Assembly: GCF_003350345.1 (NCBI RefSeq)
Contig: NZ_QNVJ01000009.1
Location: 1-64,000, forward strand
DNA length: 64,000 bases
Source of the DNA: Alkalilacustris brevis
GTDB lineage: Bacteria; Pseudomonadota; Alphaproteobacteria; Rhodobacterales; Rhodobacteraceae
Direction of reading: 5' to 3'
Below, piece by piece: positions 1 through 64,000 of this stretch. A program made the translations under genes and the position numbers. The first letter of the stretch is position 1; every line of letters begins with the position of its first letter. Below the pieces are notes generated by a model. That model did not search any database. It saw only the letters and a program-made list of their open reading frames with translations, and had not been told where the DNA came from.

Positions 1-492
1 CCGGATCATGCGCAAGCGGGAAACTGTTCCTTGTCTTTACGTCGTCCTTACGTCGCACCCGGGTGGAGAGGGCTGCGCCCGACCCTGGGTGGGCGCTTCG
101 CGACGTGGGTTCTGCACGGCTCGCTTAAAAGCATAAATGTTGTCAATGCGATACGCGACACCACCAATGCGCCCTCCCGGGGGGAGGTCGGGCGCGGCCC
201 GGGGTAGATCCCGGGCCAGACCTGTTGCGGGCGCGGTGCAGAACAGGTTCCCGCTTCCGCGTTTGCGACCGGCGGGCTGGACGACTTTTTCAGCAGCCTG
301 TCAGGCTGCGACGTTCCGCTTTTCGCGCCTGTCCAGGCAGGCCCCGCCCGGCGCAAGTCGCCCTCCGTTTGTGCCATGACCGCGTGATCCGGGGCCGGCT
401 TGCGATACCCGATCACCGCCGAGGCGCGCGCACTCCGCGCTTGACCCCTGCGCATCGCCATGCTGCAAAAGCGCGATGCAAAGGCCCGCCCG
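1..492. other. Leading non-coding stretch
   Basis: I see no credible gene here; the open frames are short and of low complexity. Visible structure: two direct copies of TTACGTCG 11 bp apart (37-44 and 48-55), an AT-richer patch around 125-150 that could hold a promoter, and two GC-rich inverted repeats (CCTCCC/GGGAGG at 173-187 and GGCCCGGG/CCCGGGCC at 196-217). Neither hairpin is followed by a T run, so I do not call them terminators. Confidence 0.5.
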
Positions 493-1071
493 ATGATCCG
501 TTCGCTTTATGACTGGACGCTTTCGCTTGCGCGTAGCCCGCACGCGCTCTGGGCGCTGGCATTTGTGGCGTTTCTGGAAAGCTCGGTCTTTCCGGTCCCG
601 CCCGATGTGCTGATGATCCCGATGATCCTGGCGCGGCCCTCGCGTGCCTTCGTCATCGCCGGGGTGGCGACGCTGGCCTCGGTGCTGGGGGGGATGGCGG
701 GGTATTTCATCGGCTACGGCATGTTCGAAAGCCTGGGCCGCCCGGTGCTGGAGTTTTACGGCAAGCAGGCCCATTTCGACGATTTCGCTGTACGCTACAA
801 CGATTGGGGCGCCTGGGTGGTGCTGTTTGCCGGGGTTACGCCCTTTCCCTACAAGGTGATCACCATCCTCTCGGGGGTCACGGCGCTGTCGCTGCCGGTG
901 TTCATCGTGGCGTCGATCATCGCGCGAGGCCTGCGCTTTTTCCTTGTCGCGGCGCTGCTGTGGCGCTTTGGCGCACCGATCCGTGATTTCATCGAGCGGC
1001 GCCTCGGGCTTATGTTCACCCTGTTCATGGCGCTTCTGATCGGGGGCTTTGTTGCGATGAGGTATCTGTGA
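493..1071 (+). CDS. yqaA: YqaA/DedA-type (VTT domain) membrane protein
   Basis: A small inner-membrane protein of 192 residues with several hydrophobic segments and the VTT/SNARE-associated fold typical of the YqaA branch of the DedA superfamily. Visible features are an early acidic/proline membrane re-entry segment (ALVAFLESSVFPVPPD-like, about residues 20-35) and a second re-entrant segment (FAGVTPFPYKV) near residue 110. DedA relatives act in lipid or proton homeostasis; the precise substrate of this branch is unsettled. I chose the ATG at 493, preceded by AAAGG at 8 nt, over an in-frame ATG at 460 without a ribosome binding site. The stop overlaps the start of dsbB, so the two are translationally coupled. 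Confidence 0.8.
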   Translation: MIRSLYDWTLSLARSPHALWALAFVAFLESSVFPVPPDVLMIPMILARPSRAFVIAGVATLASVLGGMAGYFIGYGMFESLGRPVLEFYGKQAHFDDFAVRYNDWGAWVVLFAGVTPFPYKVITILSGVTALSLPVFIVASIIARGLRFFLVAALLWRFGAPIRDFIERRLGLMFTLFMALLIGGFVAMRYL

Positions 1072-1553
1072 CCCGTTCCACAGGCATTCTGCTGGCAGCG
1101 GCCGGCTCGCTGGGGCTGCTTCTGGCGGCGCTGGTGTTTCAATACGGCTTTGGCATGGCGCCTTGCGCGCTGTGCATCTGGCAGCGCTGGCCGCATCTGG
1201 TGGCGGTGGCGCTGGCGGGGCCGGCTGTTGCACTGGCGGGGCCGCTCTGGCCGCTGCTGGGCGGTGCGGCGGCGGCGACCTCGGGCGGCATCGGGGTCTA
1301 TCACACCGGGGTCGAACGCGGCTGGTGGCAGGGGCCGCAGGCCTGCTCGGCGGGGCCCGACATCGGCGCGCTCAGCCCCGAGGAACTGTTCGCGCAAATC
1401 ATGGCGGCACCGGTCGTGCGCTGCGACGAGGTGCCCTGGGAAATGCTGGGTCTGTCCATGGCGTCGTGGAACGCGCTGGCCTCGTTCGGGCTGGCCGCGC
1501 TATGGGTGGCGGTGCTCTGGTTGCCGCGCGGACAAGGTCGGGGCCGGGTCTGA
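1068..1553 (+). CDS. dsbB: Disulfide bond formation protein B (DsbB)
   Basis: Inner-membrane quinone-linked oxidase of 161 residues that would reoxidise the periplasmic thiol oxidase DsbA. It has the four-helix layout and both periplasmic cysteine pairs of the family: C33-A-L-C36 in the first loop and C93/C119 in the second, as well as the conserved WQRWPH stretch after the first pair. The start is GTG, overlapping the TGA of the upstream membrane protein (GTGA), which implies coupled translation. No dsbA is present in the window. It converges on usg with only 7 bp between the stop codons. Confidence 0.9.
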   Translation: MTRSTGILLAAAGSLGLLLAALVFQYGFGMAPCALCIWQRWPHLVAVALAGPAVALAGPLWPLLGGAAAATSGGIGVYHTGVERGWWQGPQACSAGPDIGALSPEELFAQIMAAPVVRCDEVPWEMLGLSMASWNALASFGLAALWVAVLWLPRGQGRGRV

Positions 1554-1564
1554 CCGGCGGTCAG
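1550..1564. other. Small hairpin spanning the stop codons of dsbB and usg
   Basis: CTGACC and GGTCAG form a perfect 6-bp stem with a 3-nt loop that covers the TGA of dsbB and the stop of the convergent usg. There is no T tract on either side, so its use as a bidirectional terminator is only a possibility. Confidence 0.3.
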
Positions 1565-1839
1565 TGCAGATGAAATTCGCCCACGACATTGCGCCATTCG
1601 CCCGGCGCGATCATCTTGCGATGGGTGAAGCGCACCGAATGCAGCGGCCCTTCGATCTCTTCCTGCCAGAACTCGATGAACTTGAAGAGCCTCGGGTAAT
1701 CGGGGGCGAGGTCATACTCCTGCCAGATGAAACTGTTGAGCACATGGCGGTAATCCGGCATCCGATAATACATCTCGGCAGTGGTCAGGCCGTAGCCCTT
1801 GAGCATCAGCTCGGTCTCGCGCGGGCGGGATTTTTCCAT
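1561..1839 (-). CDS. usg: Usg-like family protein
   Basis: A 92-residue protein that matches the alphaproteobacterial Usg family from memory: an N-terminal [16 protein letters not shown] segment and a central [20 protein letters not shown] segment rich in aromatics. It is basic, soluble and of unknown biochemical role; the name comes from its frequent position upstream of trp or other metabolic genes in alphaproteobacteria. GGGAG lies 6 nt before the ATG. It is divergent from gyrA across an AT-rich 196-bp region that must hold both promoters. Confidence 0.8.
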
Positions 1840-2035
1840 CGCAGTCTCCCTGTGGCGTGGTGATTCCCTTTCGATTTTGCCTAAGGAATATTTCTTTTCA
1901 ACAAAAACAGCATGTTATCACTCACGCTCGGGGGCTGCTCGTGCTTTCTGCCGGGCGCCATTGCAGGCTGCAAGCGGCTTCGGCTATAGTGCGCCCAACA
2001 CCGAATTGAAGCGTTCGAGCAGAGGCGAAACCTAC

Positions 2036-4786
2036 GTGAGCGACACGCCGGAAACTCCTGAAGAAACAGAAGAAAAGCCCTACGGCCCGACCATCTCGAT
2101 TGCTGACGAGATGCGTTCGGCCTATCTCGATTACGCGATGAGCGTGATCGTCAGCCGGGCGATCCCCGATCTGCGCGACGGGCTCAAGCCCGTGCATCGG
2201 CGGATTTTGTTCTCGATGCACCAGAACGGCTTCACCCATGACAAGCCTTATCGCAAGTCGGCGCGGGTGGTGGGCGATGTGATCGGCAAGTATCACCCGC
2301 ACGGCGACTCGGCGGTCTATGACGCGCTGGTGCGGTTGGCGCAGCCGTTTTCGATGTCGCTCAAGCTGCTGGACGGGCAGGGCAACTTTGGTTCCATGGA
2401 TGGCGATAACGCGGCGGCCATGCGCTATACCGAAGTGCGCATGGACAAGCCCGCCGCCGCGCTGCTGGCCGATATCGGCAAGGAAACCGTCGATTTCCAG
2501 GATAACTATGATGGCCAGGACCGCGAGCCCACCGTGCTGCCCGCGCGTTTTCCCAACATGCTGGTCAACGGCGCCGGCGGCATCGCCGTGGGTATGGCGA
2601 CAAACATTCCGCCGCATAATCTGGGCGAGGTGGCCGCGGCAACGCTGGCGCTGATCGAAAACCCCGACCTGACCAGCGAACAGCTGATGGAATACGTGCC
2701 TGCGCCCGATTTCCCCACCGGGGGGCTGATCCTTGGCCGCTCGGGCGCGCGCAAGGCTTACATCGAGGGGCGCGGCTCGGTCATCGTGCGTGCGCGCACC
2801 CATATCGAAGAGCCGCGCAAGGACCGGTTTTCCATCGTCATCGACGAGATCCCCTATCAGGTGAACAAGGCCACAATGATCGAGCGCATCGCCGAGGTTG
2901 CGCGCGACAAGCGGATCGAGGGCATCGCCCATGTGCAGGACGAATCCGACCGCAGCGGCGTGCGCGTGGTCATCGACCTCAAGCGCGACGCCACCGCCGA
3001 GGTGGTGCTCAACCAGCTTTTCCGCTTCACCCCGATGCAGACCTCGTTCGGCTGCAACATGCTGGCGCTTAATGGTGGTCGGCCCGAGCAACTGACCCTG
3101 CGCGACTTCCTGCGCCACTTCATCACCTTCCGCGAGGAAGTGGTGGCGCGGCGCACGGCCTTCGAACTGCGCAAGGCGCGCGAGCGCGCGCATGTGCTGT
3201 GCGGGCTGGCCGTGGCGGTTTCGAATGTCGATGAGGTGGTGGCGACGATCCGTGCCTCGCGCGATCCGGCCGAAGCCCGCGCCCACCTGATGGAGCGGCG
3301 CTGGCCCGCGCACCAGATCGCCGAATACATCCGGCTGATCGACGACCCCGGCCACACTGTCAACGAAGACGGCAGCTACAACCTGTCCGAGGTCCAGGCG
3401 CGCGCGATCCTCGATCTGCGGCTTCAGCGCCTGACGGCGATGGGCGTTCAGGAAGTCACCGACGAGTTGCAGGACCTGGCCGAAAAGATCCGCGACTATC
3501 TCGACATCCTGCGTTCGCGCGAACGGATCATGGCGATCATTGCCGATGAGTTGACCGAGGTGCGCGACGCCTTCGCCGTGCCGCGCCGCACCGAGATCGT
3601 CGACTGGTCGGGCGACATGGACGACGAAGACCTGATCGAGCGCGAAGAGATGGTCGTCACCGTCACCAGCGCGGGCTATATCAAGCGCACGCCTTTGGCC
3701 GAATTCCGCGCGCAGCGGCGTGGCGGCAAGGGGCTGGCCGGCATGGCCACCAAGGAAGACGATGTGGTCACCACGCTTTTCGTGGCAAACACCCATACGC
3801 AGCTTCTGTTCTTCACCACCGACGGGATGGTCTACAAGCTCAAGTGCTGGCGGCTGCCGCAAGGCGGGCGCAACGCGCGGGGCAAGGCGATCGTCAACAT
3901 CCTGCCGATCGCGACCGGGGTTTCGATCGCGGCGATCATGCCCGTGGACAAGCCCGAGGAGGAATGGGAAAACCTGCAGATCGTCTTTGCCACCACGGCA
4001 GGCGATGTGCGCCGCAACGCGCTGTCGGATTTCACCAATGTCAAATCCAACGGCAAGATCGCGATGAAACTGCCCGAAGACGGCAGCGTGCAGTTGGTCA
4101 ACGCGCGCATTTGCGAGGAAAGCGACGATGTGATGCTTGTCACCGCGCTGGGGCGGGCGATCCGCTTTCCCACCACCGCTGTGCGAGTGTTCAAGGGGCG
4201 CGATTCGACCGGTGTGCGCGGCATCCGCCTGGCGAAGGGCGACCAGGTCGTGTCGATGGCGGTGATCCGCCATTTCGAGGCCACCACCGAAGAGCGTGCC
4301 GCCTATCTCAAGATGCGCCGTGCCGTCGAAGGGGCGCTTGATGACGGGGCCGAGACCGATGACGAAGAGGCCGTGGCCGATGTCGCCCTTTCACCCGAGC
4401 GTTATGCCGAGATGTCCGCAGCCGAAGATCTTATCCTGACAATCGCTGCCCGTGGCTCGGGCAAGATCTCGTCCAGCCATGATTATCCGGTGCGCGGGCG
4501 CGGCGGCCAGGGCGTTGCGGCGATGGACCGCGCCATGCGCGGCGGGCCGCTGGTGGCGGCCTTTCCGGTGGAGCCGGGGGATCAGATCATGCTGGCGACG
4601 TCGACAGGGCAGTCAATCCGGGTGCCGGTCGAGGGCATTTCCTTCCGCTCGCGCTCGGCTGGCGGGGTGAAGGTGTTTGCCACCGCGCCCGGTGAGGAAG
4701 TTGTCTCGGTCGCGCGCATCGCCGATCAGGGCGATGAGGACGAGCCGGACGCCGCGCCCGAATCGGATGGGGCCACCCCGGACTGA
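2036..4786 (+). CDS. gyrA: DNA gyrase subunit A
   Basis: Type II topoisomerase subunit of 916 residues that breaks and rejoins DNA to introduce negative supercoils with GyrB. Active-site tyrosine is Y131 in AAAMRYTE. The quinolone-resistance region [15 protein letters not shown] has S92 and D96, i.e. the wild-type, sensitive residues at the E. coli 83/87 positions. The GyrA box QRRGGKG is present in the C-terminal wrapping domain. An acidic insert (around 4290-4400) interrupts that domain, as I recall for other Rhodobacterales. I take GTG 2036 as start because the protein then begins SDTPE as in relatives; the open frame continues to 1799 but that part resembles no GyrA. Confidence 0.97.
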
Positions 4787-4868
4787 AGCCGGAACACGGC
4801 CGCCCCCGGGGCTGTTTGCAGGGCTTCGGCGGCAAGCTCGGACGCAATTTTATACAATGCACGCAAAC

Positions 4869-4891
4869 CCCGCGACACAATCGCGGGTTTT
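4869..4891 (+). terminator. Probable rho-independent terminator after gyrA
   Basis: CCCGCGA, a 5-nt loop CACAA, then TCGCGGG followed by TTTT, 82 bp downstream of the gyrA stop. The stem is 7 bp with a short T tract. Confidence 0.65.
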
Positions 4892-5033
4892 GCAACAATG
4901 TGGCGCGGGGGCGGCACTCTTCGTGCATTTCGCAGCAACAAAATCAAGTTTACGACCAAATTGAGCCTGATTTGAGCGGCAATGTTCACGAAAGCAAAAC
5001 ACAGGCAGGCACCCTTACGGGAGTGAGAAGAGT

Positions 5034-5627
5034 ATGCAGGCAACTGTTGTCCCGAAACGGCCGCAACGTCCGAAATCCGTTTCCCGCAACGCGGTGACGG
5101 ATGCGCCCGAGACCCGTATTCACGAATGGGCGCAGGCCTCGGGGAGGATGCTGGTTGCGACTTTCTTCATCGCTTCGGCGGTGTCGAACATGGGCAACTC
5201 GCATTTCGATTTCAGCGCCATCGCGCACGCCGAATCTTCCATCGTGCTCAACGCAATGATCTACAGCATGGCTTTTGCCGTGCTGGTCGGGCGTTATCTT
5301 CATGTCACCGCGCTCGTGCTTGCGCTGGCCATGCTGTGGTCCAGCACTCTTCAGGTGACAAGCGGCGAACAGGAACTGGCCAGCTACTGGCAGGATCTCG
5401 CGGTGATCGGGGCGCTGTTCTACATGGCCGCCTCGAAAAGCGAGACTGTCGCGCAGCGACTGCCCAGGGCGTGGATGCGCAGCAAGTCCGTGACGCCGCG
5501 TCGCGTTCTTCCCGAAGGGCGGGTGATGGTCGATAGTGTCGCGGGGCCGGGGCCGCAGGTGTCGCGAAACCATGTGGCGCGGCCGGTGGCCATGCCGGTG
5601 TTCACGTCGCGCCGGCCATCGCGCTGA
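5034..5627 (+). CDS. Small multi-pass membrane protein, DoxX-like layout
   Basis: 197 residues with about four hydrophobic segments between residues 38 and 135, then a basic, probably disordered tail of about 60 residues. The first segment (GRMLVATFFIASAVSN) and the last (LAVIGALFYMAA) resemble DoxX family proteins by pattern, but I do not recognise it with certainty and no redox motif is visible. A GGGAG and a GAGAAG precede the ATG. It lies alone between gyrA and argS, with an AT-rich probable promoter around 4935-4990. Confidence 0.65.
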   Translation: MQATVVPKRPQRPKSVSRNAVTDAPETRIHEWAQASGRMLVATFFIASAVSNMGNSHFDFSAIAHAESSIVLNAMIYSMAFAVLVGRYLHVTALVLALAMLWSSTLQVTSGEQELASYWQDLAVIGALFYMAASKSETVAQRLPRAWMRSKSVTPRRVLPEGRVMVDSVAGPGPQVSRNHVARPVAMPVFTSRRPSR

Positions 5628-5695
5628 GAGGCGCGCGCGTATTCCTCTCCTCCTCCGGCGCGTGCCGGTCTTTCCTCTGCCGGGCCGGCGCGCAG

Positions 5696-5725
5696 GCCCC
5701 TTTCGCCCTGACCGGTGAAAGGGGC
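5696..5725. repeat. Inverted repeat upstream of argS
   Basis: GCCCCTTTC and GAAAGGGGC form a perfect 9-bp stem around a 12-nt loop, between the membrane protein and argS. No T tract follows. It could be a 3-prime-end hairpin of the upstream transcript or part of the argS leader. Confidence 0.35.
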
Positions 5726-5810
5726 TCGCGCGCCATCACGCCCGTTGACCCCGTCCCCTGCCGTGGTAAACCCGCCGCGCAGGCAGCCGCAGGCAAAGGA
5801 TGACAGGGCG

Positions 5811-7556
5811 ATGAATCTCTTTTCCGATCTCCGCGACCTCGTGGTCGAGACCCTGCAGGCGATGGAGAGCGACGGCGCGCTGCCCAAGGGCCTGGATCTT
5901 GCCAATGTCACGGTCGAGCCGCCGCGCGACCCCGCGCATGGCGACATGGCGACCAACGCGGCCATGGTGCTGGCCAAGCCCGCGGGCATGAAGCCGCGCG
6001 AGATTGCCGAGGCGCTGGCCGCCCGGCTGGATGCCGACGGGCGCATATCCAGTGCCGAGGTTGCCGGGCCGGGCTTCATCAACCTGCGGCTGGCGCCGGC
6101 GCTCTGGCACGGGCTGATCCGGGGTGCGCTTGCCGAAGGTGCCATGTTCGGGCGCTCCGATCTGGGGCAGGGGCGGCGCGTGAATGTCGAGTTTGTTTCG
6201 GCCAACCCCACGGGGCCAATGCATGTGGGCCACACCCGGGGCGCGGTCTTCGGCGATGCGCTGGCGCGGCTGCTGGAATTTTCCGGCCATGATGTGACGC
6301 GCGAATACTACATCAATGATGGTGGCGCGCAGGTCGATGTGCTGGCGCGCTCGGTCTACGAGCGCTACCGCGAGGCCCACGGCCGCGCACCCGAGATCGC
6401 CGAGGGGCTGTATCCCGGCGACTACCTCGTGCCGCTGGGCCAGGCGCTCAAGGATCGTTACGGCGATGCGCTGCTCGACCGGCCTGAAGCGGAATGGCTT
6501 GAGCCGCTGCGCGATTTCGCCACCAGCGCGATGATGGACAGAATCCGCGACGATCTGGCCGCGCTGGGCGTGAAAATGGATGTCTACTTCTCGGAGAAGT
6601 CACTTTATGGCACCGGGCGGATCGAGGCCGCGCTGGACAGCCTGGAAAAGAAGGGCCTGATCTATCGCGGTGTGCTTGAGCCGCCCAAGGGCAAGCTGGC
6701 CGAGGATTGGGAAGCCCGCGAACAGACACTGTTTCGCTCCACCGCGCATGGCGACGATGTGGACCGCCCGGTGCGCAAGGCCGATGGCGGATGGACCTAT
6801 TTTGCCCCTGACATCGCCTATCACCATGACAAGATCGAGCGCGGCTATGACCTGCTGATCGACGTTCTGGGCGCCGATCACGGCGGTTACGTCAAGCGGA
6901 TGAAGGCGGCGGTGTCGGCCCTGTCGGACGGGCGCGTGCCGCTTGAGGTGAAGCTGGTCCAGCTGGTCAAGCTGTACAAGAACGGCGAGCCCTTCAAGAT
7001 GTCGAAACGCGCGGGCACCTTCGTGACCTTGCGCGATGTGGTCGAGCAGGTGGGCGCGGATGTCACGCGCTTTGTCATGCTTACGCGCAAGAACGACGCG
7101 CCGCTCGATTTCGATTTTGACCGCGTGCTGGAGCAGTCCAAGGACAACCCGGTTTTCTACGTGCAATACGCCCATGCGCGGATCTGTTCGGTGCTGCGCA
7201 AGGCGGCCGAGGCAGAGATCGCCTGCGCCGACGCCGAATTGCAGGCCGCAGACCTTGCCGTGCTTGCCCACGAGGCCGAGCTGGCGCTTGCCCGGCGGCT
7301 GGCGCAATGGCCGCGTGTCGTCGAGGTGGCCGCCCGCGCCGGAGAGCCGCATCGCATCGCCACCTACCTGTCGGAACTGGCTGCCGAGTTCCATGGGCTG
7401 TGGAACCGCGGGCATGACGAACCGGCCCTGCGCTTCATTCAGGAGGGCGATGTAGCAACATCGCAGGCGAAAATTGCCCTTGCCCGTGCCACCGGCGTTG
7501 TCATTTCTGCCGGTCTTGGTATCCTTGGCGTCGCTCCGGTCGAGGAAATGCGCTGA
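5811..7556 (+). CDS. argS: Arginyl-tRNA synthetase
   Basis: Class I aminoacyl-tRNA synthetase of 581 residues charging tRNA-Arg. It has the class I signature as HVGH (residues 138-141) inside [15 protein letters not shown] and the KMSKRAG loop, and the C-terminal DALR anticodon-binding domain ([15 protein letters not shown]). ATG 5811 gives the expected family N-terminus ([11 protein letters not shown]); an upstream in-frame ATG would add 32 unlikely residues. It opens the row argS-SPOR-nagZ-scpA-scpB, an order I recall from many Rhodobacterales. Confidence 0.97.
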
Positions 7557-7654
7557 AAAATACGGCGCCCGTCCGGAAACGAGCAGGCAAGACGGCCACG
7601 CACCCCCCTCAGCCGGGACCGGCAGGGAAGGGCGTGCGGGCAGCGAGGCAGGGC

Positions 7655-8545
7655 ATGACGGACAGGCAGAGTTACGCTTACGCAGATGAGAATGCGACGC
7701 GGGTTCCTACCGCTGGCAGCCGGTTGCGCAGTATTGCCAACGGGTTCGGGGCGGTGCTCTCGGTCGCGCTGGTCGCGGGAATGGGGTTCTGGGGGTACAA
7801 GTTGGCGGTCCGTGACGTGAGCGGCGTGCCGGTGGTGCGCGCGCTGGAGGGGCCGGCGCGGGTGGCGCCCGAGGATCCCGGCGGAATGCAGGCCGCCTAT
7901 CAGGGGCTGGCAGTCAATACCATCGCCGCCGAGGGCGAGGCCGCGCCCCTGCCCGAACAGATCGTGCTGGCGCCGCCGCCCCTGGACCTGGACCTTTCCG
8001 GGATGGAGAGCGCGCCGGGGGGCGACGCTTCACAGGAGTCCCCCGCGGGCAACCGCCTGGCCGGCCTGACCGAAGTCGCCCTGCGCCCCGATACGGACGC
8101 GGCGCAGCCCGCTGAGTCGGGCGCCACGGGCAGCCTGCGGCTGGTGCCCGCCGATGTGCCCGGCGTCGCGCGCTCGCCCCTGCCGCCAGCCAGGCCTGCG
8201 GGCGACCTGATGGCCGAGGCCGCCGCCCATGCCGCGATCAGCGCGCTTTCCGGATCGCGCCGCGGCGCCGAGATCGCCCCCGAAAACCTGACGCCCGGCA
8301 CGCGGCTGGTGCAGCTTGGCGCATTCGACGATGCCGATGCCGCCCGCGCGGAATGGGACAGGCTGAACCGCCGCTACAGCGCCCTGCTCGAGGGCAGGAG
8401 CCGGGTGATCCAGTCGGCGGAAAGCGGCGGGCGCACCTTCTACCGGCTGCGCGCGCATGGTTTCTCCGATGAAGACGACGCACGGCGCTTCTGCTCGGTG
8501 CTGCTGGCCGAGCAGGCCTCGTGCATTCCGGTCCTGATCCGGTGA
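7655..8545 (+). CDS. SPOR-domain membrane-anchored protein
   Basis: 296 residues: a short cytoplasmic head, one transmembrane helix (about 29-50), a long Pro/Ala/Gly-rich periplasmic linker, and a C-terminal SPOR domain (about 215-296, VQLGAFDDADAARAEWDRL to the end). SPOR domains bind glycan strands stripped of stem peptides at the septum, so the protein is probably linked to division or wall remodelling, which fits its coupling to nagZ. GAGG precedes the ATG. The stop TGA overlaps the GTG of nagZ. Confidence 0.85.
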   Translation: MTDRQSYAYADENATRVPTAGSRLRSIANGFGAVLSVALVAGMGFWGYKLAVRDVSGVPVVRALEGPARVAPEDPGGMQAAYQGLAVNTIAAEGEAAPLPEQIVLAPPPLDLDLSGMESAPGGDASQESPAGNRLAGLTEVALRPDTDAAQPAESGATGSLRLVPADVPGVARSPLPPARPAGDLMAEAAAHAAISALSGSRRGAEIAPENLTPGTRLVQLGAFDDADAARAEWDRLNRRYSALLEGRSRVIQSAESGGRTFYRLRAHGFSDEDDARRFCSVLLAEQASCIPVLIR

Positions 8546-9567
8546 GCGCGGCGGGCGCCTGCATCCTGGCCCCCGCCGGGCCGGAGTTGACGGCGCAGGA
8601 GCGGGAATTCTTCGCCGATGCCGCGCCCTGGGGCTTCATCCTGTTTGCCCGCAACGTCGAAACCCCCGAACAGCTTCGGCGGCTGACCCATGATTTGCGC
8701 GAAGCGGTCGGCCGCGAGGCGCCGGTGCTGATCGATCAGGAAGGCGGACGTGTCGCGCGGCTTGGCCCGCCGCACTGGCGCGCCTGGCTGCCCCCGCTCG
8801 AACAGGTGGAACGCGCAGTCGGTGCCGGCGCGCCAGAGCGCGCGGCGCGCGGCATGTGGCTGCGCTATCGGCTGATCGCCAACGAGTTGCGCGCTGTCGG
8901 GATCGATGCCAATTGCGCGCCCATTGCCGATATCGCCGAGGGGACCACCCACCCGTTCCTCAAGAACCGCTGTTATGGCACCGATCTCGAAACGGTGGTG
9001 CGGATGGCCCGCGCTAGCGCGCAGGGGCTGCTTGCGGGCGGGGTGCTGCCGGTGCTCAAGCATATCCCCGGCCACGGGCGCGCGGCGGTGGACAGCCACC
9101 GTGACGTGCCGCTGGTGGGCGCCAGCGCGGCCGACCTGTCGGGGCGCGATTTCGCGGCCTTCCGCGCCCTTGCCGACCTGCCGATGGCCATGACCGCGCA
9201 TGTGGTCTACGAGGCGATCGACCCCGGCGCGGTGGCGACCTGCTCGCCGCGGATGATCACGCTGATCCGCACGGAAATCGGCTTCGGCAACCTGCTGATG
9301 AGCGACGACATCTCGATGCGCGCGCTGGCCGGGCCGCTTGAGGCGCGCTGCCACCTGGCGCTTGCCGCGGGGTGCGATCTGGTGCTGCACTGCAATGGCG
9401 ACGCAGGCGAGATGCGCGTGGTGGCGGCAGCCTCGGGCCGGCTATCCGCCGATGGCCAGCGCCGCGCCGAAGCCGCGCTGGCCGCGCGCCGCGCGCCCGA
9501 AGCTGTTGACATTTCCGCGCTTGAGGCCGAACTTTCCGAGCTTCTGGGCGGGCAGCGGGACATATGA
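8542..9567 (+). CDS. nagZ: Beta-N-acetylhexosaminidase NagZ
   Basis: Glycoside hydrolase family 3 enzyme of 341 residues that removes GlcNAc from anhydro-muropeptides in the cytoplasm during peptidoglycan recycling. The family signature KHIPGHGRAAVDSH (residues 173-186) holds the Asp/His general acid pair, and SDD (254-256) holds the nucleophile. Start GTG 8542 overlaps the stop of the SPOR gene; an earlier in-frame GTG at 8521 lies inside that gene. The stop overlaps scpA by 4 bp. Confidence 0.93.
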   Translation: MSAAGACILAPAGPELTAQEREFFADAAPWGFILFARNVETPEQLRRLTHDLREAVGREAPVLIDQEGGRVARLGPPHWRAWLPPLEQVERAVGAGAPERAARGMWLRYRLIANELRAVGIDANCAPIADIAEGTTHPFLKNRCYGTDLETVVRMARASAQGLLAGGVLPVLKHIPGHGRAAVDSHRDVPLVGASAADLSGRDFAAFRALADLPMAMTAHVVYEAIDPGAVATCSPRMITLIRTEIGFGNLLMSDDISMRALAGPLEARCHLALAAGCDLVLHCNGDAGEMRVVAAASGRLSADGQRRAEAALAARRAPEAVDISALEAELSELLGGQRDI

Positions 9568-10376
9568 GCGAGGCCTACGGCGACAGCAGCGAATGGGATG
9601 GACAGGAGCGCCTCTCGGTCGGCCAGCGGCTGGCGGAAGAGGCGCTGATCGTCGATGTGGACGGGTTCGAGGGTCCGCTCGATCTGCTGCTGACGCTTTC
9701 GCGCAGCCAGAAGGTCGATCTGCGGCGCATTTCGGTGCTGCAACTGGCCGAGCAGTATCTGACCTTTGTCGAACGTGCCAAGGCCCTGCGTATCGAACTG
9801 GCCGCCGATTACCTGGTGATGGCAGCCTGGCTTGCCTATCTGAAATCGCGCCTGCTGCTGCCGCCCGACCCGACCGAGGAAGGCCCCAGCGGCGAGGAAC
9901 TCGCCGCGCATCTGGCTTTTCAGCTTGAGCGCCTGCAAGCCATGCGCGAGGCCGCAGCCAGGCTGATGGCGCGCGACCGCAAGGGGCAGGATTTTTTCGT
10001 GCGCGGCATTCCCGAAGAGGTCACGCGCACCCGCCGCTACCGCTATGACGCGACGCTCCTCGATCTGATGCAGGCCTATGCGCGGGTGCGCACGCGCGAT
10101 GAATTCCGCCCCTATGCCTTTGACCGGGCCGATGTCTACGGCCTCGACGAGGCGCTGGCGCGGCTGCGCGCCATGCTGGGCGATCTGCCCGGCTGGGCGC
10201 CGCTGAGCGATTTCCTGCCCGAGGGCTGGCGCGGGCAGCCCGCGCGCCGCCGCTCGGCCACCGCCGCCACCTTCGCGGCCAGTCTGGAACTCGCCAAGGC
10301 CGGCCAGGTCGAGCTGCGCCAGCCTGACACTTTTGCCACCATCGAGTTGCGGCGCAAACCGTCTTCCGAAAGCTGA
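9564..10376 (+). CDS. scpA: Segregation and condensation protein A
   Basis: Kleisin subunit of the SMC-ScpAB condensin, 270 residues. The N-terminal motif DGFEGPLDLLLTL is the hallmark of ScpA, and a winged-helix-like C-terminus (ATFAASLELAKAGQVELRQ) would contact the SMC head. ATG overlaps the nagZ stop (ATGA) and only 7 bp separate it from scpB, so all three are coupled. No smc gene is in the window. Confidence 0.93.
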   Translation: MSEAYGDSSEWDGQERLSVGQRLAEEALIVDVDGFEGPLDLLLTLSRSQKVDLRRISVLQLAEQYLTFVERAKALRIELAADYLVMAAWLAYLKSRLLLPPDPTEEGPSGEELAAHLAFQLERLQAMREAAARLMARDRKGQDFFVRGIPEEVTRTRRYRYDATLLDLMQAYARVRTRDEFRPYAFDRADVYGLDEALARLRAMLGDLPGWAPLSDFLPEGWRGQPARRRSATAATFAASLELAKAGQVELRQPDTFATIELRRKPSSES

Positions 10377-10383
10377 GCGCACC

Positions 10384-11106
10384 ATGACCGACACTCCCCC
10401 CGTGCCCGACAACGAGGATGCCGCCCCCGCAAACACGGCGACCGAGAGCGGCGAAGCCGAACGCCCGCTCTTTGCCGCGCCCCCGATGGGCGAGCAGGAG
10501 CGCATGGTCGAGGCGATCCTATTCGCCAGCGCCGATCCGGTCAGCGTGGCCGATCTGGCGGCGCGGATGCCGCATGGCTGCGACCCGGCCGAGGCGCTGG
10601 TGCATCTCGAGCGCCGCTATCAGGGGCGGGGGGTGAACCTGGTGCGGGTCGGCGATGCCTGGGCGATGCGCACCGCGCCCGATCTGGGATTCCTGATGAC
10701 GCATGAGCGGGTCGAGACGCGCAAGCTGTCGCGCGCGGCGATCGAGACGCTGGCGATCATCGCCTATCACCAGCCTGTCACCCGCGCCGAGATCGAGGAG
10801 ATTCGCGGTGTCGCGGTCAGCCGTGGCACCATCGACCAGTTGATGGAACTGGACTGGATACGCTTCGGCCGCCGACGCATGACGCCGGGCCGCCCGGTGA
10901 CCTATCTGGTCACGCAGGAATTCCTGGACCATTTCGGGCTGGAAAGCGCGCGCGACCTGCCGGGGCTGTCCGAGTTGCGCGCCGCCGGGCTTCTGGAAAG
11001 CCGCCCCGGTCCGGCAAGTGACATGCCCGGCACAGCCGGTACCGACGAGGACGAGGAGGCCGCCGACGCCCCCGAGCGCGGGCAGAGCGAGCTTTTCGAG
11101 GATTGA
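10384..11106 (+). CDS. scpB: Segregation and condensation protein B
   Basis: Partner of ScpA in the condensin complex, 240 residues with two winged-helix domains: MVEAILFASADPVSVADLA (from about residue 40) and the very conserved LSRAAIETLAIIAYHQPVTRAEIEEIRG stretch. An acidic, low-complexity N-terminus (about 35 residues) and C-terminus flank the core. ATG 10384 is preferred over the in-frame upstream one inside scpA. In relatives I recall tatABC following; here the strand switches to dcd. Confidence 0.93.
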   Translation: MTDTPPVPDNEDAAPANTATESGEAERPLFAAPPMGEQERMVEAILFASADPVSVADLAARMPHGCDPAEALVHLERRYQGRGVNLVRVGDAWAMRTAPDLGFLMTHERVETRKLSRAAIETLAIIAYHQPVTRAEIEEIRGVAVSRGTIDQLMELDWIRFGRRRMTPGRPVTYLVTQEFLDHFGLESARDLPGLSELRAAGLLESRPGPASDMPGTAGTDEDEEAADAPERGQSELFED

Positions 11107-11180
11107 TCGGCAGGGCCGCCCTGTGCGAGGCTGACGCGTGCGCGCCCCGGCGCGCGGTGAAATCAAGCCGAGGTATTGCT

Positions 11181-11318
11181 GTGAATGCGGCGCGATTGAT
11201 GACGATGATCCTGCGTATCCTGATGCGGCGCGGCCTGCGCGGCGCGCTGCGCCGGAGAATGCGGGGGGCCGGTGCCGGCAGACTTCCCGGGCGTCGCCCG
11301 CCGCGCGGGCGCGGCTGA
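11181..11318 (+). CDS. Possible very small basic protein
   Basis: A 45-residue frame starting at GTG 11181 with GAGG 8 nt upstream. It reads like the short Arg-rich proteins with a hydrophobic MILRIL segment that Rhodobacterales often carry, but the second half is simple GRR/PPRGRG sequence and could be chance translation of GC-rich DNA. An internal ATG at 11199 is an alternative start. Not recognised; no function assigned. Confidence 0.3.
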   Translation: MNAARLMTMILRILMRRGLRGALRRRMRGAGAGRLPGRRPPRGRG

Positions 11319-11376
11319 TCCGGCAAGGGCGATGCTTCAAGTGCCTGTCGGGCCTCGCGCTCCTGGCCGGTTGCGG

Positions 11377-11412
11377 ATGCCTCCGGCGGGGATATTTTGA
11401 CCAAGAAGAAGG
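11377..11412 (+). repeat. Dispersed GGATATTT element, copy a (AAGAAGAAGG subtype)
   Basis: Reads ATGCCTCCGGCGGGGATA then TTTTGACCAAGAAGAAGG. Same architecture as the other copies: a CCTCCGGC arm, GGATATTT core and an AAGAAGAAGG end. It follows scpB in scpB direction and faces the end of dcd. Confidence 0.8.
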
Positions 11413-11441
11413 CAGGGCGGCGCGGTGCTACGCGGGCGGGT

Positions 11442-12542
11442 TCAGCCCGCGCGGAAATGCTTGGACAGCTTCAGCCCCTGGCCCTGGTAATGCGAGGCGA
11501 TGCCCGCGCCATAGAGCGTGTCGGGCCTGTCGGCCATGCGTTCATAGACCAGCCGGCCCACGACCTGGCCGTGTTCGAGCACGAAGGGGGCTTCGTGGCA
11601 GCGCACCTCCAGCACCCCGCGCGCGCCCGCGCCGCCCTCGGCCGCGTGGCCGAAGCCGGGGTCGAAGAAGCCGGCGTAATGGACGCGGAACTCGCCCACC
11701 ATGGCCAGATAGGGCGCCATTTCGGCGGCGTAGTCGGGCGGGATATGCACCGCCTCGCGGCTGACGAGGATGTAGAAGGCGCCGGGGTCGAGCACCAGCC
11801 GGCCCTGGCGGCTGCGCAGTTCCTCCCAGTAATCGGCGGGGTCGTAATGGTTTATCCGGTCGAGGTCGATCACGCCGGCATGGGGTTTGGCGCGATAGCC
11901 GAGCAGGTCGCCTGCCTCGGGGCGCAGGCCCACGGAAAAGCCCAGCCCCTGCGAGATTACTGCCTCGCCGCTGACCAGGGTGTCGCGCGCGTGCAGCGCG
12001 GCGAGTTCGGCATCGTCGAGGACTGCCTTGCCGCGGCGAAAGCGGATCTGGTTGAGCCGCATCCCCGGACGCACCAACACCGAAAACGAGCGCGGGCAGA
12101 TCTCGGCATAAAGCGGGCCGCGATAGCCGGGCGCGACGCGGTCGAACTCGGTGCCGCCATCGGTGATGACGCGGGTGAGCAGGTCGAGCCGCCCGGTCGA
12201 GCTCTTGGCGTTGGCGACGGCCTCGACCCCGTCACCCAGCGCCAGGCTTTCGGCCAGCGGCACGACATAGACGCAGCCCTTTTCCAGCACCGCGCCGGAG
12301 CGCAGGTCCATCCGGTGCATTTCGAATTCGGAAAGCCGGTCGGCCACGTTCTTGCCGGCGCCGCTGAGGAACGAGGCGCGCACCCGGTAAGCCACATTGC
12401 CCAGCCGCAGATCAAGGCTGGCGGGTTGCACCTGATCGGGCAGGATGGCGGGGGCGGCGGTGATCTGGCCCGCAGCGATCAGGTCTCGCAGGCCTTGTGC
12501 CGGGAGAACGCCGATGCCTGTCTGTGCTGCTGTCTGTGCCAT
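11442..12542 (-). CDS. dcd: dCTP deaminase, double-length alphaproteobacterial type
   Basis: 366 residues, about twice the length of E. coli Dcd (193). The N-terminal half has the dUTPase/Dcd motifs SSTGRLDLLTRVITDGG, GYRGPLYAEI and PGMRLNQIRF; the C-terminal half repeats the fold with VGEFRVHYAGFFDPGFG and GVLEVRCHEAPF. This tandem form is what I recall being annotated as 2-prime-deoxycytidine 5-prime-triphosphate deaminase in alphaproteobacteria. It would make dUTP from dCTP for thymidylate synthesis. Whether one or both halves are catalytic cannot be told here. ATG 12542 (MAQTAAQT) is chosen over an upstream in-frame codon inside the gap to tRNA-Pro. Confidence 0.88.
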   Translation of the reverse strand: MAQTAAQTGIGVLPAQGLRDLIAAGQITAAPAILPDQVQPASLDLRLGNVAYRVRASFLSGAGKNVADRLSEFEMHRMDLRSGAVLEKGCVYVVPLAESLALGDGVEAVANAKSSTGRLDLLTRVITDGGTEFDRVAPGYRGPLYAEICPRSFSVLVRPGMRLNQIRFRRGKAVLDDAELAALHARDTLVSGEAVISQGLGFSVGLRPEAGDLLGYRAKPHAGVIDLDRINHYDPADYWEELRSRQGRLVLDPGAFYILVSREAVHIPPDYAAEMAPYLAMVGEFRVHYAGFFDPGFGHAAEGGAGARGVLEVRCHEAPFVLEHGQVVGRLVYERMADRPDTLYGAGIASHYQGQGLKLSKHFRAG

Positions 12543-12629
12543 TGCGCTGTTTCCCGTTCCCACGCTGTCAGGTCGCGCGATACACAAACGCCCGCGCCGA
12601 CACGGGGGCCGGGGCGGGCGTGTTGAGAA

Positions 12630-12707
12630 TGGTCGGGCTGGCGAGATTCGAACTCACGACCTTCCGTCCCCCAGACGGACGCGCTAACCAGACTGCGCCA
12701 CAGCCCG
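12630..12707 (-). tRNA. tRNA-Pro (anticodon GGG), CCA encoded
   Basis: Read on the minus strand: acceptor arms CGGGCTG and CAGCCCG pair over 7 bp, D-stem GCGC/GCGC, anticodon stem TCCGT/ACGGA around loop CTGGGGG (anticodon GGG), T-stem GTGAG/CTCGC with TTCGAAT loop, discriminator A and encoded CCA. It lies just downstream of merR in the same direction. Confidence 0.95.
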
Positions 12708-12769
12708 ACGCGGCAGAGTGATAACCGATCTGCGCGCAGGGGCAAGGGTGAAATCGCATCTTTTCCGGC

Positions 12770-13687
12770 TCAGTCTGGGATCGAGGCACAGGCCTTGGCG
12801 AGACGGGCGTGCAGGCGGCGCATCCGCTCGAGCGTGGCGTGCAGGGCCTCGCTCCGGGCGCGGGCGGGCAGCGGGCGCATCGCGCGTAGACGGCTGGCGG
12901 GCAGGGGGCCAGACGCAGGATCTGACGCGGGCGTGGCGGGCGGTGCTGATGGGGCGGGGGAGAGGCCACCGGATTTGCTGTCGGGCGGCGGCGTGGCGGT
13001 TTTCCGGGCGCGGGCCGGCGGCCCGTCAGCGGCCGGAGCAGGGGCCGTGTCGGAGGGCGTGGCGCCGTCGGGGGCCGATGATTCGCCGGAATCCAGTTGC
13101 CGTGGGGTAGCGTCGGCTGCTGCACCGGCGCCTGTGGCAGATGCGGCCCCGCCGGGCCGTTCCGGCGTGAAGGGGAACGTCTGCTGCGCTGTCTGTTCGG
13201 CGTCCTGCGCGGGCTTTGGGGGCTCGTTGGAGCCAGCGCCAGATTCGGTATCGGCTGCCGGGGTTTGTTCATCGGGCGCGGGGGGCTCGGCGGCGGGGCG
13301 GGCGCGCTGCGCCTCGGGCTGCGGCTGTGGCGCGCCGGTGGCCGGAGCTGGCGCGTCGCCGCGTGCGTCGGGCGTGCCTGCCCCTTCGGCGCTGCCTCCG
13401 TCCGCGCCCACGGGAAGGGTGCCCAGCGAGGCCACATGCTTTACACCCTGTTCACGCAGGAGTTTTTGCACCCCGCGGATGGTCATGCCATCCTCGTGCA
13501 GAAGTTGCTTGATCCCGGCGAGAAGCTCCAGATCCGACGGGCGGTAATAGCGCCGCCCCCCGGCCCGCTTGACCGGCTTGAGCTGGGTGAACTTGCTTTC
13601 CCAGAAGCGCAGCACATGCGGGGGGGTCTCGAGGATATCGGAGACTTCCGAGATGGTGCGGAACGCCTCGGGCGCCTTGCTGCCCAT
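12770..13687 (-). CDS. MerR-family transcriptional regulator with long disordered tail
   Basis: 305 residues. The first 75 form a MerR-type winged helix ([25 protein letters not shown], then [21 protein letters not shown]). The middle 180 residues are Ala/Pro/Gly-rich and probably disordered; a short basic helix ([18 protein letters not shown]) closes the protein. There is no cysteine-based effector site, so the inducer is unknown. It starts 5 bp after the ihfA stop, and the pair ihfA-merR upstream of tRNA-Pro is a layout I recall in Rhodobacterales. Confidence 0.85.
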
Positions 13688-13692
13688 GTGGC

Positions 13693-13995
13693 TCAGCTCC
13701 TGTTGCCGCGCGCCACACGCTCCTTCATCAGATGCGAGGGGCGGAAACTCAGCACGCGGCGGGGGTGAATGGGCACCTCTTCGCCGGTCTTCGGATTGCG
13801 GCCCACGCGGGGGCCCTTGTCGCGCACGCTGAACGTGCCGAAAGACGAGATCTTCACCGTCTCGCCCGCGACAAGCGCATCCGAGATGTGTTGAAGCACA
13901 CTCTCGACCAGCTGGGCGGATTCATTGCGCGAAAGGCCTACTTCGCGAAACACCGCTTCGCTCAGATCCATGCGCGTCAGCGTCTTTTCGGCCAT
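13693..13995 (-). CDS. ihfA: Integration host factor alpha subunit
   Basis: 100-residue nucleoid protein of the HU/IHF family that bends DNA as a heterodimer with IhfB. Diagnostic stretches are [31 protein letters not shown] and the beta-arm [15 protein letters not shown] 13995 (MAEKTLTR) is preceded by GGGGGA at a good distance and gives the family length; an upstream in-frame ATG at 14076 would add 27 residues not seen in relatives. Confidence 0.95.
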
Positions 13996-14127
13996 CACGT
14001 CCCCCTGCATTTTTGCCAAAGCATCGGCGAATTGATTTTCCGAGTCAATATCAGGGTGTTGGAAAGCGGATTTCATGTGCGGTTCTGGCGTGTTTTCGCC
14101 TGTGGCGATGCCCGGGCGGGGTGGCTA

Positions 14128-15102
14128 TCACCAGCGCAGCACCACCGCGCCCCAGGCCAGCCCGCCGCCGATTGCCTCGGCCAGAACCAGATCGCCCTGC
14201 TTGAGCTTGCCCTCGGCCTTGCCAACCGACATCGCCAGCGGGATCGACGCGGCGGAGGTGTTGCCGTGGTCCTGCACGGTGACCACCACGCGCTCCATCG
14301 GCAGGCCCAGCTTGGTGGCGGTGGCGCGGATGATGCGCAGATTGGCCTGATGCGGCACGACCCAGTCGAGATCGGCGCTTTCCAGCCCGGCCTTGGCGAG
14401 GGCGCGCTCGGCGGTGGCGGCCAGCTTCTCGACCGCGTGGCGGAAGACCTCCTTGCCCTGCATCCGCAGATGTCCGGCGGTGCCGGTGCGTGACACCCCG
14501 CCATCGACATAGAGCGCTTCGCGGTGGCGACCGTCGGAATGGAGGTCGGTCGAAAGTATGCCGCGATCATTGATGTTGCCCGCGCCTTCGGCGGCTTCCA
14601 GCACCACCGCCCCGGCCCCGTCGCCGAACAGCACGCAGGTGGAGCGGTCCGACCAGTCCATGATCCGGCTGAAGGTTTCGGCGCCGATCACCAGCACCCG
14701 GCGCGACTGCCCCGAGCGGATCAGCGCATCGGCATTGGACAGCGCATAGATGAAGCCCGCGCAAACCGCCTGCACATCGAAGGCGAAACCGCGTGTCATA
14801 CCCAGCGCGGCCTGAACCTGCGTGGCGACCGAGGGGAAGGTGTAATCGGGGGTCGAGGTGGCGAGGATCAGCGTGTCCAGATCGTCGGCTTCAAGCCCGG
14901 CATCGGCCAGGGCACGCTGCGCGGCCTTCAGGGCGAGGTCGGATGTATACTCGCCCTCCGCCGCGAAATGCCGCCGCTCGATCCCGGTGCGGCTGCGGAT
15001 CCACTCGTCCGAGGTTTCGAGCGTCTTCTCGAATTCGCTGTTGGGAACCACCCGTTCGGGCAGATAGTGCCCGACGCCCCTGACTACGGCGCGTGTAATC
15101 AT
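14128..15102 (-). CDS. fabH: 3-oxoacyl-ACP synthase III (FabH)
   Basis: 324-residue initiating condensing enzyme of type II fatty acid synthesis, joining acetyl-CoA with malonyl-ACP. The catalytic triad is visible: C114 in VQAVCAGF, H251 in VVPHQAN and N281 in DHGNTSAAS; the C-terminal [13 protein letters not shown] closure is typical. The ATG overlaps the plsX stop by 4 bp, making it coupled to the phospholipid enzyme. Confidence 0.97.
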
Positions 15103-16214
15103 GCCTTGTTACCATCTCCCTGGTCGGGTTCGCCGGATTGCCCGGCATCCTGACCGGGTGCCGCGGCGGATGCAACCCGTGCCGCCAGCCGTTCCTGAAA
15201 GCCCGAGCGTGCAAGCTGGAAGGCCAGTTTCAGTGCCGCCGAAACGCCCGTGGCATCGGCCGCGCCATGCGATTTGACCACCGTGCCGTTCAGCCCCAGA
15301 AACACCCCGCCATTGACGCGGCGCGGGTCGATCCGCTTTTGCAGCCGCTTGAGCGAGCTGAGCGCCAGCAGTGCCGCGATTCGGCTTAGCGGTGTCTTGC
15401 GGAAGGCGTCAGAGAGGAAGGCGCGGATCAGCATTGCTGTGCCTTCGCCTGTCTTGAGCGCGACATTGCCGGTGAAACCGTCGGTAACGACCACATCGAC
15501 CCGGTCGGAGGGGATGTCGCCGCCCTCGACGAAGCCGACGAAGGTGAAGCCGCCCGCCTCGGCGGCCTGGGCGATCAGTTCGTGCGCGGCCTTCAACTCG
15601 GCCCGGCCCTTGTGTTCTTCGGTGCCGACATTGAGCAGGCCCACGCGCGGGCTGGCCAGTTCCAGGCCGTTGCGGGCATAGGCGGCGCCCATCAGCGCGT
15701 ATTGCAGCAGGTCTTCGGCATCGGCACGCACATCGGCGCCCACATCGAGCATCACGTTGAAGCCCTGGGTGTTGCGCGAGGGCCATAGGCAGGCGATGGC
15801 GGGGCGGTTGATCCCCGGCAGCTTGCGCAGCCGGATCATCGAGACCGCCATCAGCGCCCCGGTATTGCCGCATGAGACAGCAACCGTCGCCTCGCCGTCG
15901 CGCACCGATTCGAGCGCTGACCACATCGAGGTCGCCTGACCGTTGCGCATCACCTGGGCGGGCTTGTCATCCATCGCCACGATCTCGGCGGCATGACGGA
16001 TCTCGCAGCGGCCCTTCAGCTCGGCGCGGCGTTCGACCAGCGGGCGCAACACCGCCTCGTCGCCATGCAGGATGAAGGCGATCTCGGGGTTCTTCTGCGC
16101 AGAAATGACAAGCCCGGCGACAATCGTCTCCGGGCCCTGGTCGCTTCCCATGGCATCGACCGAAATCACGATGCGCCCGTCGTTCTGGTGTGTGTTGTCG
16201 GGGGACGTCATCAT
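15099..16214 (-). CDS. plsX: Phosphate acyltransferase PlsX
   Basis: 371 residues; converts acyl-ACP to acyl-phosphate for phospholipid synthesis, peripheral to the membrane. Diagnostic segments are [13 protein letters not shown] near the start, [22 protein letters not shown] and [17 protein letters not shown]. Two adjacent ATG codons (16214 and 16211) are possible starts without a clear ribosome binding site. It sits 28 bp after rpmF and overlaps fabH, the usual rpmF-plsX-fabH order. Confidence 0.95.
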
Positions 16215-16242
16215 GAACCGGGCTGCCTGCTGCTGAGAGTGA

Positions 16243-16449
16243 TCAGGCCGCGTCGTCTTCCAGATCGACCTCGTCGGCCTGCGCCACGACCTCGCGGTTG
16301 TCATACCAGCCACAGGAGGGGCAGACGTGATGCGGGCGCTTCAACTCGCCGCAGTTGCCGCATTCGTTGGGGTTGGTGGCCACCAGCGAGTCATGCGCGC
16401 GGCGCATGTTGCGGCGGGAGCGGGTTACCTTGTTCTGCTGAACAGCCAT
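16243..16449 (-). CDS. rpmF: 50S ribosomal protein L32
   Basis: 68 residues: basic N-terminus ([20 protein letters not shown]), then the four-cysteine zinc ribbon [18 protein letters not shown], and an acidic tail. Presence of all four cysteines marks the zinc-binding form. Linked to yceD and plsX as in most proteobacteria. Confidence 0.97.
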
Positions 16450-16661
16450 GTTCGTGTCCTCGGGGTTGCCTTGCAGGGGCGCGCGGCGGGGCCGCGGCGC
16501 GGAGATTCTACTTCGATCGGGCAGGCCTTTACACGCAACCGGCGCGGCATCCAACCCTTGGCATCGAACGAGAGCGCGAAAATACTGCGAAACTGCGCGT
16601 ATGCAAGGGGTATTCGGTGGCCTTTTCCAATGGGGCAGGGCGCCGCGGCGGGCGCAGCCGG

Positions 16662-17249
16662 TCACTCGCCCTGTCCGTCCTTGTCGCCGCTCAGCTTGTC
16701 ACGCAGTTGCGCAAGGCCCGCCAGGGGGCGGGTATCCTCGTCGCGCAGGGGGGGCTTGCCCGGCTTGGTGAAGACCGCCTCGCCCAGTTCGGCACCCTCG
16801 GCGCGCGGAAAGGGGGGCAGTGCCAGCGCCAGCGCCTCGATCATCACCGCGCCGGGGTCGATCACCTCGGCAAGGGGTTCGGCATCGGCATCCTCGGGCA
16901 TTTCCGACTCACCCTCTTCGACGGTGGGCATGTCGCGCAGATAGCGGCGCACCACCTCTTCCTCGATGCGAGTCGTCACCTGCGCCAGCGTCACGCTGCA
17001 GGGCTGCACCACGGTCGCCCCGAGATGGGCGTGCAATTCCCAGCTTCCGCCGGGGGCGGGGGTGATCTGCCCCGCGAAACGCAGCTTGCGCAGCTTGTCG
17101 ATGCCGAGAAACCCGGCCAGCACGGCGCAATCCTCGGCACCCGGCGCGATCTCGAACGGGGTAGGGGCGTTGCGCGGCAGGCGCACCACGCGCAGTGGTT
17201 TCGCGCCCGGCACCAGCGCGGGGCTGTGGGCGCTCTTGTCCTCGGTCAT
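16662..17249 (-). CDS. yceD: YceD/DUF177 family protein
   Basis: 195 residues; the family works with the large-subunit rRNA or ribosome and is usually cotranscribed with rpmF, as here. Seen: a beta-rich core with [22 protein letters not shown], then an acidic stretch ([15 protein letters not shown]), [20 protein letters not shown], and a short basic/acidic tail. AGGAGG 8 nt upstream fixes ATG 17249. It is divergent from the bamE-like gene over 97 bp. The role follows the family and its linkage; nothing catalytic is visible. Confidence 0.88.
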
Positions 17250-17346
17250 TGGCGGAGCCTCCTGTGCGGACGTTCCTTTCTTGAACAGTCGCCATTCCTT
17301 CTGTAAGCCGGATACGTGGCTTGATGCGGCAAGACAAGGGGTCGGT

Positions 17347-17847
17347 ATGGGGGGCGGCATGGCAAAACGCGTGGCCAGTCATGGCAGCGATCGGGCTGGG
17401 CGGCTCGTTCTCGGGCTGCGTGCGGGGCTGGCGGCACTGCTGATGGTGGCCCTTGCGGGGTGTGCCACGCAGGTGCGTCACCACGGCTACGCCCCCGATG
17501 ATCGGGCCCTTGCCGAAGTCGACGTTGGCCGCCACAGCCGCGACGATGTCGCCGACCTCGTGGGCCGCCCCGGTTCGACCGGGCTGATGCGCGACAGCGG
17601 CTGGTATTACGTGGCCTCTAAGCGCGAACATTTCGCCTATCGCGCCCCGGTCGAGACTGACCGCGAAGTGGTTGCCATCAGCTTCGACCAGGGCGGGCGC
17701 GTCAGCAATATCGAGCGTTTCGGCCTGGAGAACGGCGAGGTGGTCGCCCTGTCGCGCCGCGTCACCGACAGCCAGATCACCGGCACCACGCTGATCGCGC
17801 AGATCTTCCGCAACATCGGCAACTTCACCGCCGGTCAGTTCTTCTGA
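17347..17847 (+). CDS. bamE: BamE/SmpA-OmlA lipoprotein
   Basis: 166 residues. A signal peptide ends in the lipobox VALAGC with C39 as lipidated residue; the mature part has the SmpA/OmlA fold (VGRHSRDDVADLVGRPGSTG, then SGWYYVASKREHFAYRAP and VVAISFDQGGRV). BamE is a non-essential partner of the BAM complex that inserts outer-membrane barrels. ATG 17347 has AAGGGG upstream; ATG 17359 (MAKR) is an in-frame alternative with the same lipobox. Confidence 0.88.
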   Translation: MGGGMAKRVASHGSDRAGRLVLGLRAGLAALLMVALAGCATQVRHHGYAPDDRALAEVDVGRHSRDDVADLVGRPGSTGLMRDSGWYYVASKREHFAYRAPVETDREVVAISFDQGGRVSNIERFGLENGEVVALSRRVTDSQITGTTLIAQIFRNIGNFTAGQFF

Positions 17848-17892
17848 TCCGGGCGCGCCTTGCGCGCGACCGTGGCCGCGCGCGCGGTGCTT

Positions 17893-18312
17893 TCAGCGCT
17901 CCGCCGCTGGCTCGAATTCCAGTGCCACGCCGTTGATGCAGTAGCGCAGCCCGGTGGGTTTCGGCCCGTCGGGAAAGACATGGCCGAGATGCGCCTTGCA
18001 ACGCGCGCAATGCACTTCGGTGCGGCGCTGGAACAGGCTGTCATCCGTCTGCTCTCCCACGGCCCGCGCGTCGATCGGCGCATGGAACGAGGGCCAGCCG
18101 CTGCCCGAGTCGTATTTCGTGGCCTTGTCGAACAGCGCGGCGCCGCAGCATATGCAGCGAAACACGCCCGGCCCGGCAGGAAATCCGGGGTGGCTGAAGG
18201 CGCGTTCGGTGGCGTGGCAGCGGGTCACGCGATAGGTCTCTGCGGGCAGGATCTGCTGCCACTCCTCATCGCTGCGCGCGGCGGGGTCCGAGGGGGTGGG
18301 GCGGGTGTTCAT
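17893..18312 (-). CDS. msrB: Peptide-methionine (R)-S-oxide reductase MsrB
   Basis: 139-residue repair enzyme for methionine-R-sulfoxide. Zinc cysteines C53, C56, C102 and C105 sit in two CxxC pairs, and C125 in GLRYCINGVAL is the catalytic selenocysteine-equivalent position. GSGWPSF and HLGHVFPDG are family signatures. No signal peptide, so cytoplasmic. Convergent with the bamE-like gene and divergent from olsB. Confidence 0.95.
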   Translation of the reverse strand: MNTRPTPSDPAARSDEEWQQILPAETYRVTRCHATERAFSHPGFPAGPGVFRCICCGAALFDKATKYDSGSGWPSFHAPIDARAVGEQTDDSLFQRRTEVHCARCKAHLGHVFPDGPKPTGLRYCINGVALEFEPAAER

Positions 18313-18352
18313 CGGGCTGACTCCGTCATACTTGTGTCATCTCTTGGGTGCA

Positions 18353-18378
18353 GTCTTGCGTGCCCGTCTTGCGTGCCG
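18353..18378. repeat. Two tandem copies of a 13-bp unit
   Basis: GTCTTGCGTGCCC is followed directly by GTCTTGCGTGCCG in the divergent region between msrB and olsB. Likely a chance duplication within a promoter region; a bound regulator is possible. Confidence 0.4.
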
Positions 18379-18441
18379 GGGGCTTGCCAAGCATACTTAT
18401 GCCGTTGCGACCCACCGCCAAGCCCCTAAGGGAGGTTGCAG

Positions 18442-19236
18442 ATGCCCAGCCTGAGCATGGGGCGTTACCGTGCCCGTTTCGGCACCAGCGCGCAAGACAT
18501 CGACACGGCGCGCAGATTGCGTCACGCGGCGTTCATCGCGGCGCGCTCAGGGGGCGCGGAGGGCGCCGCCGCCGGGCGCGATGGCGACGCGCTCGATTCG
18601 CGCTGCCGTCATGTGCTGGTCGAAGAGGCCGCAACCGGCGCGCTGGTCTGCTGCTTTCGCGTGCTGGACCTGCCGCGGGGCACGGCAATCGGATCCAGCT
18701 ATTCGGCACAATTCTACGATCTGTCGCGGCTTGGCGCCTATCCGGGCCGCATTCTCGAGATCGGCCGCTTCTGTATCGACCCGGCCCGAACCGACCCCGA
18801 CATCCTGCGCATGGCCTGGGCCTTTCTGACCCGTCTGGTCGATGCGCAGGGCATAGAGCTTCTGATCGGCTGTTCCTCGTTCGAGGGCACCGACCCGGCG
18901 CGCTATGCGGCGGCCTTCGGGCTGCTGCGCGCCCGGCACCTGGCGCCGCCGCGCTGGCGCCCGGCTGGGCGGGCACCCGAGCGGGTGCGGTTCGATGCGC
19001 TGCCCGGCGCCGATGATCCGCCCGACACCCGCCGCGCCCTGCGCGAGCTGCCGCCCTTGCTGCGCAGTTATCTAACGCTGGGCGGCTGGGTTTCGGACCA
19101 TGCGGTGATCGACCGGCAGCTTGATACGCTGCATGTCTTCACCGGGCTTGAAATCCGCGCCATTCCGCCCGCGCGTGCCCGGCTGATGCGCGCCGTGGCC
19201 CGGAGCGGGCGCGCAGTGGTGCCCGTCTCGCCGTAA
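18442..19236 (+). CDS. olsB: L-ornithine N-alpha-acyltransferase, OlsB-like GNAT
   Basis: 264 residues with a GNAT fold of the type that transfers a 3-hydroxyacyl chain from ACP to ornithine, the first step to the phosphate-free ornithine lipids. Recognised by RLRHAAFI, then LEIGRFCIDPARTDPDILRMAW and LLIGCSSFEGTDPARY. GGAGG stands 6 nt before ATG 18442. In many relatives the O-acyltransferase olsA follows; here an ABC-F ATPase follows, so olsA must be elsewhere or absent. The substrate is inferred from the family. Confidence 0.8.
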   Translation: MPSLSMGRYRARFGTSAQDIDTARRLRHAAFIAARSGGAEGAAAGRDGDALDSRCRHVLVEEAATGALVCCFRVLDLPRGTAIGSSYSAQFYDLSRLGAYPGRILEIGRFCIDPARTDPDILRMAWAFLTRLVDAQGIELLIGCSSFEGTDPARYAAAFGLLRARHLAPPRWRPAGRAPERVRFDALPGADDPPDTRRALRELPPLLRSYLTLGGWVSDHAVIDRQLDTLHVFTGLEIRAIPPARARLMRAVARSGRAVVPVSP

Positions 19237-19278
19237 CCGGCGCTTGACCTCCGGGCGCGCCGGGGATAGCCCGCCGCC

Positions 19279-21141
19279 ATGGCGCGCGCACCTCTTCTTC
19301 AGCTTTCCGGCATCGGCCTCGGCTTCGGCGGGGAACCGCTTTTCTCGGGCCTTGACCTCGTGGTGCAGCAGGGCGACCGGGTCGCGCTGGTGGGGCGCAA
19401 CGGTTCGGGCAAGTCCACGCTGATGAAGGTGATGGCCGGGCTGGTGGAGCCCGATGCCGGCGCGCGCAGCCTCGCGCCCGGCACCACCGTGGGCTACATG
19501 GAGCAGGAGCCGGATCTTACCGGCTTTGCGACGCTGGGCGATTACGCCGCCGCCGGGCTTGACCCGTCCGAGGCCTGGCGCACCGAAATGGCGGCCGAGG
19601 GGCTGGGCTTCGATGCCGCGCTTGACCCGGCCACCGCCTCGGGGGGCGAGCGGCGGCGCGCGGCGCTGGCGCGGCTTCTGGCCGAGGCGCCGGAACTCAT
19701 GCTGCTCGACGAGCCGACGAACCATCTCGACATCCAGGCGATCCGCTGGCTCGAGGCGCGGCTGGCCGAGACCCGCGCGGCCTTCGTGCTGATCAGCCAC
19801 GACCGCGCGCTGCTTAACACCCTCACCCGTGCCACGCTCTGGGTCGATCGCGGCCAGGTGCGGCGCCGCGAAGAGGGTTTCAAGGGCTTCGAGGAATGGC
19901 GCGACAAGATCTGGGCCGAAGAAGACGAAGCCCGTCACAAGCTCGACCGCAAGATCAAGGCCGAGGCCCGCTGGGCCGTCGAAGGCATCAGCGCGCGGCG
20001 CAAGCGCAATCAGGGGCGGCTGCGCGCGCTGGCCGGACTGCGCGCCGAACGTGCCGGGCAGATCCGGCGGCAGGGCACGGCGGCGATGGCGCTCGAGTCT
20101 GGCGCGCAGTCGGGCAAGCTGGTGATCGATGCGCGCAACATCTCGAAAAGCTACGGCGACAAGGTGATCGTGCATGACTTCTCGCTCAGGGTGCTGCGCG
20201 GCGACCGGCTGGCGCTGGTGGGGCCGAATGGCGCGGGCAAGACGACGCTCTTGCGCCTGCTCACCGGCGAAGAGGCGCCCGACAGCGGCAGCCTGCGCCT
20301 GGGCACCAAGCTGGACATCGCGGTGTTCGACCAGACCCGCGCCCGGCTGGACCCCGACGCCTCGCTTTGGGAGAACCTCACCGGCGACCCCTTGATGCGG
20401 GTCTCCGGCCAGGCCGATCAGGTTATGGTGCGTGGTCGGCCCAAGCATGTGGTCGGCTATCTCAAGGAATTCCTGTTCGACGAGGGCCAGGCGCGCGCCC
20501 CGGTGCGATCGCTGTCGGGGGGCGAGCGGGCGCGGCTTCTGCTGGCGCGGATCATGGCGCGGGAATCGAACCTGCTGGTGCTCGACGAGCCTACAAACGA
20601 CCTCGATGTCGAAACGCTCGACCTTCTGCAGGACCTGCTGGGCGAGTATGACGGCACGGTGCTGCTGGTCAGCCATGACCGCGATTTCATCGACCGGATC
20701 GCCCAGACTACGATCCTGCTGGAGGGCGAAGGCCGCGCCACTGTCTATGCCGGGGGCTGGAGCGACGTGCTGGCCCAGCGCGGCGGCGATGACCCGTTTG
20801 CGGTGACGCAGCCGCAGGCTGCGCCGCGCAAGGCCGCGCCGCCCGCCGGCGTGCAGGACGGGCCACGGGGCGGCACCACCGCCGCGCCGCGCAAGCCCGC
20901 GCGCGCCAGCCCGCTCAGCTTCACTGAGCGGCACCGGCTGGAAAAGCTGCCCGAGGATATCGCGCGGTTTGAAGCCGAGATCGCGAAGCTTGAACAGTTG
21001 CTCGCCGACCCCGAGCTTTTCACGCGCGCGCCCGAGAAATTCGCCAAGGCGACCGAGGCGCTCGCCATCCGCCAAAAGGCCCTGCAACAGGCCGAGGAGG
21101 ACTGGCTCGCCCTGGCCGCGCGTGACGAGGACGCCGGCTGA
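19279..21141 (+). CDS. uup: ABC-F family ATPase (Uup-like)
   Basis: 620 residues with two ATP-binding cassettes and no membrane segment. Walker A motifs are GRNGSGKST (from residue 39) and GPNGAGKTT; ABC signatures SGGERRRAAL and LSGGERARLL; Walker B LLDEPTNHLD and VLDEPTNDLD. A charged C-terminal domain with coiled-coil character (EKLPEDIARFEAEIAKLEQLL onward) is the Uup hallmark. Such proteins act on ribosomes or on DNA structures rather than in transport. Follows olsB after 42 bp. Confidence 0.92.
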   Translation: MARAPLLQLSGIGLGFGGEPLFSGLDLVVQQGDRVALVGRNGSGKSTLMKVMAGLVEPDAGARSLAPGTTVGYMEQEPDLTGFATLGDYAAAGLDPSEAWRTEMAAEGLGFDAALDPATASGGERRRAALARLLAEAPELMLLDEPTNHLDIQAIRWLEARLAETRAAFVLISHDRALLNTLTRATLWVDRGQVRRREEGFKGFEEWRDKIWAEEDEARHKLDRKIKAEARWAVEGISARRKRNQGRLRALAGLRAERAGQIRRQGTAAMALESGAQSGKLVIDARNISKSYGDKVIVHDFSLRVLRGDRLALVGPNGAGKTTLLRLLTGEEAPDSGSLRLGTKLDIAVFDQTRARLDPDASLWENLTGDPLMRVSGQADQVMVRGRPKHVVGYLKEFLFDEGQARAPVRSLSGGERARLLLARIMARESNLLVLDEPTNDLDVETLDLLQDLLGEYDGTVLLVSHDRDFIDRIAQTTILLEGEGRATVYAGGWSDVLAQRGGDDPFAVTQPQAAPRKAAPPAGVQDGPRGGTTAAPRKPARASPLSFTERHRLEKLPEDIARFEAEIAKLEQLLADPELFTRAPEKFAKATEALAIRQKALQQAEEDWLALAARDEDAG

Positions 21142-21439
21142 AAGGCTTTGCGCCGCTGCCCGCAGGCCGGGCAATTCGTGACCTTTCTGCAACGCCCCGT
21201 CGCCCATCATGCCGATTTTCGCCAGCGGGGCGCCGCCTTCGGCGGCCAGACGCCGATTTCCTGGCGCTTTCGGTCACTCTGGCGTGAGGGGGGGGTCGTA
21301 TTTGCGGCCGCGTTACTTACTTCAGGTCATATGGCGCGTCTTCGGAACACCGACGGCGTCTCCAAAGTTGAGTATCTGCTAGCGGCGTCGCGGCGTGCGA
21401 CAAAGGCGCAGCGGCGTAACGATTCAAAGGAGGATAGTG

Positions 21440-22021
21440 ATGAAGAAACTCTATGTAGCACTTCTGGCAAGTGCAATCGCAGCTCCGGCTTTCGCCGGCA
21501 GCCCCACGGCCCCGCTGTCTGAGCCGGTGATCCAGCCGGCCGCCCCCGCGCCTGTCGCCCGCGCGCGCGACTGGACCGGCTTCTACGGCGGTGCGCAGCT
21601 TGGCTATGGGAATGTCAAAAGCCCCAATGGCAGCGGCGCGATCGGCGGTGTGCACCTTGGCTACCTGCATGATTTCGGCGGGTTCGCCGCGGGTGCCGAG
21701 CTTGACCTGAACGCCGCGCGCCTTTCGCTTGACCAGGGCGGGCGCCTTGATGAGCTGCACCGGCTGAAGCTGCGTGGCGGTGCCACCTTTGACAACGTGT
21801 TCGTCTACGGTGTTGCCGGCTACGCCTATGCCAGCACCGACAGCACGGCCGCTCTGGGCAGCGATAACGGCTGGCTGGGCGGCATTGGTGCCGAGGTCGC
21901 GCTGGATAACAACTGGCGCGTCGGCGGCGAGATCCTGCACCATCGCCTGCGCGATTTCAACGGCGGCACCGAAAACCTGAGCACCACCACGGCGCAGGTG
22001 CGCACCTCGTTCCGCTTCTGA
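21440..22021 (+). CDS. Outer-membrane beta-barrel protein (Omp25/opacity type)
   Basis: 193 residues. A signal peptide MKKLYVALLASAIAAPAFA is followed by a Pro/Ala linker and a barrel that starts DWTGFYGGAQLGYG, alternates polar and aromatic residues, and ends in FRF, the C-terminal phenylalanine read by the BAM machine. An 8-stranded porin-like barrel as in alphaproteobacterial Omp25 or RopB is likely. AAAGGAGG before the ATG predicts strong translation, and a strong terminator follows, so the gene is probably a highly expressed monocistron. Confidence 0.87.
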   Translation: MKKLYVALLASAIAAPAFAGSPTAPLSEPVIQPAAPAPVARARDWTGFYGGAQLGYGNVKSPNGSGAIGGVHLGYLHDFGGFAAGAELDLNAARLSLDQGGRLDELHRLKLRGGATFDNVFVYGVAGYAYASTDSTAALGSDNGWLGGIGAEVALDNNWRVGGEILHHRLRDFNGGTENLSTTTAQVRTSFRF

Positions 22022-22049
22022 TCCAGGCAGCGGAATACCAGACTATGAA

Positions 22050-22075
22050 GGGCGGGCCTGCGGGTCCGCCCTTTT
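22050..22075 (+). terminator. Rho-independent terminator of the outer-membrane protein gene
   Basis: GGGCGGGCC, loop, then GGTCCGCCC (9 bp with one G-T wobble) and TTTT, 29 bp after the stop codon. Strongest terminator in the window along with that after pntB. Confidence 0.85.
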
Positions 22076-22109
22076 CATGCCTGCCGCCCCGATCCTGGGC
22101 ATGGCGGCC

Positions 22110-23438
22110 TCAGCGCGGCAGGATGATCTCGGCCTTCAGCCCGCCCAGCCGCGTGCTTTCGCCAAGGGTCAGCCGCCCCCCATGCCCGCGCACCGCATCG
22201 GCCACAATCGCCAGCCCCAGCCCCACCCCGGCGCCGCTGTTCTGGTTGCGCGCGCTATCGAGCCGGATGAAGGGCTTCAGCGCGTCGCCCCGCTGCCCTT
22301 CGGGGATGCCGGGGCCGTCATCCTCGACCGTGATGTGCAGCGCATCGGGCAACAGCGCCACGCCGATCTCGGCGCGGCTGCCGTAGCGGGTGGCGTTGCC
22401 GATCAGATTGTCGAGCGCGCGCGCCAGCAACTGCGGGCGCATCGGCATCTCGGCCCCTTCGCCGCGCACATCCACCAGCCGCACCTCCTGCCCGGCGCGG
22501 TGCGCGGTCTCAACCGCGCCGCGCACCAGCGCGACCGGGTCCGCCAGTACCGGATCGGCCACCGCATCGCCGCGCGCATAGGCCAGGAACATGTCGACAA
22601 GGCGCTCCATCTCGTCGATATCGGCCAGCATCGCTTTGGCCTCCGGATCGCCCGGTTGCAGGGCCAGCCCCAGCCTGAGCCGGGTCAGCGGCGTGCGCAG
22701 ATCGTGGCTGACCGCCGACAGCATCAGCGTGCGCTGCTCGATCTGCCGCTCAAGCCGCCCGCGCATTTCCAGAAAGGCCTGGCCCGCGGCGCGTACCTCG
22801 CGCGCGCCCTGCGGTCGGTAATCCACCGAACGGCCCTTGCCGAAGGCCTCGGCCGCATCGGCAAGCCGCTTGATCGGGCGCAACTGGTTGCGCAGGAAGA
22901 GAAAGGCGATCAGCGTCATCAGCGTGCCGGTGAAGATCACGATCACCAGAAGTTGGTGCGGATTGCGCACCGTCAGGCGGGTGCGGTCCAGATAGAGGAT
23001 CATCATGCCATGCCGGGTCTCGACCCAGACATGCGCCTCGTTGCGCCCGCTGATCATGTCGATGCCGCGCACGCCGGGCAATTCCGCCCTCAACGTCAGG
23101 GCAATGACGCGCCCGGTCAGGTCGACCGCTTCGCGCAGATCCCGGGGCGGGGGCGGCGCCCCGGCGGGCAATTCGGTCTGGAGGTCAAGCGGCCCCTGCA
23201 GTGCCACGATCTCGGCCTGTGCCGCGGCGACCGTCTCGGCCTCGTCCACCGCATCGAGCAGATAGCGCAGCCCGACCGCGATATTGCTGGTCATGCGTTC
23301 GGTGACGCCCTCGTAATGGCGCTGGATGAACAGGACCGAGACCACAAGCTGCATCGTGACGATCGGCAGGATCAGGATCAGCGCCGCCCGCCCGTAAAGC
23401 CCCGTGGGCATGAATCGCTTGAGCCACCGGAATACCAT
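22110..23438 (-). CDS. EnvZ-like sensor histidine kinase
   Basis: 442 residues: transmembrane helix at about 17-39, a periplasmic domain of about 120 residues, second helix at about 163-183, a HAMP linker (RNQLRPIKRLADAAEAFGKG), the H-box AVSHDLRTPLTRLRL with phospho-accepting H245, and N, G1 and G2 boxes (DNLIGNATRYG, DDGPGIP, GAGVGLGLAI). The arrangement is that of EnvZ. No response regulator lies next to it, so the partner is elsewhere. It lies after the Mnh operon in the same direction, but 147 bp with a repeat and a hairpin separate them. Confidence 0.9.
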   Translation of the reverse strand: MVFRWLKRFMPTGLYGRAALILILPIVTMQLVVSVLFIQRHYEGVTERMTSNIAVGLRYLLDAVDEAETVAAAQAEIVALQGPLDLQTELPAGAPPPPRDLREAVDLTGRVIALTLRAELPGVRGIDMISGRNEAHVWVETRHGMMILYLDRTRLTVRNPHQLLVIVIFTGTLMTLIAFLFLRNQLRPIKRLADAAEAFGKGRSVDYRPQGAREVRAAGQAFLEMRGRLERQIEQRTLMLSAVSHDLRTPLTRLRLGLALQPGDPEAKAMLADIDEMERLVDMFLAYARGDAVADPVLADPVALVRGAVETAHRAGQEVRLVDVRGEGAEMPMRPQLLARALDNLIGNATRYGSRAEIGVALLPDALHITVEDDGPGIPEGQRGDALKPFIRLDSARNQNSGAGVGLGLAIVADAVRGHGGRLTLGESTRLGGLKAEIILPR

Positions 23439-23469
23439 GCGCCCAACCTATGCCATCGCGCGCCACAGG

Positions 23470-23494
23470 GGGAGCGGGTTTTTTTAACGCTCCC
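23470..23494 (-). other. Hairpin downstream of the mnh operon
   Basis: GGGAGCG and CGCTCCC pair over 7 bp around an 11-nt loop that on the plus strand is a T-run. It follows repeat copy b and the mnhG stop. The run of T is inside the loop, so a classic terminator is doubtful. Confidence 0.35.
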
Positions 23495-23502
23495 TGCGCC
23501 AG

Positions 23503-23526
23503 CCCTTCTTCTTGGCCCAAATATCC
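23503..23526 (-). repeat. Dispersed GGATATTT element, copy b (core only)
   Basis: On the minus strand: GGATATTTGGGCCAAGAAGA then AGGG. The left arm CCTTCGGC is missing here; only core and AAGAAGAAGG end are kept. It lies downstream of mnhG in mnhG direction. Confidence 0.75.
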
Positions 23527-23585
23527 AGTCTGTTTTTTCTTGTGCAAGGATGTGTGCGGGCGGGGCCCAGTGCCCCGCCGGCGCC

Positions 23586-23909
23586 CTACTTGGCTGCGCC
23601 GCCTTGCTGCCGTTCGCGCGCCTCGATCTTTTCACGTTCGGTCTTGAGGTAGGCGCGCCCGATCATGTGCGCGGCAATCGGCGCGGTCAGCATCAAGAAC
23701 AGCACGGCCGCGATGGTCTTGGTGGTGGTCGGTGTTGCGGCGAAATGCAGCGCCAGCGCCGCCAGCACCAGCATCGCGCCCAAGGTGCCCGCCTTGGTCG
23801 AGGCGTGCATCCGTGTCAGCAGGTCGGGAAGGCGCAAGATGCCGATCGCCGCGACAAGGGTGAACCCGGCACCGCCCAGAACCAGCAGTCCTGCGATGAT
23901 CTCGATCAT
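23586..23909 (-). CDS. mnhG: Mrp/Mnh antiporter subunit G
   Basis: 107 residues, three hydrophobic helices, with the family stretch LRLPDLLTRMHASTKAGTLG. Last gene of the seven-gene cation:proton antiporter operon; a small membrane subunit of the complex required for assembly. Start overlaps the mnhF stop by 4 bp. Confidence 0.93.
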   Translation of the reverse strand: MIEIIAGLLVLGGAGFTLVAAIGILRLPDLLTRMHASTKAGTLGAMLVLAALALHFAATPTTTKTIAAVLFLMLTAPIAAHMIGRAYLKTEREKIEARERQQGGAAK

Positions 23910-24223
23910 TTGCCCGACTCCTCGCTGTCATAGCCCTGCTTGTCGCGCAGGAAGCGGCGTTCGGCATAGCGCGCCAGCGCCACGGTGGCCAGAAAGCCCA
24001 CCAACGCCAGCACGATCGCCACGTCCAGGAAGGACGGATCATCCACAAGCAGCGCGTAAAGCCCGCAAAAGGCGATGATGGTGACGTTCATCATGTCCAG
24101 TGCGACCACGCGATCGGCCAGGCTGGGCCCCTTGGCGAGGCGAATGAAGGCGATGCCAAGCGCGGCGGCGACCATAAGGAAGCCGAGACGCACTGACAGG
24201 TCCAGGAATTCGACAGGGGTCAT
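23906..24223 (-). CDS. mnhF: Mrp/Mnh antiporter subunit F
   Basis: 105 residues with three membrane helices; family segment RLAKGPSLADRVVALDMMN is conserved, including the acidic residue pair in the first loop. Overlaps both mnhE and mnhG by 4 bp. Confidence 0.93.
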   Translation of the reverse strand: MTPVEFLDLSVRLGFLMVAAALGIAFIRLAKGPSLADRVVALDMMNVTIIAFCGLYALLVDDPSFLDVAIVLALVGFLATVALARYAERRFLRDKQGYDSEESGK

Positions 24224-24699
24224 TTCTCGAACACCTCCTTCACCATGCGCTCCATGCCGTTCTTGAGGCTTGCGATCTCGGCCTCGGGGTCATCGGCGAA
24301 CATCGCGTGGACATAGAGCGTCTTGCGGTCGGGCGTGACATCGATGCTGAGCGTGCCGGGCGTGAGCGAAATCAGGTTGGTGACTAGCAGGATCTCGATA
24401 TCGCTCTGCACGTCCAGCGGCACTTCGATGATCTTCGGGTTGCGCGTCGGGAAGGGACGCAGAACGTCCCAGGCCACGCGGATCGACGACAGCAACAGTT
24501 CCCACAGGAAATACAAGGCCAGCCGGGTCGCCCGGAACACCCGGATGAAATAGAGCCGGTCCACCCCGATCAGCGGTGCCGATATCCACAGCGCGGCAAA
24601 GCCCAGCACCAGCCCGGTAAAGAGCGACCCCAGCGTGAAGCTGCCGGTGATCGCCGCCCAGCAGAAGGCAAGAACAAGGTTGTAGACGAATGCGTTCAT
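24220..24699 (-). CDS. mnhE: Mrp/Mnh antiporter subunit E
   Basis: 159 residues: two N-terminal hydrophobic helices, then a cytoplasmic domain with NLISLTPGTLSIDV and LYVHAM, the MnhE signature. ATG 24699 overlaps the mnhD stop; longer upstream extensions in this frame are only mnhD read out of frame. Confidence 0.93.
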   Translation of the reverse strand: MNAFVYNLVLAFCWAAITGSFTLGSLFTGLVLGFAALWISAPLIGVDRLYFIRVFRATRLALYFLWELLLSSIRVAWDVLRPFPTRNPKIIEVPLDVQSDIEILLVTNLISLTPGTLSIDVTPDRKTLYVHAMFADDPEAEIASLKNGMERMVKEVFEK

Positions 24700-26195
24700 G
24701 GCCGCACCCCCAGCACCGTTGTCACATAGGCGTCGGGCTCGAGCAATTGCATTGCGGCGATCTCGGCGAACTGCACGAAGGGTTCGGGCATCAGGCCGAT
24801 CACCACGGTCATGATTGCCAGCCCGATGATCGGGATCATCATCGGCCAGTAGACGGCGGGCGAGATGCGGGCGGGCTCCGGGTCGATGCCGTCGGGGTGC
24901 GGCTTCCAGAAGGCCATGCCCCAGATCTTGGTCATCGAGAAGATGGTCAGCAGGCCCACCACCAGCGCGACGAAGGCGATGAACCAAGCGTCGATCTCCA
25001 GCGCGGCCTTGACGATCAGGTATTTCGCCCAGAAGCCCGACAGCGGCGGAAAGCCTGCCAGCGAAAAGGCCGGAATGATGAACAGCGCGGCCAGGAAGGG
25101 CGAGGATTTGTAAAGCCCGCCGATGCGGTTCAGGTCGGTGCTGCCGGTCAGCTTCTTGGCCACGCCCGACACCAGAAACAGGTTGGCCTTCACGATGATG
25201 TGGTGCACCAGATAGAACACCCCCCCCATCAGCGCCAGCGGCGTATAGAGCGCCAGCCCCAGCACCATGTAGCCGATCTGGCTGATGATGTGGAACGACA
25301 GGATCTTGCGGAAATCGGTCTGCGCCGCTGCGCCCAGAACCCCCGTCACCATGGTCAGTGCCGAGACCCAGATCAGGATCTCATGGGTAAACGCGACATC
25401 GCCCACGAAAACCAGCGTGAACATGCGCATCAGGGCATAGACGCCGACCTTGGTCAGCAGCCCGGCAAACACCGCCGACACCGCAAAGCTGGGCGTGTGA
25501 TACGAGGCCGGCAGCCAGAAGAAGAGCGGGAACACCGCCGCCTTCACGCCAAAGCCGATCATGAACAGGATCGCGATCACGGTGATCAGGTTCTGGTTCT
25601 CGGCCTGGGCCACGGCCTCGCTCAGGTCGGCCATGTTCAGTGTGCCGGTGACCCCGTAAAGCAGCCCGATCCCGGCCAGGAACACGATGGTCGAGACCAG
25701 GTTGAGCGCCACATAGCGGATGCCCGCGTCAAGCTGCGCGCGCGAGCCGCCCAGCACCAGCAGCCCGAAGGAGGCGATCAGCATCACCTCGAACCAGACA
25801 TAGAGGTTGAAGAGGTCGCCTGTCAGGAAGGCGCCCGTGACCCCTGCGATCAGGGTCTGGAATAGCGCGTGATAGCCCAGTTTTTCCAGCCGCTCGCTGA
25901 TTTCGCCGAAGGCATAGATCGCGGTGGCAAGCCCGGTGATCGCGGTGATCACCACCATCACGGCGGAAAGGTAGTCCGACACCAGCGTGATGCCGAAAGG
26001 GGCGTCCCAGCTCGACATCTGCGCGGCGATCACGCCTTCGCGCAGTACACCGACCATCAGCGCAGACGAGGCGAGCAGAGATGCGACGGAGCCGCCAAGC
26101 GAGATCCAGCGCCCGGCCGCGCTGGCGCGGGCGAGGTAGGCAAAAACGGCTGTGGCGAAGGGAATTGCGATGGGCAGGACGAGCAGCCAGCTCAT
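24696..26195 (-). CDS. mnhD: Mrp/Mnh antiporter subunit D
   Basis: 499 residues and about 14 membrane helices, homologous to NuoN/NuoM proton channels of complex I. Family segments are LFNLYVWFEVMLIASFGLLVLGG and LFFWLPASYHTPSFAVSAVFAGLLTKVG, the latter with the key lysine of the proton path. With MnhA it forms the ion-translocating core. Start overlaps the mnhC stop by 4 bp. Confidence 0.95.
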   Translation of the reverse strand: MSWLLVLPIAIPFATAVFAYLARASAAGRWISLGGSVASLLASSALMVGVLREGVIAAQMSSWDAPFGITLVSDYLSAVMVVITAITGLATAIYAFGEISERLEKLGYHALFQTLIAGVTGAFLTGDLFNLYVWFEVMLIASFGLLVLGGSRAQLDAGIRYVALNLVSTIVFLAGIGLLYGVTGTLNMADLSEAVAQAENQNLITVIAILFMIGFGVKAAVFPLFFWLPASYHTPSFAVSAVFAGLLTKVGVYALMRMFTLVFVGDVAFTHEILIWVSALTMVTGVLGAAAQTDFRKILSFHIISQIGYMVLGLALYTPLALMGGVFYLVHHIIVKANLFLVSGVAKKLTGSTDLNRIGGLYKSSPFLAALFIIPAFSLAGFPPLSGFWAKYLIVKAALEIDAWFIAFVALVVGLLTIFSMTKIWGMAFWKPHPDGIDPEPARISPAVYWPMMIPIIGLAIMTVVIGLMPEPFVQFAEIAAMQLLEPDAYVTTVLGVRP

Positions 26196-26554
26196 TTGGC
26201 GTCCTCCCGCGGTTCGGCATCGTTCATTTTATCGGTATCGAGCGTTCTGAGGCGCCGGTAGGCCTCGAAGGCCAGCGCCAGGGTGAAGGCCAGCAGGCCA
26301 AAGCCGATGACGATCGCGGTCAGCACCAGCGCCTGCGGCAGCGCATTGCCGACCACGCCGTCGGGGGTGTCCATGCCGTAGGGCACCAGCGCCGGCGCGC
26401 CCAGCGTCATGCGGCCGCTGGCAAAGATCACCAGGTTGGCCGCGTTCGACAGCAGGATCAGCCCGAACAGGAAGCGCAGGAAATTGCGCGCCAGCATCAG
26501 GTAGACGGATGCCGCCACGAGAACGCCGACAAGAAGGGCGGTAAGCGCCTCCAT
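26192..26554 (-). CDS. mnhC: Mrp/Mnh antiporter subunit C
   Basis: 120 residues, three helices, homologous to NuoK: LTALLVGVLVAASVYLMLARNFLRFLFGLILLSNAANLVIF region and the PLPQALVLTAIVI stretch. ATG 26554 has GAGGAGG upstream, giving a start right after the mnhB stop (26556). Confidence 0.94.
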   Translation of the reverse strand: MEALTALLVGVLVAASVYLMLARNFLRFLFGLILLSNAANLVIFASGRMTLGAPALVPYGMDTPDGVVGNALPQALVLTAIVIGFGLLAFTLALAFEAYRRLRTLDTDKMNDAEPREDAK

Positions 26555-26555
26555 C

Positions 26556-26978
26556 TTACGTCTCCTCCTCGAAAGCAAAGGTCAGCGAAAGGATCCCGCC
26601 CAGCACGACGAGATAGACTCCGATGTCGAACACCAGCACCGAGTTGACCGAGAAAGCCGCGGTTTCATAGCTGTCTCCGCCCACCCAGTACCATTGCCCG
26701 GTGAAGAACGGATCGCCGAAGAAGACCGAGACGAGCCCGGCGGCCAGCGCGATGCCCAGCCCCACCATCGCCAGCGCCTCGGGCGAGCAGCGCAGCGCCG
26801 CCTTGGCCTCCTTTGGGCCGCAAGCCAGCGAGTAGACGATAAAGCCCACCGCGCCCAGAAGCCCGCCGATGAAGCCGCCCCCAGGCAGGTTGTGCCCGCG
26901 CAGCAGCATGAACACCGAAAAGACCAGCAAGAGCGCCACCAGAAGCCGTGCGGCGGCCGTGAAGATGATCGAATTCAT
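26556..26978 (-). CDS. mnhB: Mrp/Mnh antiporter subunit B
   Basis: 140 residues with four helices; signature [19 protein letters not shown] near the N-terminus and [12 protein letters not shown] near the C-terminus. Start overlaps the mnhA stop by 4 bp. Confidence 0.94.
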
Positions 26979-29248
26979 TGGCCTTCGTCCTTCTTCGTGG
27001 CTGCCCGCGCACCCTTGAGCAGCGCATAGGCCCCCAGCGCCGCGACCAGCACCACGGCGATCTCGCCGAAGGTGTCGAGCGTGCGGAAGTCAACCAGGAT
27101 GACATTGACGATGTTGCGCCCGAAGGCTTCGGGGAAGCTGGCGGCCTCGAAGAAATCGGTCAGGCGCCGATCAAATGGCGTATCGACCACATAGAGCAGC
27201 ACCAGCGTTGTCATTGCCCCGACTGACGCTGCCAGCACGGCATCCCAGGGCCGGTGGCGCTGCTTTCCGGTGGGGTCCAGGTGCGGCATCTTCAGTGCCG
27301 CCACCGCGAACAGCACCACGACCAGCAGCTCCACCAGAAGCTGGGTGATTGCCACGTCAGGCGCCGAATAGACGATAAAGATCAGCGCCACGGCGATACC
27401 CACGACGCCAAGCCCCACGATGGCGGCAATGCGCGACGAGGTCAGCACGACCACCCCGGTACCGGCCAGCGCAAGGCCCGCGATCGCCCATTCGCGCACC
27501 GACAGCCCGCCCAGCGACAGGCTGACCGATCCGGGCGAGCGCAGCACCATCGTGGCCGCCACAGCAACGACCAGCACCGTGAAGGTGGCGAACAGATAGT
27601 GCCGCAACACCCCGGTCTGGATCACCCGGGTCTGCCCCTTGGCCATGGCCATGAAATGATCGAGCAGCCTGTCCCAGCCGGCATCAAAATCGGGGCCTTT
27701 CGCCTCGATCCGCGCCAGCGCCGCGCGCAGCTGCTGGTGCTTCCAGTACATCAGCGCGCCCAGCGCGAAGGTTGCGAGGCTCAGCATCAGCGGCAGGTTC
27801 ACCCCGTGCCACAGCACCAGCCGTCCGCCGGTATCGGGCGCGCCCATCACGGCCGCCACGGCGGGTTCGATCAGCGCTTCGGCCACCAGCCAGGGCATCA
27901 GGCCGAATAGCAGCCCGAGCACGCCCAGGATCACCGGCCCCGCCAGCATCGGCCAGGGGCCTTCATGCGGCTTGTGCGGCAGTTTGCCCTGGGGGCCGTA
28001 AAAGGGCTTCCACGCGACGATGCCGGCCACCGCAAACATCAGCGCATTGGCAATGATCGCCATCGGGATCACGAAGGCCGAAAGCGTCATCTCCAGCCCG
28101 CCGGCATAGGCCAGCTCCTTGGCGATGAAACCGATGAAGGGCGGAAGCCCCGCCATCGACAGGGCAGCCAGCGCCGCCACGGTTGCGGTGATCGGCATGG
28201 CGCGGGCCAGCCCGCCCAGCAGATCGGCATCGCGCGTGCCGGTGCCGTGATCGACCACCCCGATGGTCAGGAAGAGCGCGGCCTTGTAAAGCGAATGCAC
28301 GAACAGGAATGTCATTGCCGCGGTGATCGCATAGCCGGTCGAGCCGGCCAGGAACATGGTCAGCGTGCCCAGCGCCATCAGCGTGGTATAGGCCAGCGTC
28401 TGCTTCAGGTCGGTCTGGCGCAGCGCCATGAAGCTGGCGAACACCGCCGTCACCCCGCCGAAGATCGTCAGCGACCAGACCCAGGCATCCGAGCCCGACA
28501 GCGACGGGTGCATACGCGCCATCAGATAAACACCGCCCTTCACCATGGTGGCCGAGTGCAGATAGGCCGAAACCGGCGTCGGCGCGGCCATCGCATTGGG
28601 CAGCCAGAAATGGAACGGCACCTGCGCCGATTTGGTGAAGGCCCCGATCAGCACCAGGATCAGGATCGGCAGATACATCGCATGTTCGGCCATCGACCCG
28701 GCGGCATTGAGTTCCGACAGCTCGAACGTGCCCTGCGTCACCCCGATCAGGATGAAACCCGCCAGCATCGCCAGGCCCCCGGCCGCCGTCAGCAGCAGCG
28801 CCTGCAGCGCGTTGCGGCGCGATTTCGGATCGACATGCAGATAGCCGATCAGCAGGTAGGAGGTGAAGGTCGTCAACTCCCAGAACACGAACAGCGTGAT
28901 CAGGTTGTCGGCCAGCACCAGCCCCAGCATCGAAAGCATGAAGGAGAAGAGGTAGAGGGCGAAGCGCGGGAATTGCGGCTGCCCGGCCAGGTATTTGGCC
29001 GCATAGAGCATCACCAGCGTGCCGATCCCGGTGATCAGCAGCGCGAACATCAGGCTGAGGCCGTCCAGCCAGAAGGTCAGCGCGATATCCAGGCTGGGGA
29101 TCCAGTCCCATGCCCAGCGCACCGGCGCATAGGCCGCGATCTGGGGGATGTAGCCCAGAAAGAACACGAACAGCGCCCCGGTGACGAGCACCGGCAACAT
29201 GCCTGCCGTCGTGACCCAGGGGGCGTTCGGGTCGCTATCTCCTGCCAT
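26975..29248 (-). CDS. mnhA: Mrp/Mnh antiporter subunit A
   Basis: 757 residues, about 20 helices; the large NuoL-like subunit. Visible: the antiporter N-terminal domain ([15 protein letters not shown]), the channel core with [17 protein letters not shown] and [15 protein letters not shown] (conserved Lys residues), and a C-terminal part with the DUF4040/MrpB-like region ([38 protein letters not shown]). The complex exchanges Na+ or other monovalent cations for protons and serves pH and salt homeostasis. ATG 29248 is preceded by a GGGAGGGTGAGG run. First gene of the operon, divergent from oxyR. Confidence 0.95.
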
Positions 29249-29600
29249 ATTCCTCACCCTCCCTTGCGGCCAGTCGCGCTGGCCTTGGGGCCAAGTCTTT
29301 TTTCCTCTCGCCTGCCGGCCAACCCGGACGCGACCGGGCACGGCGATGTCCGCAGCCGCCTTCCGGCGGGGTTGCGCCCGGCTGGCGCCCGACCCTTTTG
29401 CATCTCGCGCCGTCCTGCGCAAGGATTCCTGCTCCAAGCCTTGTGCCATGCAGGCTGCGGCGGGGCGGTTTGCACGAATCCCGGGCATCGCGCGGCAAGT
29501 GGCCGAAAATCCGGTTGCGCTTTCCTATGGGTGTCAGGCTGATTGTTGAAATCGAAATTGCATGGTGTTTCAATAGATAGAATCTATCAGGAGGCCCGCC
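29249..29600. other. Divergent region mnhA/oxyR
   Basis: No gene recognised; open frames here are compositional. The half next to oxyR (29520-29590) is AT-rich and carries an OxyR-type site at 29573-29587. The mnhA promoter must lie in the GC-rich half but I cannot place it. Confidence 0.6.
29573..29587 (+). promoter_or_regulatory. OxyR-type half-site before oxyR
   Basis: ATAGATAGAATCTAT fits the half of the E. coli OxyR consensus (ATAG-N-T-NNN-A-N-CTAT) at every fixed position and is a near-perfect dyad. It ends 13 bp before the oxyR start codon, a position suited to autorepression. I do not see a good second half at the expected 7-bp spacing. Confidence 0.6.
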
Positions 29601-30536
29601 ATGCCCACCTTGCAGCAGATGCGCTATCTTGCCGCACTGGCCGAGACGCTGCATTTCCGCCGGGCGGCGGAACTGGCCCATGTGACCCAGCCGACGCTTT
29701 CGACCCAGCTGCGCGAGCTTGAGTTGCGCCTTGGCGTGCAGTTGGTCGAGCGCTCGCGCAGCCGGGTGATCCTGACGCCCGTGGGCGAGGAAATCGCTCG
29801 TCGCGCCCGCGCGGTGCTGCGCGATGTCGAAGAAATCCGCGCCGTCGCACGGTTCGCGCGCCAGCCGCTGCACGGCACTATGAAGGTGGGCGTGGTGCAG
29901 ACGCTGGGGTCGTATCTGCTGCCGCTGATCGTGCCCGACCTGCATCGCAGCCACCCCGAGCTGGGTTTTTATGTGCGCGAGGGGCTGCCCGAGGCGCTGC
30001 TGGGCCGACTGGAACAGGGCGGGCTGGAGTTGCTGTTTTGCGCCTTGCCGGTCAACCGTGCCGATCTGGTGGCGACGCCGCTGTTTCACGAGCCGCTCAT
30101 GCTTGTCGCGCCCGAGGAGCACCCGTTGGCCCGTCACGAGGTGGTGGATGCCAGCGCGCTGAAGGACCAGACGATCCTGACCCTTGAGCCCGGCCACCGG
30201 ATGCATGACCAGATCGGCGATTTCTGCCGCGATGTGGGGGCGCGCATCTCGCCCGATTACGAGGGCACCAGCCTCGACACGCTGCGCCAGATGGTGGCCA
30301 TGGGCATGGGGCTTTCGCTGCTGCCCGCGCTTTACGTGCGCTCCGAGGTTGCGCGCGAGCGGCTGGTGGTGGCCCGCCCCCTGCGCGCGCCCGCCCCGGC
30401 GCGGCAGATCGGCATGGTCTGGCGCAAGGGCAGCGCGCGCGCCGGCGAGTTCAGCGACCTTGCCGGAATCATCCGTGATATCCTGCGTACCCGCGCGCCC
30501 GAAATTTCGGTGCCGGAAGACGAAGCGGCGGCGTGA
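29601..30536 (+). CDS. oxyR: OxyR-like LysR-family regulator lacking the peroxidatic Cys
   Basis: 311 residues: N-terminal LysR helix-turn-helix (LHFRRAAELAHVTQPTLSTQL) and an OxyR-like effector domain with TSLDTLRQMVAMGMGLSLLPAL, which is strikingly OxyR. In E. coli OxyR the peroxide-sensing pair is C199 in GHCLRDQ and C208 in GFC. Here the first is R200 (GHRMHDQ) and only the second is kept (C209); another cysteine is C147. It therefore should not sense peroxide by the classic disulfide. AGGAGG precedes the ATG at 9 nt. No katG or ahpC is nearby. Confidence 0.85.
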   Translation: MPTLQQMRYLAALAETLHFRRAAELAHVTQPTLSTQLRELELRLGVQLVERSRSRVILTPVGEEIARRARAVLRDVEEIRAVARFARQPLHGTMKVGVVQTLGSYLLPLIVPDLHRSHPELGFYVREGLPEALLGRLEQGGLELLFCALPVNRADLVATPLFHEPLMLVAPEEHPLARHEVVDASALKDQTILTLEPGHRMHDQIGDFCRDVGARISPDYEGTSLDTLRQMVAMGMGLSLLPALYVRSEVARERLVVARPLRAPAPARQIGMVWRKGSARAGEFSDLAGIIRDILRTRAPEISVPEDEAAA

Positions 30537-30555
30537 CACCGCTGTCTTGTGTTTT

Positions 30556-30626
30556 GGCGCGGCGGGCCTGCGGCCCTTGCCTCCGCGCCAATGCCTTCGG
30601 CGAGGATATTTTTGCCAAGAAGAAGG
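30556..30626 (+). repeat. Dispersed GGATATTT element, copy c (long form)
   Basis: Core at 30591-30626 (ATGCCTTCGGCGAGGATA, TTTTTGCCAAGAAGAAGG) preceded by a GC-rich hairpin module with GGGCC/GGCCC arms, shared with copies d and e. Located between convergent oxyR and hisH, in oxyR direction. Confidence 0.85.
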
Positions 30627-30653
30627 GGCCGCGCTTTCGAGGCGCGCGCGCCT

Positions 30654-31292
30654 TCAGGGGGTCCAGCGCAGGAAATTGGCGATCAGCCGCAGCCCGGTGG
30701 CCTGGCTTTTCTCGGGGTGGAACTGGGTGCCGATCATGGTGTCGCGCCCGACGATGGCGGTAAGCGGCGCGCCATACTCCACATGCGCGAGCCGTTCGGA
30801 GCCGCGGTCCACCCGGAAGTGATAGGAATGCACGAAATAGGCGTGATCGCCGGTGCTGATCCCGTCCAGCACCGGGTGGGCATGGTCGATCACCAGATCG
30901 TTCCAGCCCATATGCGGCACTTTAAGGGCCGGGTCGTCCGGCGCGATGGCGACCACCTCGCCGCCGATCCAGTTCAGCCCGGCGACATCCTCGTATTCGC
31001 GCCCCCATGTGGCCATCATCTGCATACCCACGCAGATGCCCAGAAACGGCACCGCGCGGTGCTCGACCGCCTCGCGCAGCGCCTGTGTCAGCCCTGGCAC
31101 CGCGTCGAGCGCGCGGCGACACGCCGGAAAGGCCCCGTCGCCGGGCAGCACGATGCGATCGGCGCGGGCCACATCCTCGGCCCGGGCCGAGACCAGCACC
31201 TCGCCGCCGCCCACCTCGGCCGCCATGCGCTGAAATGCCTTCTCGGCCGAGTGCAGGTTGCCGCTCTCGTAATCGACCAGAACCGTCAGCAT
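30654..31292 (-). CDS. hisH: Imidazole glycerol phosphate synthase, glutaminase subunit
   Basis: 212-residue class I glutamine amidotransferase that feeds ammonia to HisF in histidine synthesis. Nucleophile C87 in LGICVGMQ; catalytic H192 and E194 in TQFHPEKS. ATG 31292 with GAGG upstream gives MLTVLVDYESGN, the typical start. It follows hisB after 4 bp; hisA and hisF are beyond view. Confidence 0.96.
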   Translation of the reverse strand: MLTVLVDYESGNLHSAEKAFQRMAAEVGGGEVLVSARAEDVARADRIVLPGDGAFPACRRALDAVPGLTQALREAVEHRAVPFLGICVGMQMMATWGREYEDVAGLNWIGGEVVAIAPDDPALKVPHMGWNDLVIDHAHPVLDGISTGDHAYFVHSYHFRVDRGSERLAHVEYGAPLTAIVGRDTMIGTQFHPEKSQATGLRLIANFLRWTP

Positions 31293-31296
31293 GGCC

Positions 31297-31884
31297 TCAC
31301 AGCGCCCCTTTGGTCGAGGGGATGGCATCGCCCGCGCGCGGGTCGGGCTCCACCGCGTCGCGCAGGGCGCGGGCCACGGCCTTGAAGGCGGCCTCGGCGA
31401 TGTGGTGGCTGTTCGCGCCATCGAGCGTGGCCACATTCAGCGTGATCCCGCCATGGGTGCTGAAGGCCTGGAAGAACTCGCGCACAAGCTCGGTGTCGAA
31501 TGTGCCGATCTTCGGGGTGGGAAAGCCCACGTTCCACACCAGAAAGGGCCGGCCCGACAGGTCGAGCGCGGCGCGCACCAGCGCGTCATCCATCGGCAAG
31601 AGGCAGGCGCCATAGCGGCGGATGCCGCGCTTGTCGCCAAGCGCCTGTGCCAGTGCCTGGCCCAGCGCGATGCCGCAATCCTCGACCGTGTGGTGATCGT
31701 CGATATGCAGATCGCCCTTGGCGCGCAGTGTGATGTCGATCAGCGAATGCCGCGCCAGCTGGTCCAACATGTGGTCGAAAAAGCCCACGCCGGTGGCGTT
31801 CTCGCCCTTGCCGGTGCCGTCCAGATCGACGCGGACGGTGATTTCCGTCTCGGTGGTGTTGCGGGTGATTTCGCCTGCGCGCAT
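31297..31884 (-). CDS. hisB: Imidazoleglycerol-phosphate dehydratase
   Basis: 195 residues, monofunctional form without the phosphatase domain of the enteric protein. Metal-binding motifs [20 protein letters not shown] and the second-half [14 protein letters not shown] are all present. ATG 31884 has GGAGG 7 nt upstream; an adjacent GTG at 31887 is possible. Divergent from the methylase gene across 297 bp. Confidence 0.96.
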
Positions 31885-32181
31885 CACGGGGCCTCCATGT
31901 GTTCGAGCCCCGCTTATAGGCAGGCCGGGGCGTGCTGAAAAGACCGGATGGCCCGGGCCCGCGCGCGCAGGCCGGAGTGTTGGCAGGAAAGCACCAACTC
32001 ACATGCCGGGTCCGCAGTGCCGCGCGCGCCCGCAGCGGGGCCGCGCGGCGGCAAAGCCGGGCCGCAAGGGTCGCACCCCAGGCCCGCGTGATCTGCTCGC
32101 GCCGCGCCCTCCGGCCATTGACAGGCGCCGCGCTGCCGGCCAAGTCGGCCGCACCGCCGCTGCAAGCAAAAGGCCAAGCGC

Positions 32182-33354
32182 ATGACCCCAGCCGCCCGCC
32201 TCCAGGCCGCAATCGAGGTGCTCGACCGCATCACCGCTGGCGCGCCGACCGAACAGGCGCTGCTTAACTGGGCGCGGTCCAGCCGCTTTGCCGGCTCGAA
32301 AGACCGCGCGGCGGTGCGCGATCATGTGTTCGATGTGCTGCGCTGCTGGCGCTCCTGCGCGGCGCTGGGCGGGGGCGAGAGCGGCCGGGCGCTGATCATC
32401 GGCGCGTTGCGCGCTGCGGGGCAGGATGTGGCGGAACAGTTCAGCGGCGCGCGTCATGCGCCGCCGCCGCTGACCTCGCAGGAGGCCGCGCTGCTGGCGC
32501 ACCAGCCGGACCTGCCCGAGAACGTGGCGCTCGATTGCCCCGACTGGCTTGCGCCGCGATTGCGCGCGGCCCTGGGGGCGCGGTTCGCGCCAGTGATGGA
32601 AGCCCTGCGCCACCGTGCGCCCGTCTTTCTGCGGGCCAATCTGGCCCGTGCCAGCCGCGAGGCGGCCCGCGCGGCTCTTGCCGAAGAAGGGGTTGAGACC
32701 CGGCCATCCGCGATTGCTGACACCGCGCTCGAGGTCACGGCGAACGCCCGCCGCGTACAGCATACACAGGCCTATCTGACCGGGCTGGTGGAGTTGCAGG
32801 ACGCCGCCTCGCAGGCCGTGGTTGCGGCGCTGCCGCTGCGCGCCGGGCAGCGGGTGCTCGATTATTGCGCCGGGGGTGGCGGCAAGGCTCTGGCAATGGC
32901 TGCGCGGGCCGGGGGGGCGATCCTTGCGCATGACGCGGACCCGGCCCGCATGGCCGATCTGCCCGCACGCGCGGCACGGGCCGGGGCGGCGATCACGCCG
33001 CTTGCGGGCGATGCGCTGCGCGCCGCGGGGCCATTCGACCTGGTGCTGCTGGATGTGCCCTGTTCCGGCTCGGGCAGCTGGCGGCGCGCGCCTGAGGCCA
33101 AGTGGCGCTTCACCGAGGCGCGGCTGCATCAACTGGAGGCCACGCAGGCGCAGATACTGCAAGAGGGCGCAGGCCTTATCGCGCCGCGTGGCTTGCTGGC
33201 CTATGTGACCTGCTCGCTGCTGCGCGAAGAGAACGAGGCCGCCGTGGCGCGTTTTCTCGCCGGGGCGCCGGAATGGCGCTGCACACTGCAACGGCGCTGG
33301 CTGCCCTGCGACGGGGCGGACGGGTTCTTTCTTGCACTCTTGACGAGAGATTGA
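32182..33354 (+). CDS. RsmB/NOP-type rRNA cytosine-C5 methyltransferase
   Basis: 390 residues: N-terminal NusB-like helical domain (IEVLDRITAGAPTEQALLNWARSS) and a SAM-dependent methylase with motif I VLDYCAGGGGKALAMA, catalytic cysteines in DVPCSGSGSW and YVTCSLL. The PC and TC cysteines are those of RNA m5C methylases. Close to RsmB (16S C967) but shorter, so the exact target is not certain. cckA follows at 106 bp. Confidence 0.88.
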   Translation: MTPAARLQAAIEVLDRITAGAPTEQALLNWARSSRFAGSKDRAAVRDHVFDVLRCWRSCAALGGGESGRALIIGALRAAGQDVAEQFSGARHAPPPLTSQEAALLAHQPDLPENVALDCPDWLAPRLRAALGARFAPVMEALRHRAPVFLRANLARASREAARAALAEEGVETRPSAIADTALEVTANARRVQHTQAYLTGLVELQDAASQAVVAALPLRAGQRVLDYCAGGGGKALAMAARAGGAILAHDADPARMADLPARAARAGAAITPLAGDALRAAGPFDLVLLDVPCSGSGSWRRAPEAKWRFTEARLHQLEATQAQILQEGAGLIAPRGLLAYVTCSLLREENEAAVARFLAGAPEWRCTLQRRWLPCDGADGFFLALLTRD

Positions 33355-33392
33355 GCGAGGTATACGCAATCATGGGTTGTGGCGCGCTGCTG

Positions 33393-33407
33393 TTAATCAG
33401 GGTTTAA
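33393..33407 (+). promoter_or_regulatory. CtrA-type site before cckA
   Basis: TTAATCAGGGTTTAA is TTAA-N7-TTAA, the full consensus for the alphaproteobacterial master regulator CtrA, 53 bp before the cckA start. Confidence 0.55.
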
Positions 33408-33460
33408 GGTTTTGTGTCCGGAATGGAGCGCGACGAATCCTGATCTTGGGGGGCACTCAG

Positions 33461-35782
33461 GTGTCGCAAACGGCGCTCGAACCGCATTCGATGGGGCGCA
33501 TGGCCCTGTCGCTCTCGGCTTCGGTCTGGCCGCTGATGATCGCGGCCGCCGGGGCAGGGGCCACGGCCTGGCTGGTGGCCGAGCCGATGGTCAGCCTGGT
33601 GCTGGCATCGGTGGCGGCCACGCTGTTCTGCCTCGGGCTGTTGATCCTGTGGCTGGCGCGGCGGCATCTGCGCGCGCAGGGCGCTCTGGCCGAGCAGCTG
33701 GACGAACTGGTCGGGCAGGACGCGGCGCCGGCCTTCTGCACCGATGCCGACGGCTGCATCGGCTATCAGAACGCCGCGGCGGCGGAACGCTTCGGCGAAC
33801 ATGACGGGCGCACGCTGCTACGCGCGCTGGGCAACAGTTTCGCCAACCCCGCGGCGGTGCTCTTCCGCCTGCAGAACCGGGCCAGCGCGCTGGGCGCCGC
33901 GCGCGAGGATGTTGTCACCCGGCAGGGGCATGTGCGGCTTTCGGTCCACCGCATGGGCGCGCAGGATTTCTTCTGGCGGCTCGAGGAAATGGCCGAGCGC
34001 AGCAGCAGCGGCGGCCGCGGCGCCGAGGGGCTGAGTCTGCCGATGCTCACTGCCTCGAAGAACGGCACGATCCTTTTCATGAACGATGCGCTGCGCCGGA
34101 TTGTCGGCGGGCGCATGCGTTCGATCGACCGGGTCTTTCCCTATCTGCCGCTGCGCTCGGGCGAGGTGACGGAGGTTTCGGGCGCCGAAGGCACGCTGCG
34201 CGCCCTGGTCGCCGAGGTCGAGGGGGCGAGCGGCCGGCGCGAGATTTACCTGCTGCCGATGCCCGAGGGAGAGCAAGGCGCGCTCCCCGCGCGCGGCGAT
34301 TTCGAGGATCTGCCGGTGGCGCTGATCAAGGCCGCGCCCGACGGCGCGCTGATCGAAGCCAATCGCATGGCGCGCGACCTGGTGGGCCTGCCGCCCCGCC
34401 TCGAAGACATGCCGGACCTGGCCCTGGGCGACCTGATCGAGGGGCCGGGCCGGCCGATCCGCGACTGGCTTGCCGACGTGATGGCCGGCCATGCCGAGAA
34501 CCGTCCGCAGACGGTGCGCGCGCGCCGCCGCGACGATGAGACCCATGTGCAGGTGGTGCTGCGCCGCATCGCGGGCGAGGGGCGCCCCGGCCTCGTCGCC
34601 GTGTTGCAGGACGCGACCGAACTGCGCTCGCTTGAGGCGCAATTCACCCAGAGCCAGAAGATGCAGGCCATCGGACAGCTCGCCGGGGGCGTCGCGCATG
34701 ATTTCAACAACCTGCTGACGGCGATCTCGGGCCATTGTGACCTGCTCTTGCTGCGCCACGACAAGGACGATGCCGATTACGCCGACCTCGTGCAGATCCA
34801 TCAGAACGCCAATCGCGCGGGCAGCCTGGTGGGGCAGTTGCTGGCATTCTCGCGCAAGCAGACGCTCAAGCCCGCGGTCTTCGACCTGCGTGACACGCTC
34901 TCCGACCTGACCCACCTGCTCAACCGGCTGGTGGGCGAAAAGGTGACATTCACGCTTTCGCATGACTCCGAGCTGCACATGGTCAGGGCCGACCGGCGGC
35001 AGATGGAACAGGTGCTGGTGAACCTCGTGGTGAACGCGCGCGACGCGATGCCGCAGGGGGGCGAGATCCGCCTCTCGACCGCGAACCGCACCTTGCGCGA
35101 AGACCTTGAGCGCGACCGCGCCCGCGTGCCGGCGGGCGATTACGTGGTGATCGAGGTCAGCGACCAGGGCGAGGGCATCGCGCCCGACAAGATCGACAAG
35201 GTGTTCGAGCCGTTCTTCACGACCAAGCGCGCTGGCGAAGGCACAGGGCTGGGCCTGTCCACCGCCTACGGGATCATCAAGCAGACGGGTGGGTTCATCT
35301 TTGCCGACAGCGTCGCGGGGCAGGGGGCCACGTTCAGCATCTACCTGCCGGCCTGCGATTTCGTACCCGAGCCTGCGCCGCCGCGCCCGGCGCCCTCGGC
35401 CCGGCCGGTCGGCGCGGGCGAAGGGGTCATCCTGCTGGTCGAGGACGAAGCGCCGGTGCGCGCCTTCGCCTCGCGCGCGCTCAGGATGCGCGGCTACACG
35501 GTGATCGAGGCCGACAGCGCCGAGCGCGCACTGGAAACCCTGCGCGACCCCGCGCTGAAGGTCGATCTGTTCCTCACCGATGTCATCATGCCCGGCAAGG
35601 ATGGGCCAAGCTGGGTGCGCGAGGCGCTGTCGGACCGCCCCGGGGCCAAGGTGATCTTCGTTTCGGGTTATGCCGAGGATGCGCTTTCCGGCGGTGCGGC
35701 GCAGATACCGAATTCGGCCTTCTTGCCGAAGCCCTTCTCGCTCAATGAGCTGGCCGAAATGGTGGAGCGGCAGATTCATTGA
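33461..35782 (+). CDS. cckA: Hybrid histidine kinase CckA
   Basis: 773 residues: two membrane helices (about 22-67), PAS-like sensor region (about 85-390), kinase core with H-box [17 protein letters not shown] (H413), HATPase boxes ([20 protein letters not shown]), and a C-terminal receiver with phospho-acceptor D707 in [12 protein letters not shown]. The H-box sequence and architecture are those of CckA, which drives CtrA phosphorylation through ChpT. Start GTG 33461 follows GGGGGG at 8 nt; ATG 33491 and 33500 are alternatives. A CtrA-type site precedes it. Confidence 0.93.
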
Positions 35783-35872
35783 CGACGTCAGGCATTGACA
35801 GCGACAGGCATTGACGGGGGTTGGTATCGGCGGCGCCTGGCATTGACGGCTTCAGGCATCTGCGGGGCCCGT
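35777..35872 (+). repeat. 16-bp degenerate tandem repeat
   Basis: Units close to CATTGACGGCGTCAGG start at 35777, 35793, 35809, 35825 (poor), 35841 and 35857 (poor), a strict 16-bp period. The first unit covers the last codons and stop of cckA, so the array is not coding. Three units share CATTGACRG exactly or nearly. Confidence 0.7.
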
Positions 35873-35919
35873 CAGCGGCGGTCGCGCCGCGTCCTTCGCT
35901 TCACGAAGGCGCGAGGTTG

Positions 35920-35992
35920 CCCTTCTTCTTGGCGAAAGTATCCCCGCCGGAGGCACCGGCGCGGAATAAAGGGCCGGCAGGCCCGCCGCGCC
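35920..35992 (-). repeat. Dispersed GGATATTT element, copy d (long form)
   Basis: Core at 35920-35955, CCCTTCTTCTTGGCGAAA then GTATCCCCGCCGGAGGCA, followed by the GGGCC/GGCCC hairpin module as in copies c and e. Core has one substitution (GGATACTT on the minus strand). It is antisense to both flanking genes. Confidence 0.8.
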
Positions 35993-36220
35993 ATCTGGCC
36001 AGGCCGCCCTCGCGGCCTGGCGATTGCTCGATGTCTGCGCCTCGCTCGCATCTCACGCGGGTTTGGCCCGCAAGAGGCGCTGCTGTTCCGCTGCCGGGTT
36101 CAACAGCCCGTGGCCTGCCACTGGCGCGGCCTTGCACCCAAGGCAGGCCGGCCGCGTCCGCGCCCCGGCGCGGCCTGCAGGGCCGGACAGGACGGCGGCG
36201 GCTTGCTCACGGCTGCGTTT

Positions 36221-36235
36221 GTTCACACTATGTTC
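36221..36235 (+). promoter_or_regulatory. LexA (SOS) box of uvrA
   Basis: GTTCACACTATGTTC is GTTC-N7-GTTC, the direct-repeat LexA operator known from Rhodobacter and other alphaproteobacteria, 67 bp before the uvrA start. Confidence 0.8.
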
Positions 36236-36302
36236 ACATTTTCCGGTTGGAGACTCGGTCGCCCTGGCCTATGTCTGTGAGGATCGTGACGAGGGGCAGC
36301 CA

Positions 36303-39167
36303 ATGGCCGAACAGAAATTCATCTCGGTGCGCGGCGCGCGCGAGCACAACCTCAAGGGTGTCGATGTCGATATCCCGCGCGACCGACTGGTGGTGATCAC
36401 CGGCCTCAGCGGCTCGGGCAAGTCCAGCCTGGCCTTCGACACGGTCTATGCCGAAGGGCAGCGCCGCTATGTCGAAAGCCTCAGCGCCTATGCGCGTCAG
36501 TTCCTCGACATGATGCAAAAGCCCGATGTCGACCACATCTCGGGCCTCAGCCCCGCGATCTCCATCGAGCAGAAGACCACCAGCAAGAACCCGCGCTCGA
36601 CCGTGGGCACAGTGACGGAAATCCACGACTACCTGCGGCTGCTGTTCGCGCGCGCGGGCACCCCCTACAGCCCCGCGACCGGCCTGCCGATCGAGGCGCA
36701 GCAGGTGCAGGATATGGTCGACCGCGTCATGGCGATGGAGGAGGGCACCCGCGCCTATCTGCTGGCCCCCGTCGTGCGCGACCGCAAGGGCGAATACCGC
36801 AAGGAATTCCTGGAGTTGCGCAAGCAGGGGTTCCAGCGCGTCAAGGTCGACGGCGCCTTTCACGATCTCGAAGAACCGCCCGTGCTGGACAAGAAATACC
36901 GCCACGACATCGACGTGGTGGTCGACCGGATCGTGGTGCGCGAGGGGCTGGAGACCCGACTGGCCGACAGCCTGCGCACCGCGCTCGATCTGGCCTCGGG
37001 CATCGCGGTGCTGGAAACCGCCCCGCGCGAGGACGAGGGGGAGCCAGAGCGCCTCACCTTCAGCGAGAATTTCGCCTGCCCGGTCTCGGGCTTCACCATC
37101 CCCGAGATCGAGCCGCGGCTGTTTTCCTTCAATGCCCCGTTCGGTGCCTGCCCGGATTGCGACGGGCTGGGGGTGGAGCTGTTCTTCGACGAGCGCCTGA
37201 TCGTCCCCGACGCGGCGCTGCGACTGGCCGACGGCGCCATCGCGCCCTGGCGCAAGGGCAAGTCGCCCTATTTTCTGCAAACCATCGAGGCGCTGGCCCG
37301 GCATTACGAATTCGACGCGCGCGCGCCCTGGCGCGACCTTGCCCCGCATGTGCAGCAGGTGTTGCTGCATGGTTCGAACGGCGAGGAGATCGAGTTTCGC
37401 TATGACGAGGGCGGGCGCGTCTACAAGGTCACGCGCCCTTTCGAGGGGGTGATCCCCAACATGGAACGCCGTTGGCGCGAGACCGACAGCGCCTGGGTGC
37501 GCGAGGAGTTCGAGCGCTATCAGAACAAGCGCGACTGCGGCACCTGCGGCGGCTTCCGGCTGCGCCCCGAGGCTCTGGCAGTCCGGATCGGCGGGCTGCA
37601 TGTCGGGCAGGTCAGCAACATGTCGATTCGCGAGGCGCTGGACTGGGCCGAGGCGGTGCCGGCCCAATTGACCGAGCAAAAGCGCGCCATCGCCGGGGCG
37701 ATCCTGAAAGAGATTCGCGAGCGGCTGGGCTTCCTGGTCAATGTGGGCCTCGATTACCTGACGTTGTCACGCGGGGCGGGCACGCTTTCGGGCGGCGAAA
37801 GCCAGCGCATCCGGCTGGCCAGCCAGATCGGCAGCGGGCTGACGGGCGTGCTTTATGTGCTCGACGAGCCTTCGATCGGGCTGCACCAGCGCGACAATGA
37901 CCGGCTGTTGCAGACGCTCAAGAACCTGCGCGACCAGGGCAACACGGTGATCGTGGTCGAGCATGACGAAGAGGCCATTCGCGCGGCCGATCATGTGTTC
38001 GACATCGGCCCCGGCGCGGGGGTCCATGGCGGGCGCGTGGTGGCGCAGGGCACGCCCGACGAGATCGCCGCCGATCCGGCCTCGGTCACCGGGCAGTATC
38101 TGGCCGGCACCCGCCGCATCCCGGTGCCCGCCACACGGCGCGCGGGCAATGGCAAGACGCTCACGGTGGTCAAGGCCAGCGGCAACAACCTGCGCGATGT
38201 GACGGCGGAGTTCCCGCTGGGCAAGCTGGTCTGCGTGACCGGCGTTTCCGGCGGGGGCAAATCGACCCTGACCATCGAGACCCTGTTCAAGACCGCGAGC
38301 GCCCGGCTGAACGGCGCGCGCCAGACCCCCGCGCCTTGCGAGACGATCAAGGGGCTGGAGCATCTCGACAAGGTGATCGACATCGACCAGCGCCCGATCG
38401 GCCGCACGCCGCGCTCGAACCCGGCGACCTACACGGGCGCCTTCACCCCGATCCGCGACTGGTTCGCCGGCCTGCCCGAGGCCCGCGCGCGCGGCTACAA
38501 GCCCGGGCGCTTCAGCTTCAACGTCAAGGGCGGGCGCTGCGAGGCCTGCCAGGGCGACGGCCTGATCCGCATCGAGATGCATTTCCTGCCTGACGTCTAT
38601 GTGGAATGCGAGACCTGCAAGGGCGCGCGCTACAACCGCGAAACCCTGGAGATCAGGTTCAAGGGCAAGAGCATCGCCGATGTGCTCGACATGACGGTCG
38701 AGGATGCGCAGGCGTTTTTCCAGGCCGTGCCGTCGATCCGCGAAAAGATGGATGCGCTGATGCGGGTGGGCCTGGGCTATATCAAGGTGGGCCAGCAGGC
38801 GACCACGCTTTCGGGCGGCGAGGCGCAGCGCGTGAAGCTTTCGAAGGAGCTGGCGCGGCGGGCTACGGGCCGCACGCTCTATATCCTGGACGAGCCGACA
38901 ACGGGGCTGCATTTCGAGGATGTGCGCAAGCTCTTGGAGGTGCTGCACGAACTGGTCGATCAGGGCAACACGGTGGTGGTGATCGAGCATAACCTCGATG
39001 TCATCAAGACCGCCGACTGGATCATCGACATCGGCCCCGAGGGCGGCGACGGCGGCGGCAAGATCGTGGCCACCGGAACGCCCGAAGATGTGGCCGCCGC
39101 CGAGGCCAGCCATACCGGGCGCTATATTGCGCAGATGCTGCGCCCGCGCGGCTTGGCGGCCGAATAG
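36303..39167 (+). CDS. uvrA: Excinuclease ABC subunit A
   Basis: 954-residue DNA damage sensor of nucleotide excision repair. Two ABC ATPase modules ([22 protein letters not shown]), signatures [11 protein letters not shown] and [11 protein letters not shown], and zinc modules with [17 protein letters not shown] and [18 protein letters not shown]. It is complete and of normal length. ATG 36303 gives [14 protein letters not shown]; the open frame upstream is non-coding in character. Expression is probably SOS-controlled via the box at 36221. Confidence 0.98.
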
Positions 39168-39335
39168 CGCCTCTCGCCTTCTTGTCTGGCGCCGATGCGA
39201 TGGCGGCAGAAGTCCTGCGCGCAATGGTCCCGGGATTGCACGGGGTCACCGCCTTGTGAATGTGGCCTCATGGCTGTATGACCCCCGCCACGGCAGGGGT
39301 GCCGCCACCAGGGACCACGCAGCGGAGGAAGATCA

Positions 39336-40910
39336 TTGCGTATAGGTTGTCCATCCGAGATTTTCGAGGGAGAGCGCCGCGTTGCGCTCACGCCTGAAAG
39401 CGCGGGCCAGCTTGCGAAGCTTGGCCATGAATGTCTGATCGAAAGCGGCGCGGGCGAAGGTGCCGGGTTTTCGGATGCGGATTACAAGGCCGCCGGGGTC
39501 GAGGTCGTCAAGACCGCCGCGGCGCTGTGGAAGGCCGCCGACATCGTCATCAAGGTGCGCGAGCCCAACGAGACCGAAGCCAAGCGCCTGCGCAAGGGCC
39601 AGACGCTGATTTCGTTCTTCTGGCCGGCGCAGAACGAGGCGCTGCTTGAGCAGTGCCGCGCCAAGGGTGCCACGGTCATCGCCATGGACATGGTGCCGCG
39701 CATCTCGCGCGCGCAGAAGATGGATGCGCTGTCGTCCATGGCCAACATTGCCGGCTATCGCGCGGTGATCGAGGCGGGCAACAATTTCGGCCGTTTCTTC
39801 ACCGGGCAGGTGACGGCGGCGGGCAAGGTGCCGCCGGCCAAGGTGCTGGTGGTGGGCGCCGGTGTGGCCGGGCTGGCCGCCATCGGCACCAGCGTCGCGC
39901 TGGGCGCGGTGACGCACGCTTTCGACGTACGCCCCGAAGTGGCCGAACAGGTCGAATCGATGGGCGCCGAGTTTGTCTATCTCGACTTTGCCGAATCCAC
40001 CCAGGACGGTGCGGCCACGGGCGGCTATGCCGCGCCGTCGAGCCCCGAGTTCCGCGAGGCGCAGCTTGCCAAGTTCCGCGAACTGGCGCCCGAAATGGAC
40101 ATCGTCATCACCACCGCGCTGATCCCGGGCCGCCCCGCGCCCAAGCTCTGGACCGAGGACATGGTCGCGGCGATGAAGCCCGGCTCGGTCGTCGTGGACC
40201 TTGCGGCGGAAAAGGGCGGCAACTGTGATCTGACCCGCGCGGATGAAAAGGTCGTCAGCGACAATGGCGTGACGGTCATCGGCTACACCGATTTCCCCAG
40301 CCGGATGGCGACCCAGTCCTCGACGCTTTACGCCACGAACATTCGCCACATGCTGACCGACCTGACGCCCGAGAAGGACGGTGTCGTCGTCCATGACATG
40401 GAAGACGACGTGATTCGCGGCGCGACCGTGACCCATGCGGGCGAAATCACCTTCCCGCCGCCGCCGCCCAAGGTCGCGGCGATCGCGGCGGCCAAGCCCA
40501 AGGAAAAGAAGCCCGAGCCGACAGCGGCCGAGAAGCGTGCCGCCGAGGCGGCGGCGTTTCAGGCGCAGACCAAGGCGCAGGTGACGTTGCTGGCGGTCGG
40601 GGGCGGGCTCATGCTGCTTCTTGGGCAGATTGCGCCGGCCTCGTTCATGCAGCATTTCATCGTCTTCGTGCTGGCCTGTTTCGTGGGCTTCCAGGTGATC
40701 TGGGGGGTGAGCCACAGTCTGCACACGCCGCTGATGGCGGTGACCAACGCGATTTCGGGCATCATCGTGCTGGGGGCGATCCTTCAGATCGGCTCGGGCA
40801 ACTGGATCATCGTCGTGCTGGCGGCGATTTCCGTGCTGATCGCCACGATCAACATCGTGGGGGGCTTTGTCGTGACGCGGCGGATGCTCGCCATGTTCCA
40901 GAAATCCTGA
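39336..40910 (+). CDS. pntA: NAD(P) transhydrogenase subunit alpha
   Basis: 524 residues, fused form containing the NAD-binding dI domain ([35 protein letters not shown], then the RQD-loop region) and a membrane part of about four helices at the C-terminus. With PntB it couples proton inflow to NADPH formation. Start is TTG 39336 with GGAGG 7 nt upstream; the first residues MRIGCPSE match relatives, and no ATG or GTG fits. A Pro/Lys/Ala linker (about 370-405) separates the domains. Confidence 0.95.
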
Positions 40911-40926
40911 GGCCGGGAGAGAGCGG

Positions 40927-42369
40927 ATGCTAAGTCAAGGATTTGTCTCGGCCGCGGCGATTGCGGCAAGTGTGCTCTTCATCCTCTCGCTGGGGGGGTT
41001 GAGCAATCAGGAGAAAGCCAAGCGCGCGGTCTGGTACGGGATCGTGGGCATGGCGGTGGCGGTGTTCTTCACCACTTTTGGCCCCGGTATCGGCGGCTAC
41101 TGGTGGATGATCCCGATGATGGTGATCGGGTCGGTGATCGGCTGGCGCGTGGCCAAGCGCGTCGAGATGACCGAAATGCCCCAACTGGTGGCGGCGCTGC
41201 ACAGCTTTGTCGGCCTCGCCGCCGTTTTCGTGGCCTGGAACGCCGATCTGGAGCGTATCCGGGTGCTGGGCGATCGGGCCGCCGGGCTGACCGACATGCA
41301 GTATTCGGCCTTCGCCGCGCTGGTGGCGACCAAGGATCAGGCCGAGCTGACCTTCCTGCAGCTTGAGATCATCTTCGCGATCTTCATCGGGGCGGTCACC
41401 TTCACGGGCTCGATCATCGCCTATGGCAAGCTGGCCGGTTCGGTCGATGGCAAGCCCAGGCAACTGCCCGGCGGGCACATGCTCAACGCAGCCGCGGCGG
41501 CGCTGTCGCTGGTCATGGCGATCGCCTACATGAACGATGCGGGATTCTGGACCCTGCTGGTGCTGGCCGCGCTGGCCTTCTTCATCGGTTATCACCTGAT
41601 CATGGGGATCGGCGGGGCGGACATGCCGGTGGTGGTGTCGATGCTCAACTCCTATTCGGGCTGGGCGGCGGCGGCCATCGGCTTCACGCTGTCGAATGAT
41701 TTGCTGATCGTCACCGGCGCGCTGGTGGGCTCTTCGGGCGCGATCCTGAGCTACATCATGTGCAAGGCGATGAACCGCAAGTTCCTCAACGTGATCCTGG
41801 GCGGCTTCGGCGGCCCGCAGGGCGCGGCGGCCGAGATCGAGGGCGAGCAGGTCGCCATCGATGCTGGCGGCGTCGCTGCGGCGCTGAACGAGGCCGACAG
41901 CGTGGTTATCGTGCCGGGCTATGGCCTGGCGGTGGCGCAGGCGCAAGGTGCCGTGTCGGAGCTGACGCGTAAGCTGCGCGCCAAGGGCAAGGAGGTGCGT
42001 TTCGCCATCCACCCGGTGGCGGGCCGCCTGCCCGGGCACATGAACGTGCTGCTGGCCGAGGCCAAGGTGCCCTATGACATCGTGCTCGAGATGGACGAGA
42101 TCAACGACGACTTCCCCAGCACGGATGTGGTGATCGTGATCGGCTCGAACGACATCGTGAACCCCGCCGCGCAGGACGACCCCAACAGCCCCATCGCCGG
42201 GATGCCGGTGCTGGAGGTCTGGAAAGCCAAGCAGGTGTTTGTTTCCAAGCGCGGGCAGGGCACTGGCTACTCGGGGATCGAGAACCCGCTGTTCTTCAAG
42301 GAGAACACGCGCATGTTCTACGGCGATGCCAAGGACAGCCTGAACGCATTGCTGCCGCTGGTCGACTGA
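40927..42369 (+). CDS. pntB: NAD(P) transhydrogenase subunit beta
   Basis: 480 residues: about eight to nine membrane helices forming the proton channel (dII), then the NADP-binding domain dIII with [12 protein letters not shown] and [18 protein letters not shown], and [20 protein letters not shown]. Starts 16 bp after pntA. A strong terminator follows. Confidence 0.97.
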
Positions 42370-42416
42370 GCGGAAGGGCCAAAGGCTATTCTCCAGGGCC
42401 GCTGCGGCCCCGGACA

Positions 42417-42448
42417 CGGCAGGCGGGAAAACCCGGCCTGCCGTTTTT
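42417..42448 (+). terminator. Rho-independent terminator of pntAB
   Basis: CGGCAGGC and GCCTGCCG close a stem whose tip GGG-AAAA-CCC adds three pairs, followed by TTTTT, 47 bp after the pntB stop. Confidence 0.88.
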
Positions 42449-42624
42449 CGTTCCGGCCCGGGCCTGTCTGCCTCTCACAGTGGCAGGTGGGCGGAAAACC
42501 CGGCATCCAACGGAGATGACCCGCAAGGCGCGCCCGGCGGAACTTGCCATGTGCTGCAAATCCTGCAACCCTTGCCATGACGGCCATCATGCCCGGCCAG
42601 TGGCACTGACAGACGGAGGATGAC

Positions 42625-43209
42625 ATGCCCGCGCCCGACCCGAAAATCGTGCTCGACTTCTGGCAGAACGAAGTTGGCCCCGAAGGCTGGTATAGCGGCG
42701 GCGAGAAACTCGATGCCGTGATCCGCGAAAGGTTCCTGGACCTTTGGGAGCGGGGGCGCTGCGGCGGGCTGGAGCAATGGCAGACCAGCCCCGAGGGGAT
42801 GCTGGCCTATATCATCCTGCTCGACCAGTTCCCGCGCAACATGTTCCGCGACGATGCCCGCGCCTATGCCACCGATCAGCTGGCGCGGCAGGTCGCGGAA
42901 AAGGCGATCCATCACCGCTGGGATATGCGGCTGCCCGAACCCGTGCGGCAATTCTTCTACCTGCCGCTCATGCATTCCGAGAACCGCACCGACCAGGACC
43001 GCTGCGTGCGCCTGATTCTCACGCGGCTGCCCGAAACGGGGGCCGACAACCTGCTGCACGCCCGGGCGCATCGCGCGGTGATCCGGCAGTTCGGGCGCTT
43101 TCCCCATCGCAATGCGGTGCTGCGGCGGCGAAGCACCCGCGACGAGCAGGCCTATCTTGCCCAGGGCGGTTACGCCGCCACGGTGAAGGAACTGCGCGAG
43201 GCCGCCTGA
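42625..43209 (+). CDS. DUF924 family protein
   Basis: 194 residues, all-helical, soluble. Recognised by VLDFWQNEVGPEGWYSGG at the start, ILLDQFPRNMFRDDARAYATD and FYLPLMHSE in the middle, and FPHRNAVLRRRSTRDEQAYL near the end, all hallmarks of the family. The function is not established. GGAGGA precedes the ATG. Probably monocistronic after the pntB terminator. Confidence 0.85.
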   Translation: MPAPDPKIVLDFWQNEVGPEGWYSGGEKLDAVIRERFLDLWERGRCGGLEQWQTSPEGMLAYIILLDQFPRNMFRDDARAYATDQLARQVAEKAIHHRWDMRLPEPVRQFFYLPLMHSENRTDQDRCVRLILTRLPETGADNLLHARAHRAVIRQFGRFPHRNAVLRRRSTRDEQAYLAQGGYAATVKELREAA

Positions 43210-43350
43210 CACAAGGCAGAGCCCCCGCGCCGCCGCCGGTGCGGCCCTTGGGGCGGGCCACCACGCCCGCCCGCCGGTTGGGGAATGGCTTGCGCTCACT
43301 CGGTCCGGGGAATAGTTTAATATCAAACCATCCTGACAGGAGGGCCCGTA

Positions 43351-44745
<1,395 letters not shown>

Positions 44746-44898
44746 GGGCGCGATTGCCCGGGGCCCGCACGCACGGCCCCAGGCCGCCACGAAATTGCCC
44801 CGCCACCGGCATCGCCGCGCCCGGTTCTTCCCGTTTCATGGCCTCTCGGGGGAACTGGCAAGGCGGCGCTGTCCACGCCGCGGCAATGGAGGGTTGGC

Positions 44899-45063
44899 AT
44901 GACACGCCCCATCCCGCAGAAGGCCCGTATCCCCGGCAAGGCCCGCATCCGGCTGCGCCCGCAGCCCGCGGCCACGCGGCCGTTTCCCGGTGCGGCGCCC
45001 GGCCAGCGCGGCCCGCGCGATGCCGCAGGCCGGCTGATCTTCACCGACTGGGCCGCGATCTGA
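44899..45063 (+). CDS. Possible small protein, unknown function
   Basis: 54 residues from ATG 44899 with GGAGGG 5-6 nt upstream: a basic first half with two KARI(P/R) repeats, a Pro/Ala/Gly middle, and a less biased end GRLIFTDWAAI. The good ribosome binding site and the non-random C-terminus argue for a gene, the low complexity against. Not recognised. Confidence 0.4.
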   Translation: MTRPIPQKARIPGKARIRLRPQPAATRPFPGAAPGQRGPRDAAGRLIFTDWAAI

Positions 45064-45401
45064 GCAGAGAGCCGCGCTGCCCCGGCGCAGCCGCAACTCG
45101 AAGGCGCGGCACCTGTCTTCTTCTTGGCAAAAATATCCCCGCCGGAGGCACCGGCGCGGGGCAAGGGCCGCAGGCCCGCCGCGCCGTCCGGCCACTTCCG
45201 GCTGCGGCCTGCGCACAGGCTCTGGACCGTGCTGCACACCCGTCCTATACAGCGCCCCATGACACAGCATCGCATCCGGCCCCTGCGAATTACCGGCCCG
45301 GCGCTCTGAGCCTCAGAGCCGCCGGGATAAATGGCGCAGCCCCTGCGCGCCGCTTTCGCAACCAGCCCAGACCGACCGGACCCGCCAAAGGACATTCCCT
45401 G
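45064..45401. other. Leader region of ileS
   Basis: Contains repeat copy e (45116-45185). I see no T-box, no leader peptide and no terminator. The last 30 bp hold the ribosome binding site AAAGGA for ileS. Confidence 0.5.
45116..45185 (-). repeat. Dispersed GGATATTT element, copy e (long form)
   Basis: Core 45116-45150 (GTCTTCTTCTTGGCAAAA, ATATCCCCGCCGGAGGCA) followed by the GGGCC/GGCCC hairpin module shared with c and d. Antisense to the flanking genes. Confidence 0.85.
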
Positions 45402-48365
45402 ATGTGTGCCGACCAGCCCGACTATAAAGCCACGCTTTCCCTGCCCGAAACCGAATTCCCCATGCGCGCGGGCCTGCCCGGCCGCGAACCCGCCTGGCTG
45501 GAGAAATGGGCGCGCATCGGTATCTACGATCGGCTGCGCGACAAGGCCGCGCGCGGAGCGCGGCCGCTTGGCCCCTTCACGCTGCATGACGGCCCGCCCT
45601 ATGCCAACGGGCACCTGCATATCGGCCACGCGCTCAACAAGGTGCTGAAAGACATGGTGGTGCGCTCGCGCCAGATGATGGGGCATGACGCGCGCTATGT
45701 GCCGGGCTGGGACTGCCACGGCCTGCCCATCGAATGGAAGATCGAGGAACAATACCGCGCCAAGGGGCTCGACAAGGACAAGGTTGACCTCATTGATTTC
45801 CGGCAGGAATGCCGCCGCTTCGCCGAAGGCTGGATCGATGTGCAGCGCGACGAGTTCAAGCGCCTGGGCGTCACCGGCAACTGGGAAAACCCCTATCTGA
45901 CCATGGATTTCCACGCCGAGGCGGTGATCGCCGGGGAGTTCATGAAATTCCTCATGAACGGCACGCTTTACCAGGGCTCGAAGCCCGTGATGTGGTCGCC
46001 GGTGGAAAAGACCGCGCTGGCCGAAGCCGAGGTGGAATACCACGACCGCCAGACCGAAGCGGTGTGGGTGAAGTTTCCGGTGGTTGGTTTGACGCTTTCA
46101 GGAAGTGAGTCTGAGGCGGTTGATATGCGCCGCAAAGAAATGGAGGAGCTTCCGAGCGCTTTTGTCCTCATCTGGACCACCACGCCTTGGACGATCCCGC
46201 AGAACCGCGCCATCGCCTTCAACCCCGATATTGCCTACGCGCTCTACCGCGTCACCGACGCGCCCGAGGAAAACTGGGCAAAGACGGGCGAGACTTTCCT
46301 CATGGCCGAGAAACTGGCCGAGGATGTTTTCGGTGCCGCACGGGTCGAAGCGTTCGAGAAATTGCGCACGGTTAGCGCCGACGAACTGGCCGCGCTGACC
46401 TGCGCGCACCCGCTGCGCGGCCTCGACGGCGCGCAGCGAGAATGGGATTACGATGTTCCGCTCCTGCCCGGTGAGCATGTGACCGACGATGCCGGCACCG
46501 GCTTTGTCCACACCGCGCCCAGCCACGGCGATGATGACTATGCGTTGGGGCGCGCGCATGGGCTGGAGATGACCCATAACATCCTCGACGATTCCTCCTT
46601 CCGCGCCGATCTGCCGTTCTTCGGGGGCGAGCGGGTGGTGCGCGAAAACGGCAAGCCCGGCGGCGCCAACAAGGCGGTGATCGAGAAGCTGAAGGAGGCC
46701 GGCGCGCTGATCGCCATGAAGCGCCTCACCATCTCGGACGCGCATAGCTGGCGCTCCAAGGCGCCGGTGATCCGGCTCAATCGCCCGCAATGGTTCGCGG
46801 CCATCGACCGCGAGCTCGACGACGGGCTGGACGGCCCGACCGGCCAGCGCACCATCCGCACCCGCGCGCTGACCTCGATCGACAAGCTGGTGCAATGGAC
46901 GCCGCAAACCGGCCGCAACCGGCTTTACAGCATGATCGAGGCGCGTCCCGACTGGGTGCTTTCGCGCCAGCGCGCCTGGGGTGTGCCGCTCACCTGTTTT
47001 GTAAAGAAAGAGGCGCAACCCACTGATTCCGATTTCCTTCTCAAGGACGAGCGAGTCAACGAACGAATCGCCGAGGCGTTCGAGGCGGGCGGCGCCGATG
47101 TCTGGTACAAGCCCGATTTCAAGGCCGAGGTGCTCGATGGGCTGCACGACCCTGACGCCTATGAGCAGGTTTTTGATATCCTTGATGTGTGGTTCGATTC
47201 CGGCTCCACCCACGCCTTCGTGCTGCGCGACCGCGCAGACGGCACCGAGGACGGCATTGCCGATCTCTACCTCGAGGGCACCGACCAGCATCGCGGCTGG
47301 TTCCATTCTTCGATGTTGCAGGCCTGCGCGACCAAGGGGCGCGCGCCCTATCGCGGCGTGCTGACCCATGGCTTCACGCTCGACGAAAAGGGCATGAAGA
47401 TGTCCAAATCGCTGGGCAACACGGTCGCGCCCGAGGATGTGACCAAACAGTATGGCGCCGATATCCTGCGGCTCTGGGTGGCGCAGTCCGATTACACGGC
47501 CGATCTGCGCATCGGCCCCGAGATCCTGAAAGGCGTGGCCGACAGCTATCGCCGGCTGCGCAACACGCTGCGCTTCATGCTGGGCAATCTGGCCGGGTTT
47601 GATGAGGCCGAGCGTGTCGCGCCCGCCGATATGCCCGAGCTGGAGCGCTGGGTGCTGCACCGGCTGGCCGAACTGGACGCGGAAGTGCGCAAGGGCTATG
47701 CGGCCTATGATTTCCAGGGCGTGTTCCAGAAGCTCTTTCACTTCTGCACAGGCGATCTTTCGGCCTTCTATTTCGATATCCGCAAGGACGCGCTTTACTG
47801 CGATGCGCCGGACAGCCAGCGCCGCCGCGCCGCGCGCACCGTGCTTGACCTGCTGTTCCATCGGCTGACCACCTGGCTCGCGCCGGTGCTGGTCTTCACC
47901 ATGGAAGATGTGTGGGAGGCGCGCTTCCCCGACCCGGACGACTCGGTGCACCTGCACGACATGCCCGAAACGCCGGACGAATGGCGCGCCCCCGAGCTTG
48001 CGTCGAAATGGGCTGATATCCGGAAGGCGCGCCGCGTGGTGACCGCCGCGCTCGAAGTGCAGCGCCGCGACAAGGTGATCGGCGCCAGCCTGGAGGCCGC
48101 GCCGCGCGTGCATTTGGCCGATGCGGCGGTGCTGGCCGCGCTGGAAACGGTCGATTTCGCCGATCTCTGCATCACGTCGGGCGTGACGCTCAGCGGTGAC
48201 CCCGCTCCGAAGGACGCCTTCGAACTGGCTGAAATCACGGGCGTCGCCGTGGTGTTCGACCGCGCAAGGGGCGAGAAATGCCAACGCTGCTGGAAGATCC
48301 TGCCCGATGTAGGCCAACACAGCCACCCGGCGACCTGCGCACGCTGCAGCAGCGCCCTGGGCTGA
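45402..48365 (+). CDS. ileS: Isoleucyl-tRNA synthetase
   Basis: 987-residue class I synthetase. HIGH motif as HLHIGH in PPYANGHLHIGHALNK, editing domain (CP1) with TAPSHGDDDY, KMSKS in GMKMSKSLGN, and the C-terminal zinc finger CQRCWKILPDV...CARCSS. Length matches the bacterial type. ATG 45402 is chosen for family match (MCADQPDYKATLSLPET) with AAAGGA upstream, although the frame is open to 44754. Confidence 0.97.
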   Translation: MCADQPDYKATLSLPETEFPMRAGLPGREPAWLEKWARIGIYDRLRDKAARGARPLGPFTLHDGPPYANGHLHIGHALNKVLKDMVVRSRQMMGHDARYVPGWDCHGLPIEWKIEEQYRAKGLDKDKVDLIDFRQECRRFAEGWIDVQRDEFKRLGVTGNWENPYLTMDFHAEAVIAGEFMKFLMNGTLYQGSKPVMWSPVEKTALAEAEVEYHDRQTEAVWVKFPVVGLTLSGSESEAVDMRRKEMEELPSAFVLIWTTTPWTIPQNRAIAFNPDIAYALYRVTDAPEENWAKTGETFLMAEKLAEDVFGAARVEAFEKLRTVSADELAALTCAHPLRGLDGAQREWDYDVPLLPGEHVTDDAGTGFVHTAPSHGDDDYALGRAHGLEMTHNILDDSSFRADLPFFGGERVVRENGKPGGANKAVIEKLKEAGALIAMKRLTISDAHSWRSKAPVIRLNRPQWFAAIDRELDDGLDGPTGQRTIRTRALTSIDKLVQWTPQTGRNRLYSMIEARPDWVLSRQRAWGVPLTCFVKKEAQPTDSDFLLKDERVNERIAEAFEAGGADVWYKPDFKAEVLDGLHDPDAYEQVFDILDVWFDSGSTHAFVLRDRADGTEDGIADLYLEGTDQHRGWFHSSMLQACATKGRAPYRGVLTHGFTLDEKGMKMSKSLGNTVAPEDVTKQYGADILRLWVAQSDYTADLRIGPEILKGVADSYRRLRNTLRFMLGNLAGFDEAERVAPADMPELERWVLHRLAELDAEVRKGYAAYDFQGVFQKLFHFCTGDLSAFYFDIRKDALYCDAPDSQRRRAARTVLDLLFHRLTTWLAPVLVFTMEDVWEARFPDPDDSVHLHDMPETPDEWRAPELASKWADIRKARRVVTAALEVQRRDKVIGASLEAAPRVHLADAAVLAALETVDFADLCITSGVTLSGDPAPKDAFELAEITGVAVVFDRARGEKCQRCWKILPDVGQHSHPATCARCSSALG

Positions 48366-48423
48366 GAGCCACCCGGCCCGCGCGCCAGAGGTTCGTGCGC
48401 GGGGTTCCCGTGGCCGGCGGCGC

Positions 48424-48460
48424 ATGCCTTCGGCGAGGATATTTTCGCCAAAGAGAAGGG
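48424..48460 (+). repeat. Dispersed GGATATTT element, copy f
   Basis: ATGCCTTCGGCGAGGATA then TTTTCGCCAAAGAGAAGGG. Downstream of ileS in ileS direction. Right half of composite copy 1. Confidence 0.85.
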
Positions 48461-48510
48461 GCTGGGGCGGCAACAGGCGGGCGGCGGGATCGCCTGCGCG
48501 CGCCTGTTCA

Positions 48511-48550
48511 TTCTTCTTGGAAATAAATATCCATACACGGCTTCAGCCGG
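48511..48550 (-). repeat. Dispersed GGATATTT element, copy g (CCGGCTGAAGCCG subtype)
   Basis: On the minus strand CCGGCTGAAGCCG (hairpin CCGGC/GCCGG-like), TGTAT, GGATATTTATTTCCAAGAAG, AA. Same subtype as copy i. Eight bp downstream of the oxidase gene stop. Confidence 0.85.
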
Positions 48551-48558
48551 TGTGCCGG

Positions 48559-49728
48559 TCAGATGCCGGGCGCGGCGGTTGCCGGGGGCGCGGGCCAGAG
48601 CCGTGAGGCGGCTTGCCCGGGGCGGGTGATGCCCATCTGTTTCATGTTGGTGATCAGGTCCTCGCGCAGCACATGCACCAGATGCGGGGCGCCCCTCGGC
48701 CCCATCGCCCCCAGCGCGTAATGCCAGCCGCGCCCGAGCATGACGTAATCGGCCCCCAGCGCGAAGGCGCGGAGCATGTCGAGGCCCGTCTCGAGCCCGC
48801 CGTCGAAGATCAGCGGGTAATCGGGCCCGACCGCGGCGCGGATGCCCGCCAGCACGTCGATCGACCCCGGCGCGCCGTCGAACTGGCGCCCTGCATGGTT
48901 GGAGACCCATACGGCATCGATCCCTTCTCGGCGGGCGCGGGTGGCGACATCGGCCTCCATGACCCCCTTGATGACGAGCGGGCCGTCCCATTCCTCGCGC
49001 ACGCGGGCCAGATAATCCCAGTCGGGCGCGTCGCGCAGCAAGTAGCCCACATGCGCGGTCGAGGAGGTCGGTCCCTCGGCCTTCATGTAGCTTTCCATCA
49101 TCTTAAGGCGGGGGCGGCCCACGCGCAGCGTGCCCAGCGCCCAGGCCGGGCAGCGCGCGATCTGCAGCAGCATCCCCGGGGTCAGCCGTGGCGGCAGGGT
49201 GAGTTTAGCGCGCAACTGTCGCTCGCGCCGGCTGGGGCCGGGCAGATCGACGGTGACAACCAGCGTGTGAAACCCGGCCGCACGCGCGCGGCGAAGGATG
49301 TCGCGGCGGATATCGCCACTCTTGGGGGTGTAGAGCTGGAACCAGCCCTGTGCGCCCACATGGGGCCCGACATCCTCGGGCGTGCGGGTGGCCACGTTGG
49401 AGAGGCAATAGACCATGCCCGCTTCGCTGGCGGCTTCTGCCAGGGCGATCTCGGCGCCGGGCCACATCAGCCCCGACATGCCCACCGGCGCCACGCCGAA
49501 GGGCAGGGCATGGTCCTGGCCCAGCAGCCTTGTGCCCAGATCCGGAGTGATCGGCCCGCGCAGGGCGGCGGGCAGGAACATGAGCCGCTCAAGCGCCTCG
49601 CGGTTGCGGTGCTTGGTGGTCTCATTGCCGGTGGCGCTATCGACATATTCCCACACGAAATACGGGATGCGCCGCTTGCAGGCGGCTTTCATGTCGCTCA
49701 GGGCGGGGAAGGTAAGGTCAAGATCCAT
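48559..49728 (-). CDS. lldD: FMN-dependent alpha-hydroxy-acid oxidase/dehydrogenase (LldD type)
   Basis: 389 residues of the lactate oxidase/glycolate oxidase family. FMN- and substrate-site motifs: YVDSATGNE near the start, GVAPVGMSGLMWPGAE, WFQLYTPKSGD, VTVDLPGPSRRER, and the catalytic base in VSNHAGRQFDG; the phosphate-binding end is FDGGLETGLDMLRAFALGADYVMLGR. Substrate is probably L-lactate or a related 2-hydroxy acid; the sequence does not decide. Divergent from argE. It is one end of the three-gene block enclosed by the composite repeats. Confidence 0.88.
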   Translation of the reverse strand: MDLDLTFPALSDMKAACKRRIPYFVWEYVDSATGNETTKHRNREALERLMFLPAALRGPITPDLGTRLLGQDHALPFGVAPVGMSGLMWPGAEIALAEAASEAGMVYCLSNVATRTPEDVGPHVGAQGWFQLYTPKSGDIRRDILRRARAAGFHTLVVTVDLPGPSRRERQLRAKLTLPPRLTPGMLLQIARCPAWALGTLRVGRPRLKMMESYMKAEGPTSSTAHVGYLLRDAPDWDYLARVREEWDGPLVIKGVMEADVATRARREGIDAVWVSNHAGRQFDGAPGSIDVLAGIRAAVGPDYPLIFDGGLETGLDMLRAFALGADYVMLGRGWHYALGAMGPRGAPHLVHVLREDLITNMKQMGITRPGQAASRLWPAPPATAAPGI

Positions 49729-50128
49729 GGCGCTGTTATAAGCGATGCAGCGGGTTGGGGAAGGGGGGGCGCGCCGCGGCGTCAGTCTTTTGCAAGACAG
49801 AGATGCGCGCCCGTTACCGAAGGGGCGGGTGGCGCGGGCTGATCGCCCGAGCTTCACGGGACATGGCGGGAGCAAGGCTCTGGCCCCTGGCCGGACACGC
49901 TGTGCAAGGCCGCGCGCCCATGGCTGGCGGGGGCCTGCGGCGCGGATATTTTCATCACAGTGAAGGTGTGGGGACGCCACGGCGCGGGCGGATTGCCCGG
50001 AGGCTGGCCGTCTTGCCGCCGGGGCGTGCGCGGGGGCGGTGGTGCGCTTCGCCGCGCGGGGGTGGCCTTGACCTTGCCGGAATGCGCGCCCACTGTGGCG
50101 GCGAATCCCGCTTGCCGGAGGCTTCGCG
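49729..50128. other. Divergent region lldD/argE
   Basis: 400 bp without a credible gene. It contains repeat copy h at 49935-49966 and otherwise GC-rich sequence in which I see no clear promoter. Confidence 0.55.
49935..49966 (+). repeat. Dispersed GGATATTT element, copy h (CAGTGAAGG subtype)
   Basis: CTGCGGCGCGGATATTTTCA then TCACAGTGAAGG. The end CACAGTGAAGG replaces CCAAGAAGAAGG, as in copies j and k. Not adjacent to a gene end in its direction. Confidence 0.8.
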
Positions 50129-51292
50129 ATGCCTGCGCCCCTGACTGCCCGTGAAATTCTCGAAAAGCTGGTGGCTTTTCCCACGGTCAGCCGCGACAGC
50201 AACCTGGCGCTGATCGACTGGGTGGAGGGGTATCTGGACGATCTTGGCGTGCAGGCCCGCCGCGTGCCCAATGCCCGGGGCGACAAGGCCAGTCTTTATG
50301 CGCATGTCGGGCCCGAGGCCGAAGGGGGCGTGGTGCTTTCGGGCCATACCGATGTGGTGCCGGTAGATGGGCAGGCGTGGACGACCGACCCCTGGCGGCT
50401 GAGCGAACGCGGCGGGCGGCTTTACGGGCGCGGCAGTTGCGACATGAAGGGCTTTGTCGCACTGGCGCTGGCGGCGGTGCCGCAGGCGCTGCAGGTGCGG
50501 CTGAATCGTCCGCTGCAACTGGCGCTCAGCCATGACGAGGAAATCGGCTGTGTCGCGGTGAAAGACCTGATCGCGGAAATGACCGCCAAGCTGCCGCGCG
50601 CCGATGCGGTGATCGTGGGCGAGCCGTCGATGATGCAGGTGGTGTCGGGGCACAAGGGGGGCACCGGCTATCAGGTGCATGTGCGCGGGGTTGAGGTGCA
50701 TTCGTCGATCCTGCACCGGGGAGTGAGCGCGGTGATGCAGGCCGCGCGGCTGATCGACTGGGCCAACCGGCAGAATGCCGCCGGGGCCGCGCGCGCGCCG
50801 GGGCCGCTGACTGCGCCCTTCGACCCGCCCTGGACCACGCTGCATGTGGGCACCATCGCCGGCGGCACCGCGGGCAACATCACCGCCGGCGCGTGCCGTT
50901 TCACCATCGAGTTCCGCGTCGTGCCCGGCGAGTCGGTCGAGGACTGGACCACCGCCTTCGAGGCCCGCGTGGCCGAGATCGAGGCCGAGATGCAGGCCAT
51001 CCATCCCGCCGCCCGCATCGTGCTTGAACGCTATTACGCGCTGCCGCCCCTGGAGCCCGAGCCGGCTGGGGCCGCCGAGGCGCTGGCGCGCAGGCTGACG
51101 GGTGACAACGCCGCCCGTGCGGTCAGCTACGGCACCGAGGGCGGGCAGTTTCAGCGGCACGGGTTTTCGACCGTAATCTGTGGCCCCGGTGATATTGCCC
51201 AGGCCCATCAGGCCGATGAATATATCAGCCTCGCCCAGTTCGATGCCGGGCAGGCATTCATGGGCCGCCTTGTGGAGTCGCTGCGCGCGTGA
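50129..51292 (+). CDS. argE: Acetylornithine deacetylase (M20 family)
   Basis: 387 residues. Metal ligands and catalytic residues of the M20 peptidase fold are visible: GHTDVVPVDG (His/Asp), GRGSCDMKG (bridging Asp), SHDEEIGC (Glu-Glu) and VGEPS, plus the lid domain dimerisation segment HVRGVEVHSSILHRG. Best match by memory is ArgE, which frees ornithine from N-acetylornithine; but it is linked to two oxidoreductases and not to arg genes, so another N-acyl amino acid is possible. Stop overlaps the next GTG. Confidence 0.82.
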   Translation: MPAPLTAREILEKLVAFPTVSRDSNLALIDWVEGYLDDLGVQARRVPNARGDKASLYAHVGPEAEGGVVLSGHTDVVPVDGQAWTTDPWRLSERGGRLYGRGSCDMKGFVALALAAVPQALQVRLNRPLQLALSHDEEIGCVAVKDLIAEMTAKLPRADAVIVGEPSMMQVVSGHKGGTGYQVHVRGVEVHSSILHRGVSAVMQAARLIDWANRQNAAGAARAPGPLTAPFDPPWTTLHVGTIAGGTAGNITAGACRFTIEFRVVPGESVEDWTTAFEARVAEIEAEMQAIHPAARIVLERYYALPPLEPEPAGAAEALARRLTGDNAARAVSYGTEGGQFQRHGFSTVICGPGDIAQAHQADEYISLAQFDAGQAFMGRLVESLRA

Positions 51293-52635
51293 GTGTGTTT
51301 CCCTTTTCCAGCAAGCTGCCGGTCAGCCACCCTGGCCCGCCACCCACGCAGGCCGACGTGGTGGTGATCGGTGCTGGCATCATCGGGGTGATGACCGCCT
51401 GGTATCTTGCCCGGCGCGGTTTCAGCGTGGTGATCTGCGAGAAAGGGCGCGTGGCGGCTGAGCAATCTTCGCGCAACTGGGGCTGGATTCGCCAGCAGGG
51501 CCGCGATCCGCATGAATTGCCGATCATGATGGAAGCCACCCGACTGTGGCCGGAGCTCGAGGCCGAATGCGGCGAAGACATCGGATACCGCCGCTGCGGG
51601 GTGCTTTACCTGGCCGGCAGCGAAAGCGAGATGGCGGCTTACGAGCACTGGCTCGAAACGGCACAGGCCCATGATCTGGAGACACGGCTTGTGGGCCGGG
51701 CAGAGATTGCCCGGATGATGCCGCAGGCCGCCGCGCTGTGGAAAGGGGGGCTTCACACTCCCGGCGACGCCTGCGCCGAACCCTGGCTTGCCGTGCCCGC
51801 GCTGGCGCGAGCTGCGGCGCGGCGCGGTGTGCCGATCGTCGAGAATTGCGCGGTGCGCGGGCTCGACCTGCGCGCCGGGCGTGTGGCGGCCGTGGTGACC
51901 GAGCAGGGGCGTATCGCCTGCGATCATGTGGTGCTGGCGGGGGGGGCGTGGTCGGCGCTGTTTTTGCGCAACCTCGGGGTCATGCTGCCGCAGCTTTCGG
52001 TGCTGGCCACGGCGGCCGCTACCGCGGCGCTGCCGCGCGTGTTCGATGGCGCCGCGGCCGAGGCCCGCTTTGCCCTGCGGCGCCGGCAGGATGGCGGCTA
52101 TACCATCGCGCCGGGCGGGGTGCATGATCTGCTTCTGGGGCCGGATGCCTTCCGCCATTTCACCCGCTACATGCCGCAGTTGCGCAGCGATCCCCTGGCG
52201 ACACGGCTCAAGCCCTTCGCGCCGCGCGGCTATCCCGACGGCTGGCGCACGCCGCGGGGCTGGAACCTGGATGCGCGCAGCCCATTCGAGGACATGCGCG
52301 TGCTCAACCCCGACCCGAACCGCCGCAGCCTCGCCCGGATTGTCGAGCGCTTCGCTGAGGTCTTCCCGACCCTGGGGCGCCCGGGGTTACGCATGGCCTG
52401 GGGCGGCATGATCGACACCATGCCCGACCTGCTGCCGGTGATCGACCGTGTGCATCAGGTGCCGGGGCTGGTTGTCGCCACCGGGATGAGCGGCCACGGT
52501 TTCGGCATCGGCCCGGCTATCGGCCGCGTGGTGGCCGAGATGGTGGCTGGCAACCCGGTGGGCCATGACCTGCACCGCTTTCGCCTGTCGCGCTTCTTCG
52601 ACGGCTCGCGCATCGTGCCCAGCCCCGCGATCTGA
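51289..52635 (+). CDS. FAD-dependent amino-acid oxidoreductase (DadA/glycine-oxidase type)
   Basis: 448 residues of the DAO superfamily: N-terminal dinucleotide motif VVVIGAGIIGVMTAWYLARRG, the QSSRNWGWIRQQGRD segment typical of FAD-dependent oxidoreductases near amine catabolism, and C-terminal GMSGHGFGIGPAIGRVVAEM. Start GTG 51289 overlaps the argE stop by 4 bp. It would oxidise an amine or D-amino acid; substrate unknown. Last gene of the block; the composite repeat begins at its last codons. Confidence 0.85.
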   Translation: MSVFPFSSKLPVSHPGPPPTQADVVVIGAGIIGVMTAWYLARRGFSVVICEKGRVAAEQSSRNWGWIRQQGRDPHELPIMMEATRLWPELEAECGEDIGYRRCGVLYLAGSESEMAAYEHWLETAQAHDLETRLVGRAEIARMMPQAAALWKGGLHTPGDACAEPWLAVPALARAAARRGVPIVENCAVRGLDLRAGRVAAVVTEQGRIACDHVVLAGGAWSALFLRNLGVMLPQLSVLATAAATAALPRVFDGAAAEARFALRRRQDGGYTIAPGGVHDLLLGPDAFRHFTRYMPQLRSDPLATRLKPFAPRGYPDGWRTPRGWNLDARSPFEDMRVLNPDPNRRSLARIVERFAEVFPTLGRPGLRMAWGGMIDTMPDLLPVIDRVHQVPGLVVATGMSGHGFGIGPAIGRVVAEMVAGNPVGHDLHRFRLSRFFDGSRIVPSPAI

Positions 52636-52643
52636 CCGGCGCG

Positions 52644-52685
52644 CCGGCTGAAGCCGCGCATGGATATTTATTTCCAAGAAGAAGG
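52644..52685 (+). repeat. Dispersed GGATATTT element, copy i (CCGGCTGAAGCCG subtype)
   Basis: CCGGCTGAAGCCG, CGCAT, GGATATTTATTTCCAAGAAG, AAGG. Eight bp after the oxidoreductase stop, in its direction. Confidence 0.85.
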
Positions 52686-52731
52686 AACAGCCGTGCGCAG
52701 ACGATCCCGCCGCCCGCCTGTTTCCGCCATG

Positions 52732-52768
52732 CCCTTCACTGTGACGAAAATATCCTCGCCGAAGGCAT
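52732..52768 (-). repeat. Dispersed GGATATTT element, copy j (CAGTGAAGG subtype)
   Basis: On the minus strand ATGCCTTCGGCGAGGATA, TTTTCGTCACAGTGAAGGG. Downstream of uvrD in uvrD direction. Confidence 0.85.
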
Positions 52769-52887
52769 CGACAGGCCTCTCCGCCGGCCTGTCGATATGA
52801 CGGATGCAGGCGCGTCGCTCAAAGGTTGCAGGGGCCTGGTCCGAATAAGGCGCACCGCTTCGCACTCCGGTTCGTCGGCCCGGCGGC

Positions 52888-55380
52888 TCAGAAAGGCACG
52901 TCGCCTGCGCGTTCTGCCGCCACCAGATACTGCGCGATCACATGCTTCTCGCCCGCCTTGTCGAAGGCGACCCGCAGCTTGTCGCCATCCACCCCGGTGA
53001 CATGCCCGTAGCCGAACTTCGCGTGAAAGACGCGCTCGCCCTCGCCGAAGGCCGACGGTTCCTCGGCACTGCGGGCGCGGGCCGGGCGGGCGGCCGAGGC
53101 CGGAGCGACCCGCGCGCCGCCATGGGCCTGCAGGCGTTTCCAGCCGGGCGAGTTGTAGACATCGGCGCGCGCCGCGCGGGTTTCCAGCGTGCCGCTATCG
53201 GGCTCTTCCGTGCCGTTGCGGCCGGCAAAACCGCTCACCCGGCCGCCAAGCCCGCCATAAAGCCCCGGCGGGGTTAGCACCTCGACATGCCTGACGGGCA
53301 ATTCATCGACAAAGCGCGACGGCAGCTGCGATTGCCATTGCCCGTAGACTCGCCGGTTCGCGGCAAACGAGATCGTGCAGATTTCCTCCGCCCGGGTGAT
53401 GCCGACATAGGCGAGGCGCCGCTCTTCCTCCAGCCCCTTGAGCCCGCTTTCATCCATCGAGCGCTGCGAGGGGAACAGCCCATCCTCCCAGCCGGGCAGG
53501 AAAACGACGGGAAATTCAAGCCCCTTGGCCCCGTGCAGCGTCATGATCGAGACTTTCTCACCCGCGGCGTCGGTCTCGTTATCCATGATCAGCGCGACAT
53601 GTTCCAGGAAACCCTGAAGATTGTCGAACTGTTCCAGTGCCTTGACCAGTTCCTTGAGGTTTTCCAGCCGGCCCGGCGCGTCGGGGGATTTGTCATTTTG
53701 CCAATGCGCGGTATAGCCGGATTCGTCGAGAATGCGCTCGGCCAGCTCGATATGGTTGCGCGGGGCTCCGCCGCCAGTGCCCGCAGCCTCGGGGGCGATG
53801 ATCTCGATCAGGTCGTCGTCGTCCGGTGTCCCGGGTGTGGTCAGACCTCCCGGACCCAGCCCGGCCATGGCGCGCACAGACTCGTGCCAGCGGGTGATCC
53901 CGTCGATCAGGGTGCGCAACTCGCGCGCGGCCTTGCCGCTCAGCCCGCCCGAATCGAGCAGCCGGCGCGCGCCTTCGGTCAGCGGCACATCGGCCGCGCG
54001 CGCGGCAGTCTGGATCTTTTGCTGCGCCTTGTCGCCCAAGCCCCGTTTGGGCGTGTTCACCACCCGCTCGAAGGCAAGGTCATCGCCCGGGCTGACGGCA
54101 AGGCGGAAATAAGCCATGGCGTCGCGGATCTCCATCCGCTCATAGAAGCGCGGCCCGCCGATCACGCGGTAGGGCAGGCCGATCGACAGGAAACGATCCT
54201 CGAAGGCGCGCATCTGGTGGCTGGCGCGCACCAGAATGGCCATCTGGTCCAGCCCGAAGGGCGTGTGCCCGCGCGTGCCCCGTTGCAGCGCCTCGATCTC
54301 TTCGCCGATCCAGCGGGCTTCTTCCTCGCCGTCCCAATGGCCGACCAGGCGCACGCGCTCGCCGCCTTCGGCCTCGGTCCAGAGCGTCTTGCCCAGCCGC
54401 CCCGCGTTGGCGGCGATCAGGCTGCCGGCGGCGGCCAGGATATGCGGGGTGGAGCGGTAATTCTGTTCCAGCCGCACCACCTGCGCGCCGGGAAAATCCT
54501 GCTCGAACCGCAGGATGTTGCCCACCTCGGCCCCGCGCCAGCCATAGATCGACTGGTCGTCATCGCCCACGCAGCAGATGTTGCGATGCGCCCCGGCCAG
54601 CAGCCGTAGCCACAGATATTGCGCGACATTGGTGTCCTGGTATTCGTCTACCAGGATATGGCGAAAGCGGCGCTGATACTGCTCCAGCACGTCGGGGTGG
54701 GTCTGGAAGATCGTCACCACATGCAGCAGCAGGTCGCCGAAATCCACCGCGTTGAGCGCCCTGAGCCGCGCCTGATAGGCCGCATACAGCGCCGGACCCC
54801 GCCCGTCGAAGGCGTCGGCCTCGCCGGCGGGCAGGGTCTCGGGCCGCCAGGCGCGGTTCTTCCAGTTGTCGATTATTCCGGCCAGGTGGCGGGCGGGCCA
54901 GCGCTTTTCGTCGATGCCGGCGGCGCTGATCTCCTGCTTGAGCAGTCGGATCTGGTCATCGGTGTCGAGAATGGTGAACCCTGGCTGCAGCCCGGCCAGC
55001 TCGGCATGGCGGCGCAGCAGCTTCACCCCGATGGCGTGGAACGTGCCCAGCCAAGGCAGCCCCTCCACCGATTGGCCCAGAAGCTGCGCGACGCGCTCCT
55101 TCATCTCGCGCGCGGCCTTGTTGGTGAAGGTCACGGCCAGAATCTCGTGCGGCCGCGCCCGCCCCATGTTGAGCAGATGCGCGATCCGGCAGGTCAGCGC
55201 CCTTGTCTTGCCGGTGCCCGCGCCCGCCAGCATCAGCACCGGGCCGTCCAGCGCCTCGACCGCGGCGCGCTGCGCGGGGTTCAGCCCGTCCAGATAGGGC
55301 GCCGGGCGCGCCGCCATCGCCTGTTGCGAAAGCGGCAGCGCGGCGGCGTCAAAGGCGTCGTGATCGTCGAATTCGTTCAT
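52888..55380 (-). CDS. uvrD: UvrD/PcrA-type DNA helicase
   Basis: 830-residue superfamily 1A 3-prime to 5-prime helicase. Motif I AGAGTGKTRAL, motif II VDEYQDTN, motif III DDDQSIYGWRGA, motif IV LEQNYRSTPHIL, motif V TLHGAKGLEFPVVFLPG, motif VI LAYVGITRAEE. The C-terminus (VFHAKFGYGHVTGVDGDKL) is the Tudor-like RNA-polymerase-binding domain of PcrA/UvrD. Acts in excision and mismatch repair with UvrA upstream in the window. A LexA box precedes the start, so SOS induction is expected. Confidence 0.95.
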   Translation of the reverse strand: MNEFDDHDAFDAAALPLSQQAMAARPAPYLDGLNPAQRAAVEALDGPVLMLAGAGTGKTRALTCRIAHLLNMGRARPHEILAVTFTNKAAREMKERVAQLLGQSVEGLPWLGTFHAIGVKLLRRHAELAGLQPGFTILDTDDQIRLLKQEISAAGIDEKRWPARHLAGIIDNWKNRAWRPETLPAGEADAFDGRGPALYAAYQARLRALNAVDFGDLLLHVVTIFQTHPDVLEQYQRRFRHILVDEYQDTNVAQYLWLRLLAGAHRNICCVGDDDQSIYGWRGAEVGNILRFEQDFPGAQVVRLEQNYRSTPHILAAAGSLIAANAGRLGKTLWTEAEGGERVRLVGHWDGEEEARWIGEEIEALQRGTRGHTPFGLDQMAILVRASHQMRAFEDRFLSIGLPYRVIGGPRFYERMEIRDAMAYFRLAVSPGDDLAFERVVNTPKRGLGDKAQQKIQTAARAADVPLTEGARRLLDSGGLSGKAARELRTLIDGITRWHESVRAMAGLGPGGLTTPGTPDDDDLIEIIAPEAAGTGGGAPRNHIELAERILDESGYTAHWQNDKSPDAPGRLENLKELVKALEQFDNLQGFLEHVALIMDNETDAAGEKVSIMTLHGAKGLEFPVVFLPGWEDGLFPSQRSMDESGLKGLEEERRLAYVGITRAEEICTISFAANRRVYGQWQSQLPSRFVDELPVRHVEVLTPPGLYGGLGGRVSGFAGRNGTEEPDSGTLETRAARADVYNSPGWKRLQAHGGARVAPASAARPARARSAEEPSAFGEGERVFHAKFGYGHVTGVDGDKLRVAFDKAGEKHVIAQYLVAAERAGDVPF

Positions 55381-55420
55381 GCGTGCACCCTAGCCCGGAC
55401 AGGGGCAGGAGAAAAGGGTT

Positions 55421-55435
55421 GTTCGCAGAATGTTC
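55421..55435 (+). promoter_or_regulatory. LexA (SOS) box of uvrD
   Basis: GTTCGCAGAATGTTC is GTTC-N7-GTTC, 40 bp upstream of the uvrD start codon (gene on the minus strand). Confidence 0.75.
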
Positions 55436-55557
55436 CTGCGCGCGCAAGCGGTCATGCGCCGGCCGCATCGCGGGCAGGTTCAGGGCGGTAACAGGCGCGT
55501 TTCGAAAAATGAGCGCGACCCCGACACCTTGCGGGGCGGGGGGCGATTGGCCGCGCG

Positions 55558-56097
55558 TCAGCGCGGCCCGATCATCATCACCATCTGCCGGCCTTCTAGC
55601 TTGGGCATGTTCTCGACCTTGCCGATCTCGGCCACGTCATCGGCTACACGGTTGAGCAGCTCGAGCCCCAGCTTCTGGTGCGCCATCTCGCGGCCGCGAA
55701 AACGCAGCGTGACCTTGACCTTGTCGCCGCCTTCCAGAAAGCGGATCACATTGCGCATCTTGACGTCATAGTCATGGACATCGGTCCCGGGGCGGAACTT
55801 GACTTCCTTGACCTCGATGGTCTTCTGCTTCTTGCGGGCTTCGGCCTCACGCTTCTGCTGTTCGTACTTGAACTTGCCGAAGTCCATGATCTTGCAGACC
55901 GGCGGCGTGGCGTTTGGCGAGATCTCGACCAGGTCGAGCCCGATTTCAACAGCCATTGCGAGCGCGTCTTCCGGAGTGCGCACGCCAAGGTTTTCCCCTT
56001 CGGCGCCAATCAGGCGGATCTCGGGGGCACGGATTCGATCGTTCACGCGGGGGCCAGTGTCACGGGTTGGCGGCGCGTTATGAGGTCTGCGGGCTAT
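55558..56097 (-). CDS. infC: Translation initiation factor IF-3, probable AUA start
   Basis: 179 residues. N-domain [21 protein letters not shown], the linker and [25 protein letters not shown]-domain [18 protein letters not shown] and [13 protein letters not shown] are standard IF-3. Alignment from memory puts the start at the residue before [19 protein letters not shown]; that codon is ATA (56097). AGAAGGA lies 9 nt upstream. No ATG or TTG fits, and the next GTG would delete 17 conserved residues. IF-3 is known to repress its own mRNA by rejecting non-canonical start codons (AUU in E. coli), so AUA suits the same control. Confidence 0.93.
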
Positions 56098-56346
56098 GGG
56101 AGCGGTTCCTTCTGCAATGACAGGTATTTGTCGGCGGAGGTGACGATAGACGGGCCGCCGGGGCGTTTCAAGGTGATTCAGGGCGCGCGGCGGGGCAATC
56201 GGCAGTGTTAGGTGCCCGCCGGGGGCGCCCGGGGTGGCAAGGATCGGCCAGGACGGCGCATTTGCGGGGCAATGGGTTGCCTGCCGGTTGAAACCTGTCA
56301 GAAGGGGGCCAACCTTGTAGGATGAAAAGAAAACGCGAGATTTGGC

Positions 56347-57312
56347 ATGAACAGAAATCTGACGGTTGTAGTCGTGGTGGTCCTTCTGGCGGCAGGGGGG
56401 TATCTGCTGCTGGCCGACCGTTCCGGGGTTGAGGTGGACACGCTCGATCCCGCCGCGGTCGAGACCCCCGAGCCGCTTGACCCCGAGGAAACGCCCGAAC
56501 CGCTGGATCTTGGTCCGGATCAGGATGCCGAGCCAGCCCCCGAAGACACCCAAGGCACCGGGGAAGATGAGGCCACTGCTCCCGGCGGCCTGGCCGAAGA
56601 GGTGGTGCGCGAGGCGCTGGAAAGTGACGGTGCCGAAACCCCTGATGCCCTGTCGGATCAAGCTGCAGACGTGATCGACGAGGTGCTCGAATCGGGCGAT
56701 GCCGCAGGTGACGCGGCAACCGAGGCTGCCGAAAGGGCGATCCGCGAAGCGATGGAATCCGCCGAAGACGGCGTGAGCGACACCGAAGCCGCCGCGCGCG
56801 AGGCGATCGCCGATATTGCCCGCGATTCCGGCGTCGCCCCCGTGGACGATCCGGAGGCCCAGGAACAGGCCGCGGGCCTTGTCCGGGACGAGGCCGATAT
56901 GGCCCATGCCGCCCGGCAGCAGACTGATGAGGCCTCCGAACAGGCCGTGCTTGCCGCCGCCGAGGCTGTGCAGGCTGCGCTTGAGGGCGATGCCGAGGCC
57001 GCCGAACGTGCCGCCGACACCTCCGCAAACGCCGCCGCCGAGGCCGCGCGCGCGGCCTCCGATAGCGCCGAGGCGGCCGAACGTGCCATGACCAATGCCG
57101 GGGTCGCCGGGGATGAGGAAGCGCAGGCGCGCGCCCAAGCGGCCCTGCGCGCCGCCGAAGAGGCCGCAGCCGCCGCTGACAGCGCGATGCAATGGTCGTC
57201 GATTGCTGCCGGCGCGGTGGCCGATGCCATTCTGGGCGCCGCGCCGGATCAGGCCATCGTCGACGAGTTGCTCACGCAGGGCCGCATCCGCCTGCCGCAG
57301 GAGAACGAGTAG
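56347..57312 (+). CDS. Membrane-anchored acidic Ala-rich protein without Lys, Cys or Phe
   Basis: 321 residues. Hydrophobic N-terminal segment (about 5-22) acting as anchor or uncleaved signal, a Pro/Glu/Asp linker with repeated ETPEPLD (about 35-70), then 230 residues of Ala/Glu/Asp-rich helix with many AAERA-like units, ending in a more ordinary [22 protein letters not shown] find no lysine, cysteine or phenylalanine. Probably an extended periplasmic helix; no family recognised. Divergent from infC over 249 bp. Confidence 0.75.
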
Positions 57313-57411
57313 AAATTTCCCGACGGGCATGACCAGGGCTGGGCCGCAGACAGGCCGCAGACAGGCCGTTGCCGGGCGGCAGCCTGGCTTGCAATCGCGT
57401 CAGGGCACAGC

Positions 57412-57440
57412 CCCTTCACTGTGAGGGAAATATCCTCGGG
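57412..57440 (-). repeat. Dispersed GGATATTT element, copy k (CAGTGAAGG subtype)
   Basis: On the minus strand CCCGAGGATATTTCCCTC then ACAGTGAAGGG. The CCTTCGGC arm is missing. Downstream of the ArsR-family gene in its direction. Confidence 0.75.
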
Positions 57441-57597
57441 GGGTCCGGGGGGCAGACAGCCCCCCGGCTTTCCCGCGGCGCGCACGCGGCGCATCCATCC
57501 GGTTTCTTGCTAAAGCGCCGGCCTGGTGCAGTGCCCTGTCCCGGCGCGATTTTCGGGCCGTCGGGCAGCTTGGCCCGGCTTGACATTGCCCGGCCGT

Positions 57598-57957
57598 TCA
57601 GCCGCGCGCGGTCTGGCCTTCTTCGCAGAACATGTCGTAGAGCAGTTCGATCACCCGGCGCGACTTCGTGTCGCTCAGTGAGTAATAGATCGCCTTGCCC
57701 TCGCGCCGTGTCTCCACCAGCCCTTCCAGCCGCAACCGCGCAAGCTGCTGGCTGACGGCGGCCTGCCGCGCGCCAAGGAGTTGCTCGAGTTCGGTCACCG
57801 ATTTCTCGCCCGACGCCAGGTGGCACAGAATCATCAGCCGCCCTTCATGCGCCAGCGCCTTGAGAAAGGCGCAGGCCGTCTCGGCGTTTTGCGACATTTC
57901 GTCGAAGGGCACGGATGGTTCGTGCTTCTCCATCAGTTCATCAGCGTTGAGCGCCAT
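57598..57957 (-). CDS. sqrR: ArsR-family regulator, SqrR/BigR-like persulfide sensor
   Basis: 119 residues: a winged helix with recognition helix ARQAAVSQQLARLRLEGLV. Two cysteines, C45 in LMILCHLASGEKSV and C111 in DMFCEEG, are 66 residues apart, the same spacing as C41/C107 of Rhodobacter capsulatus SqrR, which form a tetrasulfide on exposure to sulfane sulfur; the surrounding sequence is also very close to what I recall of SqrR. A third Cys is C29. No metal-binding CxC is seen. No sulfide:quinone reductase is adjacent, so its targets are mostly elsewhere, but a dyad overlaps its own promoter. Confidence 0.87.
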   Translation of the reverse strand: MALNADELMEKHEPSVPFDEMSQNAETACAFLKALAHEGRLMILCHLASGEKSVTELEQLLGARQAAVSQQLARLRLEGLVETRREGKAIYYSLSDTKSRRVIELLYDMFCEEGQTARG

Positions 57958-58062
57958 GATCCGACCTTTCCTGACAGTGCCGGGCCGTGGGCGAAACCAG
58001 CCCCCCGGTCACGGGTAAAGCGCCTGCGGGCGCCGGTGCCGCCATGCCACGGCGGAAAATCA

Positions 58063-58099
58063 CATTCCGTTAGTTTAATGTGTTTCATGCGATATTCAA
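58063..58099 (-). promoter_or_regulatory. Promoter and candidate operator of the SqrR-like gene
   Basis: On the minus strand TTGAAT (58094-58099), 16-bp spacer, TAAACT (58072-58077) makes a sigma70-type promoter with a leader of about 108 nt. A CATT-N10-AATG dyad (CATTCCGTTAGTTTAATG, 58063-58080) overlaps the -10 box, fitting autorepression. The patch is strikingly AT-rich for this genome. Confidence 0.5.
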
Positions 58100-58141
58100 G
58101 GCCCGCCTTGCTCTTCCCCGTGCCGTTTCCGGTGCCGGTCT

Positions 58142-58636
58142 TCACATCGCCGCCGAAACCTGGCCGTAATCACCGCCCGAAAAGACCAGCGGTGCACCGT
58201 TTCGCTGGCTGGCCCGCAGCACCCGACCGACCACGATGGCATGATCTCCACCATCATAGGTTGAGTAAAGCGCGCAGTCAAAGCGGGCGAGGACATCGGG
58301 CAGCACGGGCACCCCTTCCGGCGTATGCTCGGGCGAAAGGTCGTCGAACAGCCCCGCGCCACGGGCAAAGCGGTGCGACAGCGCGCGCTGCTCGGCCGCC
58401 AGCACGTGGATGGCGAAATGCGCGGCCCCGGCAAACAGCGCGAAGCGCCCCGACGCCCGCGCCGGGCACCACAGCACCAAGGGCGGATCGAGCGACACCG
58501 AGGTGAAGCTGTTGACGGTGATGCCCACCGGCCCCGCGGGCGCCGCCGTAGTCACGACCGTCACGCCGGTGACAAAGCGCCCCAGCGCCTGGCGGAACAG
58601 TCGGGCGTTTTCTGCATCCGGGGCAAAGCTATGCAC
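58142..58636 (-). CDS. Flavin reductase-domain protein
   Basis: 164 residues of the FMN-binding flavin reductase family: TGVTVVTTAAPAGPVGITVNSFTSVSLDPPLVLWCPAR is the flavin-binding signature region, with FAIHVLAAEQ and the C-terminal DHAIVVGRVL. Such proteins supply reduced flavin to monooxygenases, or are diffusible NAD(P)H:FMN reductases; no partner is adjacent. Start is GTG 58636 with AAGGAAG 5 nt upstream; the ribosome binding site lies in a tandem duplication. It follows pepF after 45 bp. Confidence 0.85.
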   Translation of the reverse strand: MHSFAPDAENARLFRQALGRFVTGVTVVTTAAPAGPVGITVNSFTSVSLDPPLVLWCPARASGRFALFAGAAHFAIHVLAAEQRALSHRFARGAGLFDDLSPEHTPEGVPVLPDVLARFDCALYSTYDGGDHAIVVGRVLRASQRNGAPLVFSGGDYGQVSAAM

Positions 58637-58638
58637 GT

Positions 58639-58666
58639 TGTCTTCCTTGTGTCTTCCTTGTGTCTT
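58639..58666 (-). repeat. 11-bp tandem duplication carrying the Shine-Dalgarno
   Basis: TGTCTTCCTTG occurs twice in a row with a partial third copy (TGTCTT). On the minus strand this places two AAGGAAG sequences before the flavin reductase GTG, the nearer at working distance. Confidence 0.7.
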
Positions 58667-58681
58667 GCGATGCGCGGGGCG

Positions 58682-60505
58682 TCAGCCTTCCATGCGCTCC
58701 AGTTCGTCGATCATGTCCGAGATCATGTTCAACCCCTTGTCCCAGAAGGCCGGGTCCGAAGCATCGAGTCCGAAGGGCGCAAGCAGCTCCTTGTGATGTT
58801 TCGATCCCCCCGCGCGCAGCATCTCGAAGTATTTTTCCTGAAAGCCCGCGCCGCTTTCCTCGTAGACCGCATAAAGGGCGTTCACCAGCCCGTCGCCGAA
58901 GGCATAGGCATAGACATAGAAGGGCGAATGCACGAAATGCGGGATATAGGCCCAGAAGCTTTCATACCCGTCCATGAAGTTGAACACCGGACCGAGGCTT
59001 TCGGCCTGCACGCTCATCCACAGCGCGTTGATGTCGTCGGGCGTCAATTCGCCTTCCCGCCGCGCGGCATGCAGCTTGCACTCGAAATCGTAAAACGCGA
59101 TCTGGCGCACCACGGTGTTGATCATGTCCTCGACCTTGCCGGCCAGCAGGGTCTTGCGCTCGGCATCGGATTTCGCATTGGCCAGCAGCCGGCGGAAGGT
59201 CAGCATCTCGCCGAACACGCTGGCGGTTTCAGCCAGCGTCAGCGGGGTGGAGCTGAGCAACTCGCCCTGTCCTGCGGCCAGCACCTGATGCACGCCGTGG
59301 CCCAGCTCATGCGCCAGCGTCATCACGTCGCGCGGTTTGCCCATGTAGTTTAGCATGATGTAGGGGTGCACCTCGGTCACCGTGGGGTGGGCGAAGGCGC
59401 CCGGCGCCTTGCCGGGCTTGACGCCCGCGTCGATCCAGCCGCGTTCGAAAAAGGGCGTGGCGATCTCGGCCAACTTCGGGTCGAACTCGGCATAGGCGTT
59501 CATCACCGTTTCGCGCGCCTCGTCCCACTGGATGGTGCGCGGCGGCTCGATCGGCAGCGGCGCGTTGCGGTCCCAGACTTCCAGCTTCTCCAGCCCCATC
59601 CAGCGCGCCTTGAGCGCATAGTAGCGGTGCGAAAGCTTTGGATAGGCGGCGACCACCGCATCGCGTAACGCCTGCACCACCTCGGGTTCGACATGGTTGG
59701 CGATGTGGCGCGCGGTCTGCGGTGTGGGCATCGTGCGCCAGCGGTCCTCGATCTCCTTTTCCTTGGCCAGCGTGTTGTGGACACGGGCGAAAAGGCGGAT
59801 ATTGGCGCCGAACACCCGCGCCAGCGCCTGCGCGCCGGCTTCGCGGCGGTCGCGCATGGGGTCGGTCAGCAGATTGAGCGTGGCTTCCAGGCCGAATGGC
59901 TCTTCCTCGCCGTCGATGTCGAATTCCAGCCCCGCCATGGTCTCGTCGAAGAGCCGGTTCCAGGCCGCCGCGCCCACGGTGGACTGATCGTGCAGGAATT
60001 TCTCCAACTCGTCCGACAGCTGATAAGGCCGCATCGCGCGCATCCGGTCAAAGATGGGCTTGTAACGTGCCAGATCGGCACTGGCGTCGAAATGCTCCGC
60101 GAGCACCTCGTCGGGGAGGCGGTTCACCTCAAGCTGGAAGAACACCAGGGGCGTGGTGTAACCCGTGATCCTGTCCTGCATGTCGGCCATGAACTTGGCG
60201 CGCGCGGCATCAGTGGTGTTCTGGTAATAGCGCAGCCCGGCATAGGACATCAGCCGCCCCAGCAGTGTCTCGATCGCCTCGTAACGGCGCACGCAGTCCA
60301 GCATCCCCGCGGCATCGAGCGTGGCAAGCCGGCCTTCGTAATCGGCAGCGAAGGCGGCGCAATCGGCTTCGGCCCGTTGCAGATCCTGCGCGATCTGCGG
60401 CGCGTCCGGCGCAGGGTAGAGATCGCTCAGATCCCAATCGGGCAGGTCGCCATAGGCGCCACCGCGGCGCTCGGCATCGAAGACGGGGCGGGGAAGCATG
60501 GGCAT
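58682..60505 (-). CDS. pepF: Oligoendopeptidase F (M3B)
   Basis: 607-residue cytoplasmic zinc metallopeptidase. Active site LAHELGHGVHQ (HExxH) with a downstream Glu in LAETASVFGEM. Upstream region with DLYPAPDAPQIAQDL and the long helical lobe is as in PepF. Start ATG 60505 has AAGGA at 7 nt; ATG 60499 is an alternative. It cuts short peptides, probably in protein turnover. Confidence 0.93.
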   Translation of the reverse strand: MPMLPRPVFDAERRGGAYGDLPDWDLSDLYPAPDAPQIAQDLQRAEADCAAFAADYEGRLATLDAAGMLDCVRRYEAIETLLGRLMSYAGLRYYQNTTDAARAKFMADMQDRITGYTTPLVFFQLEVNRLPDEVLAEHFDASADLARYKPIFDRMRAMRPYQLSDELEKFLHDQSTVGAAAWNRLFDETMAGLEFDIDGEEEPFGLEATLNLLTDPMRDRREAGAQALARVFGANIRLFARVHNTLAKEKEIEDRWRTMPTPQTARHIANHVEPEVVQALRDAVVAAYPKLSHRYYALKARWMGLEKLEVWDRNAPLPIEPPRTIQWDEARETVMNAYAEFDPKLAEIATPFFERGWIDAGVKPGKAPGAFAHPTVTEVHPYIMLNYMGKPRDVMTLAHELGHGVHQVLAAGQGELLSSTPLTLAETASVFGEMLTFRRLLANAKSDAERKTLLAGKVEDMINTVVRQIAFYDFECKLHAARREGELTPDDINALWMSVQAESLGPVFNFMDGYESFWAYIPHFVHSPFYVYAYAFGDGLVNALYAVYEESGAGFQEKYFEMLRAGGSKHHKELLAPFGLDASDPAFWDKGLNMISDMIDELERMEG

Positions 60506-60803
60506 GCGCGGTCCTTCCTGAATGTGGTGTTGTCTCACATATGCCCCGCGCGGGGGGCGAGGCAAGGCATTGCCGGGTTTCCCGTGGCGCCCGGTTTCAG
60601 AGCTGGCTGCCGGATAAGCCCCGAAGCCGCTTTTTCGCCCCTGCAAAGCAGGGAAATTGTTTCATACTGCGCCAGTCAGGCCTTGGCCCGGGCGGCTGGA
60701 GTATGTCGCGTTCAATCGAACTTGCGTCGAGCTTCGAACAGAGGGCATGCGCCCGCCCGAAGGGCGCGTGGATGCGCCCGCCGGATGATAACCGGCATGC
60801 GCC

Positions 60804-61019
60804 TCAGGTCAGGAATATTCCGGCCACCACCATGATGAGCCCCAGCGCCGAAACCGCCAGCGCGCCGAGGTTGATCGCCACGGCCCGTTGCAACCGTGCG
60901 CGCAATTCGTCATCGCCCAGCCCGGCGCTGCGGGCTTTCAGCGCATAGACGACACACCAGCCCAGCCCGGCCACGCCGCAAAGCGTCAGCAACGCCCCTG
61001 CCCAGATCAGCCATTCCAT
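60804..61019 (-). CDS. Small two-helix membrane protein
   Basis: 71 residues: helices at about 5-27 and 46-69 joined by a charged loop (KARSAGLGDDELRARLQRAV). I recall similar unannotated proteins in Rhodobacteraceae. Function unknown. Divergent from gapR. Confidence 0.75.
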   Translation of the reverse strand: MEWLIWAGALLTLCGVAGLGWCVVYALKARSAGLGDDELRARLQRAVAINLGALAVSALGLIMVVAGIFLT

Positions 61020-61046
61020 CGCTTGCCGCGTCCTTCATCCGCCTTC

Positions 61047-61087
61047 TGCCCGTCCGGGCAGGTATCCATCTTGTGCCCGTCCGGGCA
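61047..61087. promoter_or_regulatory. Two identical TGCCCGTCCGGGCA dyads in the gapR upstream region
   Basis: TGCCCGTCCGGGCA occurs at 61047-61060 and 61074-61087, 27 bp apart. Each is a 6-bp arm dyad with a 2-nt centre. They lie between the divergent membrane protein and gapR genes, where a dimeric regulator could bind both sites. Confidence 0.5.
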
Positions 61088-61199
61088 CGGACCTAATCCA
61101 GCCCACCCCCGCTGACAAGCGCAAGCCTGCCAAAGCGGCCTTGAACAGCCCCTCCGGGCCGAGTAGCAGAAGCAAAACCCTATCACACGAGAGGCCCAG

Positions 61200-61460
61200 A
61201 TGAGCGACCCCGTCAGCGACGCCGCCTATAACGTGACCGCCGAGGAACTGCGCCAGTTCATCGAGCGTTACGAATCCCTCGAAGCCGAAAAGAAAGACAT
61301 CGCCGACCAGCAGAAGGAAGTCATGGCCGAGGCCAAGGGGCGCGGCTATGACACCAAGGTCATGCGCAAGGTGATCGCGCTGCGCAAACGCCAGCCCGAC
61401 GAGATTGCCGAGGAAGAGGCCGTGCTGGAAATGTACAAGAGCGCCCTGGGCATGAGCTGA
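61200..61460 (+). CDS. gapR: GapR-like nucleoid-associated protein (DUF2312)
   Basis: 86 residues, almost entirely helical and charged: VTAEELRQFIERYESLEAEKKDIADQ, KEVMAEAKGRGYDTKVMRKVIALRK and EEAVLEMYKSALG match the DUF2312 family. The Caulobacter member GapR forms a clamp around overtwisted, AT-rich DNA ahead of polymerases and helps gyrase relieve positive supercoils. Function is by homology; gyrA is also in this window, 56 kb away. GAGAGG precedes the ATG. Confidence 0.92.
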   Translation: MSDPVSDAAYNVTAEELRQFIERYESLEAEKKDIADQQKEVMAEAKGRGYDTKVMRKVIALRKRQPDEIAEEEAVLEMYKSALGMS

Positions 61461-61517
61461 GCGCGCCGGTCGGGGCAGAGGCAGCGCAGGGGCAGGGGCA
61501 GGGGCCTGGCGCGGGCT

Positions 61518-62393
61518 TCAGCCCAGGAAGGTCACGCCTTCGGTCCCTGCGATGACCGCGCAATCCGCCTCGTAGGCTTCGCTCAGCGCGGTGACATGCT
61601 CTTCCGACCAGCCGGGCAGGTCCAGTTCGACCTCAAGCTCGTCTTCGTGGGCGAACTTGTCGAGAAAGGCGGCGACGATGCGCTGCCGCTGCCCGGCCGT
61701 CACCGGCGGGTTGGCGTCCAGGTATGCCTTCAGCCGTTTCTCGCCCTCGGGGCGCATCAGCCCGTGCAGCCGGTCATGCTCGCCCGTCAGGGGCGGCGCA
61801 TCGGCCTCGAGCCCCGCCACCGCCTGCATCACCTCGGGCCAGATCAGGGGCGTGTCCTCGTCACACCAGACGGTCAGCGGGATTCCCGGATTGGCCTCGC
61901 GCAGCCGCGCCACCAGATCCGACCAGCGCAGCTGCATCGGATCGGTGCCTTGCATCATGCCTTCATAGGTCTCGGCACCGACCCGCGCACGCACCGCGGG
62001 CAGGAAGGCAGCCGGATTGCGAATGCCCAGGAAGAAGGCGCAGTCCGCCTCGGGAAACAGCCGTGCGAAAAGTGGCGTCTTGCGCGCCGCGCGCGGATAG
62101 ATCAGGCCGTTGCCGAACACCGCATTGGTTGCGCCAAGAAAGGTCTCGCTCGACAGGACGATCCGTCGGGGCGCGTCATGGTCGGTGATCGCATCGAGAA
62201 GCGTCTGCTGCATCTCCGGCGGGGCATCCGCGCCCTGAAGGTTGCGCAGCGTCTCGCCCAGGATCGGGCGATAGCGCCCCGGCGCGGGCACGATGATCCC
62301 CTCGCCGGCCAGCCGGTCATGGTTCTTGCGCAGCGATCTGACAAGCTGGTCCTCGTCGGTGCACAAGGCCCCCATGTGAAACGCCAGTTGCAT
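61518..62393 (-). CDS. Conserved hypothetical protein, faintly sulfotransferase-like
   Basis: 291 residues, soluble. The opening MQLAFHMGALCTDEDQLVRSLRKNHDRLAGEGIIVP recalls the start of small sulfotransferase-like proteins, with strand, loop, helix and a G-I-x-V-P edge, but the P-loop (HKTGT) is replaced by GALCTDE, so PAPS binding is doubtful. Later segments include FFLGIRNPAAFLPAV and LPLTVWCDEDTPLIWPEV. Not recognised with confidence; the function is unknown. Its start faces tRNA-Thr across 235 bp. Confidence 0.7.
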   Translation of the reverse strand: MQLAFHMGALCTDEDQLVRSLRKNHDRLAGEGIIVPAPGRYRPILGETLRNLQGADAPPEMQQTLLDAITDHDAPRRIVLSSETFLGATNAVFGNGLIYPRAARKTPLFARLFPEADCAFFLGIRNPAAFLPAVRARVGAETYEGMMQGTDPMQLRWSDLVARLREANPGIPLTVWCDEDTPLIWPEVMQAVAGLEADAPPLTGEHDRLHGLMRPEGEKRLKAYLDANPPVTAGQRQRIVAAFLDKFAHEDELEVELDLPGWSEEHVTALSEAYEADCAVIAGTEGVTFLG

Positions 62394-62454
62394 CCGTATC
62401 GTCCCCCGCTGCGCGAGGTCGTCCCGCCCCGCCTGCTACGCAGCCTAAGCCCTT

Positions 62455-62515
62455 GCCCCCGCGCGGGCAACCCGGCCCGCGCCACCAAGCCCCCGCGCGG
62501 GCAATCCGGTCCGCG
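62455..62515. repeat. Direct repeat of 27 bp, period 34
   Basis: GCCCCCGCGCGGGCAAYCCG followed by GYCCGCG occurs at 62455-62481 and 62489-62515 with two substitutions. Each copy has the CCCGCGCGGG palindrome. Upstream of tRNA-Thr; meaning unknown. Confidence 0.6.
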
Positions 62516-62628
62516 ACGCCGCACCGCTTGTCCGTCTTGACGGTGAAGGGCGAACGCGGATAAGGGAGGGCGTTCTTCGCGCACGGCCTGTCGGCCCCCT
62601 TCGGCCAGACCGGCCCGGCCCGCGAACT

Positions 62629-62704
62629 GCCGGATTAGCTCAGCTGGTAGAGCAGCGGTTTTGTAAACCGAAGGTCGGGGGTTCGAGTCCCTCATCCGGC
62701 ACCA
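62629..62704 (+). tRNA. tRNA-Thr (anticodon TGT), CCA encoded
   Basis: GCCGGAT/ATCCGGC acceptor, D-stem GCTC/GAGC, anticodon stem GCGGT/ACCGA (first pair G-A mismatch) around loop TTTGTAA (anticodon TGT), T-stem GGGGG with TTCGAGT loop, discriminator A plus encoded CCA. Confidence 0.95.
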
Positions 62705-62882
62705 TTCCTGCGCCCTTGGCCGCGCGCGCCTGTCCAACGCCTTGCACCGCCCCCGCCCGCCGCCTAGAGTTGTTTGGCAATTGCGATGCCGCGGCGTGCC
62801 GGCCGGCCTGCCACAAGGCAGGTATCCGCCGCGCGGGATCGTACAGAGGCAAGGCCGGATCGCACAGGCAGGACAAGGCAGC

Positions 62883-64000
62883 ATGAGTGGCAAGACAACG
62901 CCCGAACAGACATCGCCCGCGCGCCTGACCTTCGGCGAGAAATTCCGCCTGCAGACCTGGCTGATGGGGATCATCGCCTTCGGCATCATGCTCTACATGC
63001 TGATGCAGGCGAAGTTCGTGCTGATCTCGCTGGCCATCGCGATAATCCTGTTCAGCCTTACGGCCGATGCGATCAACTCGATCGCGCGGATGCGGATCGG
63101 CTCCTTCCGGGTGACGAACTGGCTGGCCAGCGTGTTCGCGGTGCTTCTGATCTCGTCGCTGCTGCTGGCGCTTTCGGCGCTGGTGCTGTCGCAGCTCAAC
63201 ACGGTGCTCAGCACCACGGTCAATTATGCCGAGCAGGCGCAGTTCGCGATCGCCGAGCTGTTCAGCTTCATGGGCGAGGATGTCGAACAGGCGGTCCTTG
63301 CCACCGTGCGCTCGATCGAGATCACCGGCTATCTGCGCACCGCGGCGGGGCAGGCGGGCAACCTGCTTTCGGCGGTGGTGCTGATCATCCTGTTCGTGGC
63401 TTTCCTGTTCGCCGAACGGGTGTGGTTCTCGACCAAGCTGGTCAACCTTCTGGGCGACTCGCGCCAGGCCGACCGGGTGGGGCGGATCATCGGCTCGATC
63501 GTGCGCAACGTGAACTACTACCTGCTGGTCAAGACCTTCGTGAGCGCGGTGACGGGCCTGATGGTCTTTTTCGTCTGCTCGCTCTTTTCGCTCGAGTTTG
63601 CCGGGGCGATGGGCATACTGACCTTCATGCTCAACTATATTCCCAACCTCGGGTCGATCATCGCCACGGTGGTGGTGGCGCTGGTGGCCTTCGTGCAGGA
63701 GGCCGATCCGTCGCTGGCGCTGCTGGTCTTTGTCTCGGTGGGGGTGCTGCAATTTCTGGTCGGCAACGTGATCGACCCGATGCTGATGGGCCGTGCGCTG
63801 CGGCTGTCCTCGTTCGGGATCATCATTTCGCTGGCATTCTGGGGGCTGGTCTGGGGCGTGCCAGGTATGTTCCTGGCGGTGCCGATCATGGTGGGGTTGA
63901 TGATCGTCTGCTCGCACATCCCGCAACTGCGGCCGGTGGCGATCCTGCTTTCGCGCGAGGGGCTGCCCGAGACCGAAATGTTCGTCCCGCAGGAGCCCGA
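62883..64000 (+). CDS. AI-2E family transporter, truncated by window end
   Basis: At least 372 residues with no stop before the window edge. About eight membrane helices: pairs at the N-terminus (residues about 25-60 and 80-105), a middle soluble segment, and a C-terminal set with the family hallmark NYIPNLGSIIATV and GNVIDPMLMGRALRLS, FWGLVWGVPGMFLAVP. The family (PF01594) includes the E. coli TqsA exporter but most members have unknown substrates. ATG 62883 is the first codon consistent with the family. Confidence 0.9.
   Translation, partial: MSGKTTPEQTSPARLTFGEKFRLQTWLMGIIAFGIMLYMLMQAKFVLISLAIAIILFSLTADAINSIARMRIGSFRVTNWLASVFAVLLISSLLLALSALVLSQLNTVLSTTVNYAEQAQFAIAELFSFMGEDVEQAVLATVRSIEITGYLRTAAGQAGNLLSAVVLIILFVAFLFAERVWFSTKLVNLLGDSRQADRVGRIIGSIVRNVNYYLLVKTFVSAVTGLMVFFVCSLFSLEFAGAMGILTFMLNYIPNLGSIIATVVVALVAFVQEADPSLALLVFVSVGVLQFLVGNVIDPMLMGRALRLSSFGIIISLAFWGLVWGVPGMFLAVPIMVGLMIVCSHIPQLRPVAILLSREGLPETEMFVPQEP

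Follow-up and report, generated by a model that had tools for sequence, protein, structure and literature searches.

The window analysed here is a stretch of 64,000 nucleotides of the Alkalilacustris brevis genome (contig NZ_QNVJ01000009.1, positions 1 to 64,000). In this window, three genes lie between ileS and uvrD, with a copy of a composite repeat at either border:

45402-48365, plus strand: ileS, flanking copy 1
48424-48570, minus strand: copy 1 of the long composite, between the convergent genes ileS and lldD; spans the lldD stop codon
48559-49728, minus strand: lldD-like FMN-dependent dehydrogenase, a neighbour of uvrD in relatives
50129-51292, plus strand: argE-type acetylornithine deacetylase
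51289-52635, plus strand: FAD-dependent oxidoreductase, forming a conserved pair with argE
52624-52768, plus strand: copy 2 of the long composite, between the convergent FAD gene and uvrD; spans the FAD gene stop codon
52888-55380, minus strand: uvrD/pcrA helicase, flanking copy 2

The reading of these genes agreed with the original prediction that the composites flank exactly the lldD-like, argE and FAD oxidoreductase genes between ileS and uvrD. The infC gene (55558-56064) adjoins uvrD here; neither infC nor ileS adjoins uvrD in the relatives read. No recombinase or transposase was found among lldD, argE, the FAD gene and uvrD, which matched only their own families. An Rfam search of the whole window returned two tRNAs only; positions 48300-52900 gave no match at E 0.5, and no Rfam family corresponds to the repeat.

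The two composites had been described as inverted copies of each other, and global alignment bore this out: 129 of the 145 aligned positions were identical (89%), with a single 2-nt gap and a longest identical stretch of 24 nt. A repeat search resolved the pair into one set of arms at 48466-48570 and 52624-52728 (105 nt, 90% complementary) and a second set at 48424-48465 and 52727-52768 (42 nt, 88%). The likeness is not due to chance, since BLAST of one composite against the other inside the genome gave 88% identity with an E value of 8e-47. Both copies were also said to start 8 bp after the stop codons. This holds for the family core CCGGCTGAAGCC and not for the composites as delimited above, which span both stops (lldD TGA, 48561-48559; FAD gene TGA, 52633-52635). 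The sequence ATCTGACCGGC across the stop codon is common to the window pair only, among five full copies in the genome.

These five copies emerged from a search of the whole genome (3.48 Mb, 103 contigs), in which the composite as query produced 41 matches. The near-full-length ones (~130 bp) are the window pair and C38:17581, C12:42668 and C62:38576. The latter three adjoin unrelated genes (names by reading of translations): flgI-like and helicase-like genes at C38:17581, an ABC-transporter ATPase gene at C12:42668, and dihydroxy-acid-dehydratase-like and aminopeptidase-like genes at C62:38576. The end unit of the composites, GCCTNCGGCGN'GGATATTT / GCCTNCGGCGNGGATATTT, is far more abundant, with 137 exact copies against 0 for a reversed-pattern control; 156 copies of GCCTNCGGCGNGGATATTT were found when one mismatch was allowed. 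Placement statistics were collected on 1.23 of the 3.48 Mb, about one third of the genome. There, GGATATTT occurs 87 times, compared with a mean of 5.9 and a largest value of 34 for 30 permuted octamers. With its 137 exact copies and 78 of these 87 occurrences outside predicted genes, the repeat is a short, high-copy, extragenic unit. The window itself contains the following units:

11379-11397, plus strand: lone type A unit, C/G variant, in a convergent spacer
30593-30611, plus strand: lone type A unit, T/A variant, in a convergent spacer
35936-35954, minus strand: type A unit carrying a single mismatch (GGATACTT)
45131-45149, minus strand: lone type A unit, C/G variant, between lpd and ileS
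48426-48444, plus strand: copy 1, end unit of type A (GCCTTCGGCGAGGATATTT)
48525-48532, minus strand: GGATATTT of the left-type (other) end of copy 1, facing inward
49933-49951, plus strand: lone type A unit, G/C variant, between lldD and argE
52662-52669, plus strand: inward-facing GGATATTT at the left-type end of copy 2
52748-52766, minus strand: copy 2, end unit of type A; a hairpin with a 12-bp stem, downstream of uvrD, comes immediately before it
57428-57435, minus strand: GGATATTT belonging to a unit of type B (CCGGGGGGCTGTCTGCCCCCCGG-ACCCCCCGA hairpin, then GGATATTT)

Units are built in the order GCCTNCGGCGN'GGATATTTTT, then CACAGTGAAGG or CCAAGAAGAAGG, and the upstream and downstream halves are freely combined. 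The residues N and N' formed complementary pairs (T-A, C-G or G-C) in 94 of 95 units, compared with a mean of 35 and a maximum of 53 in shuffles; the 94 units are related copies rather than independent events, and their three variants amount to at least two compensated changes. This complementarity supports a predicted small stem, CCTNC-GGC-GN'GG, of 4 bp with a U-G pair, next to the AT-rich GGATATTT core. Upstream of GGATATTT there is often a strong hairpin of different sequence, ending 9-12 nt before it. Type B is a second upstream type, in which the hairpin CCGGGGGGCTGTCTGCCCCCCGG-ACCCCCCGA stands ahead of GGATATTT; about 8 copies were seen in the 1.23 Mb, namely at 57428 (minus strand) and at C71:67151, C36:9262, C55:26304, C55:95970, C55:102269, C94:36928 and C94:47419. 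Another upstream type, CACAAGAAAAA[A]C[AG]GACT ahead of GGATATTTGGGCCAAGAAGAAG, is present at 23519 (minus strand) of the window and at C55:96019 (minus strand) elsewhere in the genome.

The inward-facing arrangement of the composites extends to other units. Among the 78 intergenic copies, units within 160 bp of each other formed 10 head-to-head pairs with GGATATTT inward, no outward pair and one direct pair, whereas random placement gave on average 4.2 pairs of any kind and at most 7 facing inward. About 59 of the 78 units are without an exact facing partner. Paired forms come in two sizes, a short one of ~85 bp, which folds into near-perfect hairpins, and a long one of ~130-145 bp. Against mononucleotide shuffles, the long composite scored z of about -3.6 for copy 1 and -0.7 to 0 for copy 2. 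Copy 2 thus folds no better than shuffles, and the idea that the long form as a whole has a conserved structure was dropped.

Intergenic copies were distributed unevenly with respect to gene orientation. The 78 copies in the 1.23 Mb comprised 43 in convergent, 29 in tandem and 5 in divergent spacers, these class counts being approximate because the genes were predicted by a small codon-usage caller. The convergent count compares with a null mean of 12.9 and maximum of 25, and the divergent count with a null mean of 21.9 and minimum of 11. Expressed as spacers occupied, the repeat was found in 35 of 104 convergent, 27 of 339 tandem and 5 of 155 divergent spacers. A typical unit is positioned 40-150 nt after stop codons. 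The original prediction offered a duplicated 3'-end module as one possibility; this came close, the repeat being a dispersed one that lies just after gene ends. Within tandem spacers, 15 units were in sense and 15 in antisense orientation, which argues against a one-way terminator in its simple form.

Across the 61 genomes compared, the end unit was present in 25 (its own and 24 relatives), all of one family, and the full composite in its own genome only. Counts of the end unit inside the genus were 137, 32, 15, 0 and 0. A looser core, G[AG][AG]TATTT plus CAAGATGAAG-like sequence, recurs across Rhodobacteraceae with differing upstream parts. The unit follows orthologous FAD genes only sporadically (10 of 68, versus 21 of 301 other 3' ends). 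In a comparison with one relative (G004), one of 25 comparable spacers was filled here and empty there, a number too small to reveal mobility. The loci of relatives also ruled out an element conserved after uvrD or ileS. Another motif, CCGGGAGGAGG, is repeated after uvrD at two loci of the same genus (L150 and L152, in G002 and G001), whose genomes have no GGATATTT end units.

The gene order of relatives bears on whether the three genes form a mobile or invertible cassette, as originally proposed. In many named Rhodobacteraceae loci argE stands directly ahead of the FAD gene, with no lldD inside the fetched flanks. The lldD and uvrD genes are head-to-head neighbours in at least 10 relatives (including G001, G004, G007, G013, G014 and G015), while here both are on one strand and argE-FAD separates them. 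In most relatives ileS and uvrD are not adjacent, and the block genes occur in other neighbourhoods without composites. The expectation that relatives would have, lack or invert the block as a whole in this interval was thus not borne out: argE-FAD and lldD travel separately, and lldD pairs with uvrD. The three genes are no unit, and genes and repeats vary independently. It had been held that a block ancestral and fixed in orientation in all relatives, with repeats varying independently of it, would speak against a cassette; the repeats do vary in this way, and the block is a derived neighbourhood, not an ancestral one in fixed orientation.

By parsimony, a local rearrangement probably broke the lldD-uvrD 5'-5' adjacency, at the 5' spacers and not at the composites. 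The present order would result from a single inversion of argE-FAD-uvrD, broken in the lldD-argE spacer (likely 49728-50129) and in the uvrD-infC spacer (likely 55380-55558). An inversion between both composites cannot yield this rearrangement, the only one seen. Two convergent junctions, between ileS and lldD and between the FAD gene and uvrD, suffice to explain the mirror symmetry of the locus. Because the repeat favours such junctions, bracketing of what lies between two of them is often to be expected, and chance alone would set two asymmetric copies in inverted orientation in half of all cases.

The literature that we searched, whose coverage was incomplete, contained no account of this repeat. 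REP, BIME and REPIN elements are short, palindromic, high-copy extragenic units with alternative complementary stem residues; their inverted doublets are predicted to form hairpins, and they are sited between convergent and unidirectional genes (PMC3733652, PMC3116915, PMC2817692). The present repeat resembles them in its N-N' complementary stem variants (94 of 95), its inverted doublets and its convergent or unidirectional, rarely divergent, placement. It differs in that the unit consensus, by inspection, has no GTAG/CGTC tag at one end, in its 4-bp stem with a U-G pair and AT-rich GGATATTT core, and in that the host genome is without a Y1/RAYT transposase: no match to PF01797 (Y1/RAYT-type transposase) was found in this genome, while control genomes matched. 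The repeat therefore works like the REP family and is not placed among the tagged, RAYT-linked REPs, since both the tag and the Y1 transposase are missing. CGTC-tagged alphaproteobacterial REPs, for which a dedicated transposase is said to be missing, are described with stems of 8-9 bp and the CGTC tag (PMC3733652). Our repeat resembles this class in that no Y1 transposase was found for it, but has neither the CGTC tag nor the 8-9 bp stem. It also resembles intrinsic terminators, with a predicted hairpin and then an AU-rich tract downstream of stop codons, but its U tract is imperfect, it shows no sense bias in tandem spacers and it is repetitive at the sequence level; in a loose terminator scan, one end unit of copy 2 matched, with the tract AUAUUUU. 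The RIME and Bru-RS elements of alphaproteobacteria are palindromic intergenic repeats of roughly 100 bp. The present repeat may be akin to them, being likewise palindromic, intergenic and alphaproteobacterial.

We conclude that the composites are most probably copies of a lineage-expanded, REP/BIME-like extragenic repeat (probability about 0.8), which needs no cassette. The unit is ~36 bp long, consisting of the stem-loop CCTNC-GGC-GN'GG, then ATATTTTT, then CACAGTGAAGG or CCAAGAAGAAGG, and occurs singly or as head-to-head inverted pairs with GGATATTT inward, both window composites representing the long form. Copies persist where gene 3' ends meet, chiefly convergent ones, and are kept out of genes and promoter spacers. 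The data establish the copy number, the placement, the inverted pairing, the complementarity within the unit and the independence from the three genes. Spread would have been by non-autonomous copying, for which no candidate mobilising enzyme was identified. In a convergent pair, transcripts from either gene could include the hairpins at both ends, and the repeat may reduce read-through or shield the 3' ends of mRNAs. These are REP-like 3'-end intergenic repeats with a putative function and a putative spreading mechanism. More tentatively, a REP-like family with the signature GCCTNCGGCGN'GGATATTT might expand and turn over in Rhodobacteraceae without RAYT and now serve as a bidirectional 3'-end element of convergent genes.

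Less likely still, the unit could act chiefly as a signal for transcription termination or 3'-end processing that multiplied for its usefulness rather than as a mobile repeat. Its position mostly 40-150 nt after stops, the avoidance of promoter spacers, the hairpin with its AU-rich tract, the strong hairpins often just upstream and the recurrence of the core motif across Rhodobacteraceae would all suit such a signal. However, the units show no orientation bias in tandem spacers, appear sporadically after orthologous genes, range from 0 to 137 copies inside one genus and vary little in sequence, beyond what a stem requires. It is considerably more doubtful that the paired forms are MITEs derived from an insertion sequence bearing the same ends: the ends are inverted and there are two size classes, but most units (~59 of 78) are without an exact facing partner, no target-site duplication was seen in the single short pair read by eye, and reading of the unit coordinates revealed no larger parent element. 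Finally, although inverted 145-bp copies with 89% identity and a 24-nt longest run make homologous inversion geometrically possible, it is highly improbable that the composites serve as recombination sites for a three-gene cassette that moves or inverts, given repeats at more than 100 further sites without these genes, genes that are not a unit in relatives and no recombinase among them.

Under the REP-like reading, the apparent cassette is accounted for as the ordinary placement of a dispersed repeat, and a searchable repeat signature is now defined for Rhodobacteraceae. With 0 to 137 copies in one genus and no usual REP transposase domain, this group is one in which both the spread of the repeat and its part in transcript ending may be tested.
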